Of a DNA stretch of 64,000 bases, positions 1-64,000 are shown piece by piece. The notes below the pieces were generated by a model. It had not been told where the DNA came from. It saw nothing but the letters and a program-made list of their open reading frames with translations, and made no database searches. This DNA is from an uncultured Parasphingopyxis sp. (GTDB lineage: Bacteria; Pseudomonadota; Alphaproteobacteria; Sphingomonadales; Sphingomonadaceae). The position numbers were made by a program, and so were the translations under genes. Every line of letters begins with the position of its first letter. Position 1 is the first letter of the stretch. The DNA lies in NCBI RefSeq assembly GCF_937129435.1, contig NZ_CAKZNF010000017.1, forward strand, positions 1-64,000, given 5' to 3'.

Positions 1-66
1 CGCGCGCTTGTCGGCGGCGACGAGAACAGCATCGCCGGCTCCGTCACCATCGGATGGGAGTTCTGA
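1..66 (+). CDS. 3' end of an outer-membrane beta-barrel protein (partial)
   Basis: Frame 1 reads ...RALVGGDENSIAGSVTIGWEF* ending at a TGA (64-66); terminal aromatic F and alternating beta-strand pattern typical of OMP C-termini. Confidence 0.5.
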   Translation, partial: RALVGGDENSIAGSVTIGWEF

Positions 67-280
67 TCCCGCCGGTCACACACGCAATCCCGTGACCGGC
101 CAGGGGGCGGCTACACGCTCGCCGCTCCCTGTTGGCGGGGCGGGAGACGAATGTCTGAAATTGGGTCGCAGCCGAGGGTCGGCTTTTCCGCGTCGGTCAA
201 TCGAAAGCGGACGGTCCGCAATCGGACCAATTGCGGACACTAACTGATTTGAAACAGTTCATCGCGTTTCGCCCTGGCAA

Positions 281-1378
281 TTGACGAGTCCATCGAGGTT
301 GATCATGGTTCGTGGCCACAAAGGGGGGCTCTTGTCTAACCAGGGAAACGATAACCGGCCGGTCGTTTTCATCAGCCATCACAGTAGCGAAGCGGAGACT
401 GCGCGGCACCTAAAGGCGATTCTGGACCAGAACGGTATCGATGGTTGGATGGCACCCGATGATATCGATCCGGGCATGTCTTTCGATGATGCAATCGTCG
501 CGCAAATCGAGCAATCCGACGCGGTTATCTTGTTGTTTTGCGGGCGGTCCGATCAGTCGCGCCATGTCAAACGCGAACTGATGCTTGCCGAAGACAGTAA
601 CCGGTCAATCTTCCCGGTTCGTCTGGAAGACGTCGCAGCCCAGGGCCTTGCTTACTGGCTCAAGGATTACCAATGGCTGGACTGGAACGACGGGCAGGAC
701 GGGTCCGTCGAAACTTTGGTCGGGGCAATAAGACGGCAGATCGCGAAAAGGGGAAACGCGCCTCAGACAGGAAAAACTGAAAATGCAGATGAAACGGGTG
801 GAGCACCGGCCGTTCGGCCGCCGACGCCCGCACGCTTGAACTCGGGACTTCAGCCTGCAAGCCGACCTGTCCTGATAGCGGTAGCGGCGGCTGTACTTGC
901 TGGAATTGCCGCGTTGATCTGGTTTATGGTTTTGCCACCAGGTGAACAGACCGCGCTCGAACCGGGAAGCTGGATGTTTACCGTTGATTATGACGACGTG
1001 GATTTACCGGATGCGCCGTCCCAGGCCGCAACGCTTGGCTTTTTGCTCACCAATCATCGGTTAGATTACACAATATGTTTGTCCCACGACCAGGCTGCGG
1101 ATCCGAGCCTCGAAATGATCCGTACGATAAACAGCGGCGAATCGGGCTACGACTGTCAGGTCACAGAGTCACGCTTTGCAAACGGCAATATTACTATGCG
1201 AGCGCAATGCGACAATCCTGAGTTCGATGTTGATGAGCCGAGCCGCATTTTTGTCAATGGTACCTACACGCGCACAAGCTCTGTCAGCGAACTAGAAGTT
1301 CGGGCACACCACCCTGAATTTGGGCGGTTGAATCTGACCGGCACCGTATCAATGCAGCGGCTGGGAGAGTGTCAGTAG
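281..1378 (+). CDS. TIR-domain protein with central transmembrane segment (likely start ATG at 305)
   Basis: VVFISHHSSEAETARHLKAILDQNGIDGWMAPDDIDPG...SDAVILLFCGRSDQS matches the bacterial TIR/TIR_2 fold pattern; hydrophobic VLIAVAAAVLAGIAALIWFMVL helix; unknown C-terminal domain. Confidence 0.8.
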   Translation: MTSPSRLIMVRGHKGGLLSNQGNDNRPVVFISHHSSEAETARHLKAILDQNGIDGWMAPDDIDPGMSFDDAIVAQIEQSDAVILLFCGRSDQSRHVKRELMLAEDSNRSIFPVRLEDVAAQGLAYWLKDYQWLDWNDGQDGSVETLVGAIRRQIAKRGNAPQTGKTENADETGGAPAVRPPTPARLNSGLQPASRPVLIAVAAAVLAGIAALIWFMVLPPGEQTALEPGSWMFTVDYDDVDLPDAPSQAATLGFLLTNHRLDYTICLSHDQAADPSLEMIRTINSGESGYDCQVTESRFANGNITMRAQCDNPEFDVDEPSRIFVNGTYTRTSSVSELEVRAHHPEFGRLNLTGTVSMQRLGECQ

Positions 1379-1705
1379 GGAAACTGGCGAGCCGCAACGT
1401 CGGCGAGCGGGCAAACTTGGGAGATGGGCGGTGCGTCCGCTTTCCAACCAGTTGCAGTCGGCAAGGCGTCGCAGTTGCACGTCTGAAACCCGACGTGCGA
1501 AATCTCGGCCGTCGACGTTTTAAACGACAATCTTCGTCAACGCTCGAATCCCGATAATGGCGATTATGACAAATATGCTTAGCCCGCGCACCCTTGGGGG
1601 ATTGCTGGCCTTTCTGGACCGCAATCGCGCAGTCCGAGGGCTCATGTCCGCAAAGCCATCTGTGTCAACGATCGATCGCAATTGATCTTCTGAGACACAT
1701 CATTA

Positions 1706-1719
1706 ATTAGGACTCTAAG
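1706..1719. promoter_or_regulatory. Regulon palindrome aTTAG-GACT-CTAAg upstream of 1750 (MDR)
   Basis: Match to window-recurrent TTAG-N4-CTAA dyad. Confidence 0.6.
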
Positions 1720-1749
1720 GAAAAGCCTCCTCAAGAGCAGGAAGATCGT

Positions 1750-2772
1750 ATGAGCGACCAGGCCAATCGGGTATGGCGGCTCACCGCCCGACCAGAGAGC
1801 GACCGCATCGACGACGCACTCGAATTGGAAACCGAAGCTGTTCCTTCGGCGCCCGAGGGCGGGTTGCTGGTCCGGAACATCTATCTCTCGATCGATCCGA
1901 CGCACCGCATCTGGATGTCGGAGATCGACCAGTACATGGATCCGGTCGAGATCGGCGAACCGATGCGTGGCGGTACGATCGGCGTCGTTAATAGGTCCAA
2001 CGCCGAAGGCTTTTCGCCCGGCGATATCGTCGCCTGCCAGGGCGGATGGCAGGATTATGTCGCCATATCGGCAAAGATGGTTCGCCGCATCGATCGCGCG
2101 TCCAACCTGCCGCTCTCGGCTTATATGGGTCCGCTCGGGAATATCGGGGCCACCGCCTATTTCGGACTGTTCGAAATCGCCCGGCCGCGGCCCGGCGAGA
2201 CCGTCGTCGTGTCGGCCGCCGCCGGCGCGGTCGGCTCATTGGTGGGCCAAATGGCCAAGATCATGGGGTGCCGGGTCGTCGGGACGGCGGGCTCGCCGGA
2301 AAAATGCGCCTGGTTGGTCGACGATCTCGGCTTCGATGCCGCGATCAACTACAAGGACGGTGACCTCATAAAGGCGCTGCGAGAAACCTGTCCCGGCGGA
2401 ATCGACGTCTATTTCGACAATGTCGGCGGCGCGATGCTCAACGCGGTGCTAACGCTGATCAACCTAAATGCACGTATTGTGGTCTGCGGTCTGATCTCGA
2501 CCTACAACGATCTCGAACAGGGCGGCGACGGCCCCGCCATGTTCCGCAACGTGCTGATGAAGCGGGCCACAATACAGGGATTTATCGTCAGCGACTTTCT
2601 TCGGCGCTATCCCGAAGCGTTCGCGGCAATCGGCCAGTGGCTCGAGACGCGACTATTGCAGTATCGAGTCGACATTCGTCAGGGTCTCGAAAATGCGCCG
2701 GACGTATTGAAGCTGCTGTTCACGGGCGATCACAGCGGTAAATTGATCGTCCAGGTTTCCGAAGAGCCCTAG
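1750..2772 (+). CDS. NADP-dependent oxidoreductase, MDR superfamily (zinc-independent, CurA/YfmJ/LTB4DH-like)
   Basis: VVVSAAAGAVGSLVGQMAKIMGCRVVGTAGSPEKCAWL...VDVYFDNVGG pattern of prostaglandin reductase-like MDR proteins. Confidence 0.9.
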   Translation: MSDQANRVWRLTARPESDRIDDALELETEAVPSAPEGGLLVRNIYLSIDPTHRIWMSEIDQYMDPVEIGEPMRGGTIGVVNRSNAEGFSPGDIVACQGGWQDYVAISAKMVRRIDRASNLPLSAYMGPLGNIGATAYFGLFEIARPRPGETVVVSAAAGAVGSLVGQMAKIMGCRVVGTAGSPEKCAWLVDDLGFDAAINYKDGDLIKALRETCPGGIDVYFDNVGGAMLNAVLTLINLNARIVVCGLISTYNDLEQGGDGPAMFRNVLMKRATIQGFIVSDFLRRYPEAFAAIGQWLETRLLQYRVDIRQGLENAPDVLKLLFTGDHSGKLIVQVSEEP

Positions 2773-2776
2773 GCGG

Positions 2777-4114
2777 CTATTCCGCTTCGGCCGCAGCATC
2801 GACCGCACGGCGAAAGGCAGCCATGCTCGACATGACGATGATCGCCGAAAGCGGTAGAACGATCGACGCCACGATCGAGAGCGAGTGGCGCAACGCGCCG
2901 TCCTCGCCGAAGCCGTAATCGGTGATCAGGGCCACCGCGGTCGGACCGAGGCCGAATCCGATCAGGTTGGCGACGAAGAAATAGAGCGCCGTTGCCTGCG
3001 CCCGATACCGATTGGGTGTGATGAGCTGCAACGCCGCGCCGGCCACGCCGCCATGCATCGATGCGACGAGGAATGCTGGCGCGATACAGGCAAAGGCAAG
3101 CGTCGCCGTCGGCATTTGCGGCGCGGCGATCAGGAACGGCGCCGCGCCTAGGATCGCAATCACAATCGTCAACAAATGCCCATCCTTGCGGCCCGCACGA
3201 AACAGCCGGTCAGCAAGCGCTCCGCCGAGCAGCAGCCCCGCCGCGCCGCATGCTGCCAGAATGATCCCGAAATAAAAGCCTGCCGTCGCCGGATCCATTC
3301 CGTATGTCCGCGCAAAAAAGGTCGGGATCCACGCCATAGCCCCGTAAATGACCAGCGTGAGGAGTGACAGGCCGAGAAAATGCGAGAAATAGGCACGGCG
3401 ATAGGCTAATACATAAGTGAAACAGTCGCGAAAGCGACGCGCCGTCGCGACGTTTGTCACACCGCGACGAACGGGCTCGCGCACGGTGAGCATCAGCAGC
3501 GCGATCGCAAGACCGGGCAGCCCGACCAGAAAGAAAACGAGGCGCCACGGCGCCGCCTCGCCGATCCCCGGCAGTGAATAGGCCGGCGATTGCGTTGCCA
3601 TGTCGACGATCATCCCTCCAATGACGAGGGCGATCCCCGAACCGAGCGGGACGCCGATCGAATAGACCGCTACTGCGCGACCCAACCGATCCTTGGGGAA
3701 ATAGTCCGACATCAGCGAATAGGCTGCCGGAGACAGCGTGGCTTCTCCGATCCCGACGCCGATCCGTGCAAGGAAAAGCAGAGCGTAATTGGGGGCAAGG
3801 CCGCAGGCCGCCGTCATCGCACTCCATATGGTGATGCCGATCGTCATCAGACGGCGGCGATTGCCTCTGTCCGCCAGATACCCCAGCGGCAACCCCATGA
3901 CGGTATAGAGCACTGCAAAGGCGAAGCCGACTAGCAGGCTCATCTGCGTGTCGGAGATGCCGAGGTCCGCGCGAATGGGCGCCACCAGCAGCGTCAGGAT
4001 CATCCGGTCGATGAACGAACAGGTATAGGCGAGAAGGAGAACGGCGACCACGTACCAGGCGTAATCCTGACGCGGCCAAGGCTGCTCGCCGCTTGCTTGC
4101 TGACTGGCGTCCAT
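2777..4114 (-). CDS. MFS transporter (Spinster-like)
   Basis: YTCSFIDRMILTLLVAPIRADLGISDTQMSLLVGFAFAVLYTVMGLPLGYLADR, multiple TM segments. Confidence 0.92.
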   Translation of the reverse strand: MDASQQASGEQPWPRQDYAWYVVAVLLLAYTCSFIDRMILTLLVAPIRADLGISDTQMSLLVGFAFAVLYTVMGLPLGYLADRGNRRRLMTIGITIWSAMTAACGLAPNYALLFLARIGVGIGEATLSPAAYSLMSDYFPKDRLGRAVAVYSIGVPLGSGIALVIGGMIVDMATQSPAYSLPGIGEAAPWRLVFFLVGLPGLAIALLMLTVREPVRRGVTNVATARRFRDCFTYVLAYRRAYFSHFLGLSLLTLVIYGAMAWIPTFFARTYGMDPATAGFYFGIILAACGAAGLLLGGALADRLFRAGRKDGHLLTIVIAILGAAPFLIAAPQMPTATLAFACIAPAFLVASMHGGVAGAALQLITPNRYRAQATALYFFVANLIGFGLGPTAVALITDYGFGEDGALRHSLSIVASIVLPLSAIIVMSSMAAFRRAVDAAAEAE

Positions 4115-4119
4115 CGTCT

Positions 4120-4611
4120 TCAGACGATCTCGAAAATGTCATAGTCGACGCCGTCGGCCGTACGCCGGCCGATCCCGGCAGCGACGATCCTATTAAGCCA
4201 GCCATAGCGTTCGGCGGCGGTCTCGAAGAGCGGCACGATTCGGAAATAATAGTCACCCGGGCCGAGCGCGGCCAAAGCCTCGGGATCGCGAAATGCTGCG
4301 AGCTTGTCGTTGGGAATCACCAGCCGGCCGGCATAGGTGACGTAGATTCTCGCGCCATCGCCGGTCTCCCACAACGCCCGGACATCGAGCAGCGTCTGCG
4401 CGTCGCCTTCTCCGGACATCGCAAGTTCCGACCAGTCACCCCCGCCCGGCACGACGCGGCCCGACATCCGGTCCCCTTCGAACGTGCCGCCGGTAATATG
4501 GCTGATCCGACGGTTCCGCCAAGGTGTGCGCCCCACTTCAATGGGCGCACCCGACTCCAGGATGATCGAGACCCGGCAAAGAGGGCGGCTTTCCAACACC
4601 ATCGGTTGCAT
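4120..4611 (-). CDS. DUF3237 domain protein
   Basis: Full-length ~160 aa with GGTFEGDRMSGRVVPGGGDW and Y-F-R-I-x-P-x-F-E-T/YGWLN signatures of DUF3237. Confidence 0.8.
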   Translation of the reverse strand: MQPMVLESRPLCRVSIILESGAPIEVGRTPWRNRRISHITGGTFEGDRMSGRVVPGGGDWSELAMSGEGDAQTLLDVRALWETGDGARIYVTYAGRLVIPNDKLAAFRDPEALAALGPGDYYFRIVPLFETAAERYGWLNRIVAAGIGRRTADGVDYDIFEIV

Positions 4612-4661
4612 AGGCCGTTCTTCCTCCCTGTTTTGATCGCGGCACCCCTGTTCTCGAAATC

Positions 4662-4695
4662 CTTAGAGTGCTCATGATTCCCTTAGACTTCTTAC
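4662..4695. promoter_or_regulatory. Two degenerate sites cTTAG-AGTG-CTCAt and cTTAG-ACTT-CTTAc spaced 20 bp apart, between DUF3237(-) and TonB receptor(+)
   Basis: Matches to TTAG-N4-CTNA; spacing 20 bp start-to-start. Confidence 0.5.
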
Positions 4696-4762
4696 TATTT
4701 TTGTGCAATGCCGAACTAAGGAACGGTCGCGACAAGGCCGTCGGACATGGGAGGATATCGAT

Positions 4763-6979
4763 ATGGCTATGCACCGCAAGCCTTTGACAATTCGTGTTTC
4801 TTGCGCGGCGATTGCCGCCGCCATTGCCACGCCTTCGATCGCTCAGCAAGGACCTGCGCCCGCCCCGACCGCCGCTGCAACAAACCCGGACCCGGGTCTC
4901 GGGGTGATCGTCGTTACCGCACAGCGCGTTGAGGAAAATCTGCAGGACGTGCCGATCGCCGTGACCGCGTTCGACGCCGAACAACTCCGCAACAGCCGCG
5001 CCAATTCGATCCAGGACATCGCCCAGCTCACTCCGAGCTTCACCGCGACAGAGGTCAATCCCGGCGAACCGAACTTCTCGATCCGCGGCATCGGGACCGA
5101 GGGGATCAACTCCAATGCCGGCGGCGATCCCTCGGTCGTGATGTTCGTCGACGGCGTCTATATCGGACGCGGAGGCGGATCGAATCTGGAGCTTTACGAC
5201 CTCGAACGGGTCGAAGTGCTTCGCGGCCCCCAGGGTACGCTGTTCGGCAAGAATGTCGTCGGCGGCGCGATCAGCCTTGTCAGCCGCCTTCCCGACTTCT
5301 CCGACGAGTTCGTCAGCGGCACGGCAACCTACGGCAATTACGACCGGCTCGAACTGACGGGCCGCTTCAACTATGCGCTGGGCGATATGGCAGCCGTCTC
5401 CGGCGCCGTACATTATGTCAATCGCGACGGTTATTCCTTCAACCAGACGACCGGCAACGATGTCGACGATCAAGAAGCCGCCGGCGGACGCCTGTCTGTC
5501 CGTGTCCGCCCGTCAAGTACGGTCGATATCGTAGTGACCGGCGATTATACCGAGCAGAATCAGCGCGGTCAGCCGCGCGACAACGTCTGCGATGCCTCGG
5601 TGGATGGCGGCGTCCATTGCGCCGGCGTCAATCCGGATCCGCGCATCGTGAACGCCGTGGACGACGGCTATCTGGATCGCGAGGTCGGCGGTATCACCGG
5701 CCAGCTCACGATCGATGCACCGTTCGGCGAAATTACATCGATTACGGCATATCGCCAAGCGACCTATGCGCACCGGGATGCCTTCTTCAGCAATCCCATC
5801 AATCCGCCTGCACAGATTGAATCGATCAACGAGAATATCGAGAGTTCGCACCAGTTCAGTCAGGAGGTGCGGCTGGCATTCGACCTGCTCGATGACCGCC
5901 TTTCGGGCGTCGTCGGGCTGTATATGCTCGACGAGCATATCGAGCGCGAGGAAATCCTCGAACAGTTTTTCCCCGTGCCCGCATCGACCGGTGTCGGGTC
6001 ATTCCCGCAGGTCGTCGATTCCGAGAGCTACGCCATTTTCGGTCAGGCCGGGTTCGAGATCTTCCCCGGCTTCACCGCCACGATCGGGGCCCGAATGACG
6101 TGGGAGTCGAAGGATGCGCAACTGCAGGGCCGGCTCCTTTCGGGACCGGGCCTGCCGCCTCCGCTTGCGACGCCTTACAATGTCACCGCCTCGGAAAGCT
6201 GGAACGCGTTCACGCCGCGTTTTGCGCTCGAATATGAAGCGGCCGACGATGTGCTGCTCTATGCGAGCGCCGCGCGCGGCTTCAAGAGTGGCGGTTTCCA
6301 GGGAACGGCCGGCAACGGCGCTAGCGCCGCCATACCGTACGACCCCGAATATGCCTGGAACTATGAGATCGGTGTCAAGTCCCGCTTCTGGAACGATCGT
6401 GTGCAGCTCAACGTCGCTGCCTTCCACACCGACTATACCGATCTGCAGGTATCGCAGCTCGTACCGCTATGCTGCGTCGTGATCGGCAATGCCGCAGATG
6501 CACAGATCGACGGGCTCGAGGTCGAGCTCAGCCTTTCGCCCTGGCGCGGCTTCAGGATCGACGGCGCCTATAGCTGGCTCGATGCCGAATTCACGAGCTT
6601 CGCGACCGGCGCCACGGCCGATTTCACGGGCAATACGCTGCCCCGCGCGCCGGAACACCAACTGTCGCTCGCCGCACAGTACGAAACGCCGATCACCGGT
6701 TCGATCAACATTCTGGGCCGCGTAGCCTGGGCGTACCGGTCGAGCGTGTTCTTCGAAGCGTCAAACACGCCGCTCGAAGTGCAGGAAGGCCATTCGCTGC
6801 TCGATGCACGTCTCGCCGTGCGGTCGGCGGACGACGATTGGGAAGTAGCCATCTGGGGCAAGAACCTGACCGACGAACTCGTCCGGAACCACATCGTGGC
6901 CTTCGCGCCTTTCGCGCAGCAGCTCAATATCTATCAACCGCCGCGAACATATGGCGTAAGCGTGTCGTTCACCTTCTGA
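4763..6979 (+). CDS. TonB-dependent receptor
   Basis: IVVTAQRVEENLQDVPIAVTAFDAEQL plug, FVDGVYIGRGGGSNLELYDLERVEVLRGPQGTLFGKN, C-terminal YGVSVSFTF; ATG at 4763 preferred over ORF start 4703. Confidence 0.95.
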   Translation: MAMHRKPLTIRVSCAAIAAAIATPSIAQQGPAPAPTAAATNPDPGLGVIVVTAQRVEENLQDVPIAVTAFDAEQLRNSRANSIQDIAQLTPSFTATEVNPGEPNFSIRGIGTEGINSNAGGDPSVVMFVDGVYIGRGGGSNLELYDLERVEVLRGPQGTLFGKNVVGGAISLVSRLPDFSDEFVSGTATYGNYDRLELTGRFNYALGDMAAVSGAVHYVNRDGYSFNQTTGNDVDDQEAAGGRLSVRVRPSSTVDIVVTGDYTEQNQRGQPRDNVCDASVDGGVHCAGVNPDPRIVNAVDDGYLDREVGGITGQLTIDAPFGEITSITAYRQATYAHRDAFFSNPINPPAQIESINENIESSHQFSQEVRLAFDLLDDRLSGVVGLYMLDEHIEREEILEQFFPVPASTGVGSFPQVVDSESYAIFGQAGFEIFPGFTATIGARMTWESKDAQLQGRLLSGPGLPPPLATPYNVTASESWNAFTPRFALEYEAADDVLLYASAARGFKSGGFQGTAGNGASAAIPYDPEYAWNYEIGVKSRFWNDRVQLNVAAFHTDYTDLQVSQLVPLCCVVIGNAADAQIDGLEVELSLSPWRGFRIDGAYSWLDAEFTSFATGATADFTGNTLPRAPEHQLSLAAQYETPITGSINILGRVAWAYRSSVFFEASNTPLEVQEGHSLLDARLAVRSADDDWEVAIWGKNLTDELVRNHIVAFAPFAQQLNIYQPPRTYGVSVSFTF

Positions 6980-7024
6980 TTCTGGACAGGTGGGGCGCGT
7001 GGACTGGCGCGTGAGGAAACCGCG

Positions 7025-7969
7025 TCAGCCCTGCGCTCCCAGGCCGTCAAATGCCGGTGCCCGCGCGACCATCGAAGGCAGGGTCTTGTCCATCGCCCGG
7101 CCGAGCCAGTGCGAGGCCTGGATCGCGCGGACCAGATCGATGTTGCTCCGGCAACCGCTGCGTTCGAGCATATAGGCGACATCCTCGGTCGCGACATTTC
7201 CCGAGGCACCGGGCGAGAACGGGCAGCCGCCCAAACCGCCCAGCGACGCATCGATGGTGCGCACCCCCGCCTCGACCGCAGCCCAGACATTCGCGATCCC
7301 GGTGTTGCGCGTATTGTGAAAATGGGCCCTGAGCGGAATGTCTCCGATCTCCCGGCGAACCAGTCCGATCAACTCTTCCACCTGCCGCGGCACGGCGACG
7401 CCGATCGTATCGGCGAGCGCGATCTCACGCGGATGGGCTTGGGCCGCCGCCTTTGCCATCTCGACCACGCGTTCGGGTTCAACCGTCCCTTCGTACGGAC
7501 AGCCGAATGACGCCGCGATCGTGATCTGCGCGCTCAAACCCTCGCGGCTGGCCAGCGCGATATTCTCGCAGGCGATGTCGAGCGACTCGGCGCTGCTCTG
7601 CCCCTGGTTGCGCGCGGCGAATTCGTCGCTGGCAACGCACACCGTTCCAAGTTCGTCGACCCCGGCCGCGATCGCACGTTCGGCACCGCGCCGGTTGAGG
7701 ACCAGACCGATATAGGTGACGTCATCGCGGCGCGGCACGCGCGTCATGACGCTTTCCGCATCGGCCATTTGCGGCACCTTTTTCGGATTGACGAAGCTCG
7801 TCGCCTCGATCCTGCGCGCGCCGGCTTCGATCGCCTTTTCGATCAACGAGACCTTGTCCTCCGTCGATAGCAGAGTCTGCTCATTCTGCAGTCCATCGCG
7901 CGGCGAAACCTCCACAATCTCGATCATGGGAAGCGCTTCGTCGGTGGGGCTTTCAAATCGTGTTGCCAT
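7025..7969 (-). CDS. Hydroxymethylglutaryl-CoA lyase family protein
   Basis: IVEVSPRDGLQNE, ADTIGVAVP, HFHNTRNTGIAN, GLGGCPFSPGASGN(V)ATED signatures. Confidence 0.92.
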   Translation of the reverse strand: MATRFESPTDEALPMIEIVEVSPRDGLQNEQTLLSTEDKVSLIEKAIEAGARRIEATSFVNPKKVPQMADAESVMTRVPRRDDVTYIGLVLNRRGAERAIAAGVDELGTVCVASDEFAARNQGQSSAESLDIACENIALASREGLSAQITIAASFGCPYEGTVEPERVVEMAKAAAQAHPREIALADTIGVAVPRQVEELIGLVRREIGDIPLRAHFHNTRNTGIANVWAAVEAGVRTIDASLGGLGGCPFSPGASGNVATEDVAYMLERSGCRSNIDLVRAIQASHWLGRAMDKTLPSMVARAPAFDGLGAQG

Positions 7970-7975
7970 AAAATG

Positions 7976-7989
7976 TTTAGTAATCTAAG
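7976..7989. promoter_or_regulatory. Regulon palindrome tTTAG-TAAT-CTAAg between HMG-CoA lyase(-) and MFS(+)
   Basis: Full TTAG-N4-CTAA match. Confidence 0.6.
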
Positions 7990-8041
7990 TTTTTCGGACA
8001 CACAATCGCCGTCGCAGAACGGTATCAGGGGAGCAGGCCAC

Positions 8042-9370
8042 TTGGCACAATCGACCGCAAGCGACGCACCGCCGCCTTCCGCCGGCACGCCGGGCGATGG
8101 AAGGGGGCTGCCCGTTCCCGGCCGCTGGCTCGGCGTCGGTCTGCTGACCGTCATTTACGTCCTCAACTATATGGATCGGCAGATCCTGGCGATCCTTATC
8201 GAGCCGATCAAGGCGGACATCGCGCTCACCGACACCCAGGTCGGCCTGCTGACGGGCACGCTGTTCGCGGTCTTCTACAGCATCATCACCATCCCCGTGG
8301 CGATGCTGGCCGACCGGATGAACCGGATCTGGATCATCGCGATAGGTTGCTTCCTGTGGAGTTGCTTCACCGGATTGTCGGGACTGGCGGTGACGTTCCT
8401 CGCGCTGGCGATTGCACGGATCGGCGTCGCGTTCGGAGAGGCCGGCGGCGTCGCGCCCTCCCTCTCCATTCTGGGCGACTATTTCACGCCGAGACGGCGG
8501 GTTATCGCCATTTCGCTGTTCACCTGCGCATCGCCCATGGGGATCATGGCCGGTGCCATGGCGGGCGGTCTGATCTCGGCAGAATATGGCTGGCGCGCGG
8601 TCTTCTATTTCGCCGCCATATTGGGGATCATCGCCGCACCCCTCCTGATCTGGCTCGCGCCCGAACCGCCGCGCGGCAATTACGAGAAAGACGCCCCGGG
8701 GCGACCCCTGTCGCTGCCGGCCACCGTCGCGCTGTTCTTCCGGCTGCCGACACTGGGCTGGATGGCGCTCTCATGCGGCTTCTTCGCGATGATCGCAAAC
8801 GGCCTGATCACATGGATGCCGGCCGTTCTGATGCGGGTATATGGCGCAAGCGGGCAGGATATCGCGCTCTATTACGGCCCGGTCATCGGTATCTCGCTCA
8901 TGATCGGACTGTTTTCGAGCGGCGCGATCATTTCCTGGTTCGCGCAAAGATCGCTGCGCGCCTTCGCCATCGTGCCTGCCATCGCCATGCTGCTCTGCGC
9001 GCCCCTCTTCGCCCTCGCGCTGACCGCCGACACCTGGCAGATGGTTCTCCTCTGGAGCTTCGTGCCGATCGCGCTCATCAATTTCGTCGTTCCCCCCGCG
9101 CTGACGCTCGTACAGAATCTTGCGCCGCCGGAAGCGCGCAGCACAGCGTCCGCCGTGCTGATGCTGGTGCTCAACCTGGTGGGTATCGGATTGGGCCCGC
9201 TCGTCGTCGGTATGGCCAGCGACTATTTCAGCAGGGAAATGGGCGATGACGGCCTGCGCTACGCAATGATAATCAGCCTCGTCCCGATCATGATCCTGAC
9301 CGCCATCACGCTGTTTATCGCCGCAACGACGGTCGTCCGCGATCACGAGCGGGTCGCCGCGCCCGTCTGA
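8042..9370 (+). CDS. MFS transporter (Spinster-like); ORF extends from 7973 but a palindrome at 7977-7988 suggests a downstream start (candidate TTG 8042)
   Basis: VLNYMDRQILAILIEPIKADIALTDTQVGLLTG and 12-TM pattern; GGGGAG upstream of TTG 8042. Confidence 0.88.
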   Translation: MAQSTASDAPPPSAGTPGDGRGLPVPGRWLGVGLLTVIYVLNYMDRQILAILIEPIKADIALTDTQVGLLTGTLFAVFYSIITIPVAMLADRMNRIWIIAIGCFLWSCFTGLSGLAVTFLALAIARIGVAFGEAGGVAPSLSILGDYFTPRRRVIAISLFTCASPMGIMAGAMAGGLISAEYGWRAVFYFAAILGIIAAPLLIWLAPEPPRGNYEKDAPGRPLSLPATVALFFRLPTLGWMALSCGFFAMIANGLITWMPAVLMRVYGASGQDIALYYGPVIGISLMIGLFSSGAIISWFAQRSLRAFAIVPAIAMLLCAPLFALALTADTWQMVLLWSFVPIALINFVVPPALTLVQNLAPPEARSTASAVLMLVLNLVGIGLGPLVVGMASDYFSREMGDDGLRYAMIISLVPIMILTAITLFIAATTVVRDHERVAAPV

Positions 9371-9409
9371 GCTTGGGAAACGCGCCGGGGCGGCCAACGC
9401 CATAGGCAA

Positions 9410-10303
9410 TTATGAGGCGGTTCGCCCCGCTCCGAAGGCCGTGGCGTTGTTCGCCGCTAGCAGCGAGTCGATATCGTCTCCCGCATAATCGGGGTCGGCC
9501 GACGGACCGAAGGCGGCCAGCATCTCGGCGACCTGCGGCTCGACGAGCCGCTTCCATTCTTCGTGGGTGAAGATGTAGAATTCATCGGATGAGATCGCCT
9601 CGGCGACACGATCGCCGATGCACCGCGGATCCATGCCTGATGCGAGGACCCCACCCATCGCATCGGCCGTCTTTGCCGCCACGCCCGCCTCCTGCTCTCC
9701 CGGCCGCAAGTCCTTCGTCGTCTGCACGATCCGCGTCGCGGACATGCCGGGGCACAGCATCGATATGCCGACGCCCGTCCCGGCAAGCTCGTTGCGAAGC
9801 GACATGGCAATGCCGACCGTCGCGAATTTCGAACTGCAATAGGCGACGGAGACCGGCGGGGGCACGATGCCGACCATCGAGGCGGTAAGCACGACATGCC
9901 CCTCGCCTCGCCGCTTCATCGCGCCGAGAAAGCTGCGGCAGGCATAAAGATGGGCGTGCGCGTTGACCGCATAGGCCCAGCGCCAGACGTCCGGATCATA
10001 TTCCTCCAGCGCGCCGCTGCCGCCGCCGACCCCGGCGTTGCTGCACAGGATATCGACATGCCCGAAAGATGCTGCAGCCTCTTCCGCCTTCTGCCATTCC
10101 GCCTCTTCGGCCACATTGAACGCGACTGTTGCAACATCGGCGCCGGCCTGCCGCAATTCGGCGCCCGCCTCTTCGAGCCTCTCGGCGCTGATATCGGCGA
10201 TGATCAGCCGCGCGCCGCGTGCGGCCAGCGAATGCGCCATGGCCAGGCCGATGCCGCTCGCGGCGCCGGTGATGAGGGCCGTTTTTCCGGCGATTTGCGT
10301 CAT
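9410..10303 (-). CDS. Short-chain dehydrogenase/reductase
   Basis: ALITGAASGIGLAMAHSLAARGARLIIADIS, CSNAG, YCSSK active site. Confidence 0.93.
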   Translation of the reverse strand: MTQIAGKTALITGAASGIGLAMAHSLAARGARLIIADISAERLEEAGAELRQAGADVATVAFNVAEEAEWQKAEEAAASFGHVDILCSNAGVGGGSGALEEYDPDVWRWAYAVNAHAHLYACRSFLGAMKRRGEGHVVLTASMVGIVPPPVSVAYCSSKFATVGIAMSLRNELAGTGVGISMLCPGMSATRIVQTTKDLRPGEQEAGVAAKTADAMGGVLASGMDPRCIGDRVAEAISSDEFYIFTHEEWKRLVEPQVAEMLAAFGPSADPDYAGDDIDSLLAANNATAFGAGRTAS

Positions 10304-10307
10304 CGAT

Positions 10308-11045
10308 TCATTCCTTTTGGTGGCTGGCCTGGCTCGCCCGGGCGGCCGATTTGTGCAGATTGTCGCCGAACAGGTTCGACCATTGTTCGTCGGTCAGCAC
10401 CGGCCGGGCACTCGAGAGATTGGCGGCATTCTTGACATCGGTTCCGCGTTCGACCGCCGGCCGTGCGCCGATCGTGTCGAACCAGGACTGGATCGCGGGA
10501 AAGTCCGCCAGATCGAAATCGATCGCGCGGATCGCCCGGACCCAGGGCCAGGTGGCGATATCGGCGATCGAATATTCCTCGGCGAGGAAATCGGCTTCGG
10601 TCAGCCGCCGTTCGAGGACGTGGAGGAGGCGGATGGTCTCCTTGCGATAGCGGGTGACGGGATAGTCTTGCCCCTCGGGCGCATAGCGGATGAAATGATG
10701 GGCTTGACCCTGCATCGGCCCGAAGCCGGCCATTTGCCACATCAGCCATTGCTGCGCCTGCGACCGCCGGCGCGGATCGTCGGGAAGGAGCTGTCCCGAT
10801 TTCTCGGCAAGATAGAGCAAAATGGCGCCGGATTCGAACACCGGCAGCGGCTGTCCGCCGCCGACGGGGTCATGATCGACGATGGCCGGCAGCCGGCCAT
10901 TGGGATTCACCTCCCGGAATTCGGGCGTCAGATGCTCGCCGGCGAGCATGTCCATCTTGATCAGACGATGCTCGAGCCCGGTCTCTTCGAGCATGATCGA
11001 AACCTTGTGCCCGTTCGGCGTGGGCGTGAAATAGACGTCGATCAT
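10308..11045 (-). CDS. Glutathione S-transferase (Nu/YfcG-like)
   Basis: MIDVYFTPTPNGHKVSIMLEETGL...NPNGRLPAIVDHD...FESGAILLYLAEKSG; ATG at 11045. Confidence 0.9.
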   Translation of the reverse strand: MIDVYFTPTPNGHKVSIMLEETGLEHRLIKMDMLAGEHLTPEFREVNPNGRLPAIVDHDPVGGGQPLPVFESGAILLYLAEKSGQLLPDDPRRRSQAQQWLMWQMAGFGPMQGQAHHFIRYAPEGQDYPVTRYRKETIRLLHVLERRLTEADFLAEEYSIADIATWPWVRAIRAIDFDLADFPAIQSWFDTIGARPAVERGTDVKNAANLSSARPVLTDEQWSNLFGDNLHKSAARASQASHQKE

Positions 11046-11542
11046 GATGCGGCCTCCTTGTTCTGCTTTGCCCGTGCGCTCGCGAAGACGAGATCGAAGA
11101 CATCCTTGCCCGCCGGATAGCCGGCCACCGTCAGCCGGCAGGCCGCGATGCGCCAACCCTGGCCAGTGCGGACCAGCTCATGCCGGTAATCGCCGACAAG
11201 ATCGCCAAAGAGGGTCGTGCCGCCGGCCGTGATGAAATGCGCGGCGTCCACGGCACTGGTGACCGTCGCGCCATCATCGCTGCGGGCATAGCGCATGTTG
11301 GAGAGCCGGTGCCGCGTCGCATCAAAATAACCGAGCAGTTTGCAGCGTTCGGCCCAGGCGGCGGCCGGAATTCGCGCTTTGAGCGAACCGATGGCGGCGT
11401 AGTCTATGTCGACTTGGTCGGTGAAGAGCTCGCGAAACCCGTCCCAGTCACCGGCGTCCAGGCGATCGGCATAGTCCATGACGAGGTCGATGCAGGCCGC
11501 ACGATCGGCGGCGCTCACGTCATCTGCTTTGTCCAATGTCAT
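11042..11542 (-). CDS. SnoaL-like / nuclear transport factor 2 family protein
   Basis: AACIDLVMDYADRLDAGDWDGFRELFTDQVDIDY...; ATG at 11542, overlaps GST start. Confidence 0.8.
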   Translation of the reverse strand: MTLDKADDVSAADRAACIDLVMDYADRLDAGDWDGFRELFTDQVDIDYAAIGSLKARIPAAAWAERCKLLGYFDATRHRLSNMRYARSDDGATVTSAVDAAHFITAGGTTLFGDLVGDYRHELVRTGQGWRIAACRLTVAGYPAGKDVFDLVFASARAKQNKEAAS

Positions 11543-11769
11543 GCCTCCTGCCGCTCGTCCGCCGCCATCTTCGCGAACTGCCGCAGCAGGGGAATGCCGC
11601 GACCCACCTCTCCAGCACGCGCGGCCACATACCAACGGTTGCGAAGCAGCGGCGTATCGCGATCGGCGATATCCCCGGGCGTCTTCGACGGTTCGCATTG
11701 GGAAGAGGTCATAACAGCCAAAGCGGCTCGGCCGATCTCTCGGGCCAAGCCGCCTTGGGGTTCATGCAT
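11539..11769 (-). pseudogene. Truncated N-terminal remnant of a Rieske-type aromatic oxygenase
   Basis: 76 aa ORF contains TPLLRNRWYVAARAGEVGRGIPL, typical of the first ~30 residues of vanillate/phthalate-type Rieske oxygenases, then stops; no Rieske CxH/CxxH or Fe site follows. Confidence 0.5.
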
Positions 11770-11793
11770 CGATCCTGCAATGCGCCGGTGCGA

Positions 11794-14055
11794 TCAGAAC
11801 CGGAACCCGGCTTCCACCGCGACGCTCCGTGCCGGTTCCAGATAATGGATCGAGCGCGTCACATTGGTGATCGGGAACGGTAGGCGGAAGGAACTGCCGG
11901 CCGTCAATTCGTTCGTCAGGTTCCGGCCGACCAGCGCCACATGCCACCGATCGTCCGCGTCGCTTACCTGCACGCGCATGTCGATCTTCGCATAGCCTTC
12001 CTGGTAACCGAAATTTGGATCCTGATTATCCGAGTTGAAATAGCCCGACCGTGCCGAAATGATGCCTGTAATATCGAGATCGAGGTTCGGCGACAGCGGC
12101 AGCCAGACATGGCCCTGCATCGTAGCTGAGAGATCGGACACATAGGGCAGGGGCGCACCGGCGATGTTGTTCACCGCAATGCTGGCCGGGTCCGCCGGGT
12201 TGCATTCGCTCAGCGGCTGCGTCGCGAGACAGGCAGCGCCCGGATAATCGAGATAGCGGATATCCTGATAGGCGGCCGAAACCTGGAGATCGAAATTCTC
12301 GCTCGCATTCCAGATGAAGGTCGCTTCGGCGCCGGTCGATGCGGCGCTGGCGGCGTTGCCCGTCTGGTAGGTCGAGATGGTCGGATTGTAGACAGAGACC
12401 TGCAGATTCTTGAACCGCGTGTCATAGACCGAGAGATTGAAAGTCGCCTCTCCGAAGACCGCACGCACGCCAGCTTCGTAGTTGGTCGAGCGTTCGGGCT
12501 CGTACTGGAAAGTCGCGTCGGTCGTTCCGTAGGTGTTGCTGACGAAGCCTCCCGATTTCGAACCCCGGCCATAGGTCGCATAGACCATCACGTCGTCGCT
12601 AATGTCGTATTGGACGGTGATCGACGGGTCGAGATTGTCTTCGGACCGCGAACCCGATGCCTGGGTAAGCGGGCGCAGCGGAAACGGGCCGTAAATAAGA
12701 TCGCCGTCAAACGTCGCATCCTTGCTGGTGTGGGTGTAGCGCAAGCTGCCGATAAAACGCAGCGCATCCGTCGCGTTCCACGTTGCCTGCCCGAACACCG
12801 AATAGGATTCCGATTCCTGGTCGAAGATGGTGTTTAGCAGGCCGAAATAGTTGAGCGCGGCGTTGTTGATGTTGAACCCGCCGAACTGGTCGAGATGATA
12901 GTCTGAGGTGTCGTAATAGGCGCCGACGATGAACTCGATCGGGCGTCCGGTCGGAGATAGCAGGCGGACTTCCTGCGAGAACTGATCGAAATTTTCCGGG
13001 AAACTGTTGTACACCGAATTGTTGACGGTCCCGCCGCCGGGGATCCGCTGATCGAAACCATTGACGATATTGGAGTCAAACCAGGAATAGCCGGTGATCG
13101 AGGTCAGCGTGTAATCGCCGATTTCGACATTGGCGGTGGCGGACAAGATCAGCGTTTCGCCATCGATACCCTCTTCGCCGAGCGCTGCGGTTTCGAGGAA
13201 TCGCTCCTGCCGCAGGTTCGGACGCGTGTTGACATCGTCCGATACGGAGATTCCGCCACGGATTTCCTGATTGCCATATTCCGCGCGCAGTGTGAGGTCG
13301 AACATCGGCGACGGCTCCCAAAGAAGCGTGGCGCGTATCAACTGCTGTTCGGTCGAGGGGTCGTCGCGACCGGTCGCGAGATTTTCGATGTAGCCGTCCT
13401 GATCGACGAGCCGACCTGCCAGACGGAAGCTGAGTGTATCGGAGATTGGACCGGATACGTGGCCGTTCAGCTCATAGCCTTCGTAGCTGAAGTTGTAGCT
13501 GCCGGTAAGCGCGGCCTCGAACTCGTCGGTCGGACCGGCCGAGACGATGCTGACGGCGCCTGCAGCGGTGTTCTTCCCGAATAGCGCGCCCTGTGGCCCG
13601 CGCAGAACTTCAACACGTTCGATATCGAAGAAGGGCGCCTGAGCCTGGCGGTTCCGACCCGCATAAATGCCGTCGATATACAGGCTGACTGCCTGGTCGA
13701 ATGAGAAGTTGGAGGGCGGCGAGCCGAAGCCGCGAATATAGATGACGTCGTTGCCCGCCGTCGTCTGCACGGCAACATTTGGCACATAAGCGGAGATGTC
13801 GCGAAAGTCGTTAACGTTGAAATCGGTGAGCGTTTCGCCGGAGACGACCTCCATCGAGATCGGCACGTCCTGGATACCCTGTTCGCGCTTTTGAGCCGTC
13901 ACAATAATGGGAGCGTTCGTGCTCGACGCCTGCCGAACCGTAACCTCCGAGAGGTCGCTGCCATTATCGTCCTGCGCATGGGCCGGAGCCTGGGCCCCGA
14001 TAGCCAGCGCCGCTGCGGCGCTGCCGTACATAAGATCGCGGAGTTTGCCGTTCAT
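11794..14055 (-). CDS. TonB-dependent receptor
   Basis: PIIVTAQKREQGIQDVPISMEVVSGETL, YIDGIYAGRNRQAQAPFFDIERVEVLRGPQGALFGKN; ATG at 14055. Confidence 0.95.
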   Translation of the reverse strand: MNGKLRDLMYGSAAAALAIGAQAPAHAQDDNGSDLSEVTVRQASSTNAPIIVTAQKREQGIQDVPISMEVVSGETLTDFNVNDFRDISAYVPNVAVQTTAGNDVIYIRGFGSPPSNFSFDQAVSLYIDGIYAGRNRQAQAPFFDIERVEVLRGPQGALFGKNTAAGAVSIVSAGPTDEFEAALTGSYNFSYEGYELNGHVSGPISDTLSFRLAGRLVDQDGYIENLATGRDDPSTEQQLIRATLLWEPSPMFDLTLRAEYGNQEIRGGISVSDDVNTRPNLRQERFLETAALGEEGIDGETLILSATANVEIGDYTLTSITGYSWFDSNIVNGFDQRIPGGGTVNNSVYNSFPENFDQFSQEVRLLSPTGRPIEFIVGAYYDTSDYHLDQFGGFNINNAALNYFGLLNTIFDQESESYSVFGQATWNATDALRFIGSLRYTHTSKDATFDGDLIYGPFPLRPLTQASGSRSEDNLDPSITVQYDISDDVMVYATYGRGSKSGGFVSNTYGTTDATFQYEPERSTNYEAGVRAVFGEATFNLSVYDTRFKNLQVSVYNPTISTYQTGNAASAASTGAEATFIWNASENFDLQVSAAYQDIRYLDYPGAACLATQPLSECNPADPASIAVNNIAGAPLPYVSDLSATMQGHVWLPLSPNLDLDITGIISARSGYFNSDNQDPNFGYQEGYAKIDMRVQVSDADDRWHVALVGRNLTNELTAGSSFRLPFPITNVTRSIHYLEPARSVAVEAGFRF

Positions 14056-14121
14056 TGTGATCCCTCTCCTGAGCTTTATCGTTGTGCCCGTCCTGCCTTT
14101 CGGGGTCGGGCAAGTCAATCC

Positions 14122-14135
14122 CTTAGTTTGCTAAC
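14122..14135. promoter_or_regulatory. Regulon palindrome cTTAG-TTTG-CTAAc between TonB receptor(-) and GST(+)
   Basis: Full TTAG-N4-CTAA match. Confidence 0.6.
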
Positions 14136-14194
14136 TAATAGAGGTGTGATACCTCTGCCACTAAGAGCAACACAAGGGCTGGGAGAAGCGAGCG

Positions 14195-14899
14195 ATGATC
14201 ACATTATATGGAGGGCCGACGCCGAACGCACGCAAGGTCGGAATCGCGCTTTACGAGCTGGCGATGGAATGGGAACTCCACCCGGTGGACATCCTGGAGG
14301 GCGATCAGCTCACCCCCGAATTCCTCACGCTCAATCCCAACAACAAGACGCCGGTAATCGTCGATCATGACGGGCCCGATGGCGGAGACTTCGTGCTCGC
14401 CGAATCGGGCGCGATCCTGATCTACCTCGCCGAAAAGGCGGGCCGGTTGATCCCCGATGAACCGCGCGCCCGCTCGCGGTGCTTCCAATGGCTGATGTTT
14501 CAGATGTCGGGTATCGGGCCGATGTTCGGGCAGGCCGTGCACTTCACCCATTATGCGGCCGAAAGGCACGAATACCCCATTGCCCGCTACACCCGTGAAG
14601 TCGATCGGCTACTGATGGTGCTGAATGGCCGGCTGGGCGAGGCCGAATGGCTGGCGGGGCAAGACTATTCGATCGCCGACATCGCCACCCTGCCCTTCCT
14701 TCGCCGTATCCTGATCGAGCGCGGCGGCGAATTTCCCGATATCGAGCGTTGGGCGACGGCGATGCTGGCGCGTCCGGCGGTCGAGAAAGGAATGGCCGTC
14801 GGCGTCGCCCGCAAGGAAGTCGTCGAAGGCGGACTGCAGGGGTTCACCGACGAGCACCGCGAAATCCTCTGGGGAGACCGGCAGCACCGCCCGCGATAA
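14195..14899 (+). CDS. Glutathione S-transferase family protein
   Basis: MITLYGGPTPNARKVGIALYELAMEWELHPVDILEGDQLTPEFLTLNPNNKTPVIVDHD...ESGAILIYLAEKAG. Confidence 0.9.
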   Translation: MITLYGGPTPNARKVGIALYELAMEWELHPVDILEGDQLTPEFLTLNPNNKTPVIVDHDGPDGGDFVLAESGAILIYLAEKAGRLIPDEPRARSRCFQWLMFQMSGIGPMFGQAVHFTHYAAERHEYPIARYTREVDRLLMVLNGRLGEAEWLAGQDYSIADIATLPFLRRILIERGGEFPDIERWATAMLARPAVEKGMAVGVARKEVVEGGLQGFTDEHREILWGDRQHRPR

Positions 14900-14915
14900 T
14901 GCCGGCCGAGCCGCC

Positions 14916-15638
14916 TTAGCGCTGGACCGCGCCGTGCATCCGGTCGCCGAACATGTTCGACCACTCGTCATCGGAGAGACGCTGGTTGCGTCCCATATAT
15001 TTGTCGGGCGCCTTGAAGACCGGATCGTTCATCGCGCGCCGAACGGCGGGGCGGGCCGCGATGCGATCGAACCAGTCGGCGATGGCCGGATAGCCTTCGA
15101 ACCCGATCCCCATGACATGCGACGCGGCACGGCCCGGCCAGACCGCAATGTCGGCGATCGAATAGGCATCGCCGGCAAGATATGGCGCTTCGGAGAGCCT
15201 GTTTTCGAGAACGCGGAGCAGCCGTTCGAGTTCGCGCGTGTAGCGGGCGACGGCATAGTCTTGTCCGTCGGGTGCATAGCGGAGGAAATGGCTCGCCTGC
15301 CCGCCCATCGGCCCGAGCCCGGCGACCTGCCAGGTCAGCCATTGCAGCGCGAGACTGCGCCCGCGCCCCTCGGCATCGAGCAACAGGCCGCTCTTTTCGG
15401 CGAGATATTGCAGGATTGCGCCCGATTCGAAGACGGCAAAAGGTGCTCCGCCGTCCACCGGCGCATGATCGACGATCGCAGGGAGCTTGTGGTTGGGGTT
15501 GATCGTGCCAAATGCCGGATCGAGATGATCGCCCTCGAAGATGTCGTAGGGCGTCACGCGATAGGCGAGCCCCGTCTCCTCGAGCATGATCGCGATCTTC
15601 TGCCCGTTGGGCGTCGCCGCATAATGGAGTTCGATCAT
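14916..15638 (-). CDS. Glutathione S-transferase family protein
   Basis: MIELHYAATPNGQKIAIMLEETGLAYRVTPYDIFEGDHLDPAFGTINPNHKLPAIVDHAP...ESGAILQYLAEKSG. Confidence 0.9.
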   Translation of the reverse strand: MIELHYAATPNGQKIAIMLEETGLAYRVTPYDIFEGDHLDPAFGTINPNHKLPAIVDHAPVDGGAPFAVFESGAILQYLAEKSGLLLDAEGRGRSLALQWLTWQVAGLGPMGGQASHFLRYAPDGQDYAVARYTRELERLLRVLENRLSEAPYLAGDAYSIADIAVWPGRAASHVMGIGFEGYPAIADWFDRIAARPAVRRAMNDPVFKAPDKYMGRNQRLSDDEWSNMFGDRMHGAVQR

Positions 15639-15653
15639 TGCCGGGCGGGCACG

Positions 15654-16040
15654 TCAGTCGAACGTCTTGCGGAATTCGGCGACATGCGCCGAATCGAGAT
15701 ATTCGTCGATCCGCGAAATCTTGCCATCACGCACCTGGACGATCAGCGCGCCGGGCATCGCCAGTCGTGCACCGTCCTTGCGCGTGCCCCGGAGGACATG
15801 CTGCTGGACGAACCCGCCGTCGAACACCTCGACGCGGCGATTGTCGTAATGGCGATCGCTCAGCCGCCCGACCATCCCCTTCAGCGTTTCGAGATTTTCG
15901 GCCTTACTCTGCTCGGCATCGTCGAAATTGTGCCAGATCACGGCATCGTCGGTATAGCTGTCGCGCACCGTTTCGATATCGCCGCGTTCGATCGCATCGA
16001 AAAATCCCTGGGCCAGCGCCCGGATTGCAGCCTCGTCCAT
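15654..16040 (-). CDS. SnoaL-like / NTF2-fold protein
   Basis: MDEAAIRALAQGFFDAIERGDIETVRDSYTDDAVIWHN; AAGGAG upstream of ATG 16040. Confidence 0.85.
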   Translation of the reverse strand: MDEAAIRALAQGFFDAIERGDIETVRDSYTDDAVIWHNFDDAEQSKAENLETLKGMVGRLSDRHYDNRRVEVFDGGFVQQHVLRGTRKDGARLAMPGALIVQVRDGKISRIDEYLDSAHVAEFRKTFD

Positions 16041-16101
16041 TCCGCAATTCTCCTTTATGCTCGCTCGAGCCGACGTCATCGACGCGCCCTGCCCTTTTAT
16101 C

Positions 16102-16115
16102 CTTAGCTATCTAAC
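16102..16115. promoter_or_regulatory. Regulon palindrome cTTAG-CTAT-CTAAc between SnoaL(-) and VOC(+)
   Basis: Full TTAG-N4-CTAA match. Confidence 0.6.
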
Positions 16116-16196
16116 TATAGCAGAGGCGGCAGGCCCGTCCAGCGCATTGACCCAACCCGGAGAGTCGAATATACTTTGAAAGCTAAGGAGATCGAG

Positions 16197-16754
16197 ATGC
16201 AGAGCAAAAAGAACCCCGAATTCGAACTGATGGGCGTCAACCACCTCGCGCTGGTGTGCCGCGACATGAAGAAGACCGTCGAATTCTACCGCGACAAGCT
16301 TGGCATGCCGCTAGTGAAGACGATCGATCTGCCGCGCGGTCTCGGCCAGCACTTCTTCTTCGACGTAGGCAATGGCGACTGCATCGCCTTTTTCTGGTTC
16401 CCCGATGCGCCCGATGGCGAACCCGGCATCCAGGCCCCTGCCGCGTTGCCAACGCAGGGATCGTTCGTTTCTGCCTATGGCTCGATGAACCATATCGCGA
16501 TCAACGTCCCGGCCGAAAAGTTCGACGAATATTACGACCGACTGATCGAGAAGGGCATCGAGGTCACCAAGAAGCTGAATCACGACAATTCGCCCGCAGG
16601 TTCGAACGAGGCCGTGACCGACGATGTGTATGTGCGCTCGGTCTACTTCTTCGACCCCGACGGCATCTGCCTGGAATTCGCCGCGTGGACAAAGGAATTC
16701 ACCGACGCGGATGTCGCCCACGAACCGCGAAGCGCGGTCACCGTTGACGCCTGA
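16197..16754 (+). CDS. VOC / glyoxalase family protein
   Basis: GVNHLALVCRDMKKTVEFYRDKLGMPLVKTIDLP...SVYFFDPDGICLEFAAW; AAGGAG before ATG 16197. Confidence 0.9.
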   Translation: MQSKKNPEFELMGVNHLALVCRDMKKTVEFYRDKLGMPLVKTIDLPRGLGQHFFFDVGNGDCIAFFWFPDAPDGEPGIQAPAALPTQGSFVSAYGSMNHIAINVPAEKFDEYYDRLIEKGIEVTKKLNHDNSPAGSNEAVTDDVYVRSVYFFDPDGICLEFAAWTKEFTDADVAHEPRSAVTVDA

Positions 16755-16768
16755 CAGCGGCCCATGAA

Positions 16769-17353
16769 ATGAGCGGTGTAAGGCGAGTCTCCGGCCTATG
16801 CGTTGCGCTCGACCGTGACGATGTCGACACCGATCAGATCCTGCCCGCCGATCATATGAAGGGATTGTCCCGTCACGGGCTTGGCGCACATCTTTTTGCA
16901 AGATTGCGCCTCGATTCGACAGGGTTACCCGACCCCGCGTTCATGCTGAACCGTCACTGTGCCGAGCCACCGGCGATCCTGCTCGTCGGCGGAAATTTCG
17001 GATGCGGGTCTTCGCGCGAGCATGCGGTCTGGGCACTCATCGACCAAGGCATCGGCTGCTTGATCGGAACGAGTTTCGGAACCATTTTCGCCAACAACTG
17101 CCGCAAGAACGGGCTGGTCGCTGCGCGCGTAACGGCGGCGGACCGAAGCGCCCTGCGCGAGGCGGTCGGCAAGGACGGCTGCCGACTGGCCGTGAATCTC
17201 GAGCGCTGCGAGATCGAGATGGATGGCGCCCCCTTCTGCCGGTTCGCCATATCGGAGATCGACCGGAAGATGCTGCTCGCCGGCGGCGACGAAATCGATC
17301 GCACGCTCGCACATCTTCCCGCGATCGAACAGTACGAACGCGGCGCGCTATAA
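16769..17353 (+). CDS. 3-isopropylmalate dehydratase small-subunit (LeuD)-like protein
   Basis: [48 protein letters not shown]. Confidence 0.9.
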
Positions 17354-18754
17354 CAGCCGCGGATCGGCGATCGTGCCGGCGATGGCCGTCGCGGCCGCCA
17401 TCGCCGGCCCCATCAGGTGCGTCCTTCCATCGCGGCCCTGGCGATGTTCGAAATTGCGGTTCGATGTCGAGGCGCAGCGCTCGCCTCCCCCCAACTTGTC
17501 GGCGTTCATCCCGACGCACATCGAGCAACCCGGATCGCGCCATTCGAATCCCGCCGACCGGAAAATCACATCGAGTCCCTCCGCTTCGGCCTGCCGCCGG
17601 ACGGCGGCCGAACCCGGCACGACGATCGCCCGGACATTGTCCGCCACGACGCCCCGTCTCGCGATATCGGCCGCGGCACGCAGATCCTCGATCCGGCTGT
17701 TTGTGCAGGAGCCGATGAATACCTGATCGATGGGAATATTCGTCATCGGCGTGCCGGGCACCAGGTTCATGTAGCGCAAGGCGCGCTCGGCCTGGAGCCG
17801 TCCAGCCCCATCGGCAAAGTCCTCGATGCCGGGAATCGACTCGCCAATCGGAACGCATTGGGCGGGCGTGGTGCCCCAGCTCACCATCGGTTTCACCCTC
17901 GCCCCGTCGATGACGACCTCCCTGTCGAAGCCTGCATCCCAGTCCGAATGCAGCTCGCTCCAACTGCGCATCTTCGCATGCAAGGTACCACCCTTCGGCG
18001 CGTCTGGGCAATTGGCGAGATAGTCGATCGTCACGCGGTCCGGGGCGACAAGCCCTGCTCGTGCGCCCATCTCGACGCTCATGTTGCAGAGCGTCATCCG
18101 GCCCTCCATCGACAGCGCCGCAACAGCCCTGCCGGAAAATTCGACGACATGATCCAGTGCGCCGTCGACGCCGATCCGGGCCAGGATGTGAAGCGCAAGG
18201 TCCTTGGCGCCTATGCCGTGCGGCAAGACACCGTCGACACGAATGCGCATATTGCGCGCACGGCTCTGGCGGATCGTCTGGGTCGCGAGCACATGTTCGA
18301 TTTCCGACGTGCCGATACCGAAAGCCAGCGCCCCGAAGGCGCCATGCGTCGAGCTGTGGCTGTCCCCGCACACGATCACCATGCCCGGCAGCGTGCGTCC
18401 GCGCTCGGGCGCGACGACATGGACGATGCCGCCGCGTGGATCACCCATCGCATAATGTTCGATGCCGGAACGCGCGCTGTTGTCGCGCAGCGCTTCGAGC
18501 TGTGCGCGGGCGAGTGGATCGAAAAGCGCGTCGAGCCCGGCCGATTGCCCCTCGGTCGGGACGTTGTGATCGGCGAGCGCCAGCGTGCGTTCGGGCCGGC
18601 GCACCGATCGCCCGGCCAGCCGCAACCCTTCGAAGGCCTGAGGCGAAGTGACCTCGTGGAGCAGATGGAGATCCACATAGAGCAGCGTCTCGCCCGCATC
18701 CTCGGCGACGATGCGGCTGTCCCAGATCTTGTCGTAGAGCGTCCGGCCGGACAC
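17348..18754 (-). CDS. 3-isopropylmalate dehydratase large-subunit (LeuC)-like protein; likely GTG start 18754
   Basis: [65 protein letters not shown]. Confidence 0.92.
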
Positions 18755-18758
18755 GGCC

Positions 18759-19973
18759 TCAGATGACGCCCTTGGCGGCGAGCGCCTCGCGCTCGTCGTC
18801 GTCGAGGCCGAGCGCACCGAGGATCTCGGCATTGTCCGCGCCCACGCTCGCCGGTGCCGCCGCCCGCACCGCGCCCGGCGTTCGCGACAGCTTCGGAAAG
18901 ACCGACTGCATCTGCAGCGATCCATGGTTTTTCGTCATGACCGAAACGATCGCCTCGCGCGCCTTGAAATGCGCGTCGGCGAGCATGTCTTCGGCGGTGA
19001 ATATCCGGCCTGCGGGTACGGCGTGCTCGGTCATCACCGCCTCGACATCGGCAACCGTCCTGTCGCGGGTCCAGTCGGCAATCAGCGCGTCGAGCTCGTC
19101 CTGATGCTGCCCGCGCGCGGCATGGGTGGCATAGCGCGGATCGTCGGTAAGATCGGGGCGACCCATCGCCGCGGCGAGCCGCGCGAACACCTGGTCGTGA
19201 TTGGCCGCGATCAGATATTCGCCATCGCTGCAGCGATAGACATTGGACGGCGCGATGCCCGGCAGGATCGGGCCCGATCGCTCCCGCACGAACCCGGTTG
19301 CGTCATAATCGGGCACGAGGCTTTCCATCATCTGGAACACCGCCTCGTAAAGCGCCGAATCGACGACCTGCCCCTTGCCGCTGCTTTCCCTCTCCCGAAG
19401 CGCCGCGAGCGCGCCAAGCGCGCCGAACGTCCCGGCAAGGCTGTCGCCGATCGAAACGCCGAGGCGCGAAGGCGGCCGATCGGGGTCGCCGACCAGGCCG
19501 CGCCAGCCGCCCATCGCTTCGCCGATCCCGCCGAAACCCGTACGCTGCGCATAGGGACCGTTCTGTCCATAGCCGGAAATCCGCACGACGATGAGGCCGG
19601 GATTGTCGGCCATCAGCGTCTCGGGCGCGAGATTCCAGCGTTCGAGCGTACCGGGGCGGAAATTCTCGATGAGGATATCGGCATCGGCGACGAGGCGGCG
19701 GGCCAGCTCCTGCCCCTCGGGCTCGCGCAGGTTGAGCGAGACCGAGCGCTTGTTGCGCGCGATCACTTCCCACCAGACCGGCGGATCGCCGCGACCCCAT
19801 TGACGCATCGGATCGCCCGCTCCCGGCGGCTCGACCTTGATCACATCGGCGCCCATGTCGCCCAGCAGCTGTGCGCAGAAGGGTCCAGCTATAAGCTGAC
19901 CGAATTCGATGACGCGAAGTCCTGCCAACGGTCCCGGCACCGCTACCTCCCATGCGGACTTCGGCCCGCTCAT
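18759..19973 (-). CDS. CaiB/BaiF (family III) CoA-transferase
   Basis: [47 protein letters not shown]...[14 protein letters not shown]. Confidence 0.95.
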
Positions 19974-19976
19974 TTA

Positions 19977-19990
19977 CTTAGCTTTCTAAG
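19977..19990. promoter_or_regulatory. Regulon palindrome CTTAG-CTTT-CTAAG immediately upstream of CoA-transferase start (19973, -)
   Basis: Full match with extended 5-bp arms. Confidence 0.6.
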
Positions 19991-20057
19991 TTATTGCAGT
20001 TTTGGCCGGGCGGGGCAACCGCAACTTTGCCAACGATAGCGCACATTGGCCCGCTGG

Positions 20058-20654
20058 CTAGTTCGAGGCGCGCAGGCCCTCGGCCATCGCGGCGACCTTG
20101 CCCACCATGTCGGCAAGCAGCTGTCGCGGCAGATCGTCCACCAGGCGATCGCCGTCGAACGCCTGATGCGCGACGGGGACCGAGACCTGGGCCGGATGCA
20201 CGACCATCTGGATCGTCGATAGGATCTGGCGGAGATGCGCAAGCCCGCGCAGGCCGCCGAACGGGCTGATCGATGCCGACATGATGCCCGCGGCCTTGTC
20301 GCGAAAAGCGCTCAGCGCCACCAGGCCTTCCCCGTCGGTGGGGCGGGAGGCCCAGTCGATGGTGTTCTTCAACAGGCCCGGAATCGAACCATTATATTCC
20401 GGCGATGCGATGAGCAGTGCGTCCTGCGCCTTCAACGTCTCCTTCAACCGCAGCGCGGCATCGGGAAAGGCGTCGGTCTCGATAGCGTGATGATAGATGG
20501 GAAGATCGAATTCGGCGAGGTCGATCGCCGTGACATCGGCGCCGAGCGTCCGGGCATCTTCGGCCGCCAGATTCGCCAATTTGGCGTTGTACGACCCCTC
20601 CCGCAGGCTGCCCGCAATGATTCCGATCTTCACCGCCATCTCGCCCTCTTCCAC
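20058..20654 (-). CDS. NAD(P)H-dependent FMN reductase
   Basis: IGIIAGSLREGSYNAKLANLAAE...LIASPEYNGSIPGLLKNTIDWASR. Confidence 0.93.
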   Translation of the reverse strand: MEEGEMAVKIGIIAGSLREGSYNAKLANLAAEDARTLGADVTAIDLAEFDLPIYHHAIETDAFPDAALRLKETLKAQDALLIASPEYNGSIPGLLKNTIDWASRPTDGEGLVALSAFRDKAAGIMSASISPFGGLRGLAHLRQILSTIQMVVHPAQVSVPVAHQAFDGDRLVDDLPRQLLADMVGKVAAMAEGLRASN

Positions 20655-20657
20655 TTT

Positions 20658-20671
20658 CTTAGCATGCTATG
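20658..20671. promoter_or_regulatory. Regulon palindrome cTTAG-CATG-CTATg upstream of FMN reductase (20654, -)
   Basis: One-mismatch TTAG-N4-CTAA. Confidence 0.5.
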
Positions 20672-20706
20672 CATTTAGGGCGCGCACGGCACCGGGTAAA
20701 GGCGCG

Positions 20707-21207
20707 TCAGGCGGTCGGGTTGGAAAGCTCGGTCAGCTTCTCCTGTTCCTCGGCAAGGTTGTCGATCACGCGGCGCAGGAGCGCCTGCAACTGCTCGACC
20801 TCCTCGTCCGACATGCCGCGCGTCGCCATCGCGTGAATTTCCTCGACATAGGGATTGAGCCGACCCTCGAGCCCCTTGGCCTTGTCGGTCAGGTGGACGT
20901 GGATCTTGCGCCGGTCGGTCGTACTCTTCTCGCGCCGTATGAAGCCGCTCTTTTCGAGGCTCTTGATCGCGATGACCGTCGTCGGCTCGCGCATGCCGAC
21001 CATCTCGCTGAGCTCACGCTGCGTCACGCCACCTTTCTGCCACAGCTGGCGCAAGAAACGCCACTGCCCGGCCGAGACTCCGTGTTCGAGTGTCTTCTTT
21101 TCCAGCAGACGCGAAAAGGAGCGAAACGCGACCCGCGCGAGGTAGCCGATGCTGTTATTGGGATCGGAGTAATAGGATGCCGGTTTCTTCTTTCTTCTTT
21201 TTGCCAT
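20707..21207 (-). CDS. MarR family transcriptional regulator
   Basis: QWRFLRQLWQKGGVTQRELSEMVGMREPTTVIAIKSLEKSGFIRREKSTTDRRKIHVHLTDKAKGL wHTH. Confidence 0.93.
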   Translation of the reverse strand: MAKRRKKKPASYYSDPNNSIGYLARVAFRSFSRLLEKKTLEHGVSAGQWRFLRQLWQKGGVTQRELSEMVGMREPTTVIAIKSLEKSGFIRREKSTTDRRKIHVHLTDKAKGLEGRLNPYVEEIHAMATRGMSDEEVEQLQALLRRVIDNLAEEQEKLTELSNPTA

Positions 21208-21266
21208 GCGCGCTCGAACTCCTTCAGGGTCAGACTAGTCGGCCCGATACCGTCTTGACCAGTGCA

Positions 21267-21980
21267 TTACACACGATCCTTGCGATCGAGCCACGTGATC
21301 ACGGCATCGGCAAAGGCCTCGGGGCGCTCGAGCGGAATCAGATGGCCCGAATGCGGGACGACGAAACCGCGCGCGTTCGGAATCGTGCCGCTCAGGATTT
21401 CGAAATGCGCGTCGGACATGATGCCGTCCTCTTCGCCGCGCAGGACGAGCGTGGGCTGGACAATGCCAGCAAGCATCGGCGTGCTGTCCGGCCGCGCCAT
21501 GATCGCGCTCTGCTGCCGTAAGAACGCCTCCGGCCCCACCGCACGCGCCATCTCGCGTACGGCTGCGGCGATATCGCCATCGCGCGCCTCCCTGCCGAGG
21601 AGCAGCGGAATACGCTCCTCGGCGACCGCGTCGAATTCGCCTCTCTCCACCATCGCCGAATAGCCGGCGCGGCGCCGTGTCTGCGCGTCGCTGTCCGCTT
21701 CCGGCAGCGTGCTGGTGAGGACAAGGTGCCGGATTCTTTCGGGTGCCTCGCGGAGAGCCGCGAAGGCGATGAATCCGCCCATGCCCAGCGCCACGAGATC
21801 GAATCGTTCCGGCGCATCGGCGAGCAACCGCTCCGCCATCCCTCCGATCGTTTCGTCCCGGGTCACGTCGGCGCAATGAACCGGCCCGCGCGTCTCGAAC
21901 GCCGGACGCACCGCGCGCCACAGTTCGGCCGTGAGCAGCTGGCTATGCACCAGCACCAGCGGCAGCGCCTCAGCAGACAC
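21267..21980 (-). CDS. Alpha/beta hydrolase
   Basis: PLVLVHSQLLTAELWRAVRPAF...DLVALGMGGFIAFAAL...PTLVLRGEEDGIM...VVPHSGHLIPLERPEAF. Confidence 0.85.
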   Translation of the reverse strand: MSAEALPLVLVHSQLLTAELWRAVRPAFETRGPVHCADVTRDETIGGMAERLLADAPERFDLVALGMGGFIAFAALREAPERIRHLVLTSTLPEADSDAQTRRRAGYSAMVERGEFDAVAEERIPLLLGREARDGDIAAAVREMARAVGPEAFLRQQSAIMARPDSTPMLAGIVQPTLVLRGEEDGIMSDAHFEILSGTIPNARGFVVPHSGHLIPLERPEAFADAVITWLDRKDRV

Positions 21981-22911
21981 GGTGCAGCAGCGGTTCGCCG
22001 TCGCGCACGCGCCGGCAATTTTCGAAGGCGACGCCCATGCTCCGCTCGAGCGTCTCGGGAGTCAGCCAGGCAATATGGGGTGCAACGACGACATTGGGCA
22101 GTGTCAGCAGGGGATCGCCGGCCTCGACCGGCTCTCGCGCGAACACGTCGAGCCCCGCGCCGCCGAGCCGGCCCTCGACCAGCGCCTCGGTCAGCGCCGG
22201 CTGGTCGACCAGCCCGCCGCGCGCCGTGTTGATGAGGACCGCCCCGGGCTTCATCCGCGCGAGCATCTCGGCATCGAACATCCGCTCGGTTTCCGCGGTC
22301 AGCGGGATATGGAGCGACACGATATCGGACCGTTCGACGAGTTCGGACAGATCGACCTGCCGCTGATCGCCTTCCCGGTCCTCACGAGCCGCGAAGATCA
22401 CCTCGGCGCCCATTGCCTCGAGGATCGGTGCGAGCCTTTGCGGAATCTCGCCGAATCCCACGAGGCCCACGGTGCGCCCCGCCACCTCTCCGATGCCATC
22501 CATCTGCTCGGGATCGGGGGACCAGCCATCGCCGGCACGGGTCAACGGATCGAGATAAGTCAGCCGCCGCAAGACGCCGAGCATCAGCGCCAGCGTCATT
22601 TCCGCCACGGCCCGGCTGTTGGTGCCGGGCATGTTGGCGACCGCAACGTTCGTCGATCGGGCCGCGTCGAGGTCGATGGTGTTCACGCCCACACCGATTT
22701 TCTGGATCAGCTTGAGCTCGGGTGCGGCGGCGATCATGTCCGCCGTCACCGGTTCGAGAACGTGCAGCAACACAGCGGTGTCCGGCAATTCCTCCGAAAA
22801 ACTCTCGGTATGGTCCTCATCCACGATCGCCACCTCTAGCCAATCGGGCGCGGCACGTTCGATTGCCGCCCGAAAGCCTGGACTCGCCCGATAGTGGAGC
22901 AGCGCCTTCAT
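21970..22911 (-). CDS. D-isomer-specific 2-hydroxyacid dehydrogenase
   Basis: LIQKIGVGVNTIDLDAARSTNVAVANMPGTNSRAVAEMTLALML...VGLVGFGEIPQRLA...LINTARGGLVDQPALTEAL; ATG 22911. Confidence 0.93.
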   Translation of the reverse strand: MKALLHYRASPGFRAAIERAAPDWLEVAIVDEDHTESFSEELPDTAVLLHVLEPVTADMIAAAPELKLIQKIGVGVNTIDLDAARSTNVAVANMPGTNSRAVAEMTLALMLGVLRRLTYLDPLTRAGDGWSPDPEQMDGIGEVAGRTVGLVGFGEIPQRLAPILEAMGAEVIFAAREDREGDQRQVDLSELVERSDIVSLHIPLTAETERMFDAEMLARMKPGAVLINTARGGLVDQPALTEALVEGRLGGAGLDVFAREPVEAGDPLLTLPNVVVAPHIAWLTPETLERSMGVAFENCRRVRDGEPLLHRVC

Positions 22912-24209
22912 CGCCGCAGCGCCGCCGCCACCGATGCCGGCAGCCCATCGGCACCGGCAAAACGGGCCTCGCCGCCCATCGCCTCTTCGATCCGCAACAG
23001 CTCGTTCCATTTCGCCATCCGCTCGGAGCGGGCGAAGGAGCCGACCTTGATCTGCCCCGCGTCCCAGCCCGTCGCGAGATGCGCGATCGACAGATCCTCG
23101 GTCTCGCCCGAGCGCGCCGAAACAATCGTCGCCCAGCCGCGCGCGCGTGCGGCATCGAAGGCGGCCTTCGCCTCGCTGACGGTGCCGGCCTGGTTGACCT
23201 TGACGAGCAGCGCGTTGCAGGCGCCGGCCGCCGCTGCCGTGGCGACGCGATCGGCGCTCGTGACGAGGATGTCGTCGCCGATCAGCTGCACCGACGCGCC
23301 GAGCCGCTGCGTCGCCTGCGCCATGTGCGGCAGATCGTCCTGGCCGACCGGATCCTCGATCGAGAGGATTGGATAGCGTTCGGCCCAGTCGACGACGCGA
23401 TCGACCATCGCCGCGCCGTCGAGCCGCGCATCGTCGAGCGGCAGCAGATAACCATCGCCGTTGCGCAGCTCGTTGGCGGCGATATCGAGCGAGATGAAGA
23501 CGTCCTCGCCGGGTTCGTGCCCCGACCGGTCGATCGCGCGGACGAGCATGTCGAGCGCCTGTTCGTTGCTGTCGAAATTGGGCCACCAGCCGCCCTCGTC
23601 AGCGGTGCCGGCAAGCAGCCCCGCTTCCTCCATCAGCGCGCCCGCCTCGTGATAGACGTCGGCGGTGATCTCGAGCGCGCGGCGAACCGAACCGGCGCGC
23701 GGCGCCATCACCATGAAATCCTGCACGTCGGTGCGCCGCCCGGCATGCGCGCCGCCGCCGAAAATCTGGATCTCGGGCATCGGCAATCGCACGGGGCGGT
23801 CGCCGGCAAGGTAGCGCCAGAGCGGGAGCCCCTCGGCAGCGGCCGCGGCCCAGGCGACCGCGAGCGAGAGCGCGACGGTGGCGTTGCCGCCGCAGCGCGC
23901 CTTGTTCGGCGTGCCGTCGGCCTCTGAAATCCCCGCGTCGATTGCCGCCTGGTCGAGGGCATCGGCGCCGAGCAGCACCGGGGCGAGGATCGTGCGCACG
24001 GCCTCGACCGCGCTGTCGACGCCCTTGCCGCCGAAGCGTTCGCCGCCGTCGCGAAGGTCGATCGCCTCATGATCGCCGCGCGATGCGCCGGCGGGAGCCG
24101 CGGCGCGGCCCTGCCCGCCGCCGGCGAGCGTAACATCGACCTCGACCGTCGGCCGGCCGCGCGAATCCCAGATCTGCCGCGCGGCGATGTTCGTGATTTC
24201 GGTCTTCAT
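22908..24209 (-). CDS. Divergent enolase (phosphopyruvate hydratase) family protein
   Basis: ARQIWDSRGRPTVEVDV, TADEGGWWPN, LSIEDPVGQDD, LIGDDILVT, LLVKVNQAGTVSEA, SGETEDLSIAHLATGWDAGQIKVGSFARSERMAKWNELLRIEE. Confidence 0.92.
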   Translation of the reverse strand: MKTEITNIAARQIWDSRGRPTVEVDVTLAGGGQGRAAAPAGASRGDHEAIDLRDGGERFGGKGVDSAVEAVRTILAPVLLGADALDQAAIDAGISEADGTPNKARCGGNATVALSLAVAWAAAAAEGLPLWRYLAGDRPVRLPMPEIQIFGGGAHAGRRTDVQDFMVMAPRAGSVRRALEITADVYHEAGALMEEAGLLAGTADEGGWWPNFDSNEQALDMLVRAIDRSGHEPGEDVFISLDIAANELRNGDGYLLPLDDARLDGAAMVDRVVDWAERYPILSIEDPVGQDDLPHMAQATQRLGASVQLIGDDILVTSADRVATAAAAGACNALLVKVNQAGTVSEAKAAFDAARARGWATIVSARSGETEDLSIAHLATGWDAGQIKVGSFARSERMAKWNELLRIEEAMGGEARFAGADGLPASVAAALRR

Positions 24210-25192
24210 GCAGTCTCCTCGGTGATCGTCCATGCCGCCAGCTGCGCGTCGAGGCTCGCGGGCGGCGCATCGAGCATGGCAAGCGCCGCCGCGCGGACAT
24301 CGGCCCGCGCGGGCTCATTCAGATATTCGGCCGGCGATTTGCCGTCGACGCGCGCCAGCAACAGCGCCGAAACGAGATCGACGGTGCGCGCCTCGCGCGC
24401 CGGGTCGTCGCCCGCGACCGCCGCATGGCCCGATGCGAAACGGCGCGCCGCCGCGACGAGATCGGTCGCGCTATCGGGCCGCGCCCGCGCCTTGAGCAGC
24501 AAGTGGGTAAGGCAGAAGGCGGCGTCGAAGGCCGGGTCGCCCCAGGTCGCGCACTCGGCGTCGAGAATCACCGGCCCCTCATCGGTGACGAGGATGTTCT
24601 TCGGGCTGAAATCGCCATGAATCAGCGCGCCAGCGCTTTGGCGAGTCAGATCTGCGATCGCGCGCAGCCGATCGGCGTGCGCCGGATGCCGATCGGCGCA
24701 GTACAGGATGAAGGGGGCGATCCGGAGATCCTCGAACAGGTCGGCATTGGCGAAGCGCGAGGCGATGGCGAGGTCGCCGGCGGTTTCGGCGTGCATCCGA
24801 CCCAGCACGCGGCCCAGCGCTTCGGCGAATCCGGGATCGACGCGGCCGGCCATGAGCTCGGCCTTCCAGACGGGCGCATCGGCGACGAAGCGCATGACGA
24901 AGCAGTTCGCCTCACGATCCTCGAAAACGAGCGCGGGCGCGGGCACGCCGATCCGCGCCGCGGTGTCGATCCATTGCGCCTCGACATGCGCCCGGCGCGG
25001 CGAGGCGAACCAGTCCGCCTCGACCCGCAACTTGGGAAGCGCGCATTTGACGCAATAGTCGCCCGAATCGAGCGCGACGCGGAACACGTCGCACGAGACC
25101 CCGCCGGCGAGCGGTTCGAGGACGATCTCCTCGTCCGGACTCGCCAGCCCCTGCGTCCGCAACGCCGCTTCGAGCCTCGGCCGATCGAGCAT
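24206..25192 (-). CDS. Aminoglycoside/choline phosphotransferase-family (APH) kinase-like protein
   Basis: GGVSCDVFRVALDSGDYCVKCALPKL..., ALIHGDFSPKNILVTDEGPVILDAECATWGDPAFDAAFCL (catalytic HGD...N and D motifs); 4-nt overlap with enolase. Confidence 0.9.
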   Translation of the reverse strand: MLDRPRLEAALRTQGLASPDEEIVLEPLAGGVSCDVFRVALDSGDYCVKCALPKLRVEADWFASPRRAHVEAQWIDTAARIGVPAPALVFEDREANCFVMRFVADAPVWKAELMAGRVDPGFAEALGRVLGRMHAETAGDLAIASRFANADLFEDLRIAPFILYCADRHPAHADRLRAIADLTRQSAGALIHGDFSPKNILVTDEGPVILDAECATWGDPAFDAAFCLTHLLLKARARPDSATDLVAAARRFASGHAAVAGDDPAREARTVDLVSALLLARVDGKSPAEYLNEPARADVRAAALAMLDAPPASLDAQLAAWTITEETA

Positions 25193-25205
25193 CCTTCCTC
25201 CCATG

Positions 25206-25219
25206 CTTAGCATTCTAAC
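25206..25219. promoter_or_regulatory. Regulon palindrome cTTAG-CATT-CTAAc upstream of the APH/enolase operon (-)
   Basis: Full TTAG-N4-CTAA match. Confidence 0.6.
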
Positions 25220-25261
25220 TTTATCGTCGCACCAGCCGCGGGACAAGGTTGCGCCAAAATA

Positions 25262-25275
25262 ATTAGTATTCTAGG
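25262..25275. promoter_or_regulatory. Regulon palindrome aTTAG-TATT-CTAGg upstream of the ABM/hydrolase/ligase operon (+)
   Basis: One-mismatch TTAG-N4-CTAA. Confidence 0.5.
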
Positions 25276-25321
25276 CGTTTTTGAAATCACGCGGCACACA
25301 GCCCGGAGGAGAGGAGAGCAT

Positions 25322-25615
25322 ATGATCGCGATTATCGCCACCCTGACCGTCAAGGACGGCGCCGCCGACGAGGTCGCCGCGGCGCTCAACAAGGCCGCGC
25401 CGGCCTGCCGTTCGGATGCCGAGCCCGGTTGCCATTATTACCAGCCGACGCAGCTTGCCGACGATCCCAATGTGTTCAAGGTGTTCGAGGTCTATGAGGA
25501 CCAGGCCGCGCTCGCCGCGCACCGCGAGACCGCGCATTTCCAGCCGCTCGCCGAACTGTTCGGTAAACATCTCGCCAAGGCGCCCGAGATCGACCTGCTC
25601 AAGCCGCTCGACTGA
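25322..25615 (+). CDS. Putative quinol monooxygenase (ABM domain)
   Basis: MIAIIATLTVKDGAADEVAAALNKAAPACRSDAEPGCHYYQPTQ...FKVFEVYEDQAALAAHRETAHFQ. Confidence 0.9.
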   Translation: MIAIIATLTVKDGAADEVAAALNKAAPACRSDAEPGCHYYQPTQLADDPNVFKVFEVYEDQAALAAHRETAHFQPLAELFGKHLAKAPEIDLLKPLD

Positions 25616-25643
25616 GCCCAACACACCAGACAGGAGACGGCAC

Positions 25644-26777
25644 ATGCTCGACGAAAGCCACGTCCTCGACAAGGTGGAGCGTCGCTTCATCGGTTTCCCC
25701 TCGCCCACCGCGCCGCGGATCCAGGCCGGCGGCCATCCGTGCCAGGGCATCTACTGGACGCCCAAGGGCAACCCCAATCCCAAGGTCGCGCTGATCGCGA
25801 CCCATTATAATGTCGATTTCACCGAACATTATATCGCCCCCTATTTCGCCGCGCGCGGCTACGGCTTTCTCGGCTGGAACACACGCTATCGCGGGTTCGA
25901 GGATTTGTTCGCGCTCGAACATGCGCTGATCGATATCGGCGTCGGCGTCGACTGGCTGCGCGAGCAGGGCGTCGAGACGCTCGTCATCCTCGGCAATTCG
26001 GGCGGCGGATCGCTGATGGGCGCCTATCAGGCCGAGGCGATCGCACCGACGCTCGACAAGGATATGGAAGGGCCCGGCGCCGAGGTTATCACAAATCTCG
26101 GAAAGGCCGACCTTTATATCGCGCTCAATGCGCACCAGGGCCGGCCCGAAGTGCTGACCGCGTGGATGGATGCCTCTGTGGTCGACGAGTGGGACCCGGT
26201 GCAAACCGACGAATCGCTCAACCCCTTCAACCCCGACAACGGCCCGCCCTATTCGGACGAATTCATCGCCCGCTATCGCAAGGCGCAGCGCGCGCGGAAC
26301 CAGAAGATCACCGACTGGGCCAAGGCCGAGCTGAAGCGCGTCAACGACGCCGGCATTCCCGATCGACTCTTCCCGCTCTTCCGATGCTGGGGCGATCTTC
26401 GCTTCATGGATCCCGCGATCGACCCGTCCGAGCGCAAGCCGCAGCATTGCTATCGCGGTTATCCGCCCCAGGCGAACAAGTCGCCGAGCATCGGCCGGTT
26501 CAACATGCTGAAGGCGTGGCTGTCGATGTGGAGCCTGGAAACCTCGAAATGCCAGGGCGGCGGGCAGCTCGCCAAGTTCGATAACCCGTCGCTCGTGGTG
26601 CAGGGGCTCGGCGATGCCGGCGTCTTCCCGAGCGATGCGCAGGCGCTCTACGATTTCCTCGGCTGCGAGGACAAGCAGCTCGAGATGGTCAAGGGTCAGC
26701 ATTATTTCGAGGATTCGGTCGAGGAGCGCGACGCCGTCGCCGATCTGATGGCCGATTGGATCGCCGAACGGGCCTGA
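25644..26777 (+). CDS. Alpha/beta hydrolase family protein
   Basis: ALIATHYNVDFTEHYIAPYFAARGYGFLGWNTRYRGFEDLF...LVILGNSGGGSLMGAYQAEA (G-N-S-G-G nucleophile elbow); ATG 25644. Confidence 0.85.
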   Translation: MLDESHVLDKVERRFIGFPSPTAPRIQAGGHPCQGIYWTPKGNPNPKVALIATHYNVDFTEHYIAPYFAARGYGFLGWNTRYRGFEDLFALEHALIDIGVGVDWLREQGVETLVILGNSGGGSLMGAYQAEAIAPTLDKDMEGPGAEVITNLGKADLYIALNAHQGRPEVLTAWMDASVVDEWDPVQTDESLNPFNPDNGPPYSDEFIARYRKAQRARNQKITDWAKAELKRVNDAGIPDRLFPLFRCWGDLRFMDPAIDPSERKPQHCYRGYPPQANKSPSIGRFNMLKAWLSMWSLETSKCQGGGQLAKFDNPSLVVQGLGDAGVFPSDAQALYDFLGCEDKQLEMVKGQHYFEDSVEERDAVADLMADWIAERA

Positions 26778-26804
26778 CGCCCGCGGCCGAAAAGGAGAGA
26801 TATC

Positions 26805-27461
26805 ATGCCGAGGCTGAGACAGGTTTCGCGCGCCGAAGCCGATGAGAGCGTGCTTCCCTATTACGACCGGCTGTTCGGCGATCGCGACCCGGTCGCCGAG
26901 CCGGGCACGGCCACCGGCACGCCGGGCGACTGGTGGACGACCTATGCGCTCTCCCCGCATGTCTTCGAGCATGCGGTGTCGCATTTCGGCATGTTCGGCA
27001 TGTTTTCGAACGAGAATGTCTCGACGCTGCCCGGCGACGTGCGCGAGCTCGGCATCCTGCGCGCCGGCTACGTCGCGGGCAGTCAGTTCGTCTTCTCGCA
27101 GCATTGCAAGGCGGCGCGGAAGAACGGGCTCTCCGAAGAGAAGATACGCGACGTGACCGACTGGCAGGTGTCGGACGTCTATGACGAGAACGAGCGCGCG
27201 CTGCTCGCTTATGCCGATGCGATCGTGCTCGAGCGCGGCCGCGTGTCCGACGGGCTGTTCGCGGCGGTGAAGAAGGCGCTGTCGGACGAGAACATCCTCG
27301 AATTCACCTATCACGTCATCGGCTATGTCGGCCATGCGACGATGTGCCGCGCGCTGAAGCTCGAATACGACAATGTCGAGGAGCGGATCCGCGAGGTGCC
27401 GGCGCCCGATGGCGGCGGTCTCGCGGCCGACTGGGCGGGCAGCGCCTGGAACCAGGACTGA
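26805..27461 (+). CDS. Carboxymuconolactone decarboxylase / AhpD-like family protein
   Basis: LRQVSRAEADESVLPYYDRLFG...RELGILRAGYVAGSQFVFSQHCKAARKNGLSEEKI. Confidence 0.85.
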   Translation: MPRLRQVSRAEADESVLPYYDRLFGDRDPVAEPGTATGTPGDWWTTYALSPHVFEHAVSHFGMFGMFSNENVSTLPGDVRELGILRAGYVAGSQFVFSQHCKAARKNGLSEEKIRDVTDWQVSDVYDENERALLAYADAIVLERGRVSDGLFAAVKKALSDENILEFTYHVIGYVGHATMCRALKLEYDNVEERIREVPAPDGGGLAADWAGSAWNQD

Positions 27462-27474
27462 CGGGCGAACACAA

Positions 27475-29121
<1,647 letters not shown>

Positions 29122-29155
29122 CACCGCAACGCCGATCATTCGAAAGGGAGAGACT

Positions 29156-29887
29156 ATGGATATCGCGGGAAAGAACGCGCTCGTCACCGGCGCGGCAAGC
29201 GGCATCGGACGCGCCACGTGCGAGGCCTTTGCGGACAAGGGCGCCGCGCATATCCATCTCGTCGACGTCAATGCCGAGGGGCTCGAGGAGACCGCCCGGC
29301 TGTGCCGCGACAAGGGCACCGAGTGCACGGTCCATGTCTGCAATGTCGGCGATCTCGCCGCACTCGAAGCCACCTTCGCCGATGCCAATGCGGCAACCCC
29401 GCTCGACATCGTCTACAACAATGCGGGCATCGTCACCGGCGCGCCGCTGTTTCCCGACGGCCCGGTCTCGCGGATCGAGGCGATGACCGACATCAACATC
29501 AACGCGGTCTTTGCCGGAACCCGCTTTGCCATCGACCATATGAAGGGGCGCGGCGGGGTCGTGGTGAACACCGGCTCGACCTCGTACAACAGCACCACCT
29601 TCCCCGACATCCTCTACATCGCGACCAAGGCCGCAGTCTTCGGCTTCACCGCAGCCTGCGCGCAGCTCGAGCAGAGCCATGGCGTGCGCGTGTGCAGCGT
29701 GCTTCCCGGGCTCGTCGACACGCCGATCGTCAACACGACCGGCGATGGCGGCAAGGCCGACTGGATGGAGCGCATCCTGCGCGACAACGAGGCGCTGCCG
29801 CCCTCGGCGCTGGCCGCAGGCGTCGTCGGGCTGGTCGAGGACGATGCGTGCGCCGGCGAGAACCGCGTCGTGCGCGCCGGCGAGTAG
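29156..29887 (+). CDS. Short-chain dehydrogenase/reductase
   Basis: ALVTGAASGIGRATCEAFADKGAAHIHLVDV, YNNAGIV, YIATKAAVFG. Confidence 0.93.
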   Translation: MDIAGKNALVTGAASGIGRATCEAFADKGAAHIHLVDVNAEGLEETARLCRDKGTECTVHVCNVGDLAALEATFADANAATPLDIVYNNAGIVTGAPLFPDGPVSRIEAMTDININAVFAGTRFAIDHMKGRGGVVVNTGSTSYNSTTFPDILYIATKAAVFGFTAACAQLEQSHGVRVCSVLPGLVDTPIVNTTGDGGKADWMERILRDNEALPPSALAAGVVGLVEDDACAGENRVVRAGE

Positions 29888-29892
29888 CGCCG

Positions 29893-30639
29893 ATGTTCTT
29901 CGAATATCGCTGGTACGAATGCGCGCCCGGCCGGCTCGCCGAGGAAATCGACCGGATGGAGGAGGTCGCGATCGCCGGCTGGAAGGGCGGCGAGGAAAGC
30001 GTCTTCGACAGATACGGCATCCCGCGCCCGATCGGCGCCTGGTCGTCGGTCGCCGGACGGCGCAAGCCGGTCTTCGGCTATATCCTGCAATGGGACAGCT
30101 TCGCGCAGCGCGACACCGCCTTTCCCGCCTTCTGGACCGGGCCCGAATGGGCCGAGGTCCGCGAACGGACCAATGCGGGCTTCACACTGGTCGATCATTT
30201 CGACAATTGGGTGATCGGCCCCAATGCGGCCTGGGACCGGTCGGGCGGGTGCGAGGGCGAGCCGATCGGCGGGCTGCACGAGATGCGGATCCACCATTGT
30301 ATGGCCGGCGACGGCCATCACGTCACCGCCTATCTCGCCGAGATCGAGCACCGGCAGATGGAGGTGATGGGCGGGCGCGTAATCGGCGTGTTCGACGTCA
30401 AGATCGGCCCCGACATCCCCGCGATCATCAGCTTCATCGGCTGGCCCGACTATGAAACGCAGCAGGCCGCGGCGCGGCGCCTCGAGCTCGAGCCGCGGGT
30501 GCGCGAGCGGCGGCGGCAATGGCGCGAGGAACTCGGCGATTCGCCGATCCGCCATGTCGAACAGACGCTGCTCAAGCCGCTCGACTATGGCAAGCCGCTG
30601 CCCAATTTCGGTCTCGCCGCCGAGGGAGTCGCGGCATGA
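29893..30639 (+). CDS. NIPSNAP-family protein (first of tandem pair)
   Basis: FFEYRWYECAPGRLAEEIDRMEEVAI...PVFGYILQWDSFAQRDTAFPAFWTGPEW. Confidence 0.8.
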   Translation: MFFEYRWYECAPGRLAEEIDRMEEVAIAGWKGGEESVFDRYGIPRPIGAWSSVAGRRKPVFGYILQWDSFAQRDTAFPAFWTGPEWAEVRERTNAGFTLVDHFDNWVIGPNAAWDRSGGCEGEPIGGLHEMRIHHCMAGDGHHVTAYLAEIEHRQMEVMGGRVIGVFDVKIGPDIPAIISFIGWPDYETQQAAARRLELEPRVRERRRQWREELGDSPIRHVEQTLLKPLDYGKPLPNFGLAAEGVAA

Positions 30640-31373
30640 GCGGCTTCGACGATTATTACGAGCTGCGCATCTATCGCGGCACGCCGGGCCGCATGGCCGA
30701 TCTCCACCACCGGTTCGGCTTCGAGGCGCGGCCGCTGTTCGACAAGCACGGCGCCACCCGGCCGCTCGGCTATTGGGAAGGCCATGCCGGGCCGTTCGCG
30801 CCGGCCTATGTCTATCTGCATCGCTGGGACAGCCTCGATCAACGGTTCGAGGCGTTCGGCAAATTCTACGCCGACCCCGACTGGAATGCGCAGCGAATCG
30901 CGAGCAACGCGGGCGAGCACATGATCGACCGCGCCGACATCATGTTCCTGCGCCCCTCCCCCGCCTGGGACGCGCATCGCCCCGAGGGCGAGCCCGAACC
31001 CGTCGGCGGATTGCACGAGCTCTGCTTCCTGCCCCTGAACACGCAGGACGCGGCCGAGGGACAGCGCGTTTTCGGCGAGATCGACCTGCCCTTCCTCGCA
31101 TCGCGCGGCGCCGAGGTGCTCGGCGTGTTCCAGGTCTGGTTCGGCTGGACGACGCCGCAGCTCGTCTATTTCCTTGCCTGGGACAGTTTCGACGCGCGCG
31201 ATGCGGCGATGAGCGCCTATCAGCGCGACCCCGATATTGGCCACCAGCGGTTGCACGAACGCCAGACCTATGGCGGGCCGCTGCATTTCGCGGGCGACAC
31301 GATGCTGCTCGAGCCGGCGCACTACGGGACGCCGGTCAGCGGCCTTGCGGGGCCTGCGGTCAAGACGGGCTGA
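30636..31373 (+). CDS. NIPSNAP-family protein (second of tandem pair)
   Basis: YYELRIYRGTPGRMADLHHRFGFEARPLFDKHG...VYLHRWDSLDQRFEAFGKFYADPDW; ATGA overlap with preceding gene. Confidence 0.8.
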   Translation: MSGFDDYYELRIYRGTPGRMADLHHRFGFEARPLFDKHGATRPLGYWEGHAGPFAPAYVYLHRWDSLDQRFEAFGKFYADPDWNAQRIASNAGEHMIDRADIMFLRPSPAWDAHRPEGEPEPVGGLHELCFLPLNTQDAAEGQRVFGEIDLPFLASRGAEVLGVFQVWFGWTTPQLVYFLAWDSFDARDAAMSAYQRDPDIGHQRLHERQTYGGPLHFAGDTMLLEPAHYGTPVSGLAGPAVKTG

Positions 31374-31392
31374 GACGCGAATCGACCCTCTG

Positions 31393-31486
31393 CGTCATTG
31401 CGAGCGGAGCGAAGCAATCCAGAGCCAAGCAGGACAACGCTTGTGGCCCTGGATTGCCGCGTCGCCTTCGGCTCCTCGCAATGACG
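31393..31486. repeat. Short palindromic intergenic repeat (REP/MITE-like), possible bidirectional terminator
   Basis: Perfect 12-bp terminal inverted repeat CGTCATTGCGAG...CTCGCAATGACG with further imperfect pairing (GGAGCGAAGCAATCCAG / CTGGATTGCCGC...), between convergent genes. Confidence 0.75.
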
Positions 31487-31502
31487 GTTCGGACGAGCAG
31501 CC

Positions 31503-33053
31503 CTAGCCCACGGTCCGGTCGCGGCCCTCCCAATAGGTCGCGCGCAGTTCGCGCCGCAGGATCTTGCCCGAGGGGTTGCGCGGCAGCGCATCGATGATGT
31601 CGACCGATTTGGGGGCCTTGAACCCGGCGATCCGCTCCTTCGTCCAGGCAATGACGCTGTCGGGATCGACCGGATCGCCGGCGCAGACGACGATCGCCTT
31701 GACCTCCTCGCCCCAGCGATCGGACGGCACGCCGATCACCGCGACCTCGACGACGCCGGGGCAGCCCGAAATCGCGTTCTCGACTTCGGCCGGATAGACG
31801 TTTTCGCCGCCGGTCACGATCATGTCCTTGATCCGGTCATGGACGTAGAAATAGCCGTCGGCGTCGCGAAAGCCCGCATCGCCGGTGTGCAGCCAGCCGC
31901 CCTCGAGCGCATCGGCGCTCGCCTCTTCGCGCTTCCAGTATCCGGGCGTCACCATCGCACCGCGCAGCACGATCTCTCCGACTTCGCCGACATCGGCCTC
32001 GCTGCCGTCGTCGCGCTGCACCTGGGCTTCCATGCCGGGCCAGGCCTTGCCGCATGACCGCAATAGATCGGGCTGGTGCTGGCTCGGCGCGAGATAGGTG
32101 CCCGCGCCCGCGCTCTCGGTCATCCCGTAATATTGCACGAACTGGCAGCGCATCGTCTCCTGCGCGCGGCGCAGCAGCGCTTCGGGGATCGGCGATGCGC
32201 CGTAGCTGACGGTGCGGAGGCTCGAAAAATCGGCATCGCCGGCGCCCGGCGCATCGAGCAGCATCTGGATCAGCGTCGGCGCAAGGAATATCTGCGCAAC
32301 CCGCTCCTCGCCGATCCTGCGCAGGACGCTCGCCGGATCGAAGGCGGGTTCGATGATCGTGCGGCAGCCATGCGCCAGCGCGGCAAGCGACACGTTCGTC
32401 CCCGCAACATGGAACATCGGCATGACGATCAGCGCGGTTTCGCTGGCGTCGTAATCGAACCCCTCGACCTGCGGGCTGTATTTGAGGAACGCCTCGTAAT
32501 TGGCGTTGGTCAGGCGCACGCCCTTGGGCAGCCCGGTCGTGCCGCTGGTGTAAAGCTGGAAGATGTCGTCTTCGGGCCGCTGCGCGAGCGGCTCTGAGGG
32601 TGCGGCGTCGTCATTGCCGAGCCGGTCATGATCGGGATGCGAGAAGCCGATCGTGACGATGCGGACCGGGCTTTCCATTTCCGCCACCGCAGCCTTCGCC
32701 AACGCCAGTTGATCCTCGGTCACGAGCAGCAGCGAGGCTTCGCTGTCGTCCAGGATGAATGCCAGTTCGGCCGGCGCGAGACGCAAGTTCAGAGGCGCGA
32801 AACATGCGCGCAGCCCCACTGTGGCGAAAAAGGCCTCGAACCAGTGCAGGCCGCCCGCACCAAGCCACGCGACGCGGTCCCCCTCTCCAATGCCGACAGC
32901 CTTCAGGGCGGTAATCGTCCGGCGCGTGCGATCGGCGAGTTGCGCGAAGGTCCAGCGCCGGTCGCCGCTTTCGAGCCCCGGCCTGTCGCCCCGCAGTTCC
33001 TCCTGTGCATAGGGAATATCCCCGAAAAAGCGGATCCTGGAATGATCGATCAC
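31503..33053 (-). CDS. AMP-dependent acyl-CoA synthetase/ligase (likely GTG start 33053)
   Basis: IFQLYTSGTTGLPKGVRLTNANYEAFL, YYGMTESAGAGTYL, LHTGDAGFRDADGYFYVHDRIKDMIVTGGENVYPAEVENAI. Confidence 0.94.
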   Translation of the reverse strand: MIDHSRIRFFGDIPYAQEELRGDRPGLESGDRRWTFAQLADRTRRTITALKAVGIGEGDRVAWLGAGGLHWFEAFFATVGLRACFAPLNLRLAPAELAFILDDSEASLLLVTEDQLALAKAAVAEMESPVRIVTIGFSHPDHDRLGNDDAAPSEPLAQRPEDDIFQLYTSGTTGLPKGVRLTNANYEAFLKYSPQVEGFDYDASETALIVMPMFHVAGTNVSLAALAHGCRTIIEPAFDPASVLRRIGEERVAQIFLAPTLIQMLLDAPGAGDADFSSLRTVSYGASPIPEALLRRAQETMRCQFVQYYGMTESAGAGTYLAPSQHQPDLLRSCGKAWPGMEAQVQRDDGSEADVGEVGEIVLRGAMVTPGYWKREEASADALEGGWLHTGDAGFRDADGYFYVHDRIKDMIVTGGENVYPAEVENAISGCPGVVEVAVIGVPSDRWGEEVKAIVVCAGDPVDPDSVIAWTKERIAGFKAPKSVDIIDALPRNPSGKILRRELRATYWEGRDRTVG

Positions 33054-33155
33054 CAACGTCTCTCCTGTGACAAGGGCGTCCGTTTTACGTCGCCCGTTTG
33101 TGTGTGTCGAAGCGCATTGCATCGCACTTGACCAGCGCCTAAGCAACGACAATAG

Positions 33156-33169
33156 ATTAGAACACTAAG
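33156..33169. promoter_or_regulatory. Regulon palindrome aTTAG-AACA-CTAAg between AMP-ligase(-) and core-MetE(+)
   Basis: Full TTAG-N4-CTAA match. Confidence 0.6.
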
Positions 33170-33185
33170 GATTCTGGAGAAATCA

Positions 33186-34241
33186 ATGGCCTCGCGCTTT
33201 TCGTCCCTGCCGCAAATCCCGACGGCCATTGTGGGCAGCTATCCGCAGCCCGGCTGGCTCATCGACCGGCAGCGGCTGGGCGAACGGCTGCCGCCGCGCA
33301 CCCGCGCGGACGAGCTCTGGCGGCTCGAAGGCGAAGATCTGGCCGAAGCCCAGGATGCAGCGACGATGCTTGCGATCGGCGACCAGAAGGCTGCCGGGAT
33401 CGATATTCTGGGCGATGGCGAAATTCGCCGCGAAAGCTATTCGAACAGGCTCGCCAATGCGCTCGACGGGATCGACATCGACAACCCGGGGACCGCGATC
33501 GACCGGACCGGTGCCGAAAATCCGGTGCCGCGTGTCACCGGCGCAATCCGCCGCGCCCGCTCCATCGAGGTCGACGAGGCGCGGGAGCTTCGCGCTCGCA
33601 CGGACGAGGTCATCAAGATCACGCTCCCCGGCCCTTTCACGCTCACGCAGCAGGCGCAGAACGATCACTATCCGGACGAAGCATCGCTGGCGATGGCCTA
33701 TGCCGAAGCGTTGAACGAGGAAATTCGCGAACTGTTCGCCGCCGGTATCGATATCGTCCAGCTCGACGAACCGTATCTCCAGGCGCGGCCCGACGCCGCC
33801 CGCGAATATGCCATTCCCGCCATCGACCGCGCGCTTGAAGGTACCGACGGCTTGTCCGCGCTGCACATCTGTTTCGGCTATGCCCATGTCCATCGTGGCG
33901 CGGCAAAACCGGGCGGTTACGCCTTTTTGCCCGAACTCAACGTGTCGCGCATCGACATCATCTCGATCGAGGCCGCCCAGCCCGATCTCGATCCTTCGAT
34001 CCTGCGGAAGCTTCCCGACAAGCGTATCATGTACGGCGTTCTCGATCTCAACGACCCCGAAGTGGAAACGGCCGAACAGGTGGCCGCGCGATTGCGCGAG
34101 GCTCTCGACCACATGGATGCCGAGCGGCTGATCGCCGCGCCCGATTGCGGCATGAAATATCACAGCCGCGAAAACGCCTTCGCCATGCTGGCCGCGATGG
34201 CCGAGGGCGCCGCGCTGGTGCGCGAGGAACTGAAACAGTAG
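33186..34241 (+). CDS. Cobalamin-independent methionine synthase-like protein (core-MetE, C-terminal domain only)
   Basis: PTAIVGSYPQPGWLID, GDGEIRRESY, ITLPGPFTLT, DIVQLDEPYL, ALHICFGYAH, APDCGMKYHSRENAFAM (Zn ligand pattern H-x-C ... C). Confidence 0.9.
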   Translation: MASRFSSLPQIPTAIVGSYPQPGWLIDRQRLGERLPPRTRADELWRLEGEDLAEAQDAATMLAIGDQKAAGIDILGDGEIRRESYSNRLANALDGIDIDNPGTAIDRTGAENPVPRVTGAIRRARSIEVDEARELRARTDEVIKITLPGPFTLTQQAQNDHYPDEASLAMAYAEALNEEIRELFAAGIDIVQLDEPYLQARPDAAREYAIPAIDRALEGTDGLSALHICFGYAHVHRGAAKPGGYAFLPELNVSRIDIISIEAAQPDLDPSILRKLPDKRIMYGVLDLNDPEVETAEQVAARLREALDHMDAERLIAAPDCGMKYHSRENAFAMLAAMAEGAALVREELKQ

Positions 34242-34298
34242 CGCTTCGCGCGATCCAGCCAGCCTTGGACCACGGACGGTTGACCGGCGCGGCGAACG

Positions 34299-34808
34299 CT
34301 ATGCCTTTTCGGACGGCCGCTTGTCGTGCTCGTCGAAGCCCAGTGCAAGGTTCTCGGACATCCGCTTCAGCACCGACAGGCACAGCTCGAGATCGGCCTC
34401 GGCGATGCCCTCGGTCGCGACCGTGTTGATCTCTGCGGCATAGGGCATCAGCTTTTTTTCGAGCGCCCTTCCCCGATCGGTGAGCAGGACACTGAAGCGG
34501 CGCCGGTCTTCGGTATCGCGTTTGCGGGTCACCAGTCCGTCCTCGACCATCGAATTGACGATCGTCGCGGTGGTGTTCTCGGCGACGTTCGTCATATCGC
34601 TCAGATATTTCTGGCTCACGCCGTCGCGAATCCACAAGACACGCAGATAATACCAGAAGCCGCTCTTGACCCCCTGCCGCGAAAGACAGGCATTGAGAAA
34701 TCGGTCGAAGCGCCGGTGCGCCCGGCGGACCTGATATCCCGCACTCGCTTCCGGGCTGACGGGCGTGGGGCTGGACGACGGCGGTATTGTCCGGACTCGA
34801 TCGGCCAT
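34299..34808 (-). CDS. MarR family transcriptional regulator
   Basis: FWYYLRVLWIRDGVSQKYLSDMTNVAENTTATIVNSMVEDGLVTRKRDTEDRRRFSVLLTDRGRAL wHTH. Confidence 0.92.
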   Translation of the reverse strand: MADRVRTIPPSSSPTPVSPEASAGYQVRRAHRRFDRFLNACLSRQGVKSGFWYYLRVLWIRDGVSQKYLSDMTNVAENTTATIVNSMVEDGLVTRKRDTEDRRRFSVLLTDRGRALEKKLMPYAAEINTVATEGIAEADLELCLSVLKRMSENLALGFDEHDKRPSEKA

Positions 34809-34812
34809 CGCC

Positions 34813-35805
34813 TCAGATCACGAATTCGGCGAAGGTTTCTGGCGCGAACATCTCTTCGACGGTCAGTCGCCGGCCGGAGAGCCCCTGTTCGTGGTGATAG
34901 CGGGTGAAGGTTTCGATCACCGCGCGATTGGGTTCGACGCCATAGGGCCACCAGTTCGACCCCATCGTCGCGATCGTGTCCTCTACCATCGCGATCTGCC
35001 AGGGCAGCATCGTCTTCAGCGAGGCCGAGACCTTGAGCTGTTCATAGGTCTGCTGCTGCGCCTCGACGAACGCCTTGTAGAGCGCCTGCGCGATCCAGCG
35101 GTTCTGCTCATACACTTCGCGGCGGATCGCGACGACGTGCATGATCGGAAAGATGCCGGTCTTCGCATAATAGGCCTTTTCGACATCGACGAAGTCGGGG
35201 AACAGCCGCCGGACCTTGTCGGGCTCGCTGTAGAAGGTCGAGGGGGCGCGCGCGGTATGCAGCGCGTCGATCCCGCCATCGGCCAGCATCCGCGTCAGCG
35301 TCTGCGTCGGGCCGACCGGTTCGACCCGGAACTTGTCGGGTAGGTCGAGCTTGAGCTTCTCGTCGCGTCCCGGCGATTCCTCGCCGCCGGTCACATAGGT
35401 TACCGACGACGGATCGACGCCATATTCGTCCTGCAGGATGCCGCGGATCCAGACCGGCGCCGTCATCTGATATTCGGGGACGCCGATCCGCTTGCCGACC
35501 AGATCCGCGGGCCGTTCGATGCCGCTCTTCGCGGAGACGAAGATGCACGAATGGCGGAAGAAGCGCGACGGGAAGACGGGGATCGCGATGAAGGGGGGAT
35601 TGTCGCGCGCGAGCGTGACGCAATAGGAGGACATCGACATTTCGGAGACGTCGAATTCCTGAAATTTCGCCATGCGGAAAAAGGTTTCCTCGACCTCGAG
35701 CGCCTGGAAATTGAGATCGATGCCGTCGGGCCGCACCGCGCCCGTTTGCAGCGCTTCGGTGCGGTCATAGGCCCAGCAGGCGAGCGAAAGGTTGAGGCGG
35801 GTCAC
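34813..35805 (-). CDS. 4,5-dihydroxyphthalate decarboxylase-like protein (NMT1/THI5-like, OphC/Pht5 family)
   Basis: MTRLNLSLACWAYDRTEALQTGAVRPDGIDLNFQALEVEETFFRMAKFQEFDVSEMSMSSYCVT...PADLVGKRIGVPEYQMTAPVWIRGILQDEYGV. Confidence 0.8.
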   Translation of the reverse strand: MTRLNLSLACWAYDRTEALQTGAVRPDGIDLNFQALEVEETFFRMAKFQEFDVSEMSMSSYCVTLARDNPPFIAIPVFPSRFFRHSCIFVSAKSGIERPADLVGKRIGVPEYQMTAPVWIRGILQDEYGVDPSSVTYVTGGEESPGRDEKLKLDLPDKFRVEPVGPTQTLTRMLADGGIDALHTARAPSTFYSEPDKVRRLFPDFVDVEKAYYAKTGIFPIMHVVAIRREVYEQNRWIAQALYKAFVEAQQQTYEQLKVSASLKTMLPWQIAMVEDTIATMGSNWWPYGVEPNRAVIETFTRYHHEQGLSGRRLTVEEMFAPETFAEFVI

Positions 35806-36995
35806 GGTCGGTTCTTCTCCAATATGGCGTCGATGAGCGATGCCGGCGCGACGTCGCGCTGCGTCCGGCTCGATTGCAGCAGGGCCTCGCAGCAGGCCAT
35901 GGTGTCGACGCCCCAGCGCCCGTCATGGACGGGCTGCCGGTCGCCGGCGATGGCGCCGACGAATTCGTCGATCACCTCGACACGCGGCAGCCGGGGCGGC
36001 GCGATGGCGACGGTGCGCCGCTCGGTATCGCCATAGACGGTGATCTGCGTAGGCGAGACCTTGAAATCGGCCTTCTCGCAGCTGACGAGGAGAAAGCCGA
36101 AATGTTCGTGATGGGGGGCGCGCGGCGGGCTGTCGGTTTCGCTGCCGGGGCGGTAGGTGCGGCCGATCTTCGCGGCGATCTCGTCCTCCGGCGTCATGCC
36201 GGCAAGCTTGCGCCGCGCCGCGCCATAGGCCTCCGGGTCCTTTTCGAACCCCAGTTCGGAGATCCAGCCGACCAGTTCGTCGACATCGTAATGCGCATAA
36301 CCGCTATAGCTGAGCGTCGCCCAGGCGCCGCCTTCGAAGGTCATCAGCGCCGAATAGGCGCCCTCGCTCGGGCGGCGTTCGTCCCAGTTTCCGGCGGTCG
36401 CGCGGATCGATGCGACCGGCAGGCCGGCGATCCGGCGGACGAGATCGATCTGGTGCGCGGCCTGGCTGTAGACGACGCCGCCGCCGCGCGCCGTATCGAG
36501 CTCCTCGGGGCGGCGCGGGCGATACATGAAATCGGTGAAGTTGAAGGTCGTGATCATCCTGATCGCGCCGAAATCGCCCGAAGCGACGAGATCGGCCGCC
36601 TTCTGCACCGGCGCATCGAAGCCGTGGCTGGGGCCGACGATGATGACCTTGCCCGCCCGCCGCGCCGCGGCGTCCATCGCCATGCAGTCTTCAAGGCCGA
36701 TCGCCATCGGCTTTTCGACGAGCACATGCTTGCCCGCGTTCACAGCCGCGATCGTGTGCTCGGCATGAAGCTCATGCGGCGTGGCGACATAGACGGCGTC
36801 GATATCGCCGCGGGCCAGCAGATCGTCGAAACTGTCGTAGGCGAGGGCGTCGAACTGTTCGGCGAAGTGCGCGCGCGGCTCGGGCCGTAGCGAGAAGGCC
36901 GCGCGCAGCCGGATCGCCGGATTGTCGCGCAGCGCCGGCAGCGTGAGCATGAAGCCGCGTCCTAGGCCGACAATTCCGAGGTTGATCGTTTCCAT
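35802..36995 (-). CDS. Gfo/Idh/MocA family dehydrogenase (candidate phthalate cis-dihydrodiol dehydrogenase, OphB-like)
   Basis: GIVGLGRGFMLTLPALRDNPAIRLRAAFSLRPEPRAHFAEQF...YVATPHELHAEHTIAAVNAGKHVLVEKPMAIGLEDC; 4-nt overlap with decarboxylase-like gene. Confidence 0.82.
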   Translation of the reverse strand: METINLGIVGLGRGFMLTLPALRDNPAIRLRAAFSLRPEPRAHFAEQFDALAYDSFDDLLARGDIDAVYVATPHELHAEHTIAAVNAGKHVLVEKPMAIGLEDCMAMDAAARRAGKVIIVGPSHGFDAPVQKAADLVASGDFGAIRMITTFNFTDFMYRPRRPEELDTARGGGVVYSQAAHQIDLVRRIAGLPVASIRATAGNWDERRPSEGAYSALMTFEGGAWATLSYSGYAHYDVDELVGWISELGFEKDPEAYGAARRKLAGMTPEDEIAAKIGRTYRPGSETDSPPRAPHHEHFGFLLVSCEKADFKVSPTQITVYGDTERRTVAIAPPRLPRVEVIDEFVGAIAGDRQPVHDGRWGVDTMACCEALLQSSRTQRDVAPASLIDAILEKNRP

Positions 36996-37051
36996 CGCCC
37001 GCCATTCATCCGCTCGGGCTCAAGGCCGAGATGCTCGCTTGCATCGAAAGA

Positions 37052-37069
37052 TACTTCGGTATAGAAGTA
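37052..37069. promoter_or_regulatory. Perfect inverted repeat TACTTC-GGTATA-GAAGTA, candidate operator
   Basis: 18-bp dyad in the divergent spacer between 36995(-) and 37150(+). Confidence 0.55.
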
Positions 37070-37149
37070 ATTGCAACTGGGGCTTTCCCGGTCCCGATGG
37101 TATGAAGCCTGCGTCCGACCCGCAGGCAATGTGAACGGGAAAGGCCGGC

Positions 37150-38487
37150 ATGACGCCTGAACAGAACGACCTCCTGTGCCGCGTCGAGGGCGATGCCCCC
37201 ATGGGCAAGCTGATGCGGCAGCACTGGATCCCGGCCTGCATGATCGAGGAGGTCGCCGATCCCGATTGCACGCCGCTGCGCGTGCGTCTGCTCGGCGAGA
37301 ACATGGTCGTCTTTCGCGACAGCGAGGGGCGGATCGGCGTGCTCGACGAGCTGTGCCCGCACCGGCGCGCTTCGCTCGTCTTCGGCCGCAACGAGGAATG
37401 CGGGCTGCGCTGCCTCTATCATGGCTGGAAGTTCGACGTTGACGGCAATGTGCTGGAAATGGCGTCCGAGCCCGAGGATTCGCACATGCGCGGCAAGGTG
37501 AAGGCGCGCGCCTTCCCGGCGATCGAATCGGCGGGCTTCGTCTGGGTCTGGATGGGCGATCCCGACGATGTCGGCGCGTTCAATGCGCCCAACTGGTCGA
37601 GCGCACCGGCCGACAAGATCGCGATCGTGAAGATGCACGGCGCGTGCAACTGGGCGCAGATCCTGGAAGGATCGATCGATTCCTCGCACAGTTCGAGCCT
37701 GCATTCGACCAACATGCCGACCGCCGATACTGTTAGCGGATCGACCGCGACCGAGACCGCCTGGCTGCGCCCCTCGGCCGACAAATCGCCGCGCATCGAG
37801 GTGCAGAAGACGTCTTTCGGCTTCCGCTATGCCGCGATCCGCAAGCCGATCCAGGATGCCGACAAGCAGGATTATGTCCGCACAACGCTGTTCATCGCGC
37901 CGTTCACCGTCGTCATCCCGTCGAACGACCGATATCATCTCAGCCAGTTGCTGATCCCGATCGACGACGAGAACACGTCCTTCTACTGGATCGCCTGGCA
38001 TAGCGATGCCGACAAGGGCATCGACCAGGACGCGTGGCGCAAATTCTGCGGCGCCGAGATCGGCAAGGATGTCGAGCCCGTGACCTTCAAGAAGATGCGC
38101 AATTACGAGAACAACTATCTGCAGGATCGCGCGGCGATGAAGGCCGGCGACTTCACCGGCATCTACGGCATCCCCGCGCAGGACATGGCGATGTGGGAAT
38201 CGATGGGCACGATCGCCGATCGCAGCGAGGACAATCTGGGCACCAGCGACAAGGCGATCTTCACCTTCCGCACGCTTATGTATCGCGCCGCGCAGGCCGT
38301 CGAAAAGGGCGAGCCAGCCATCGGCACGGTGGGCAGCGTGGTCCCGCAAGCGACGCTGATGTCGTTCCAGGGCATGGTGCCCAAGGGCGAGGATTGGAAG
38401 GATCGCAATATTTCCGCCGAGGAGCGCGCTGCTCGCGACTCCGGTACGGAGGCGCCAGCCGCAACGGCTCAGGAACCAGCCGGGTAA
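37150..38487 (+). CDS. Rieske 2Fe-2S ring-hydroxylating oxygenase, phthalate 4,5-dioxygenase (OphA2/Pht3)-like
   Basis: PMGKLMRQHWIPACMIEEV...CPHRRASLVFGRNEECGLRCLYHGWKFDVDGNVLEMASEP (Rieske CPHR...CLYHGW); NWAQILEGSIDSSHSSSLH (iron site region). Confidence 0.85.
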   Translation: MTPEQNDLLCRVEGDAPMGKLMRQHWIPACMIEEVADPDCTPLRVRLLGENMVVFRDSEGRIGVLDELCPHRRASLVFGRNEECGLRCLYHGWKFDVDGNVLEMASEPEDSHMRGKVKARAFPAIESAGFVWVWMGDPDDVGAFNAPNWSSAPADKIAIVKMHGACNWAQILEGSIDSSHSSSLHSTNMPTADTVSGSTATETAWLRPSADKSPRIEVQKTSFGFRYAAIRKPIQDADKQDYVRTTLFIAPFTVVIPSNDRYHLSQLLIPIDDENTSFYWIAWHSDADKGIDQDAWRKFCGAEIGKDVEPVTFKKMRNYENNYLQDRAAMKAGDFTGIYGIPAQDMAMWESMGTIADRSEDNLGTSDKAIFTFRTLMYRAAQAVEKGEPAIGTVGSVVPQATLMSFQGMVPKGEDWKDRNISAEERAARDSGTEAPAATAQEPAG

Positions 38488-38533
38488 CGCAGCCGGACCG
38501 GCCAGACCGCGCATCCCGCCATTTGGCGTTTCA

Positions 38534-39496
38534 TCAGCTCCACCCGTCCTGCGCCTCGAGGCTCTCGGCGAGTTCGCCGATGACCCGGTAGCAATCGAGC
38601 ACCTGTGCGACCGAGCTGTTCGGCTCGCGCTCTTCGCGGATCGCGGCGACGAATTCGCGGTCCTGCAGCTCGATACCGTTCATGCTGATATCGACGTCCG
38701 ACACGTCGATCGGCTGCTCGCGCCCGTCGACGAGGTCGTCGTAGCGCGCGATATAGGTGCCGGTGTCTCCGATATAGCGGAAGAAGGTGCCGAGCGGCCC
38801 GTCATTGTTGAACGACAGCGCCAGCGTCAGGATCTGGCCGTCCTCGGTCTTCATCTGGATCGACTGGTCCATCGCAATGCCGAGATCGGGATGCCTGGGC
38901 CCCTGCAGGATGTTCGCCTTCACGACCTTGCTGCCGGTCATATACTGGAAGATGTCGATCGAGTGCGCCGAATGGTGCCAGAGCAAATGGTCGGTCCAGC
39001 TGCGCGGCAGGCCCTTGGCGTTCATGTTCTGGCGGCGGAAGAAGAAGGTCTCGACGTCCATCGCCTGGATCGTGAACTCGCCGGCCTCGATCCGCTTCTT
39101 CACCCATTGATGGCTCGGGTTGAAGCGGCGGGTGTGGCCGACCATGCAGACGAGACCGGTCTCCTGCTGCTTGTCCATCACCGCCTGCGCATCGGCCCAG
39201 CTGTCGGCGAGCGGGATTTCGACCTCGACATGCTTGCCCGCATCCATGCAGGCGATCGCTTGCTCGGCGTGCATCTGCGTCGGGGTGCACAGAATCACCG
39301 CGTCGACATCGTCACGCTCGAGAACCTCGCCGAGTTCGGTGCCGAAATGCCCAGCGCCGTACTTTTTCGCCGCGGCCTCGGCCTGGTCGCGCGTGCGGCT
39401 GATGATCGAGGTGACCTCGACGTCGTCGATCCTTTCAAGCCCGTCGAGATGCTTTTCCCCGAAGGCGCCTGCCCCGGCCAGTGCGATGCGAACCAT
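38534..39496 (-). CDS. ligC: 4-carboxy-2-hydroxymuconate-6-semialdehyde dehydrogenase
   Basis: VRIALAGAGAFGEKHLDGLERIDDVEVTSIISRTRDQAEAAAKKYG...HVEVEIPLADSWADAQAVM; adjacent to ligBA. Confidence 0.88.
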   Translation of the reverse strand: MVRIALAGAGAFGEKHLDGLERIDDVEVTSIISRTRDQAEAAAKKYGAGHFGTELGEVLERDDVDAVILCTPTQMHAEQAIACMDAGKHVEVEIPLADSWADAQAVMDKQQETGLVCMVGHTRRFNPSHQWVKKRIEAGEFTIQAMDVETFFFRRQNMNAKGLPRSWTDHLLWHHSAHSIDIFQYMTGSKVVKANILQGPRHPDLGIAMDQSIQMKTEDGQILTLALSFNNDGPLGTFFRYIGDTGTYIARYDDLVDGREQPIDVSDVDISMNGIELQDREFVAAIREEREPNSSVAQVLDCYRVIGELAESLEAQDGWS

Positions 39497-39550
39497 GTGA
39501 ATTCTCCTGTGTCTGTTGCGTGCGGCGCGGCGCCCTAGGGCGCGCTGCGC

Positions 39551-40870
<1,320 letters not shown>

Positions 40871-40874
<4 letters not shown>

Positions 40875-41896
40875 AGCCCCCTCTCCTTCAGCTGCGCATC
40901 AAGCCGCGGGAAGACGCGCCGCGTATTGCCCTCGAAGATCGCGTGGCGCTGTTCGTCGCCGATGTCGAGCGCGTCGATATAGCGCTTGGTGTCGTCGAAA
41001 TAGTGGCCGGTCTCGGGATCGATGCCGCGCACCGCGCCGACCATCTCGCTGCCGAACAGGATGTTCTTGGTATCGATCACCTCGGCCATCAGGTCGATCC
41101 CCGGCTGGTGATAGACGCAGGTATCGAAGAACACATTGTTCATCAGATGCGTGTCGAGGCTCGGCTGGCCGAGCATGTCGGCGAGCCCGCGATAGCGGCC
41201 CCAGTGAAAGGGCACCGCGCCGCCGCCATGCGGGATGATGAAGCGCAGTGTGGGGAAGCGGGCGAACAGGTCGCCCTGCAGCAATTGCATGAAGGCGACC
41301 GTGTCGGCGGCGAGATAAAAGCCGCCGGTCGCGTGCATCGCCGGGTTGCAGCTGCCCGACACGTGGATCATCGCCGGCACGTCGAGATCGCACATCGCTT
41401 CGTAGAGCGGGAACCAATAGGGATCGGTGAGCGGCGGATGATCGAACCGGCCACCGCCTGGATCGGGATTGAGGTTGCAGCCGACAAAGCCCAGTTCCTC
41501 GACGCAGCGGCGCAGCTCGGTCACGCTCGCGGCGAGATCGGCGTTGGGGCTCTGCGGCAGCATGCACACGCCCGCGAAGGTCTCCGAGAACAGCTGCGTC
41601 ACGCGATGGATAAGGTCGTTGCAATGCGTCGCCCAGGTCGCGCTGACCTGCTGGTCGCCGACATGATGCGCCATCGCCGATGCGCGCGGCGAGAAGATGG
41701 TGAGATCGGCGCCGCGTTCGCGGATCAGCCGCAGCTGGTTGTCCTCGATCGTCTGGCGGATCTCGTCGTCGGAAATCTCGGGATAGGGCGGCGGCTCGCG
41801 GCCCGCGTCGTACGCCGCCTTCTGCTCTTCGCGCCAGGCGTCATGCGCCTTTGGCAGCACCGTGTAATGGCCGTGGCAATCGATCACGAGCGTCAT
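40871..41896 (-). CDS. ligJ: 4-oxalomesaconate hydratase (amidohydrolase-2 family)
   Basis: MTLVIDCHGHYTVLPKAHDAWREEQ...RERGADLTIFSPRASAMAHHVGD...PHGGGAVPFHWGRYRGL...ILFGSEMVGAVRGIDPETGHYFDDTKRYID. Confidence 0.9.
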
Positions 41897-42702
41897 GCCG
41901 CGTCCCTTTCCTCGCGCTTGCCGCCGGCCGCGGCCCGCTGACGCGCCACGGTGCCGCGCGTCATCACCGGATCGACGCCGAGCGCGCTCAGCGTCGCCGC
42001 CGCCTCCTCCATCTCGGCCGAGCGCCGCGCCCCGTGGACGCGCATCCGCTTGCGGTTATAGGCCGCGCGCGTCGCCCAGCCATCGCCGCGCTCGCTCGCG
42101 TCGAGCGAGGCGAGCACCTCTTCGGCAACGCCCGCCGCTTCGGCCGCGGCCATCATCTCGTCGGTCAGCGCCTCGATCCCCTTGACCATGACCGATCGGA
42201 TCATCTTGATCGCCGATGCCTGGCCGACCGCATCGCCGACCGCGCGCACATTCGCGAAGCCGAGATCGGACAGCCGCGCGCACGCATCCTCCGCCGCAGC
42301 CCCCGATACGAGCAGCGGCACCTGCAGCGCGCCGGGCCGCACCGGCGCCAGGATCGCGACGTCGACATAGCGTCCGCCCGCCGCCTCGATGGCCTTCGCC
42401 GCGCGGCGCTTGGTGTCGGGCGCGACCGAGTTCATGTCGCACCAGAGGGCCTGCGCTCCCATTTCGGCCGCGCATTGGTGTGCCGCCGCGAGCGCGCTGT
42501 CCGCCGTCACCAACGAAAACGCGAGCGGCGTCCCCCCGAGCGCCGCCGCGCGATCGCCGGCCACCGACAGTCCAGCAGCCTCGATCGCGTGCTCGCGCGC
42601 GCGATCGATGTCGAACGCAACCGCCGTTTTGCCCCATTGCGCGGCGGTCGCGAACGTCTCGCCCGCCTCGCCGAAGCCGATCAGCGCCAGTTGCTTGTTC
42701 AT
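41893..42702 (-). CDS. NAD(P)-dependent oxidoreductase, 6-phosphogluconate dehydrogenase/HIBADH-like with DUF1932
   Basis: MNKQLALIGFGEAGETFATAAQWGKTAVAFDID...CDMNSVAPDTKRRAAKAIEAAGGRYVDVAILAPV...SAIKMIRSVMVKGIEALTDE; ATG 42702. Confidence 0.85.
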   Translation of the reverse strand: MNKQLALIGFGEAGETFATAAQWGKTAVAFDIDRAREHAIEAAGLSVAGDRAAALGGTPLAFSLVTADSALAAAHQCAAEMGAQALWCDMNSVAPDTKRRAAKAIEAAGGRYVDVAILAPVRPGALQVPLLVSGAAAEDACARLSDLGFANVRAVGDAVGQASAIKMIRSVMVKGIEALTDEMMAAAEAAGVAEEVLASLDASERGDGWATRAAYNRKRMRVHGARRSAEMEEAAATLSALGVDPVMTRGTVARQRAAAGGKREERDAA

Positions 42703-42765
42703 CCGGCCCTCTTGCCCCGCGCCCCGGCCGGCCTCCAATGAATAGCGCGGCGATGCGATAATTTT

Positions 42766-43917
42766 TTACGAAATCTGCTGGGCGATATCCTGCAGGATGG
42801 CGATCATCTCGCGCTGCGGCGCCGTCGGCCGCCAGTCGCGCCGCGTCGTGATGCCGATCGTACGGCGGACAGGCACCGGCGGCGCCCGGCCGATCAGCAG
42901 CCCGGCCTCGATCTCGACGCGCAGCTGATCGGGCGAGAGCAAGGTCAGCGCATCGCTTTCGCGGATCAGCTCGCGGATCGTCAGCACCGATCCGCACTCG
43001 ATCGACACATGCGGCAGATCGGCGTGCTCTCCGCCCATCATGCCGCGCCAATAGCCGCGCAGCGGCGTGTGCAGCGACGGCAGGATCCAGGGATATCGGT
43101 GCAGGTCGGCGACGCCGATCGTTCGCGCCTTGGATAGCGGGTGGCCCTGACGCATCACGAGCTGCGGCCGATCCTCGAACGACGCCGCCTGTTCGAGATC
43201 GTCGAGCGCCTCCTCCTCACGCAGCGCGCCGAGCAGGAAATCGATCTCGCCATCGCGCAGCGGCCCGGCAAGCTCGCTATGGCTGCCCTCGATCACGGCG
43301 ATGTCGACATTGGGCCGATCGGCGGCGAAGCGCGCGATCGACAGCGGCAGCCAGCGTGCGCGCGACAGCGGCATCGCGCCGATCACGATCTTGCCGCCCG
43401 CCTTGCCGAGCCAGAGCGAAACCTCCGCAAAGCCGCTGCGCAGCTCGGCAATGGCGATGCCGAAGCGCCGCGCGCGCGCTTCGCCCTTCGGCGTCAGCGC
43501 GATATGCCGGCCCCGGCGCTCGACCAGCCGCTCGCCGAGCGCCAGCGACAAATCGTTGACAGCCCGGTGCAGCGAGGCGGCGCTGAGCCCGGTTCGCTGC
43601 GCGGCGGACGCATAGCTGCCGGCGCGCGACAGCGACAGGAAGGCGCGGATCTGCGTTGCGGTGACGCGCGGCGAGCCGATCTCGGCGATCGCTCGTTCGG
43701 CGCGCGGGGCGAGCAGCAGCGCCGACTCGGTCGGTCGCATGCCCCCCGGCTCGCGATCGAAGAGCTGACAGCCGAGATCCTTTTCCAGTCGCGCAATCGC
43801 CTGGGTCAGCGCAGGCTGCGTCAGGTTGACCGCCCGCGCCGCGCGCGTCACCGATCCGTGCGCCACCGTCGCGGCGACGGCGGCGATGTGCCGGATATTC
43901 GGAAGCTGGTCGATCAC
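42766..43917 (-). CDS. LysR family transcriptional regulator (candidate lig regulator)
   Basis: [70 protein letters not shown]. Confidence 0.93.
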
Positions 43918-44030
43918 GCGGTTCGATTAGCAAATATTTATGTCCCGGCATATCTTTGCATTGGCGGCCCTCGCGCGGTCGTCGCATGCAGCGATCCGAA
44001 CGCGGAACGGCCGATCGGAGGCAAGGACGA

Positions 44031-44701
44031 ATGGGCATCGTGGTGCAGAATATCGAGCGCGCCGACGCCGCCGTGATTGACGGTCTGGCCGAATGCGGCG
44101 TCGCCACGGTGCACGAGGCGCAGGGCCGCGCCGGTCTGCTCGCCAGCCATATGCGGCCGATTTACCCCGGCGCTCGAATTGCCGGAAGCGCCGTCACGAT
44201 CAGCGCCCCGCCCGGCGACAACTGGATGCTGCACGTCGCGATCGAGCAGCTGCAGCCGGGCGATGTGCTCTTGCTCGCGCCGACGAGCCCCTGCGAGGAC
44301 GGCTATTTCGGTGATCTCCTCGCGACGAGCGCCAAGGCGCATGGCTGTCGCGGATTGATCATCGATGCCGGGGTGCGCGACGTGCGCGACCTCACCGAAA
44401 TGCAATTCCCCGTCTGGTCGAAGGCGATCTTCGCACAGGGGACGGTCAAGAACACGCTCGGCAGCGTCAACGTGCCGGTCGTGTGCGCCGGCGCGACGGT
44501 CTCACCCGGCGATGTCGTCGTCGCCGACGATGACGGCGTGTGCGTCGTCAGATGCGCCGATGCGGCCTCGGTCCTCGAAAGGGCCCGCGCGCGCGCGGCG
44601 AACGAGGCCAAGAAGCGCGAGACGCTCGCCTCGGGCGTCCTCGGTCTCGACATGTACGCGATGCGCGAACGGCTCGAGGCCGAAGGGCTGAAATACGTCT
44701 G

Positions 44702-44702
<1 letters not shown>
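44031..44702 (+). CDS. ligK: 4-carboxy-4-hydroxy-2-oxoadipate aldolase / RraA family
   Basis: [50 protein letters not shown]...[29 protein letters not shown] 44031. Confidence 0.9.
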
Positions 44703-46643
<1,941 letters not shown>

Positions 46644-46890
46644 GACCAATGCGCCCGCTTTGGAGCGCGAGACACGAAACCCTACTGTCGAAAGGAAAAG
46701 CATTGAGAGACTTCTGACATCCCCAATTTTTGGGACCTCCCCATTTGGGTGGTCCACCGGTTAGGTTAGCGTTCCGATAGTTGTGGTCGCCCGACTGAGC
46801 GGCCCGAAGCGTACGGTATACTCATCAATGACCGTCAGCACCCCGCTCATCACAGCATCACTCCCGTAAGCGTACGGCCGCTGCACATCG

Positions 46891-46950
46891 CTATCGCTTG
46901 ACGGTGTTCTCAGCTTTCCAGTTCCACGGCAGCAGCTCATCGAGCTGCTT
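46891..46950 (-). mobile_element. C-terminal remnant of an IS66-type TnpC transposase
   Basis: Minus-strand reading KQLDELLPWNWKAENTVKR*; (I/L)DELLPWNW is characteristic of the IS66 transposase C-terminus; nothing else of the transposase is retained. Confidence 0.55.
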
Positions 46951-46957
46951 GGCAGGA

Positions 46958-47164
46958 TATGGCGCAACAAAAAACGCGGTCCGCACGGTGAGTGAGGCGT
47001 TGCGACAAGAAAGTCCCAATGTTCGGGTTACTGAAGTGTCGCCTGGTTTTGTCGCAACCGGTTTCAGTAAAACCATCGGTGACGCCGATATTCGAAACAC
47101 GATTGAAAAGCGCCAGCAGGAACTCGGGATTCCGCCCGAAACGGTCGCAGGAGCCATTGCTTAT
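46958..47164 (+). pseudogene. SDR gene C-terminal fragment (5' part replaced by IS remnant)
   Basis: YGATKNAVRTVSEALRQESPNVRVTEVSPGFVATGFSKTIGDADIRNTIEKRQQELGIPPETVAGAIAY is an SDR active-site YxxxK plus C-terminal half; no N-terminal Rossmann fold; homology breaks at both ends. Confidence 0.7.
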
Positions 47165-47415
47165 CGGGGCTTCATAGCGGTTGCACGGCTGGGACAATCT
47201 GCCGAACCTGACAGCTGGACAAACAGAGCATTTTGACCGCGAAAATCAGGACTGGCGAGAACCCATCAGCGACAAAAGATAGCAAAACCCTGGGATGCGC
47301 GGCTTACGGCAGCGGCGCTGACATCTCGACGAGATATTGGCGAAGCTGAACGGCGAGATGGTCTATGCTGGACACCCCCCGGGAACCCTCGGCGCCCAGG
47401 CGCTTCCGCACCGGC

Positions 47416-47910
47416 CTAGCTATCGGCACGCACATGGCGGGCGAAACCGCCGTCGACATACAGCAAGGGGCGGATGTCGGTGCACACGTTCGCACTGATG
47501 ACTTCGCCGATCACGATGGAGTGGCTTGCATGCTGGAGGACTTCGCTCCGCGCGCAGACCAGCGACGCCTGCGAGCCGGCAATGACCGGAACATCGCCGC
47601 TCTCGAAATGCCAGTCGACATCGTCGAACCGCGTTTTACGAAAGCGGGGATCGGAAAAGCGGCGAACGATGTCGTCCTGGTCATCGGCAAGGATGTTGAG
47701 GCCGAACCGATCGGCCCCGACCAAAAGCGGGTGCAACCGCGCCGCCTGGTTGATACACGCCAGAATGCTGGGAGGATCGATCGACAGCGAGCAGACCGCG
47801 GTGGCGGCCATGCCCATAGGCCGCCCTTGATCCTCGAGAGTGAGGATCGTCACCGTGGCCGCAAGCCGGCGCATCGCCAGACGAAAATCAGTCTCGACCA
47901 TATCGTGCAT
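47416..47910 (-). CDS. Flavin reductase (HpaC-like) family protein
   Basis: DFRLAMRRLAATVTILTLEDQGRPMGMAATAVCSLSIDPPSILACINQAARLHPLL. Confidence 0.9.
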   Translation of the reverse strand: MHDMVETDFRLAMRRLAATVTILTLEDQGRPMGMAATAVCSLSIDPPSILACINQAARLHPLLVGADRFGLNILADDQDDIVRRFSDPRFRKTRFDDVDWHFESGDVPVIAGSQASLVCARSEVLQHASHSIVIGEVISANVCTDIRPLLYVDGGFARHVRADS

Positions 47911-48270
47911 CCGGCTCGATCTTGCGGACCTGGTGCAGCATCGGCTGTCTCACCATGGCGTTCCCGCCCATGACGATATTGGCCTGGCCGACTGCTCCAA
48001 CCCGGCAGCCGGCAATCCGCCACCTGGCCCGGCGGCATCGGATGCCTTGAGCGAATTCAGGGGAGGGAGACGCCGTTGTCGAGCCATGGGGGTCGGTGCT
48101 TTGTGCTAGGAGTGGAGACTGCCGATATATGGGGTTTTCTCGCGCAAACTCAACTGCAAGGCCGCTCCGCCGGGACCGCCACCGGATCCTCGTGTCCCTA
48201 CCCGTCCGAACCCATCTCGCCCGGACCGATCTGTCATGACCCCATCATCTACCGCCGCTAGGATGGCCGC

Positions 48271-49206
48271 ATGACCGACATGCTCTCCGCCGTCCCGCTT
48301 TCCTCCGCCGATGACGATCCGCAGGGATTTGCGGACCGGATCGGGTCCGCATTCGCCGGTTACGGTTTCGCCGTGGTTTCCGATCATGGCATCGATCCCG
48401 CGCTGATCGAGGAGGCCGAGGCGAAGATGCGCAAATTCTTCGCGCTGCCCGAAGCGGCGAAACGTGCCTATCATGTCGAGGGCGGAAGCGGCGCGCGCGG
48501 CTATACGCCCTTCGGCATCGAGCAGGCCCGGGACGCGACGACCCGCGACCTGAAGGAATTCTGGCATGTCGGCCGCCCGCTGCCCGAGGGGCACCGGTTC
48601 GCGAGCGTGATGCCCCCCAACATATGGCCCGGCGAGGTGCCGGGCTTTCGCAAAACGTTCTTGGCGCTGTACGCGGCGTTCGAGCAGACGGGGCTGCGGA
48701 TCCTGACCGCGATCGCGCGCTATCTCGGCCTCGCGCCCGATTTCTTCGACGACACGGTGAAGGACGGCAATTCGGTGCTGCGCCTGCTCCATTATCCGCC
48801 CGTGCCCGACGGCGCAGAGGCGGTTCGCGCGGCGGCGCATGAGGACATCAATCCGATCACGCTGCTGCTCGGCGCGGAAGAGGCGGGGCTCGAACTGCGG
48901 ACCCGCGACGGACGCTGGATCCCCGTATCGCCCGATGAGGGCGAGCTTGTCGTCAATATCGGCGACATGCTGCAGCGGCTGACCAACCACCGCCTCCCCT
49001 CGACCACCCACCGAGTGGCCAATCCGCCCGAGGCGCGGCGCGGAAGCGCTCGCTATTCGATGCCTTTCTTCCTGCATTTCCGTCCGGATTACCTCATCGA
49101 GACGCTGCCCGAATGTATCGCCCCGCAGCAGCCCGACCGCTATCCCGAACCGGTCACCGCGCAGGACTATCTGCAGCAGCGGCTGCGCGAGATCGGGCTG
49201 GCCTAG
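48271..49206 (+). CDS. 2-oxoglutarate/Fe(II) oxygenase, isopenicillin N synthase-like
   Basis: GFAVVSDHGIDPALIEEAEAKMRKFFALPEAAKRAYH...AAHEDINPITLLLGAEEAGLELRTRDGRWIPV...LVVNIGDMLQRLTNHRLPSTTHRV (HxD...H, RxS-like). Confidence 0.93.
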   Translation: MTDMLSAVPLSSADDDPQGFADRIGSAFAGYGFAVVSDHGIDPALIEEAEAKMRKFFALPEAAKRAYHVEGGSGARGYTPFGIEQARDATTRDLKEFWHVGRPLPEGHRFASVMPPNIWPGEVPGFRKTFLALYAAFEQTGLRILTAIARYLGLAPDFFDDTVKDGNSVLRLLHYPPVPDGAEAVRAAAHEDINPITLLLGAEEAGLELRTRDGRWIPVSPDEGELVVNIGDMLQRLTNHRLPSTTHRVANPPEARRGSARYSMPFFLHFRPDYLIETLPECIAPQQPDRYPEPVTAQDYLQQRLREIGLA

Positions 49207-49346
49207 CGCCTGACCGCGAAACTGGTGCCCCAACAGTTTTGGGACCGGACACGAACGCCCGCTCCACCGGCCGCCTCGATTGTCCAGCCGGGGATTCGTG
49301 ATATGGCCCGCACAGAGCTTGCCTACAGCGATGGAATAAGGACGCG

Positions 49347-50315
49347 ATGGAGATTGTCACGGCGGATATCGGCGGCACCCATGCCCGCTTCGCGATCGCC
49401 ACGATCGAGGGCGGGCGCGTGGCGGCGCTCGGCGAACCCGTCAAGCTCGCGACGGCCGATCATGCCAGCCTGCAGACCGCCTGGGAGGCATTCGGCCGGA
49501 CGCTCGGCCGCGACCTTCCCCGCGCCGCCGCCATCGCGATCGCCGCGCCGATCCGCGGCACGGTCATCAAGATGACGAACAACCCCTGGACGGTGCAGCC
49601 GGCGCAGCTCGACCGGCAACTCGGCCTCGACAGCCATGTCCTGATCAACGATTTCGCAGCCGTCGCCCATGCCGTGGGCAGCGCGGGGCCGGAGCATTTC
49701 ATCCCCGTCACGGGGCCGGACGAGCCGCTGCCCAATGATGGCGTCGTCAGCGTGATCGGGCCGGGCACCGGGCTCGGCGTCGCGCAGCTCGTCCGGCGCG
49801 GCGGGCGCAACATCGTCATCCCGACCGAGGGCGGGCATAGCGACTTCGCCCCGCTCGACGGGATCGAGGACCGGGTGCTGGCGCGGCTGCGCGAACAGCA
49901 TGGCCGCGTGTCGGTCGAACGCGTCGTTGCCGGACCGGGCTTGCGGACGATCTATGCCGTGCTGGCGGAAATCGAGGGGCGGGAGATGCCGCAGGGCGAC
50001 GACCGCGCGCTCTGGACGGCCGCGCTCGATGGGAGCGACAGCCTCGCCGCCGCCGCGCTCGAACGCTTCTGCCAATGCCTCGGCGCGGTCGCCGGAGATA
50101 TCGCGCTGACGCAGGGGCCGGGGCCCGTGGTCATCGCCGGCGGGCTCGGCCTGCGGCTCGCGGACGCACTACCGCAATCGGGCTTTGCCGAACGGTTCGC
50201 GGCCAAGGGGCGCTACCAGTCGCTGATGCGGTCGCTGCCCGTCAAACTCATCACTCATCCCGAGCCCGGCCTCTACGGCGCCGCCATGGCCTTCGCCGAA
50301 AGCCAACGCGCTTAA
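49347..50315 (+). CDS. glk: Glucokinase
   Basis: VTADIGGTHARFAIATIEGG..., LINDFAAVAHAV, VIGPGTGLGVAQL, EGGHSDFAPLDGIE. Confidence 0.92.
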   Translation: MEIVTADIGGTHARFAIATIEGGRVAALGEPVKLATADHASLQTAWEAFGRTLGRDLPRAAAIAIAAPIRGTVIKMTNNPWTVQPAQLDRQLGLDSHVLINDFAAVAHAVGSAGPEHFIPVTGPDEPLPNDGVVSVIGPGTGLGVAQLVRRGGRNIVIPTEGGHSDFAPLDGIEDRVLARLREQHGRVSVERVVAGPGLRTIYAVLAEIEGREMPQGDDRALWTAALDGSDSLAAAALERFCQCLGAVAGDIALTQGPGPVVIAGGLGLRLADALPQSGFAERFAAKGRYQSLMRSLPVKLITHPEPGLYGAAMAFAESQRA

Positions 50316-50380
50316 ACGCAAGGCATCGACAGCGGGTAGGCACATCTGCCAACGGTGGCGCGGGAGGACAGGGCGAGGCG

Positions 50381-51520
50381 ATGGATTTCCGGCTTTCCGA
50401 CGATCAAAAGGCGCTTGTCGGCGCCGCCAATGCTTTCGCCGCCGAGCTGTCGGCGAAGACCGACTACGCTGGCGATATGCCCCGCGACCTCTGGACGCTT
50501 TGGGGCGAGCAGAGATGGCTGGGTGCCTGCATCCCCGAGGCGCTGGGCGGCATGGGCCATGATGCGCTGTCGACGGTGCTGACGTTCGAGGCGATGGGCC
50601 GGGCCGGTGTGCCGCGCGGGCAGCTTTTCGCCGTCGGCGCGCATCTGTTCGGTTGCACGGTGGGGATCGCCCGGCACGGCAGCGACGCGCAGCGCGAGAA
50701 CTGGTGCCCCCGCCTGTCCGCCGGCGAGGCGGTCGGCGCGCTGGCCTTTACCGATCCGGGCGGCGGCTCCAATCTCGACGCATGCGCAACGGCGATCCGC
50801 GTCGAGGACGACGAACTGCGCCTCGACGGCAGCAAGACCTTCGTCACCAACGGTGCCCATGCCGATGTCTTTGTCGTGCTCGCCGCATCCGATGACCGCA
50901 AGCCGCCGTTCAACCTGTCGGTCGTACTGGTGCCGCGCGACACGGACGGGCTGGCCATCGAGCCGCTGCAGGGGGTCACGGGCCTGCACCAGACGCACCC
51001 CGCGCGGATTACACTGACCGATTGCCGTCTGCCCGCGGATGCCGTTCTCGGGCGCGTCGGCGGCGGGATGGCCGTGCTGCTCGACATCATGCGCTGGGAA
51101 CGCAGCTGCATTCTCGCCGGGCTGCTCGGCGCGCTCGAACGCGACCTCGTCGCGACGACCGGCTATCTCGAAAGCCGTGGCAGTGCGGAGAAGGCGGCGG
51201 CGCAATTCCAGGCCGTGTCGCATGCGCTGGCGCGCGTCCGGGTCGAGATCGAGAGCGCGCGCTGGCTGATGTACCGGGCGGCGGCGGAGCTCGACGGCGA
51301 TGGCGGATCGCTGATCTTTGCGGCGATGAGCAAGCTGGCGACAAGCGAGACGCTCGTCGAATGCGGGTTGGCACTGCAGCGGCTCGCCGCCGGCCATGGC
51401 TGGACAGGCGGGCTGGGGCTTGCCGAAGCGCTGAACGATGCGATCGGCACGCTCTCCGCTTCGGGCACGAGCGAGGCGCAGCTCAACATGATCTATTCGC
51501 AGCTCCAGCGCGAACTGTGA
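50381..51520 (+). CDS. Acyl-CoA dehydrogenase-like flavoprotein, candidate prolyl-carrier-protein dehydrogenase (PltE-like)
   Basis: MDFRLSDDQKALVGAANAFAAEL...ALSTVLTFEAMGRAGVPRGQLFAVGAHLFGC...GALAFTDPGGGSNLDACATAI...DGSKTFVTNGAHADVFVVLAAS; in operon with A-domain and carrier protein. Confidence 0.85.
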   Translation: MDFRLSDDQKALVGAANAFAAELSAKTDYAGDMPRDLWTLWGEQRWLGACIPEALGGMGHDALSTVLTFEAMGRAGVPRGQLFAVGAHLFGCTVGIARHGSDAQRENWCPRLSAGEAVGALAFTDPGGGSNLDACATAIRVEDDELRLDGSKTFVTNGAHADVFVVLAASDDRKPPFNLSVVLVPRDTDGLAIEPLQGVTGLHQTHPARITLTDCRLPADAVLGRVGGGMAVLLDIMRWERSCILAGLLGALERDLVATTGYLESRGSAEKAAAQFQAVSHALARVRVEIESARWLMYRAAAELDGDGGSLIFAAMSKLATSETLVECGLALQRLAAGHGWTGGLGLAEALNDAIGTLSASGTSEAQLNMIYSQLQREL

Positions 51521-53016
51521 GCCGGATCGTCGACGATCTGATCGCCCGCGCCCAGGCGGCGGGGGACGAGGCGGCGCTGGCCTGGAAAGACGGCGCGATC
51601 CCGGGCCGCCGCTTCTGGGACGGCGTGGCAGGACGCGCCGAATCGCTGAGCAGGTCCGGCGTCGCCCAAGGCGACCGTGTCGCAATCTGGCTGCCCAAAG
51701 GGCCAGCCACCGTCGAGACCCTGTTCGCGGTGATGATCAACGGCGCGATTGCCGTCCCGATCGATCCCGGCTTTCCCGCCGCGCGGGCGACCGCCGTCCT
51801 CGGAGAGATCGGACCGGCGATGCTCGTCACCGATGGCAAGCGGCGCGACATGCTGGCGGGCGGCGCGGTCGAGCGGAGCCGCGTCGTGGTGACCGATGCG
51901 ATGGAAGGGAGCGAACCCGGCGGCGATCCGCTGGCCCGCAAAGCCATCGGCGAAGACGATCCCGCGATGATCCTGATGACGTCGGGCAGTACGGGAACGC
52001 CCAAGGGCATCGTGCTCACCCATGGCAATCTCGCGGCCTTTTCCGACTGGGCGATCGGGCAATTCGGCCTGACGCGCGAGGATCGCTTCTTCAGCCTCGC
52101 GCCGCTGCATTTCGACCTGTCGCTGCTCGACGTGCTGACGAGCCAGCGGCTCGGCGCGTCCGTCTATCTCGTCGGCGAGACCGAGGCGCTGTTTCCCGGC
52201 CCCGTCGCCATGGCGCTGGAGCGGCAGCGCGCGACCGTCTTCTATAGCGTCCCGACCACGCTCCAACGGCTGCTCAGCCATGGCGGGCTGGCGGATCGCG
52301 ACCTCGGCGCGCTGCGCTGGCTGCTCTTCGCGGGCGAGGTCTTCCCCGCCCCGGTACTCGCCGCGCTGATGGAGGCGGTGCCGGAGCCGGGCTACGCCAA
52401 TCTCTACGGCCCGACCGAAACCAATGTCGTGTCGTGCAAGCTGCTGGACGCCGCGCCAGAACTTGGCGAGAAGCCGAATGTCGGGTTGCCGTGCCCACAC
52501 AGCGATATTTCGATCCGCGATGAGCATGGGAACAAACTTGCCACGGGCGAGACAGGCGAAATCTGCGTCGCCGGGCCGACGGTAACGCAGGGCTATTGGC
52601 GGCGTCCCGATTTGACCGCATCGGCCTTTTCCGATGCGCCGGATCGCTTGTATCATACGGGCGACTATGGCTATTTCGACGAAGCGGGCGATTTACGATA
52701 TCTCGGCCGCCGCGATCGGCAGGCGAAACTGCGCGGCTATCGCGTCGAGCTGGAGGAAGTGGAGTTGACGGCAATGGACACCGGACTGGTCGAAGGCGCC
52801 GCGGCGACGGTCGCGGACGGCGCGCTCTGCCTCCACGTGGTCGCGCACGATCCGAAGGCCTTCGCCCCATCGGCGCTGACCCGGGCGCTCGCCGAACGCC
52901 TGCCCCGCTATGCTCTTCCCGACCGTGTCGAAATGCACGAAGCGTTTCCGACAACCTCGTCGGGCAAGGTCGACATGCAAGCGCTTGCGGAATGCGCCGG
53001 CGGGACAGACGCATGA
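51517..53016 (+). CDS. Stand-alone amino-acid adenylation enzyme (candidate L-prolyl, PltF-like); GTG start
   Basis: AMILMTSGSTGTPKGIVLTHGNLAAF, FAGEVFP, NLYGPTETNVVSCKL, YHTGDYGYFDEAGDLRYLGRRDRQAKLRGYRVELEEVE, PTTSSGKVD; NRPS A-domain core motifs. Confidence 0.9.
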   Translation: MSRIVDDLIARAQAAGDEAALAWKDGAIPGRRFWDGVAGRAESLSRSGVAQGDRVAIWLPKGPATVETLFAVMINGAIAVPIDPGFPAARATAVLGEIGPAMLVTDGKRRDMLAGGAVERSRVVVTDAMEGSEPGGDPLARKAIGEDDPAMILMTSGSTGTPKGIVLTHGNLAAFSDWAIGQFGLTREDRFFSLAPLHFDLSLLDVLTSQRLGASVYLVGETEALFPGPVAMALERQRATVFYSVPTTLQRLLSHGGLADRDLGALRWLLFAGEVFPAPVLAALMEAVPEPGYANLYGPTETNVVSCKLLDAAPELGEKPNVGLPCPHSDISIRDEHGNKLATGETGEICVAGPTVTQGYWRRPDLTASAFSDAPDRLYHTGDYGYFDEAGDLRYLGRRDRQAKLRGYRVELEEVELTAMDTGLVEGAAATVADGALCLHVVAHDPKAFAPSALTRALAERLPRYALPDRVEMHEAFPTTSSGKVDMQALAECAGGTDA

Positions 53017-53273
53017 GCGATACGATCGAACCCGTGGTGATCGAGAAGGTCCGCCATGTCGGCAAGGCGGTGGACGGCGACACCGAACTGACACCGGACA
53101 CGCCGCTGCTCGAACGCCAGCTGCTCGATTCGGTCGAGCTGCTTCAGCTGGTTATGGAGCTGGAATCCGCTTTTGGCATCAGCATTCCGCTTGAAGAACT
53201 GGTCGAGGAGAATTTTGCCGATGTGAACCGTGTGGTCGCGCTCGTCGAACGCGCCCGTGAGCGGGCCGCGTGA
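53013..53273 (+). CDS. Acyl/peptidyl carrier protein (PltL-like)
   Basis: 86 aa, DTPLLERQLLDSVELLQLVMELESAFGISIPLEELVEENFADVNRVVALV: phosphopantetheine-site D-S-V and helix pattern; ATG 53013. Confidence 0.9.
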   Translation: MSDTIEPVVIEKVRHVGKAVDGDTELTPDTPLLERQLLDSVELLQLVMELESAFGISIPLEELVEENFADVNRVVALVERARERAA

Positions 53274-54529
53274 CCACGCTTTCGCCCGACGGTCCCGTCG
53301 ACGTCGCCATTGTCGGCGGCGGGCCGGCAGGCGCTTCGCTCGCGCTGCGGTTGCTGGCGCTCGGCAGGCGGCCGCTGATCGTCGAGAAGGAGGATTTCCC
53401 GCGCTACCATATCGGTGAATCGCTGACGGGCGAATGCGCGAACCTGCTGGATGAACTTGGCCTCGGCGATTTCATGCACGGGGCCGGTTTCCCGGTGAAA
53501 CGCGGCGTCATGGTTAGCGGCGCCAGCGCGACGGCGCAATTCTGGGTGCCGGTCGAAGGTCTGGCCGGGGACGGGACGCGTTTTCCCGCGACGACATGGC
53601 AGGTGCGGCGTGACGAATTCGACGCGAAGCTTCTCGATACGGCAGTCGAACGCGGTGCGCTCCACATTAAAGGCGAATGCGTCGACGTGCTGCGCGAAGG
53701 GAATCGCGTCTGCGGCGTCACGATACGCGAGGCGGACGGAACGACGCGGAATATCGAAGCGCGCGCCGTAGCCGATTGTTCGGGCCAGCACGGCTTTCTC
53801 TGCCGCAAGGGCGTGATCGGCCCGAAGGACCGGACGGGATACGAGAATCAGGTCGCGCTGTTCGCGCAGGTGAAGGGCATGCGCCGCGATCCCGAACCCA
53901 ATGACGGCAGCACGCATATCTTCTACGGCCGCCGTCATCACTGGGCCTGGTCGATCCCGCTCGACGACGAAGTGACCAGCGTCGGCATCGTGCTGCCCAA
54001 GGGAAAGCTTGACCGGAACGACCGGTCGAAGGCCGAGCAGTTCGCCGAGAGCCTGTCGCTCGTGAACCCCGAACTGATCGCGCGGACGCAGCATGCCGAA
54101 ATCGTGTCGGACGTCCATGCGATCTCCAACTATTCCTACCATGTCCGCGATTTCACCGGGCCGGGCTTTATCTGCGTCGGCGATTCGCATCGCTTCCTCG
54201 ATCCGATCTTCTCGTTCGGTGTGCTGATCGCGCTGCAGGAGGCGAAGCTCGCCGCCACGGCGCTCAATCGCTGGCTCGACGCACCGGCGAAAATGGCGCC
54301 GCTCGACGATTATGCCGAAGCGGTGAGCCGCGCCCAAGCGGTCGTCGAATATGTCATCCGCACCTTCTGGGAATTTCCGCTCGTCTTCCTGCGCCTCGCC
54401 CATTTCAGCCATCGCGGCGACATCGCCGAGATCTTCTCCGGCCGGCTCTACAGCGAGAATGTCCGCGACATCGAAGCCGTCGGGCTGATGCGCGACCTTT
54501 TGGCGAAATCCGGGAAAATGGCGGCGTGA
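53270..54529 (+). CDS. Flavin-dependent halogenase-like FAD monooxygenase (PltA/CmlS-type family); GTG start
   Basis: VAIVGGGPAGASLALRLLALGRRPLIVEKEDFPRYHIGESL; WAWSIPL (WxWxIP halogenase motif); GDSHRFLDPIFSFGVLIALQEAKLAA. Confidence 0.82.
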   Translation: MTTLSPDGPVDVAIVGGGPAGASLALRLLALGRRPLIVEKEDFPRYHIGESLTGECANLLDELGLGDFMHGAGFPVKRGVMVSGASATAQFWVPVEGLAGDGTRFPATTWQVRRDEFDAKLLDTAVERGALHIKGECVDVLREGNRVCGVTIREADGTTRNIEARAVADCSGQHGFLCRKGVIGPKDRTGYENQVALFAQVKGMRRDPEPNDGSTHIFYGRRHHWAWSIPLDDEVTSVGIVLPKGKLDRNDRSKAEQFAESLSLVNPELIARTQHAEIVSDVHAISNYSYHVRDFTGPGFICVGDSHRFLDPIFSFGVLIALQEAKLAATALNRWLDAPAKMAPLDDYAEAVSRAQAVVEYVIRTFWEFPLVFLRLAHFSHRGDIAEIFSGRLYSENVRDIEAVGLMRDLLAKSGKMAA

Positions 54530-55509
54530 ACCGAACGCCTCGTGCGTCCTTCGCGCCTACGGTCCGGCCGCTCGGCCGCGATCCCGAGGAAATCGATCCC
54601 GAATTCGATCGCATGATGCAGGTCGCGGGCGTCGAGCGCGACGATTTCCTCGCGCTGCTCGATAGGCCCTATGACGCGGTGACGGCAATCGTCCGCGAGG
54701 CCGCCGCCGGCCGGCCCGCCTATCCTTTCATGGCAGTACAAGAGATCGACGACAGCGCCCTGCGCGCGATGATCGAGGACGAGCCGGACGCCGATGCGCT
54801 CGCCGCGCGGCGCATTCTGACCGACCGGATCATGCAGCTCTATCTGCTGCGCGCGCTATCGGCGATGCCCGATGCCGAATTCGATACGCGCGTCTCGGTG
54901 ACCGGGGCAGACCTCGTGCAAGATGCCCTTGCGGCGGGCGAAGGCGTGCTGCTGCTCAACAGCCATATCGGACCGGGCCGGCTGGTCCCGCTGATCGTGG
55001 CGCGGCTCGGCTGGCAGGTAACGTCGCTGGCACCGCACGATTTCCTGCCGATGATCGGCGTCGATTGCGGCGACCGGATCGACGTCGTCGCGCTGGCGGG
55101 CAATGCCGGGCTGGCACCGCTGGGTGCGGCACGACAGGCATTGCAGGCGGGCGGGATCGTGACCACCACCGGCGACGGGCTGCGCGGCCGAGGCAAGGAC
55201 GTCTATCCGTTTCTGGAGTCCGAGCGGCCTTTCACCGACAGCTTCGCCTTCCTCTCGATCGCCTCGGGCGCGCGGTGCCTGCCGGTCTTCATGCATTGCG
55301 AGGAAGATGGCGCGATCGCGATGGATATCTGCCCGGCCATCGAAACCGGCGACCCGGCAGCGCCGGTGCGCGAGCGGATCGAAGCCATGACCCGCGACTA
55401 TATCGACATTCTCGAGCAGCGATGGCTGTCGGATTTCACCAACCTGCCGGCCCGGTCCGTCGCGATGTACAATCGGGAGTTTCGCGGACGGCGCAAGCAG
55501 GACAGCTGA
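54526..55509 (+). CDS. LpxL/HtrB-like (lysophospholipid/lipid A) acyltransferase family protein; GTG start
   Basis: AAGEGVLLLNSHIGPGRLVPLIVARLGW...LAPLGAARQALQAGGIVTTTGDGLRGRGKDVYPFLESERPFTDSFAFLSIASGARCLPVFMHCEEDG. Confidence 0.7.
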   Translation: MNRTPRASFAPTVRPLGRDPEEIDPEFDRMMQVAGVERDDFLALLDRPYDAVTAIVREAAAGRPAYPFMAVQEIDDSALRAMIEDEPDADALAARRILTDRIMQLYLLRALSAMPDAEFDTRVSVTGADLVQDALAAGEGVLLLNSHIGPGRLVPLIVARLGWQVTSLAPHDFLPMIGVDCGDRIDVVALAGNAGLAPLGAARQALQAGGIVTTTGDGLRGRGKDVYPFLESERPFTDSFAFLSIASGARCLPVFMHCEEDGAIAMDICPAIETGDPAAPVRERIEAMTRDYIDILEQRWLSDFTNLPARSVAMYNREFRGRRKQDS

Positions 55510-55530
55510 CCGGTTGCCAATCCGATTGCG

Positions 55531-56571
55531 TTAGATCGATCGAGATTCGGCCCGGGCGAGATAATGCGCCACCGTTGCTTCCAGTCCGGTCTCGAATTCG
55601 GTTGCCGGACGGAAACCGATCTCGGTTCTCGCCCGTTTCGCATCGATGGCATAGCGGCGATCATGGCCGGGGCGATCCGCGACATGCCGGATCAGCGACG
55701 CGCACGCATCGCCGCCCGCTGCGGGGCAATCCGGGAAGCGTTCACTTAGCGAGGCATTCCGGGCAAAGGCGCGATCGATGGCGGCGCAGAGTCTTTCGAC
55801 GAGATCGATATTCGCCCATTCCGCCTCGCCGCCCAGATTGTACGTCCGGCCGCTTTCCCCGCGATCGAGCGCCGCGGCGATCCCCGCGCAATGATCGCCG
55901 ACATGGATCCAGTCGCGCACCTGCTGCCCGTCGCCATAGATCGGCAGCTCGCCGCCCGACAGCGCCCGCGTGATGCACAACGGGATGAGTTTTTCGGCAA
56001 ATTGCCACGGCCCGTAATTGTTCGAACAGCGGGTGACGACCGCGTCGAGCCCATAGGTCTTGTGCCAGGCGCGGACGAGATGGTCCGATGCCGCCTTGGA
56101 CGCGGCATAGGGCGAGTTGGGCGCGGCGGCGTGCGCCTCGGTGAAAGGCGCATCGTCCGGGCCGAGCGCGCCATAGACCTCGTCGGTCGAAACATGGAGG
56201 AAGCGATGCGGGCGCCCCGACCCGGTATCGAGCCAGGCGGCCTTGGCGGCGTCGAGCATCGATTGTGTGCCGTTGACATTGGTCTGCACGAACACCGCCG
56301 GCGCGGCGATCGAATTGTCGACATGGCTTTCGGCGGCGCAGTGGATCAGCCGGTCGATCCCGCGTCCGACGAGCAGCTCGCGAACCAGCGCCGTATCGCC
56401 GATATCGCCGACCACCAGTTCGACGCCGTCGACGCCCTCGATGGCTTCGGGCTGGGCAGCATAGGTCAGCTTGTCGAGGACGACGACAGCTTCGTCGGGC
56501 CGCGCACGGCGCAGATGATGCACGAGGTTGATGCCGACGAACCCGGCGCCGCCGGTAACGAGGATCGTCAT
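55531..56571 (-). CDS. rmlB: dTDP-glucose 4,6-dehydratase
   Basis: MTILVTGGAGFVGINLVHHLRRARPDEAVVVLDKLTYA, HVSTDEVYGALG, SPYAASKAASDHLVRAWHKTYGLDAVVTRCSNNYGPWQFAEKLIPL; ATG 56571. Confidence 0.93.
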   Translation of the reverse strand: MTILVTGGAGFVGINLVHHLRRARPDEAVVVLDKLTYAAQPEAIEGVDGVELVVGDIGDTALVRELLVGRGIDRLIHCAAESHVDNSIAAPAVFVQTNVNGTQSMLDAAKAAWLDTGSGRPHRFLHVSTDEVYGALGPDDAPFTEAHAAAPNSPYAASKAASDHLVRAWHKTYGLDAVVTRCSNNYGPWQFAEKLIPLCITRALSGGELPIYGDGQQVRDWIHVGDHCAGIAAALDRGESGRTYNLGGEAEWANIDLVERLCAAIDRAFARNASLSERFPDCPAAGGDACASLIRHVADRPGHDRRYAIDAKRARTEIGFRPATEFETGLEATVAHYLARAESRSI

Positions 56572-57413
56572 TCCGAGAACTCCGACAGGGCAGCGCGGAG
56601 ATTGGTGCGCCAATGGCCGGGCGTGCCCGTGATCGCCCAGCAGGCATGGCAATCGAGCACCGAATAGGCGGGGCGAGCCGCCGCACTTTCGAACGTGCTG
56701 GCCGGGATCGGCGCGATGTCCGGGACCGGGTCGATCAGGCCGAGCGCCCGCGCCTCTTCGACAATGGCAACGGCGAAATCGTAGCGGCTGGCGAGCCCGG
56801 CATCGGTATAGTGAAACAGGCCGCTTGCCCCGGCATCGACGAGCGCCCAGATCGCGCGCGCCAGGCTGTCGGCGCGGGTCGGCGTGCCGGTCTCGTCGCA
56901 GACCATGCGCATCGGATCGCCCGTCCCAGCCATCGCCAGCACCTTGCCGACGAAATCGCCGCTTCCGCCCGAATAGAGCCAGGCCGTCCGGATAACGAGC
57001 GCGCCGGCCGCCAGCGCCGCCTGCTCTCCGGCCAGTTTCGAACGCCCATAGGCGTTGATCGGCGCGGGCTCGGCATCGGTAGGGATCGGCCGCGAGGCAT
57101 TGCCGTCGAACACATAGTCGGTCGAGATATGGACGAGCGGAATGCCCGTCTGCGCCAGCCGTTCAACGGCATTGGCATTGACTGCGATCGCCGGGGCGTC
57201 GTCCCTTTCTGCACCGTCGACATCGTTAAAGGCGGCACAGTTGACGATCATATCGGGCGCAATGTCCGCAATCGCCTGCCCGGCTTCGGGTGCCGCGATA
57301 TCGAGATCGGCGCGCGTCTTGGCGACAACCGTCACGCCGTCCGGCGCGGCATGTCCGACGGCCCGCCCCAGCTGCCCGCCGGCGCCCGTGATCAGAACGC
57401 GCCTCCCGCTCAC
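56568..57413 (-). CDS. rmlD: dTDP-4-dehydrorhamnose reductase; GTG start
   Basis: RVLITGAGGQLGRAV, VNCAAFNDVDGAE, HISTDYVFDG, YGRSKLAGE. Confidence 0.92.
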   Translation of the reverse strand: MSGRRVLITGAGGQLGRAVGHAAPDGVTVVAKTRADLDIAAPEAGQAIADIAPDMIVNCAAFNDVDGAERDDAPAIAVNANAVERLAQTGIPLVHISTDYVFDGNASRPIPTDAEPAPINAYGRSKLAGEQAALAAGALVIRTAWLYSGGSGDFVGKVLAMAGTGDPMRMVCDETGTPTRADSLARAIWALVDAGASGLFHYTDAGLASRYDFAVAIVEEARALGLIDPVPDIAPIPASTFESAAARPAYSVLDCHACWAITGTPGHWRTNLRAALSEFSE

Positions 57414-57955
57414 GGCGCCAATGAGAAAGCGGCAAGCGAAGGCGCCTCTGCATCGCGTTCGGAGAGGATCGGCTTCGCACCCGCCAGCGGCCAGTCGATG
57501 CCGATATCGGGATCGTTCCACGCCACGGCATGGTCGTCCTCCGGATCGAAATGATCCGAGCAGAGGTAGATCAGGTCGGCCGGGCCATCGAGCGTCAGGA
57601 AACCGTGCGCACAGCCTTCGGGGATGTAGAGCATCGACGGCGCGCCCTCCCCCAGCTCCTCGCCATGCCATTGCCGGAAGGTCGGCGAGGACGGGCGCAG
57701 GTCGACCGCGACATCGAAGACGCGGCCGCGCATCGCCATGACGAGCTTCGCCTGCGGACTGCGTTGCTGGAAATGCAGGCCGCGCAGGACATGGATATCG
57801 GAACGGCTGTGATTGACCTGCACAAAGGGCGCATCGAGGCCGAGATCGGCGAATTTGGCACTGTGCCAGATTTCCTCGAAATGGCCGCGGGCATCGCCGA
57901 AACGCGCGGTCGTGATCCGCAGCACGCCGGGGATATGGGTTTCCTCGGCCCTCAC
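57410..57955 (-). CDS. rmlC: dTDP-4-dehydrorhamnose 3,5-epimerase
   Basis: DARGHFEEIWHSAKFADLGLDAPFVQVNHSRSDIHVLRGLHFQQRSPQAKLVMAMRGRVFDVAVDLRPSSPTF...IPEGCAHGFLTL. Confidence 0.95.
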   Translation of the reverse strand: MRAEETHIPGVLRITTARFGDARGHFEEIWHSAKFADLGLDAPFVQVNHSRSDIHVLRGLHFQQRSPQAKLVMAMRGRVFDVAVDLRPSSPTFRQWHGEELGEGAPSMLYIPEGCAHGFLTLDGPADLIYLCSDHFDPEDDHAVAWNDPDIGIDWPLAGAKPILSERDAEAPSLAAFSLAP

Positions 57956-58833
57956 GAGACCGCGCCGCTCAGCAGGTCGTGCAGATAGGCGCCATATTCG
58001 CTGCCCTCTAACGGCGCGGCGAGCGCTTCAAGATCGGCATCACCGATAAAGCCCTGCCGCCAGGCGATTTCTTCGGGGCAGGCGATCTTGAGGCCTTGCC
58101 GCTCCTCGACGATCCGCACGAAGTTCGCCGCGTCGAACAAGGCCGTCGGCGTGCCGAGATCGAGCCAGGTCGTCCCGCGCCCCAGCCGCTCGACTTCGAG
58201 CGTCCCGCGTTCGAGATAGTGGCGATTGACGTCGGTGATCTCGAGCTCGCCGCGCTGCGAAGGGGCGAGCGAGGCGGCGATATCGGGCGCGATCGCGTCG
58301 TAGAGATACAGGCCGGTCACCGCATGGCGCGAGGCGGGCCGGGCCGGTTTCTCCTCGATCGATGCCGGTTTTCCTTCGGCATCGAAGCCGATCACGCCAT
58401 AGGCCGTGGGATCGCCGACCTGATAGCCGAAAATCGTCGCCCCCCCATCGCGCGCCGCCGCCTTTTGCAGCAACCCGGACAGCCCCTGGCCGTAGAACAG
58501 ATTGTCGCCGAGAATGAGCGCCGATGGCGCGCCGTCCAGGAAATCGCGCGCGATCAGCAGCGCCTCGGCAATGCCGTTGGGCGCGGCCTGCTCGGCATAG
58601 TCGATCCGGCACCCCCATTGCCCGCCATCGCCGAGCAGGTGCCGGAACGCACCGGCATCATGCGGCGTCGTGACGACCAGTATCTCCCTGATTCCGGCCA
58701 GCATCAGCGTCGTCAGCGGATAATAGACCATCGGCTTGTCATAGACCGGCATCAGCTGCTTCGAGACCGATCGGGTCAGCGGATAGAGCCGGCTACCGGT
58801 CCCGCCGGCGAGAATGATGCCCTTGCGTGTCAA
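57952..58833 (-). CDS. rmlA: Glucose-1-phosphate thymidylyltransferase
   Basis: RKGIILAGGTGSRLYPLTRSVSKQLMPVYDKPMVYYPLTTLMLAGIREILVVTTP, LILGDNLFYG. Confidence 0.96.
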   Translation of the reverse strand: MTRKGIILAGGTGSRLYPLTRSVSKQLMPVYDKPMVYYPLTTLMLAGIREILVVTTPHDAGAFRHLLGDGGQWGCRIDYAEQAAPNGIAEALLIARDFLDGAPSALILGDNLFYGQGLSGLLQKAAARDGGATIFGYQVGDPTAYGVIGFDAEGKPASIEEKPARPASRHAVTGLYLYDAIAPDIAASLAPSQRGELEITDVNRHYLERGTLEVERLGRGTTWLDLGTPTALFDAANFVRIVEERQGLKIACPEEIAWRQGFIGDADLEALAAPLEGSEYGAYLHDLLSGAVS

Positions 58834-58882
58834 CTGTCATGCCTGCCCTTCGCGCACACGCTCGGTCAAAGCGGCGGCGGAA

Positions 58883-60667
58883 TCAAGGGAAGCGGACATC
58901 GCGCCTGTCTTCCCGCAACATCTTTTCCTGCCCATCGCCCTGGCAATCGAACGATCGCGAATAGCCGATTTCCCTGGCGGCATCGCCGCAGACCGCCCAG
59001 ATTCTCTCTTCCCATTCGGGATCGATCGCGAAACTCGTGCGGCTGTCGTCGATTTCGGGTGCCGGGGCGAGACCGGCGCCATCGCCGAGAAAGTCGCGTA
59101 CGTTACGGGCCACGATATCGGGCTGCCCGATGATATCCTCGAACCGGACTTCGAGATAACGGTCGGGGCCAAGCTCGCGCCCGAGCCGCGCGACCGGCGG
59201 CACCTGGTAGAGCCAGGTCAGCGCGTTGCGCATGAAATCGTGATCGGTCCGCAGCTTTGCCGCCTCGCGGCCGGCCGCGCGATAGGCGGCGTGGCAGACC
59301 GTCCGTCCCACCAGATTGTCGGGGCGCGACGTCATATGCGTGCGGCGGGCGCAGCAGGTGACCGGATGCCGCACCAGATGGACGATCTTCGCATTGTCGA
59401 ACACGTCCAGCAGTTGCGGGATCGCGAGCACCGTTTCGGGCAGCTTGAAGCCCCACAGCCCGCCTTCCCGAAAGCCGCCTTTTTGCAGGATATTGTCTGC
59501 CGTCAGCCGGAAGAGGTGCCGCCACGCCTCGATCTCCCGCGCCTCGATCGTATAATGCGCGGCATGGGCCTTGATCGCCATCTCGTAAATCATGTCGACC
59601 CATTCGAGCGAATCGGACGATTTGTTCAGCCGGTTGCCGAGAAACACGCCGCTTCCCGCGACGATGTCCGAAATCAGCCGCGTCCCGCTTCCGCCCCTTC
59701 CTGTCACGATGACCGGTGATGCCAGGACATCGTCGGGAAAGCGCGGCGCGGGCGGCGTTCGCAATGCGGGCGTCGGGGTATAGCCGATCCGCGCCATCGC
59801 TTCACCGCACAGCGCGAGGATGTTGCGCTCCTGCTCGATCGAGAGCCGGTCGCGCCATTTTTCGACCGAACGCGTGTCGATGCCGCGATTGCGATTGAGC
59901 AAGCCCGGACCCTGGCCGCGCATGACGCGCGGATGCTCGATCATATCCTCATGCCAAACCAGCCCGGCATGGTTGGCGAGGTGCACGGTATACGGCCCGG
60001 CATCCTCGACGAAATCCTCGTAGCGGAAGACATAGGGGTCGAGCCCCGCCCGTTCGAACGAAGCCTGCGCCGTCGACTTCGCGCGCCAGACGCGCGCGCG
60101 CTTCAGGTGCATCGGCGTGGCGGGATCCTCGATATAGGCGATATCCTCGGCATGGACGGCCGCTATGGCGGGATCGCCCTTCATCCGTTCCAGCTGGTTG
60201 GCGACCATGTCGATACTGCCGATCGCTGCCATCGACACGACGACCGAACGCGGATCACGCACGGGGTAGATCACGCTCACCGGAATATCGAGCGCCGCGA
60301 GCTGCGTGGCGTTATAGGTGAGGTTGGGCGCCTTGAGCGCGAGGTGTGTGATGCCGGGCGCGGGGACGGCCACGCCATCGCGTCCGGCTACGCGCTCTTT
60401 CGGGCGCCGGTATTTCTCCGCCGCGCGCGCGAGCGTCGGGCCGTAGAGCGCCTCGGCCTCCTCGCTCCCGGCCAGCAAGGCGTCCGCCCAGCGCATCAGC
60501 CCGTCGGTCTCGTCGATCAGCAACACGTTCGGATGCGCGCCGATCACCTCGCCGCTCAGCGAGGTGCCGCTGCGCTGGCAACCGACAATCACGACCAGCC
60601 TTTCAATCCCCTCAAACCGCGGCAATTTCCGCAATCCTCCTTGCGATTTCCGAGGCCCCGTCCTCAT
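58883..60667 (-). CDS. Sulfotransferase-family protein with two tandem sulfotransferase-like domains
   Basis: Two P-loop-like PAPS-binding starts: LVVIVGCQRSGTSLSGEVIGAHPNV and SPVIVTGRGGSGTRLISDIVAGSGV, each followed by an R-D-P/R-H-P and Y-x-x-V/F-R-Y/F-E-D segment (IYPVRDPRSVV / VHLVRHPVTCC; YVFRYEDFV / LEVRFEDII). Confidence 0.8.
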   Translation of the reverse strand: MRTGPRKSQGGLRKLPRFEGIERLVVIVGCQRSGTSLSGEVIGAHPNVLLIDETDGLMRWADALLAGSEEAEALYGPTLARAAEKYRRPKERVAGRDGVAVPAPGITHLALKAPNLTYNATQLAALDIPVSVIYPVRDPRSVVVSMAAIGSIDMVANQLERMKGDPAIAAVHAEDIAYIEDPATPMHLKRARVWRAKSTAQASFERAGLDPYVFRYEDFVEDAGPYTVHLANHAGLVWHEDMIEHPRVMRGQGPGLLNRNRGIDTRSVEKWRDRLSIEQERNILALCGEAMARIGYTPTPALRTPPAPRFPDDVLASPVIVTGRGGSGTRLISDIVAGSGVFLGNRLNKSSDSLEWVDMIYEMAIKAHAAHYTIEAREIEAWRHLFRLTADNILQKGGFREGGLWGFKLPETVLAIPQLLDVFDNAKIVHLVRHPVTCCARRTHMTSRPDNLVGRTVCHAAYRAAGREAAKLRTDHDFMRNALTWLYQVPPVARLGRELGPDRYLEVRFEDIIGQPDIVARNVRDFLGDGAGLAPAPEIDDSRTSFAIDPEWEERIWAVCGDAAREIGYSRSFDCQGDGQEKMLREDRRDVRFP

Positions 60668-61697
60668 CGCTCATTGCCGCCGCGGCGGCCTGGGCGCCGT
60701 GGCGAAATTCCTCCCCCATGTCGCGATCAGCATAGGGCAGCCGTCCCCGGCTGTCAGCCGCGATGCCCGCGCCGAGCCGCTCGACCATGTCGCCGAGGAT
60801 GGCGTGATTGATGTGCGTCGGCTTGATTGCCATCGGCTTGCCCGCAGCCAAGGCCTGATAGGTCGATCCCGCGCCGCCCTGCGAAAGCACGGCGCCTGCC
60901 TTCGCCATGACCGCCGCGAGCGGCAGCCGGTCGAAATAGTGGATGCGGCGTGAACTGGCCGTCACGGGGCGCTTCCCCTCGGTTTCCGTATGAACGCAGA
61001 CGATATCACCGCAGTCGAACAAATCCGCGACGGTTTCGAACAGCTCCACTTCCGGCATCCGCCCCGTCGAACCGAGCGAACAGAGCAGGAAATTGTCGAG
61101 CCCGGCGATCTCACCCGGCACATCGCCCTCGTAGGTCCACCAGCATCCGCCGCAGCCATGATGGTGTTCGGGAAGGTCGGGAAAGAGCGAGAGGATCGGG
61201 CCGGGATCGGCATAGAGCACGGCGTCCGCCTCGTAGAGCTCGTGCACGTCGCGCACCGGGGGCATGTCCTTGGCCGCCCGCGCAGCGTTGATATGGTCGA
61301 CCTGCCGTTCGAAACTACGCGCCTGCTGCGTGTAGAGGCCCGCCGCGCGCGTCAGAAAGACGTTGGTGACGTTGATGCGCGTCCAGTCCGGCAGCCGCGC
61401 CGTCGCCAGCCAGCCGAGCGGGTTGCAGTCCTGCACGATGGCGTCGAAGCGGCGATCGGCGAACAGCTCTTCCAGCGCATCGCCGAAGGGCAGGCAGGGC
61501 AGGCAGGGCTTTTCGCGTTTGGTGGGCAGCCGGATCGTATCGAACCGCTCGGTAAACACCGCCGGGTCGAAGCGATCGAAATCGGGGCGGATAAAGACGA
61601 TCCGGTGATCGGTCAGCTCACGCAGCCGGATCGCGACCTCGTAAAGCCGCCCGAAATGGCCGAGCGCCGGTCCCGCGATTAAAGCTAAGTCCCCCAT
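60612..61697 (-). CDS. UGT/MGT-like (GT-B) glycosyltransferase
   Basis: LIAGPALGHFGRLYEVAIRL, FLLCSLGSTGRMPEVELF, RIHYFDRLPLAAVMAKAGAVLSQGGAGSTYQALAAGKPMAIKPTHINHAILGDMVERLGAGI donor-binding signature. Confidence 0.85.
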   Translation of the reverse strand: MGDLALIAGPALGHFGRLYEVAIRLRELTDHRIVFIRPDFDRFDPAVFTERFDTIRLPTKREKPCLPCLPFGDALEELFADRRFDAIVQDCNPLGWLATARLPDWTRINVTNVFLTRAAGLYTQQARSFERQVDHINAARAAKDMPPVRDVHELYEADAVLYADPGPILSLFPDLPEHHHGCGGCWWTYEGDVPGEIAGLDNFLLCSLGSTGRMPEVELFETVADLFDCGDIVCVHTETEGKRPVTASSRRIHYFDRLPLAAVMAKAGAVLSQGGAGSTYQALAAGKPMAIKPTHINHAILGDMVERLGAGIAADSRGRLPYADRDMGEEFRHGAQAAAAAMSDEDGASEIARRIAEIAAV

Positions 61698-61740
61698 GAT
61701 GCGCGCTTTACCGAACTGCCCGGCAGGAGCAAGTCGTTGG

Positions 61741-62973
61741 CTATTCGAGCATTTCTTTCAGCGGCACGGATGCATCGGCAAGCCGGGCGCGATCGATGAC
61801 TGCGCCCGCCTCGACCAGCTTTCGGCCCTGGACATAATCCCTGGTCGCATTGACGCAATCGAGCGCGATCACCTTGCCGCCGCGCAGATATACGATCGAG
61901 AAGCTGCGCTCGTCCGGCGACCCGCGCAACACGGTTTCGTCGAAGCCGAGATTGAGCCCCGCCGTCTGCAGCTTTAGATCGTACTGGTTGGACCAGAACC
62001 AGGGCAGCGCGTCATAGGGTTCGGCATTGCCGCAGATCGCCTTCGCCGCCGTCGTTGCCATGTCGTTCGCATTCTGCACGCTTTCGAGCCGGACGGTCTG
62101 CCCATCGGCATAGCGATTCGCATGCGCCGCGCAATCGCCCACCACAAAGATGTCGGGCAGGTTCGATCGGCAATGTTCGTCGACATCGATGCCGTTTTCG
62201 CCCGTCGCGCCGGCTTCGCGCAGCGGCTCGACCGCCGGAACGATGCCGATCCCCACGATCACCGCATCGCACCGCAGCACTTCGCCATCGGCGAGCCTGA
62301 CGCCGGTGACGCGCGTCCCGTCGCCTTCGAGACAATCGAGCATCGTACCGGTGCGCAGGTCGACGCCGTGCGCGCGATGCTCCGCCTCATAGAACTGCGA
62401 CAGCTCTTCGCCCGCGACGCGCGCCAGCACGCGGTCGAGCGCTTCGAGCAGCACGACCTTGCAGCCGAGCTTGGTCAGAACGGCGGCCGCCTCGAGCCCG
62501 ATATAGCCACCGCCGATCACGACCATCCGCTTGGCGCCGCCATCGAGTTCGCCCATCAGCGCATCGACATCGGCCCGGTCGCGCACCGCGTGCACGCCCG
62601 CCAACTCCCCGCCGGCGCAGGTCAACCGCCGCGGATCGCCGCCCGTCGCCCAGATCAGATGACCATATTCGATCGTTTCGCCGCCCGCCGTCGTCACGCG
62701 ATGGGCCTCTGGGTCGACGGCGACGATCTCGGTCTCCAGCGTCAACGCGATATCGCGGTCGGCCCAGAATTTCTCCGGCCGGATCAGGATGCGCTCGAAC
62801 GCCTTGTCGCGCGCCAGATATTCCTTGGAAAGCGGCGGGCGTTCATAGGGCGGATGGCTGTCGCGCCCGGCCATCAGGATCGAGCCTTCGAACCCCTGCT
62901 GGCGAAGCGCGATCGCCGCCTGTGCACCGCCATGGCCGGTGCCGACGATCAGCACATCATGGCGCTCGCTCAT
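61741..62973 (-). CDS. FAD-dependent pyridine nucleotide-disulfide oxidoreductase (ferredoxin reductase-like)
   Basis: [97 protein letters not shown]. Confidence 0.93.
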
Positions 62974-63368
62974 CCCTCGACCCGGTGAATCGCGCAGAGC
63001 TTGTTGCCGTCGGGATCGCGGATATAGGAAAGCTGCATCGCGCCGAGTTGGCTCTCGCGAAGCCCCGGCGGGTCTTCGATCGAGGTGCCGCCCGCCGCGA
63101 CGCCCGCATCGTGAAACGCCTTCACTTGCTCGGCGGAATGACATTTGAAGCCGATCGTGCCGCCATTGGCAAAGGTCGCCGGCTGGCCGTCGATCGGCTC
63201 GCTGACGCAGAACGTCCCGCCGTCATGGATGTAGAAGTGGCGCGTGATGCCGCTGTCCGTGACATTCTCGATCGGATCGCCCTCGAAACCGAGCGTGCCG
63301 AGCACGGCCTTGTAGAAAGCTTTCGATTTTTCCAGGTCGTTCGATCCGACCATGATGTGATTGAACAT
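62970..63368 (-). CDS. VOC / glyoxalase family protein
   Basis: [30 protein letters not shown]...[21 protein letters not shown] 63368. Confidence 0.9.
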
Positions 63369-63391
63369 GTTCTTCTCCTTGGTTTCGGGCC

Positions 63392-64000
63392 TTAATAGAC
63401 GACGACGCTGCGGATGCTTTCGCCGGCGTGCATCAGGTCGAAGCCCTTGTTGATCTCGTCGAGCGAGAGGGTGTGGGTGATCATCGGATCGATCTGGATC
63501 TTGCCGTCCATATACCAGTCGACGATCTTGGGAACGTCGGTCCGGCCCTTGGCGCCGCCAAATGCGGTGCCGCGCCAGTTGCGCCCCGTCACCAGCTGGA
63601 ACGGCCGTGTCTCGATCGTCGCCCCGGCTTCGGCAACGCCGATGATGATCGAGGTGCCCCAGCCCTTGTGACAGCTTTCGAGCGCCTGGCGCATCACCGT
63701 CGTGTTGCCCGTGCAATCGAAGGTGAAGTCGGCGCCGCCGTCGAGCATGTTGACGATATGCTCGACGACATCGCCGACATCCTTGGGGTTGACGAAGTCG
63801 GTCATGCCGAACTTGCGGCCCCATTCCTCCCGGTCGGGATTGATGTCGACGCCGACGATCCGGTCGGCCCCGGCCATCTTCGCGCCCTGCAGCACGTTGA
63901 GGCCGATCCCGCCCAGCCCGAAGACGACGACATTGTCACCCGGCCGCACATCGGCGGTGTTGACCACCGCGCCCACGCCCGTTGTCACGCCGCAGCCGAC
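63392..64000 (-). CDS. S-(hydroxymethyl)glutathione dehydrogenase / class III alcohol dehydrogenase (3' part; 5' end beyond window)
   Basis: CGVTTGVGAVVNTADVRPGDNVVVFGLGGIGLNVLQGAKMAGADRIVGVDINPDREEWGRKFGMTDFVNPKDV...GWGTSIIIGVAEAGATIETRPFQLVTGRNWRGTAFGGAKGRTDVPKIVDWYMDGKI. Confidence 0.93.
   Translation of the reverse strand, partial: VGCGVTTGVGAVVNTADVRPGDNVVVFGLGGIGLNVLQGAKMAGADRIVGVDINPDREEWGRKFGMTDFVNPKDVGDVVEHIVNMLDGGADFTFDCTGNTTVMRQALESCHKGWGTSIIIGVAEAGATIETRPFQLVTGRNWRGTAFGGAKGRTDVPKIVDWYMDGKIQIDPMITHTLSLDEINKGFDLMHAGESIRSVVVY

Follow-up and report, generated by a model that had tools for sequence, protein, structure and literature searches.

A five-gene operon in Parasphingopyxis combining a prolyl-type adenylation domain, a Bmp2-like halogenase and an LpxL/PatA-fold protein

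Gene content of the operon

The window analysed here is a 64,000-nucleotide stretch of one contig from an uncultured Parasphingopyxis sp. (Sphingomonadaceae). It contains a five-gene operon in the order dehydrogenase, adenylation (A) domain, acyl carrier protein (ACP), flavin halogenase and LpxL/PatA-fold protein. All four junctions are 4-nt overlaps, either ATGA or GTGA; a scan for promoters and terminators gave a signal at chance level. The first gene (50381..51520, + strand) encodes an FAD protein of the acyl-CoA dehydrogenase fold, as assigned from NCBIfam and PDB matches. Its top NCBIfam families were the RedW L-prolyl-PCP dehydrogenase (251.6 bits) and PigA (248.7 bits), with the next family at 168.6 bits; the RedW score falls below the equivalog cut-off of 650 bits, and the protein is therefore described as RedW-like and not as RedW. 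Among PDB entries the best match was 6cxt_B (211.8 bits), followed by the prolyl-ACP dehydrogenase AnaB (4irn, 159.5 bits). The 6cxt_B chain was solved with the ACP (chain A) of an alpha/beta-hydrolase-fold protein, and we take this entry to be the Bmp3/Bmp1 complex. An M..ER motif is invariant across the cassette dehydrogenases. These matches suggest that the first gene product is probably an L-prolyl-ACP dehydrogenase, which would form the pyrrole.

The second gene (51517-53016, + strand) begins with GTG and encodes a 499-aa AMP-binding enzyme (Pfam PF00501, 3.1e-75). It is followed by a gene (53013..53273, + strand) for a stand-alone acyl/peptidyl carrier protein of 86 aa, which holds a PP-binding domain only (PF00550, 2.2e-7) with an LLDS serine site and matches a D-alanyl carrier protein (33.0 bits), the 6cxt_A ACP (32.2 bits), PigG (31.2 bits) and PltL (30.5 bits) in the PDB. 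The fourth gene (53270..54529, + strand) encodes a variant-B flavin-dependent halogenase that is Bmp2-like in both its PDB match and its motifs. Its top PDB entry was 5bva, which is Bmp2 (PMC8407142), at 270.5 bits, versus 126.1 bits for PltA and 121.8 bits for Mpy16 (5buk). The characteristic motifs are kept, with GxGxxG present as GGGPAG, WxWxIP as WAWSIP (residues 225-230) and the catalytic lysine as K77; indeed, WxWxIP and Lys77 are invariant in the halogenase alignment. The enzyme probably halogenates pyrrolyl-ACP. In Bmp2, residues Y302, F306 and A345 control the number of halogens added (PMC5577590; PMC8407142). The equivalent residues are F, I and V in the window halogenase and S, V and W in Mpy16, on the assumption of a 3-residue crystal-chain tag offset in the Bmp2 numbering, which puts Tyr, Phe and Ala in the right places. 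Within the operon we found no flavin reductase gene; the nearest seen is a flavin reductase-like gene at 47416-47910 (- strand; PF01613, 5e-33), which could supply FADH2 to the halogenase. Likewise, no thioesterase was found, either on the 86-aa ACP or in the operon.

The fifth gene (54526..55509, + strand) encodes an acyltransferase-like protein of the LpxL/PatA fold, matching PF03279 (Lip_A_acyltrans) at 6.6e-8. The corresponding protein of a second genome of the same genus (G981) matches the same family at 6.6e-7, both matches being weak but above the cut-off. In a Foldseek search with a structural model of moderate confidence (pLDDT 62.6), PatA, LpxM and GPAT were the sole matches at E<=0.001. 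The acid of the canonical HX4D/E motif is absent, the motif reading HIGPGR (HX4R) in the window and HFGPAH (HX4H) in G981. At the thresholds used, a search of 289 class genomes, 234 phylum genomes and a plasmid collection revealed no relatives besides these two copies, and tblastn against the plasmids with the fifth protein or its G981 homologue returned nothing.

Specificity code of the adenylation domain

To read the substrate-specificity code we aligned the A-domain by MAFFT with a GrsA PheA reference fragment, whose letter-for-letter identity with 1AMU was confirmed beforehand. The code at GrsA positions 235-331 (52114..52431, + strand) is DLLYLALVV, to which K517 is added. Its residues are D235 (aa200, nt 52114-52116), L236 (aa201, nt 52117-52119), L239 (aa204, nt 52126-52128), Y278 (aa243, nt 52243-52245), L299 (aa270, nt 52324-52326), A301 (aa272, nt 52330-52332), L322 (aa296, nt 52402-52404), V330 (aa304, nt 52426-52428), V331 (aa305, nt 52429-52431) and K517 (aa484, nt 52966-52968). 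This alignment reproduces exactly the DLLYLALVV(K) that a sequence-only reading of this DNA had derived by hand, the lysine codon falling outside the interval 52081-52470 covered by that reading. Residue-level alignments place the code residues in register with 6o6e_B and 7thn_B, of which the former is PltF (PMC11253843) and the latter was identified as PigI from its partner chain, PigG.

The code of PltF is DLLYLALVC, from which the window A-domain departs at position 331 alone (Cys to Val), while that of PigI is DLFYIAWVC. Stand-alone L-prolyl A-domains have L(L/F)YLALVC as their published consensus (PMC3874040), and the near-identity to such codes proposed in the sequence-only reading thus holds, with 331 as the sole difference. 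Eight of nine positions fit DL[LF]YLALVC, compared with zero to four of nine in control ANL enzymes (enzymes from the same genome, other NRPS modules, DltA and GrsA), so that, as judged from these sequences, the match to the prolyl pattern is well beyond chance. The full DL(L/F)YLALVC string was read in seven A-domains adjoining prolyl-dehydrogenase-like genes. In a tree, the window and congener A-domains fall on the same branch side as the seven cassette A-domains, with support of 90/91, which is below the starred level. A scan of genome contigs with the A-domain alone returned distant ANL enzymes only. When the A4-A5 segment was compared with all PDB chains by HMMER, PltF (6o6e_B, 79 bits) ranked above PigI (7thn_B, 66 bits) and DltA (47 bits). 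The two best matches of the pocket segment are therefore both L-Pro:carrier-protein ligases, and the interpretation of the code given in the sequence-only reading is supported.

The substitution at 331 has a precedent in modular prolyl domains, whose consensus is VQ(Y/F)IAHVV, with Val usual at this position (PMC3874040); the window A-domain carries the same residue. In a model of CcbC, L-proline contacts the counterparts of 236, 301 and 330 and no other residues, and 331 is shielded from the substrate (PMC3874040). At these three contact positions the window A-domain has Leu, Ala and Val, in agreement with the stand-alone prolyl consensus. The A-domain of G981 reads DLLYFALVI, with Phe at 299 and Ile at 331, and position 331 is thus aliphatic in this lineage. 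Taken together, these comparisons support a pocket like that of a proline-activating enzyme, and the protein is probably a stand-alone L-proline:ACP ligase with the code DLLYLALVV-K. This prolyl reading is independently backed, since the neighbouring dehydrogenase, halogenase and ACP match Bmp proteins or prolyl-carrier-protein systems.

Instead of proline itself, the A-domain might take some other small amino acid or an analogue of proline, with pipecolate, azetidine-carboxylate and dehydro- or substituted prolines as examples, in which case the operon would yield a different halogenated heterocycle. The window and G981 pockets are identical to no proven prolyl enzyme compared; the pair has Val or Ile at 331 against an otherwise invariant Cys, G981 has Phe at 299, and a few substitutions in the pocket can turn prolyl domains towards alkyl-prolines (PMC5730197). 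However, the pocket is opened to alkyl-prolines by the introduction of smaller residues (Gly at 330, Ala at 239), and these are absent here; in the CcbC model, moreover, 331 is the position shielded from the substrate (PMC3874040). With the adjoining dehydrogenase also of the prolyl type, we regard an analogue as quite unlikely. Activation of D-alanine or another amino acid in the manner of DltA, with no tie to pyrrole, is scarcely credible: DltA and DltC are among the top NCBIfam matches of the A-domain and ACP and a D-alanyl carrier protein is the ACP's top PDB match, but the DltA code (DLMTLCTVA) agrees at only four of nine positions, the pocket segment scores 79 bits with PltF against 47 with DltA, and we know of no Dlt system with a dehydrogenase or halogenase.

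Conservation and genomic setting

A halogenase profile was positive in 2 of 401 family genomes, namely the window genome and G981. The G981 operon has the identical five-gene order, with identities of 53% for the dehydrogenase, 51% for the A-domain, 51% for the ACP, 64% for the halogenase and 39% for the fifth protein. A tRNA-Ser gene lies just before it and a Crp-like gene after it, and its surroundings have no rhamnose, sulfotransferase or glycosyltransferase genes. The five genes are therefore the unit, because G981 keeps the same order elsewhere, where the rhamnose and sulfotransferase genes that adjoin the window operon are missing. The G981 copy (L074, 873-6165 of a 12.4-kb contig) begins right after tRNA-Ser(CGA), the kind of site at which integration typically occurs. 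In the window genome glk extends to 50315 and the start of ppc lies at about 64.6 kb in the contig, leaving about 14 kb between them, whereas in the congeners G197 and G238 ppc directly follows glk; the stretch at 50316..64000 has no counterpart there. Since the G981 flanks differ and glk and ppc adjoin in G197 and G238, the operon is best read as a unit acquired separately at different sites. This glk-ppc stretch also holds the sole rfbA copy found in the window genome, and a 594-aa sulfotransferase gene (58883-60667, - strand) with two matched stretches to Sulfotransfer_3, for which a partial 40% homologue was found among 10 genus genomes in G980 only.

Outside the family, the dehydrogenase and A-domain are found together with the halogenase in Brasilonema and four genomes of the f188 family. 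On the Brasilonema octagenarum plasmid pBOCT1 (L011, 8718-13245), genes for a dehydrogenase, A-domain, ACP and FAD oxidoreductase occur in the same order, followed by NRPS/PKS genes; the A-domain there has the code DLLYLALVC and is annotated only as a D-alanine ligase. The four f188 loci (L054, L055, L056 and L057), from small-genome Pseudomonadota, contain an A-domain, a dehydrogenase and a Bmp2-like halogenase of ~35-40% identity adjoining a second FAD halogenase-like gene. One of them (L054) additionally has genes for an ACP, a 429-aa protein without a Pfam match and a beta-ketoacyl synthase, a set that suggests a halopyrrole-primed, polyene-type pathway. The short loci around other class-level halogenase matches (~35%) contained no dehydrogenase or A-domain. 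In the literature searched we found no report of a halopyrrole operon in Sphingomonadaceae, and searches on pyrrole with lipid A acyltransferase, and on the code string, found no matching system.

Predicted pathway and comparison with known systems

These observations suggest a pathway in which the stand-alone A-domain would activate L-proline with ATP and load the adjoining carrier protein, the acyl-CoA-dehydrogenase-like protein would convert prolyl-S-ACP to pyrrole-2-carboxyl-S-ACP, and the Bmp2-like flavin enzyme would halogenate the tethered pyrrole. The LpxL/PatA-fold protein would then most likely pass the halopyrrole-carbonyl to an alcohol or amine acceptor. We consider this sequence of loading, oxidation, halogenation on the ACP and offloading by the fifth protein a likely account of the operon as a whole, the product most likely being a halogenated pyrrole-2-carboxyl-ACP made from L-proline. 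The sequences themselves establish the code, the family assignments, the operon and the conservation of its five genes as a unit, whereas the actual substrates, the halide, the number of halogens and the final step are inferred. The fifth protein probably replaces the Bmp1 thioesterase in offloading, with the chances evenly balanced as to whether its step is a true acyl transfer. Somewhat short of even are the chances of a more specific proposal, that this compact, horizontally moving operon provides a sphingomonad-like alphaproteobacterium with halogenated pyrrole-2-carboxyl conjugates, the halopyrroyl group being handed directly from the ACP to a lipid or some other acceptor by a derived enzyme of the LpxL/PatA fold whose active site is non-canonical.

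A Bmp-like route might instead release a free polyhalopyrrole, volatile or diffusible (e.g. tetrabromopyrrole), with the fifth protein a hydrolase or dispensable. Indeed, Bmp proteins are the nearest matches of both the halogenase and the dehydrogenase, the window halogenase has Val where Mpy16 has Trp at the Bmp2 A345 position, and the acyltransferase acid is missing from the fifth protein. Such a route is nevertheless unlikely, given an ACP and operon without a thioesterase, a fifth protein of acyltransferase fold, and Phe and Ile in place of Bmp2 Tyr302 and Phe306. Decoration of a rhamnose-containing glycan or glycoside is decidedly unlikely. In clorobiocin the pyrrole acylates a deoxysugar, and the operon is followed immediately, on the opposite strand and within the same glk-ppc stretch, by genes for dTDP-rhamnose, a sulfotransferase and a glycosyltransferase; however, none of these is near the G981 operon, and the rfbA gene is probably a general rhamnose supply, because three congeners each carry one homologue of it at another place and two of these congeners lack the pyrrole operon. 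Carotenoid-linked and rhamnose-linked readings, prompted by the glycosyltransferase, sulfotransferase and rfb neighbours, were set aside for the same absence beside the G981 operon.

The proposed transfer by the fifth protein to an acceptor can be set against several known systems. The LpxL/LpxM and PatA acyltransferases share the Lip_A_acyltrans Pfam family and fold with the fifth protein, but their HX4D/E acid is not kept. In clorobiocin and coumermycin (CloN4/CouN4), which have prolyl activation and a pyrrole-2-carboxyl unit in common with the window, this unit is transferred to its acceptor by an acyltransferase, though to our knowledge not one of the LpxL fold, and no aminocoumarin genes were seen at the window operon. 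PltF/PltL (pyoluteorin) and PigI/PigG (prodigiosin) likewise pair a stand-alone prolyl-code A-domain with a separate small carrier protein, but have C331 in place of Val, and the surroundings of the window operon showed no pyoluteorin or prodigiosin assembly genes. Bmp1-4 of Pseudoalteromonas (tetrabromopyrrole) cover the same four functions and provide the best PDB matches for the dehydrogenase and halogenase; Bmp1, however, is an ACP-thioesterase fusion whereas the window ACP is unfused, the Bmp2 pocket differs at all three residues noted above, and the window operon has its extra LpxL/PatA-fold gene. Tetrabromopyrrole, pyoluteorin and other halopyrroles act as potent antibiotics and ecological signals. 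A minimal operon that apparently brings an offloading enzyme of its own, present in only 2 of 401 sampled family genomes, would be a new halopyrrole source and a case in which to test whether an LpxL-fold enzyme can carry out transfer from a carrier protein to an acceptor. Thus, while the A-domain is of a known kind, what is new relative to these systems is the predicted five-gene halopyrrole cassette with an LpxL-fold protein of its own.
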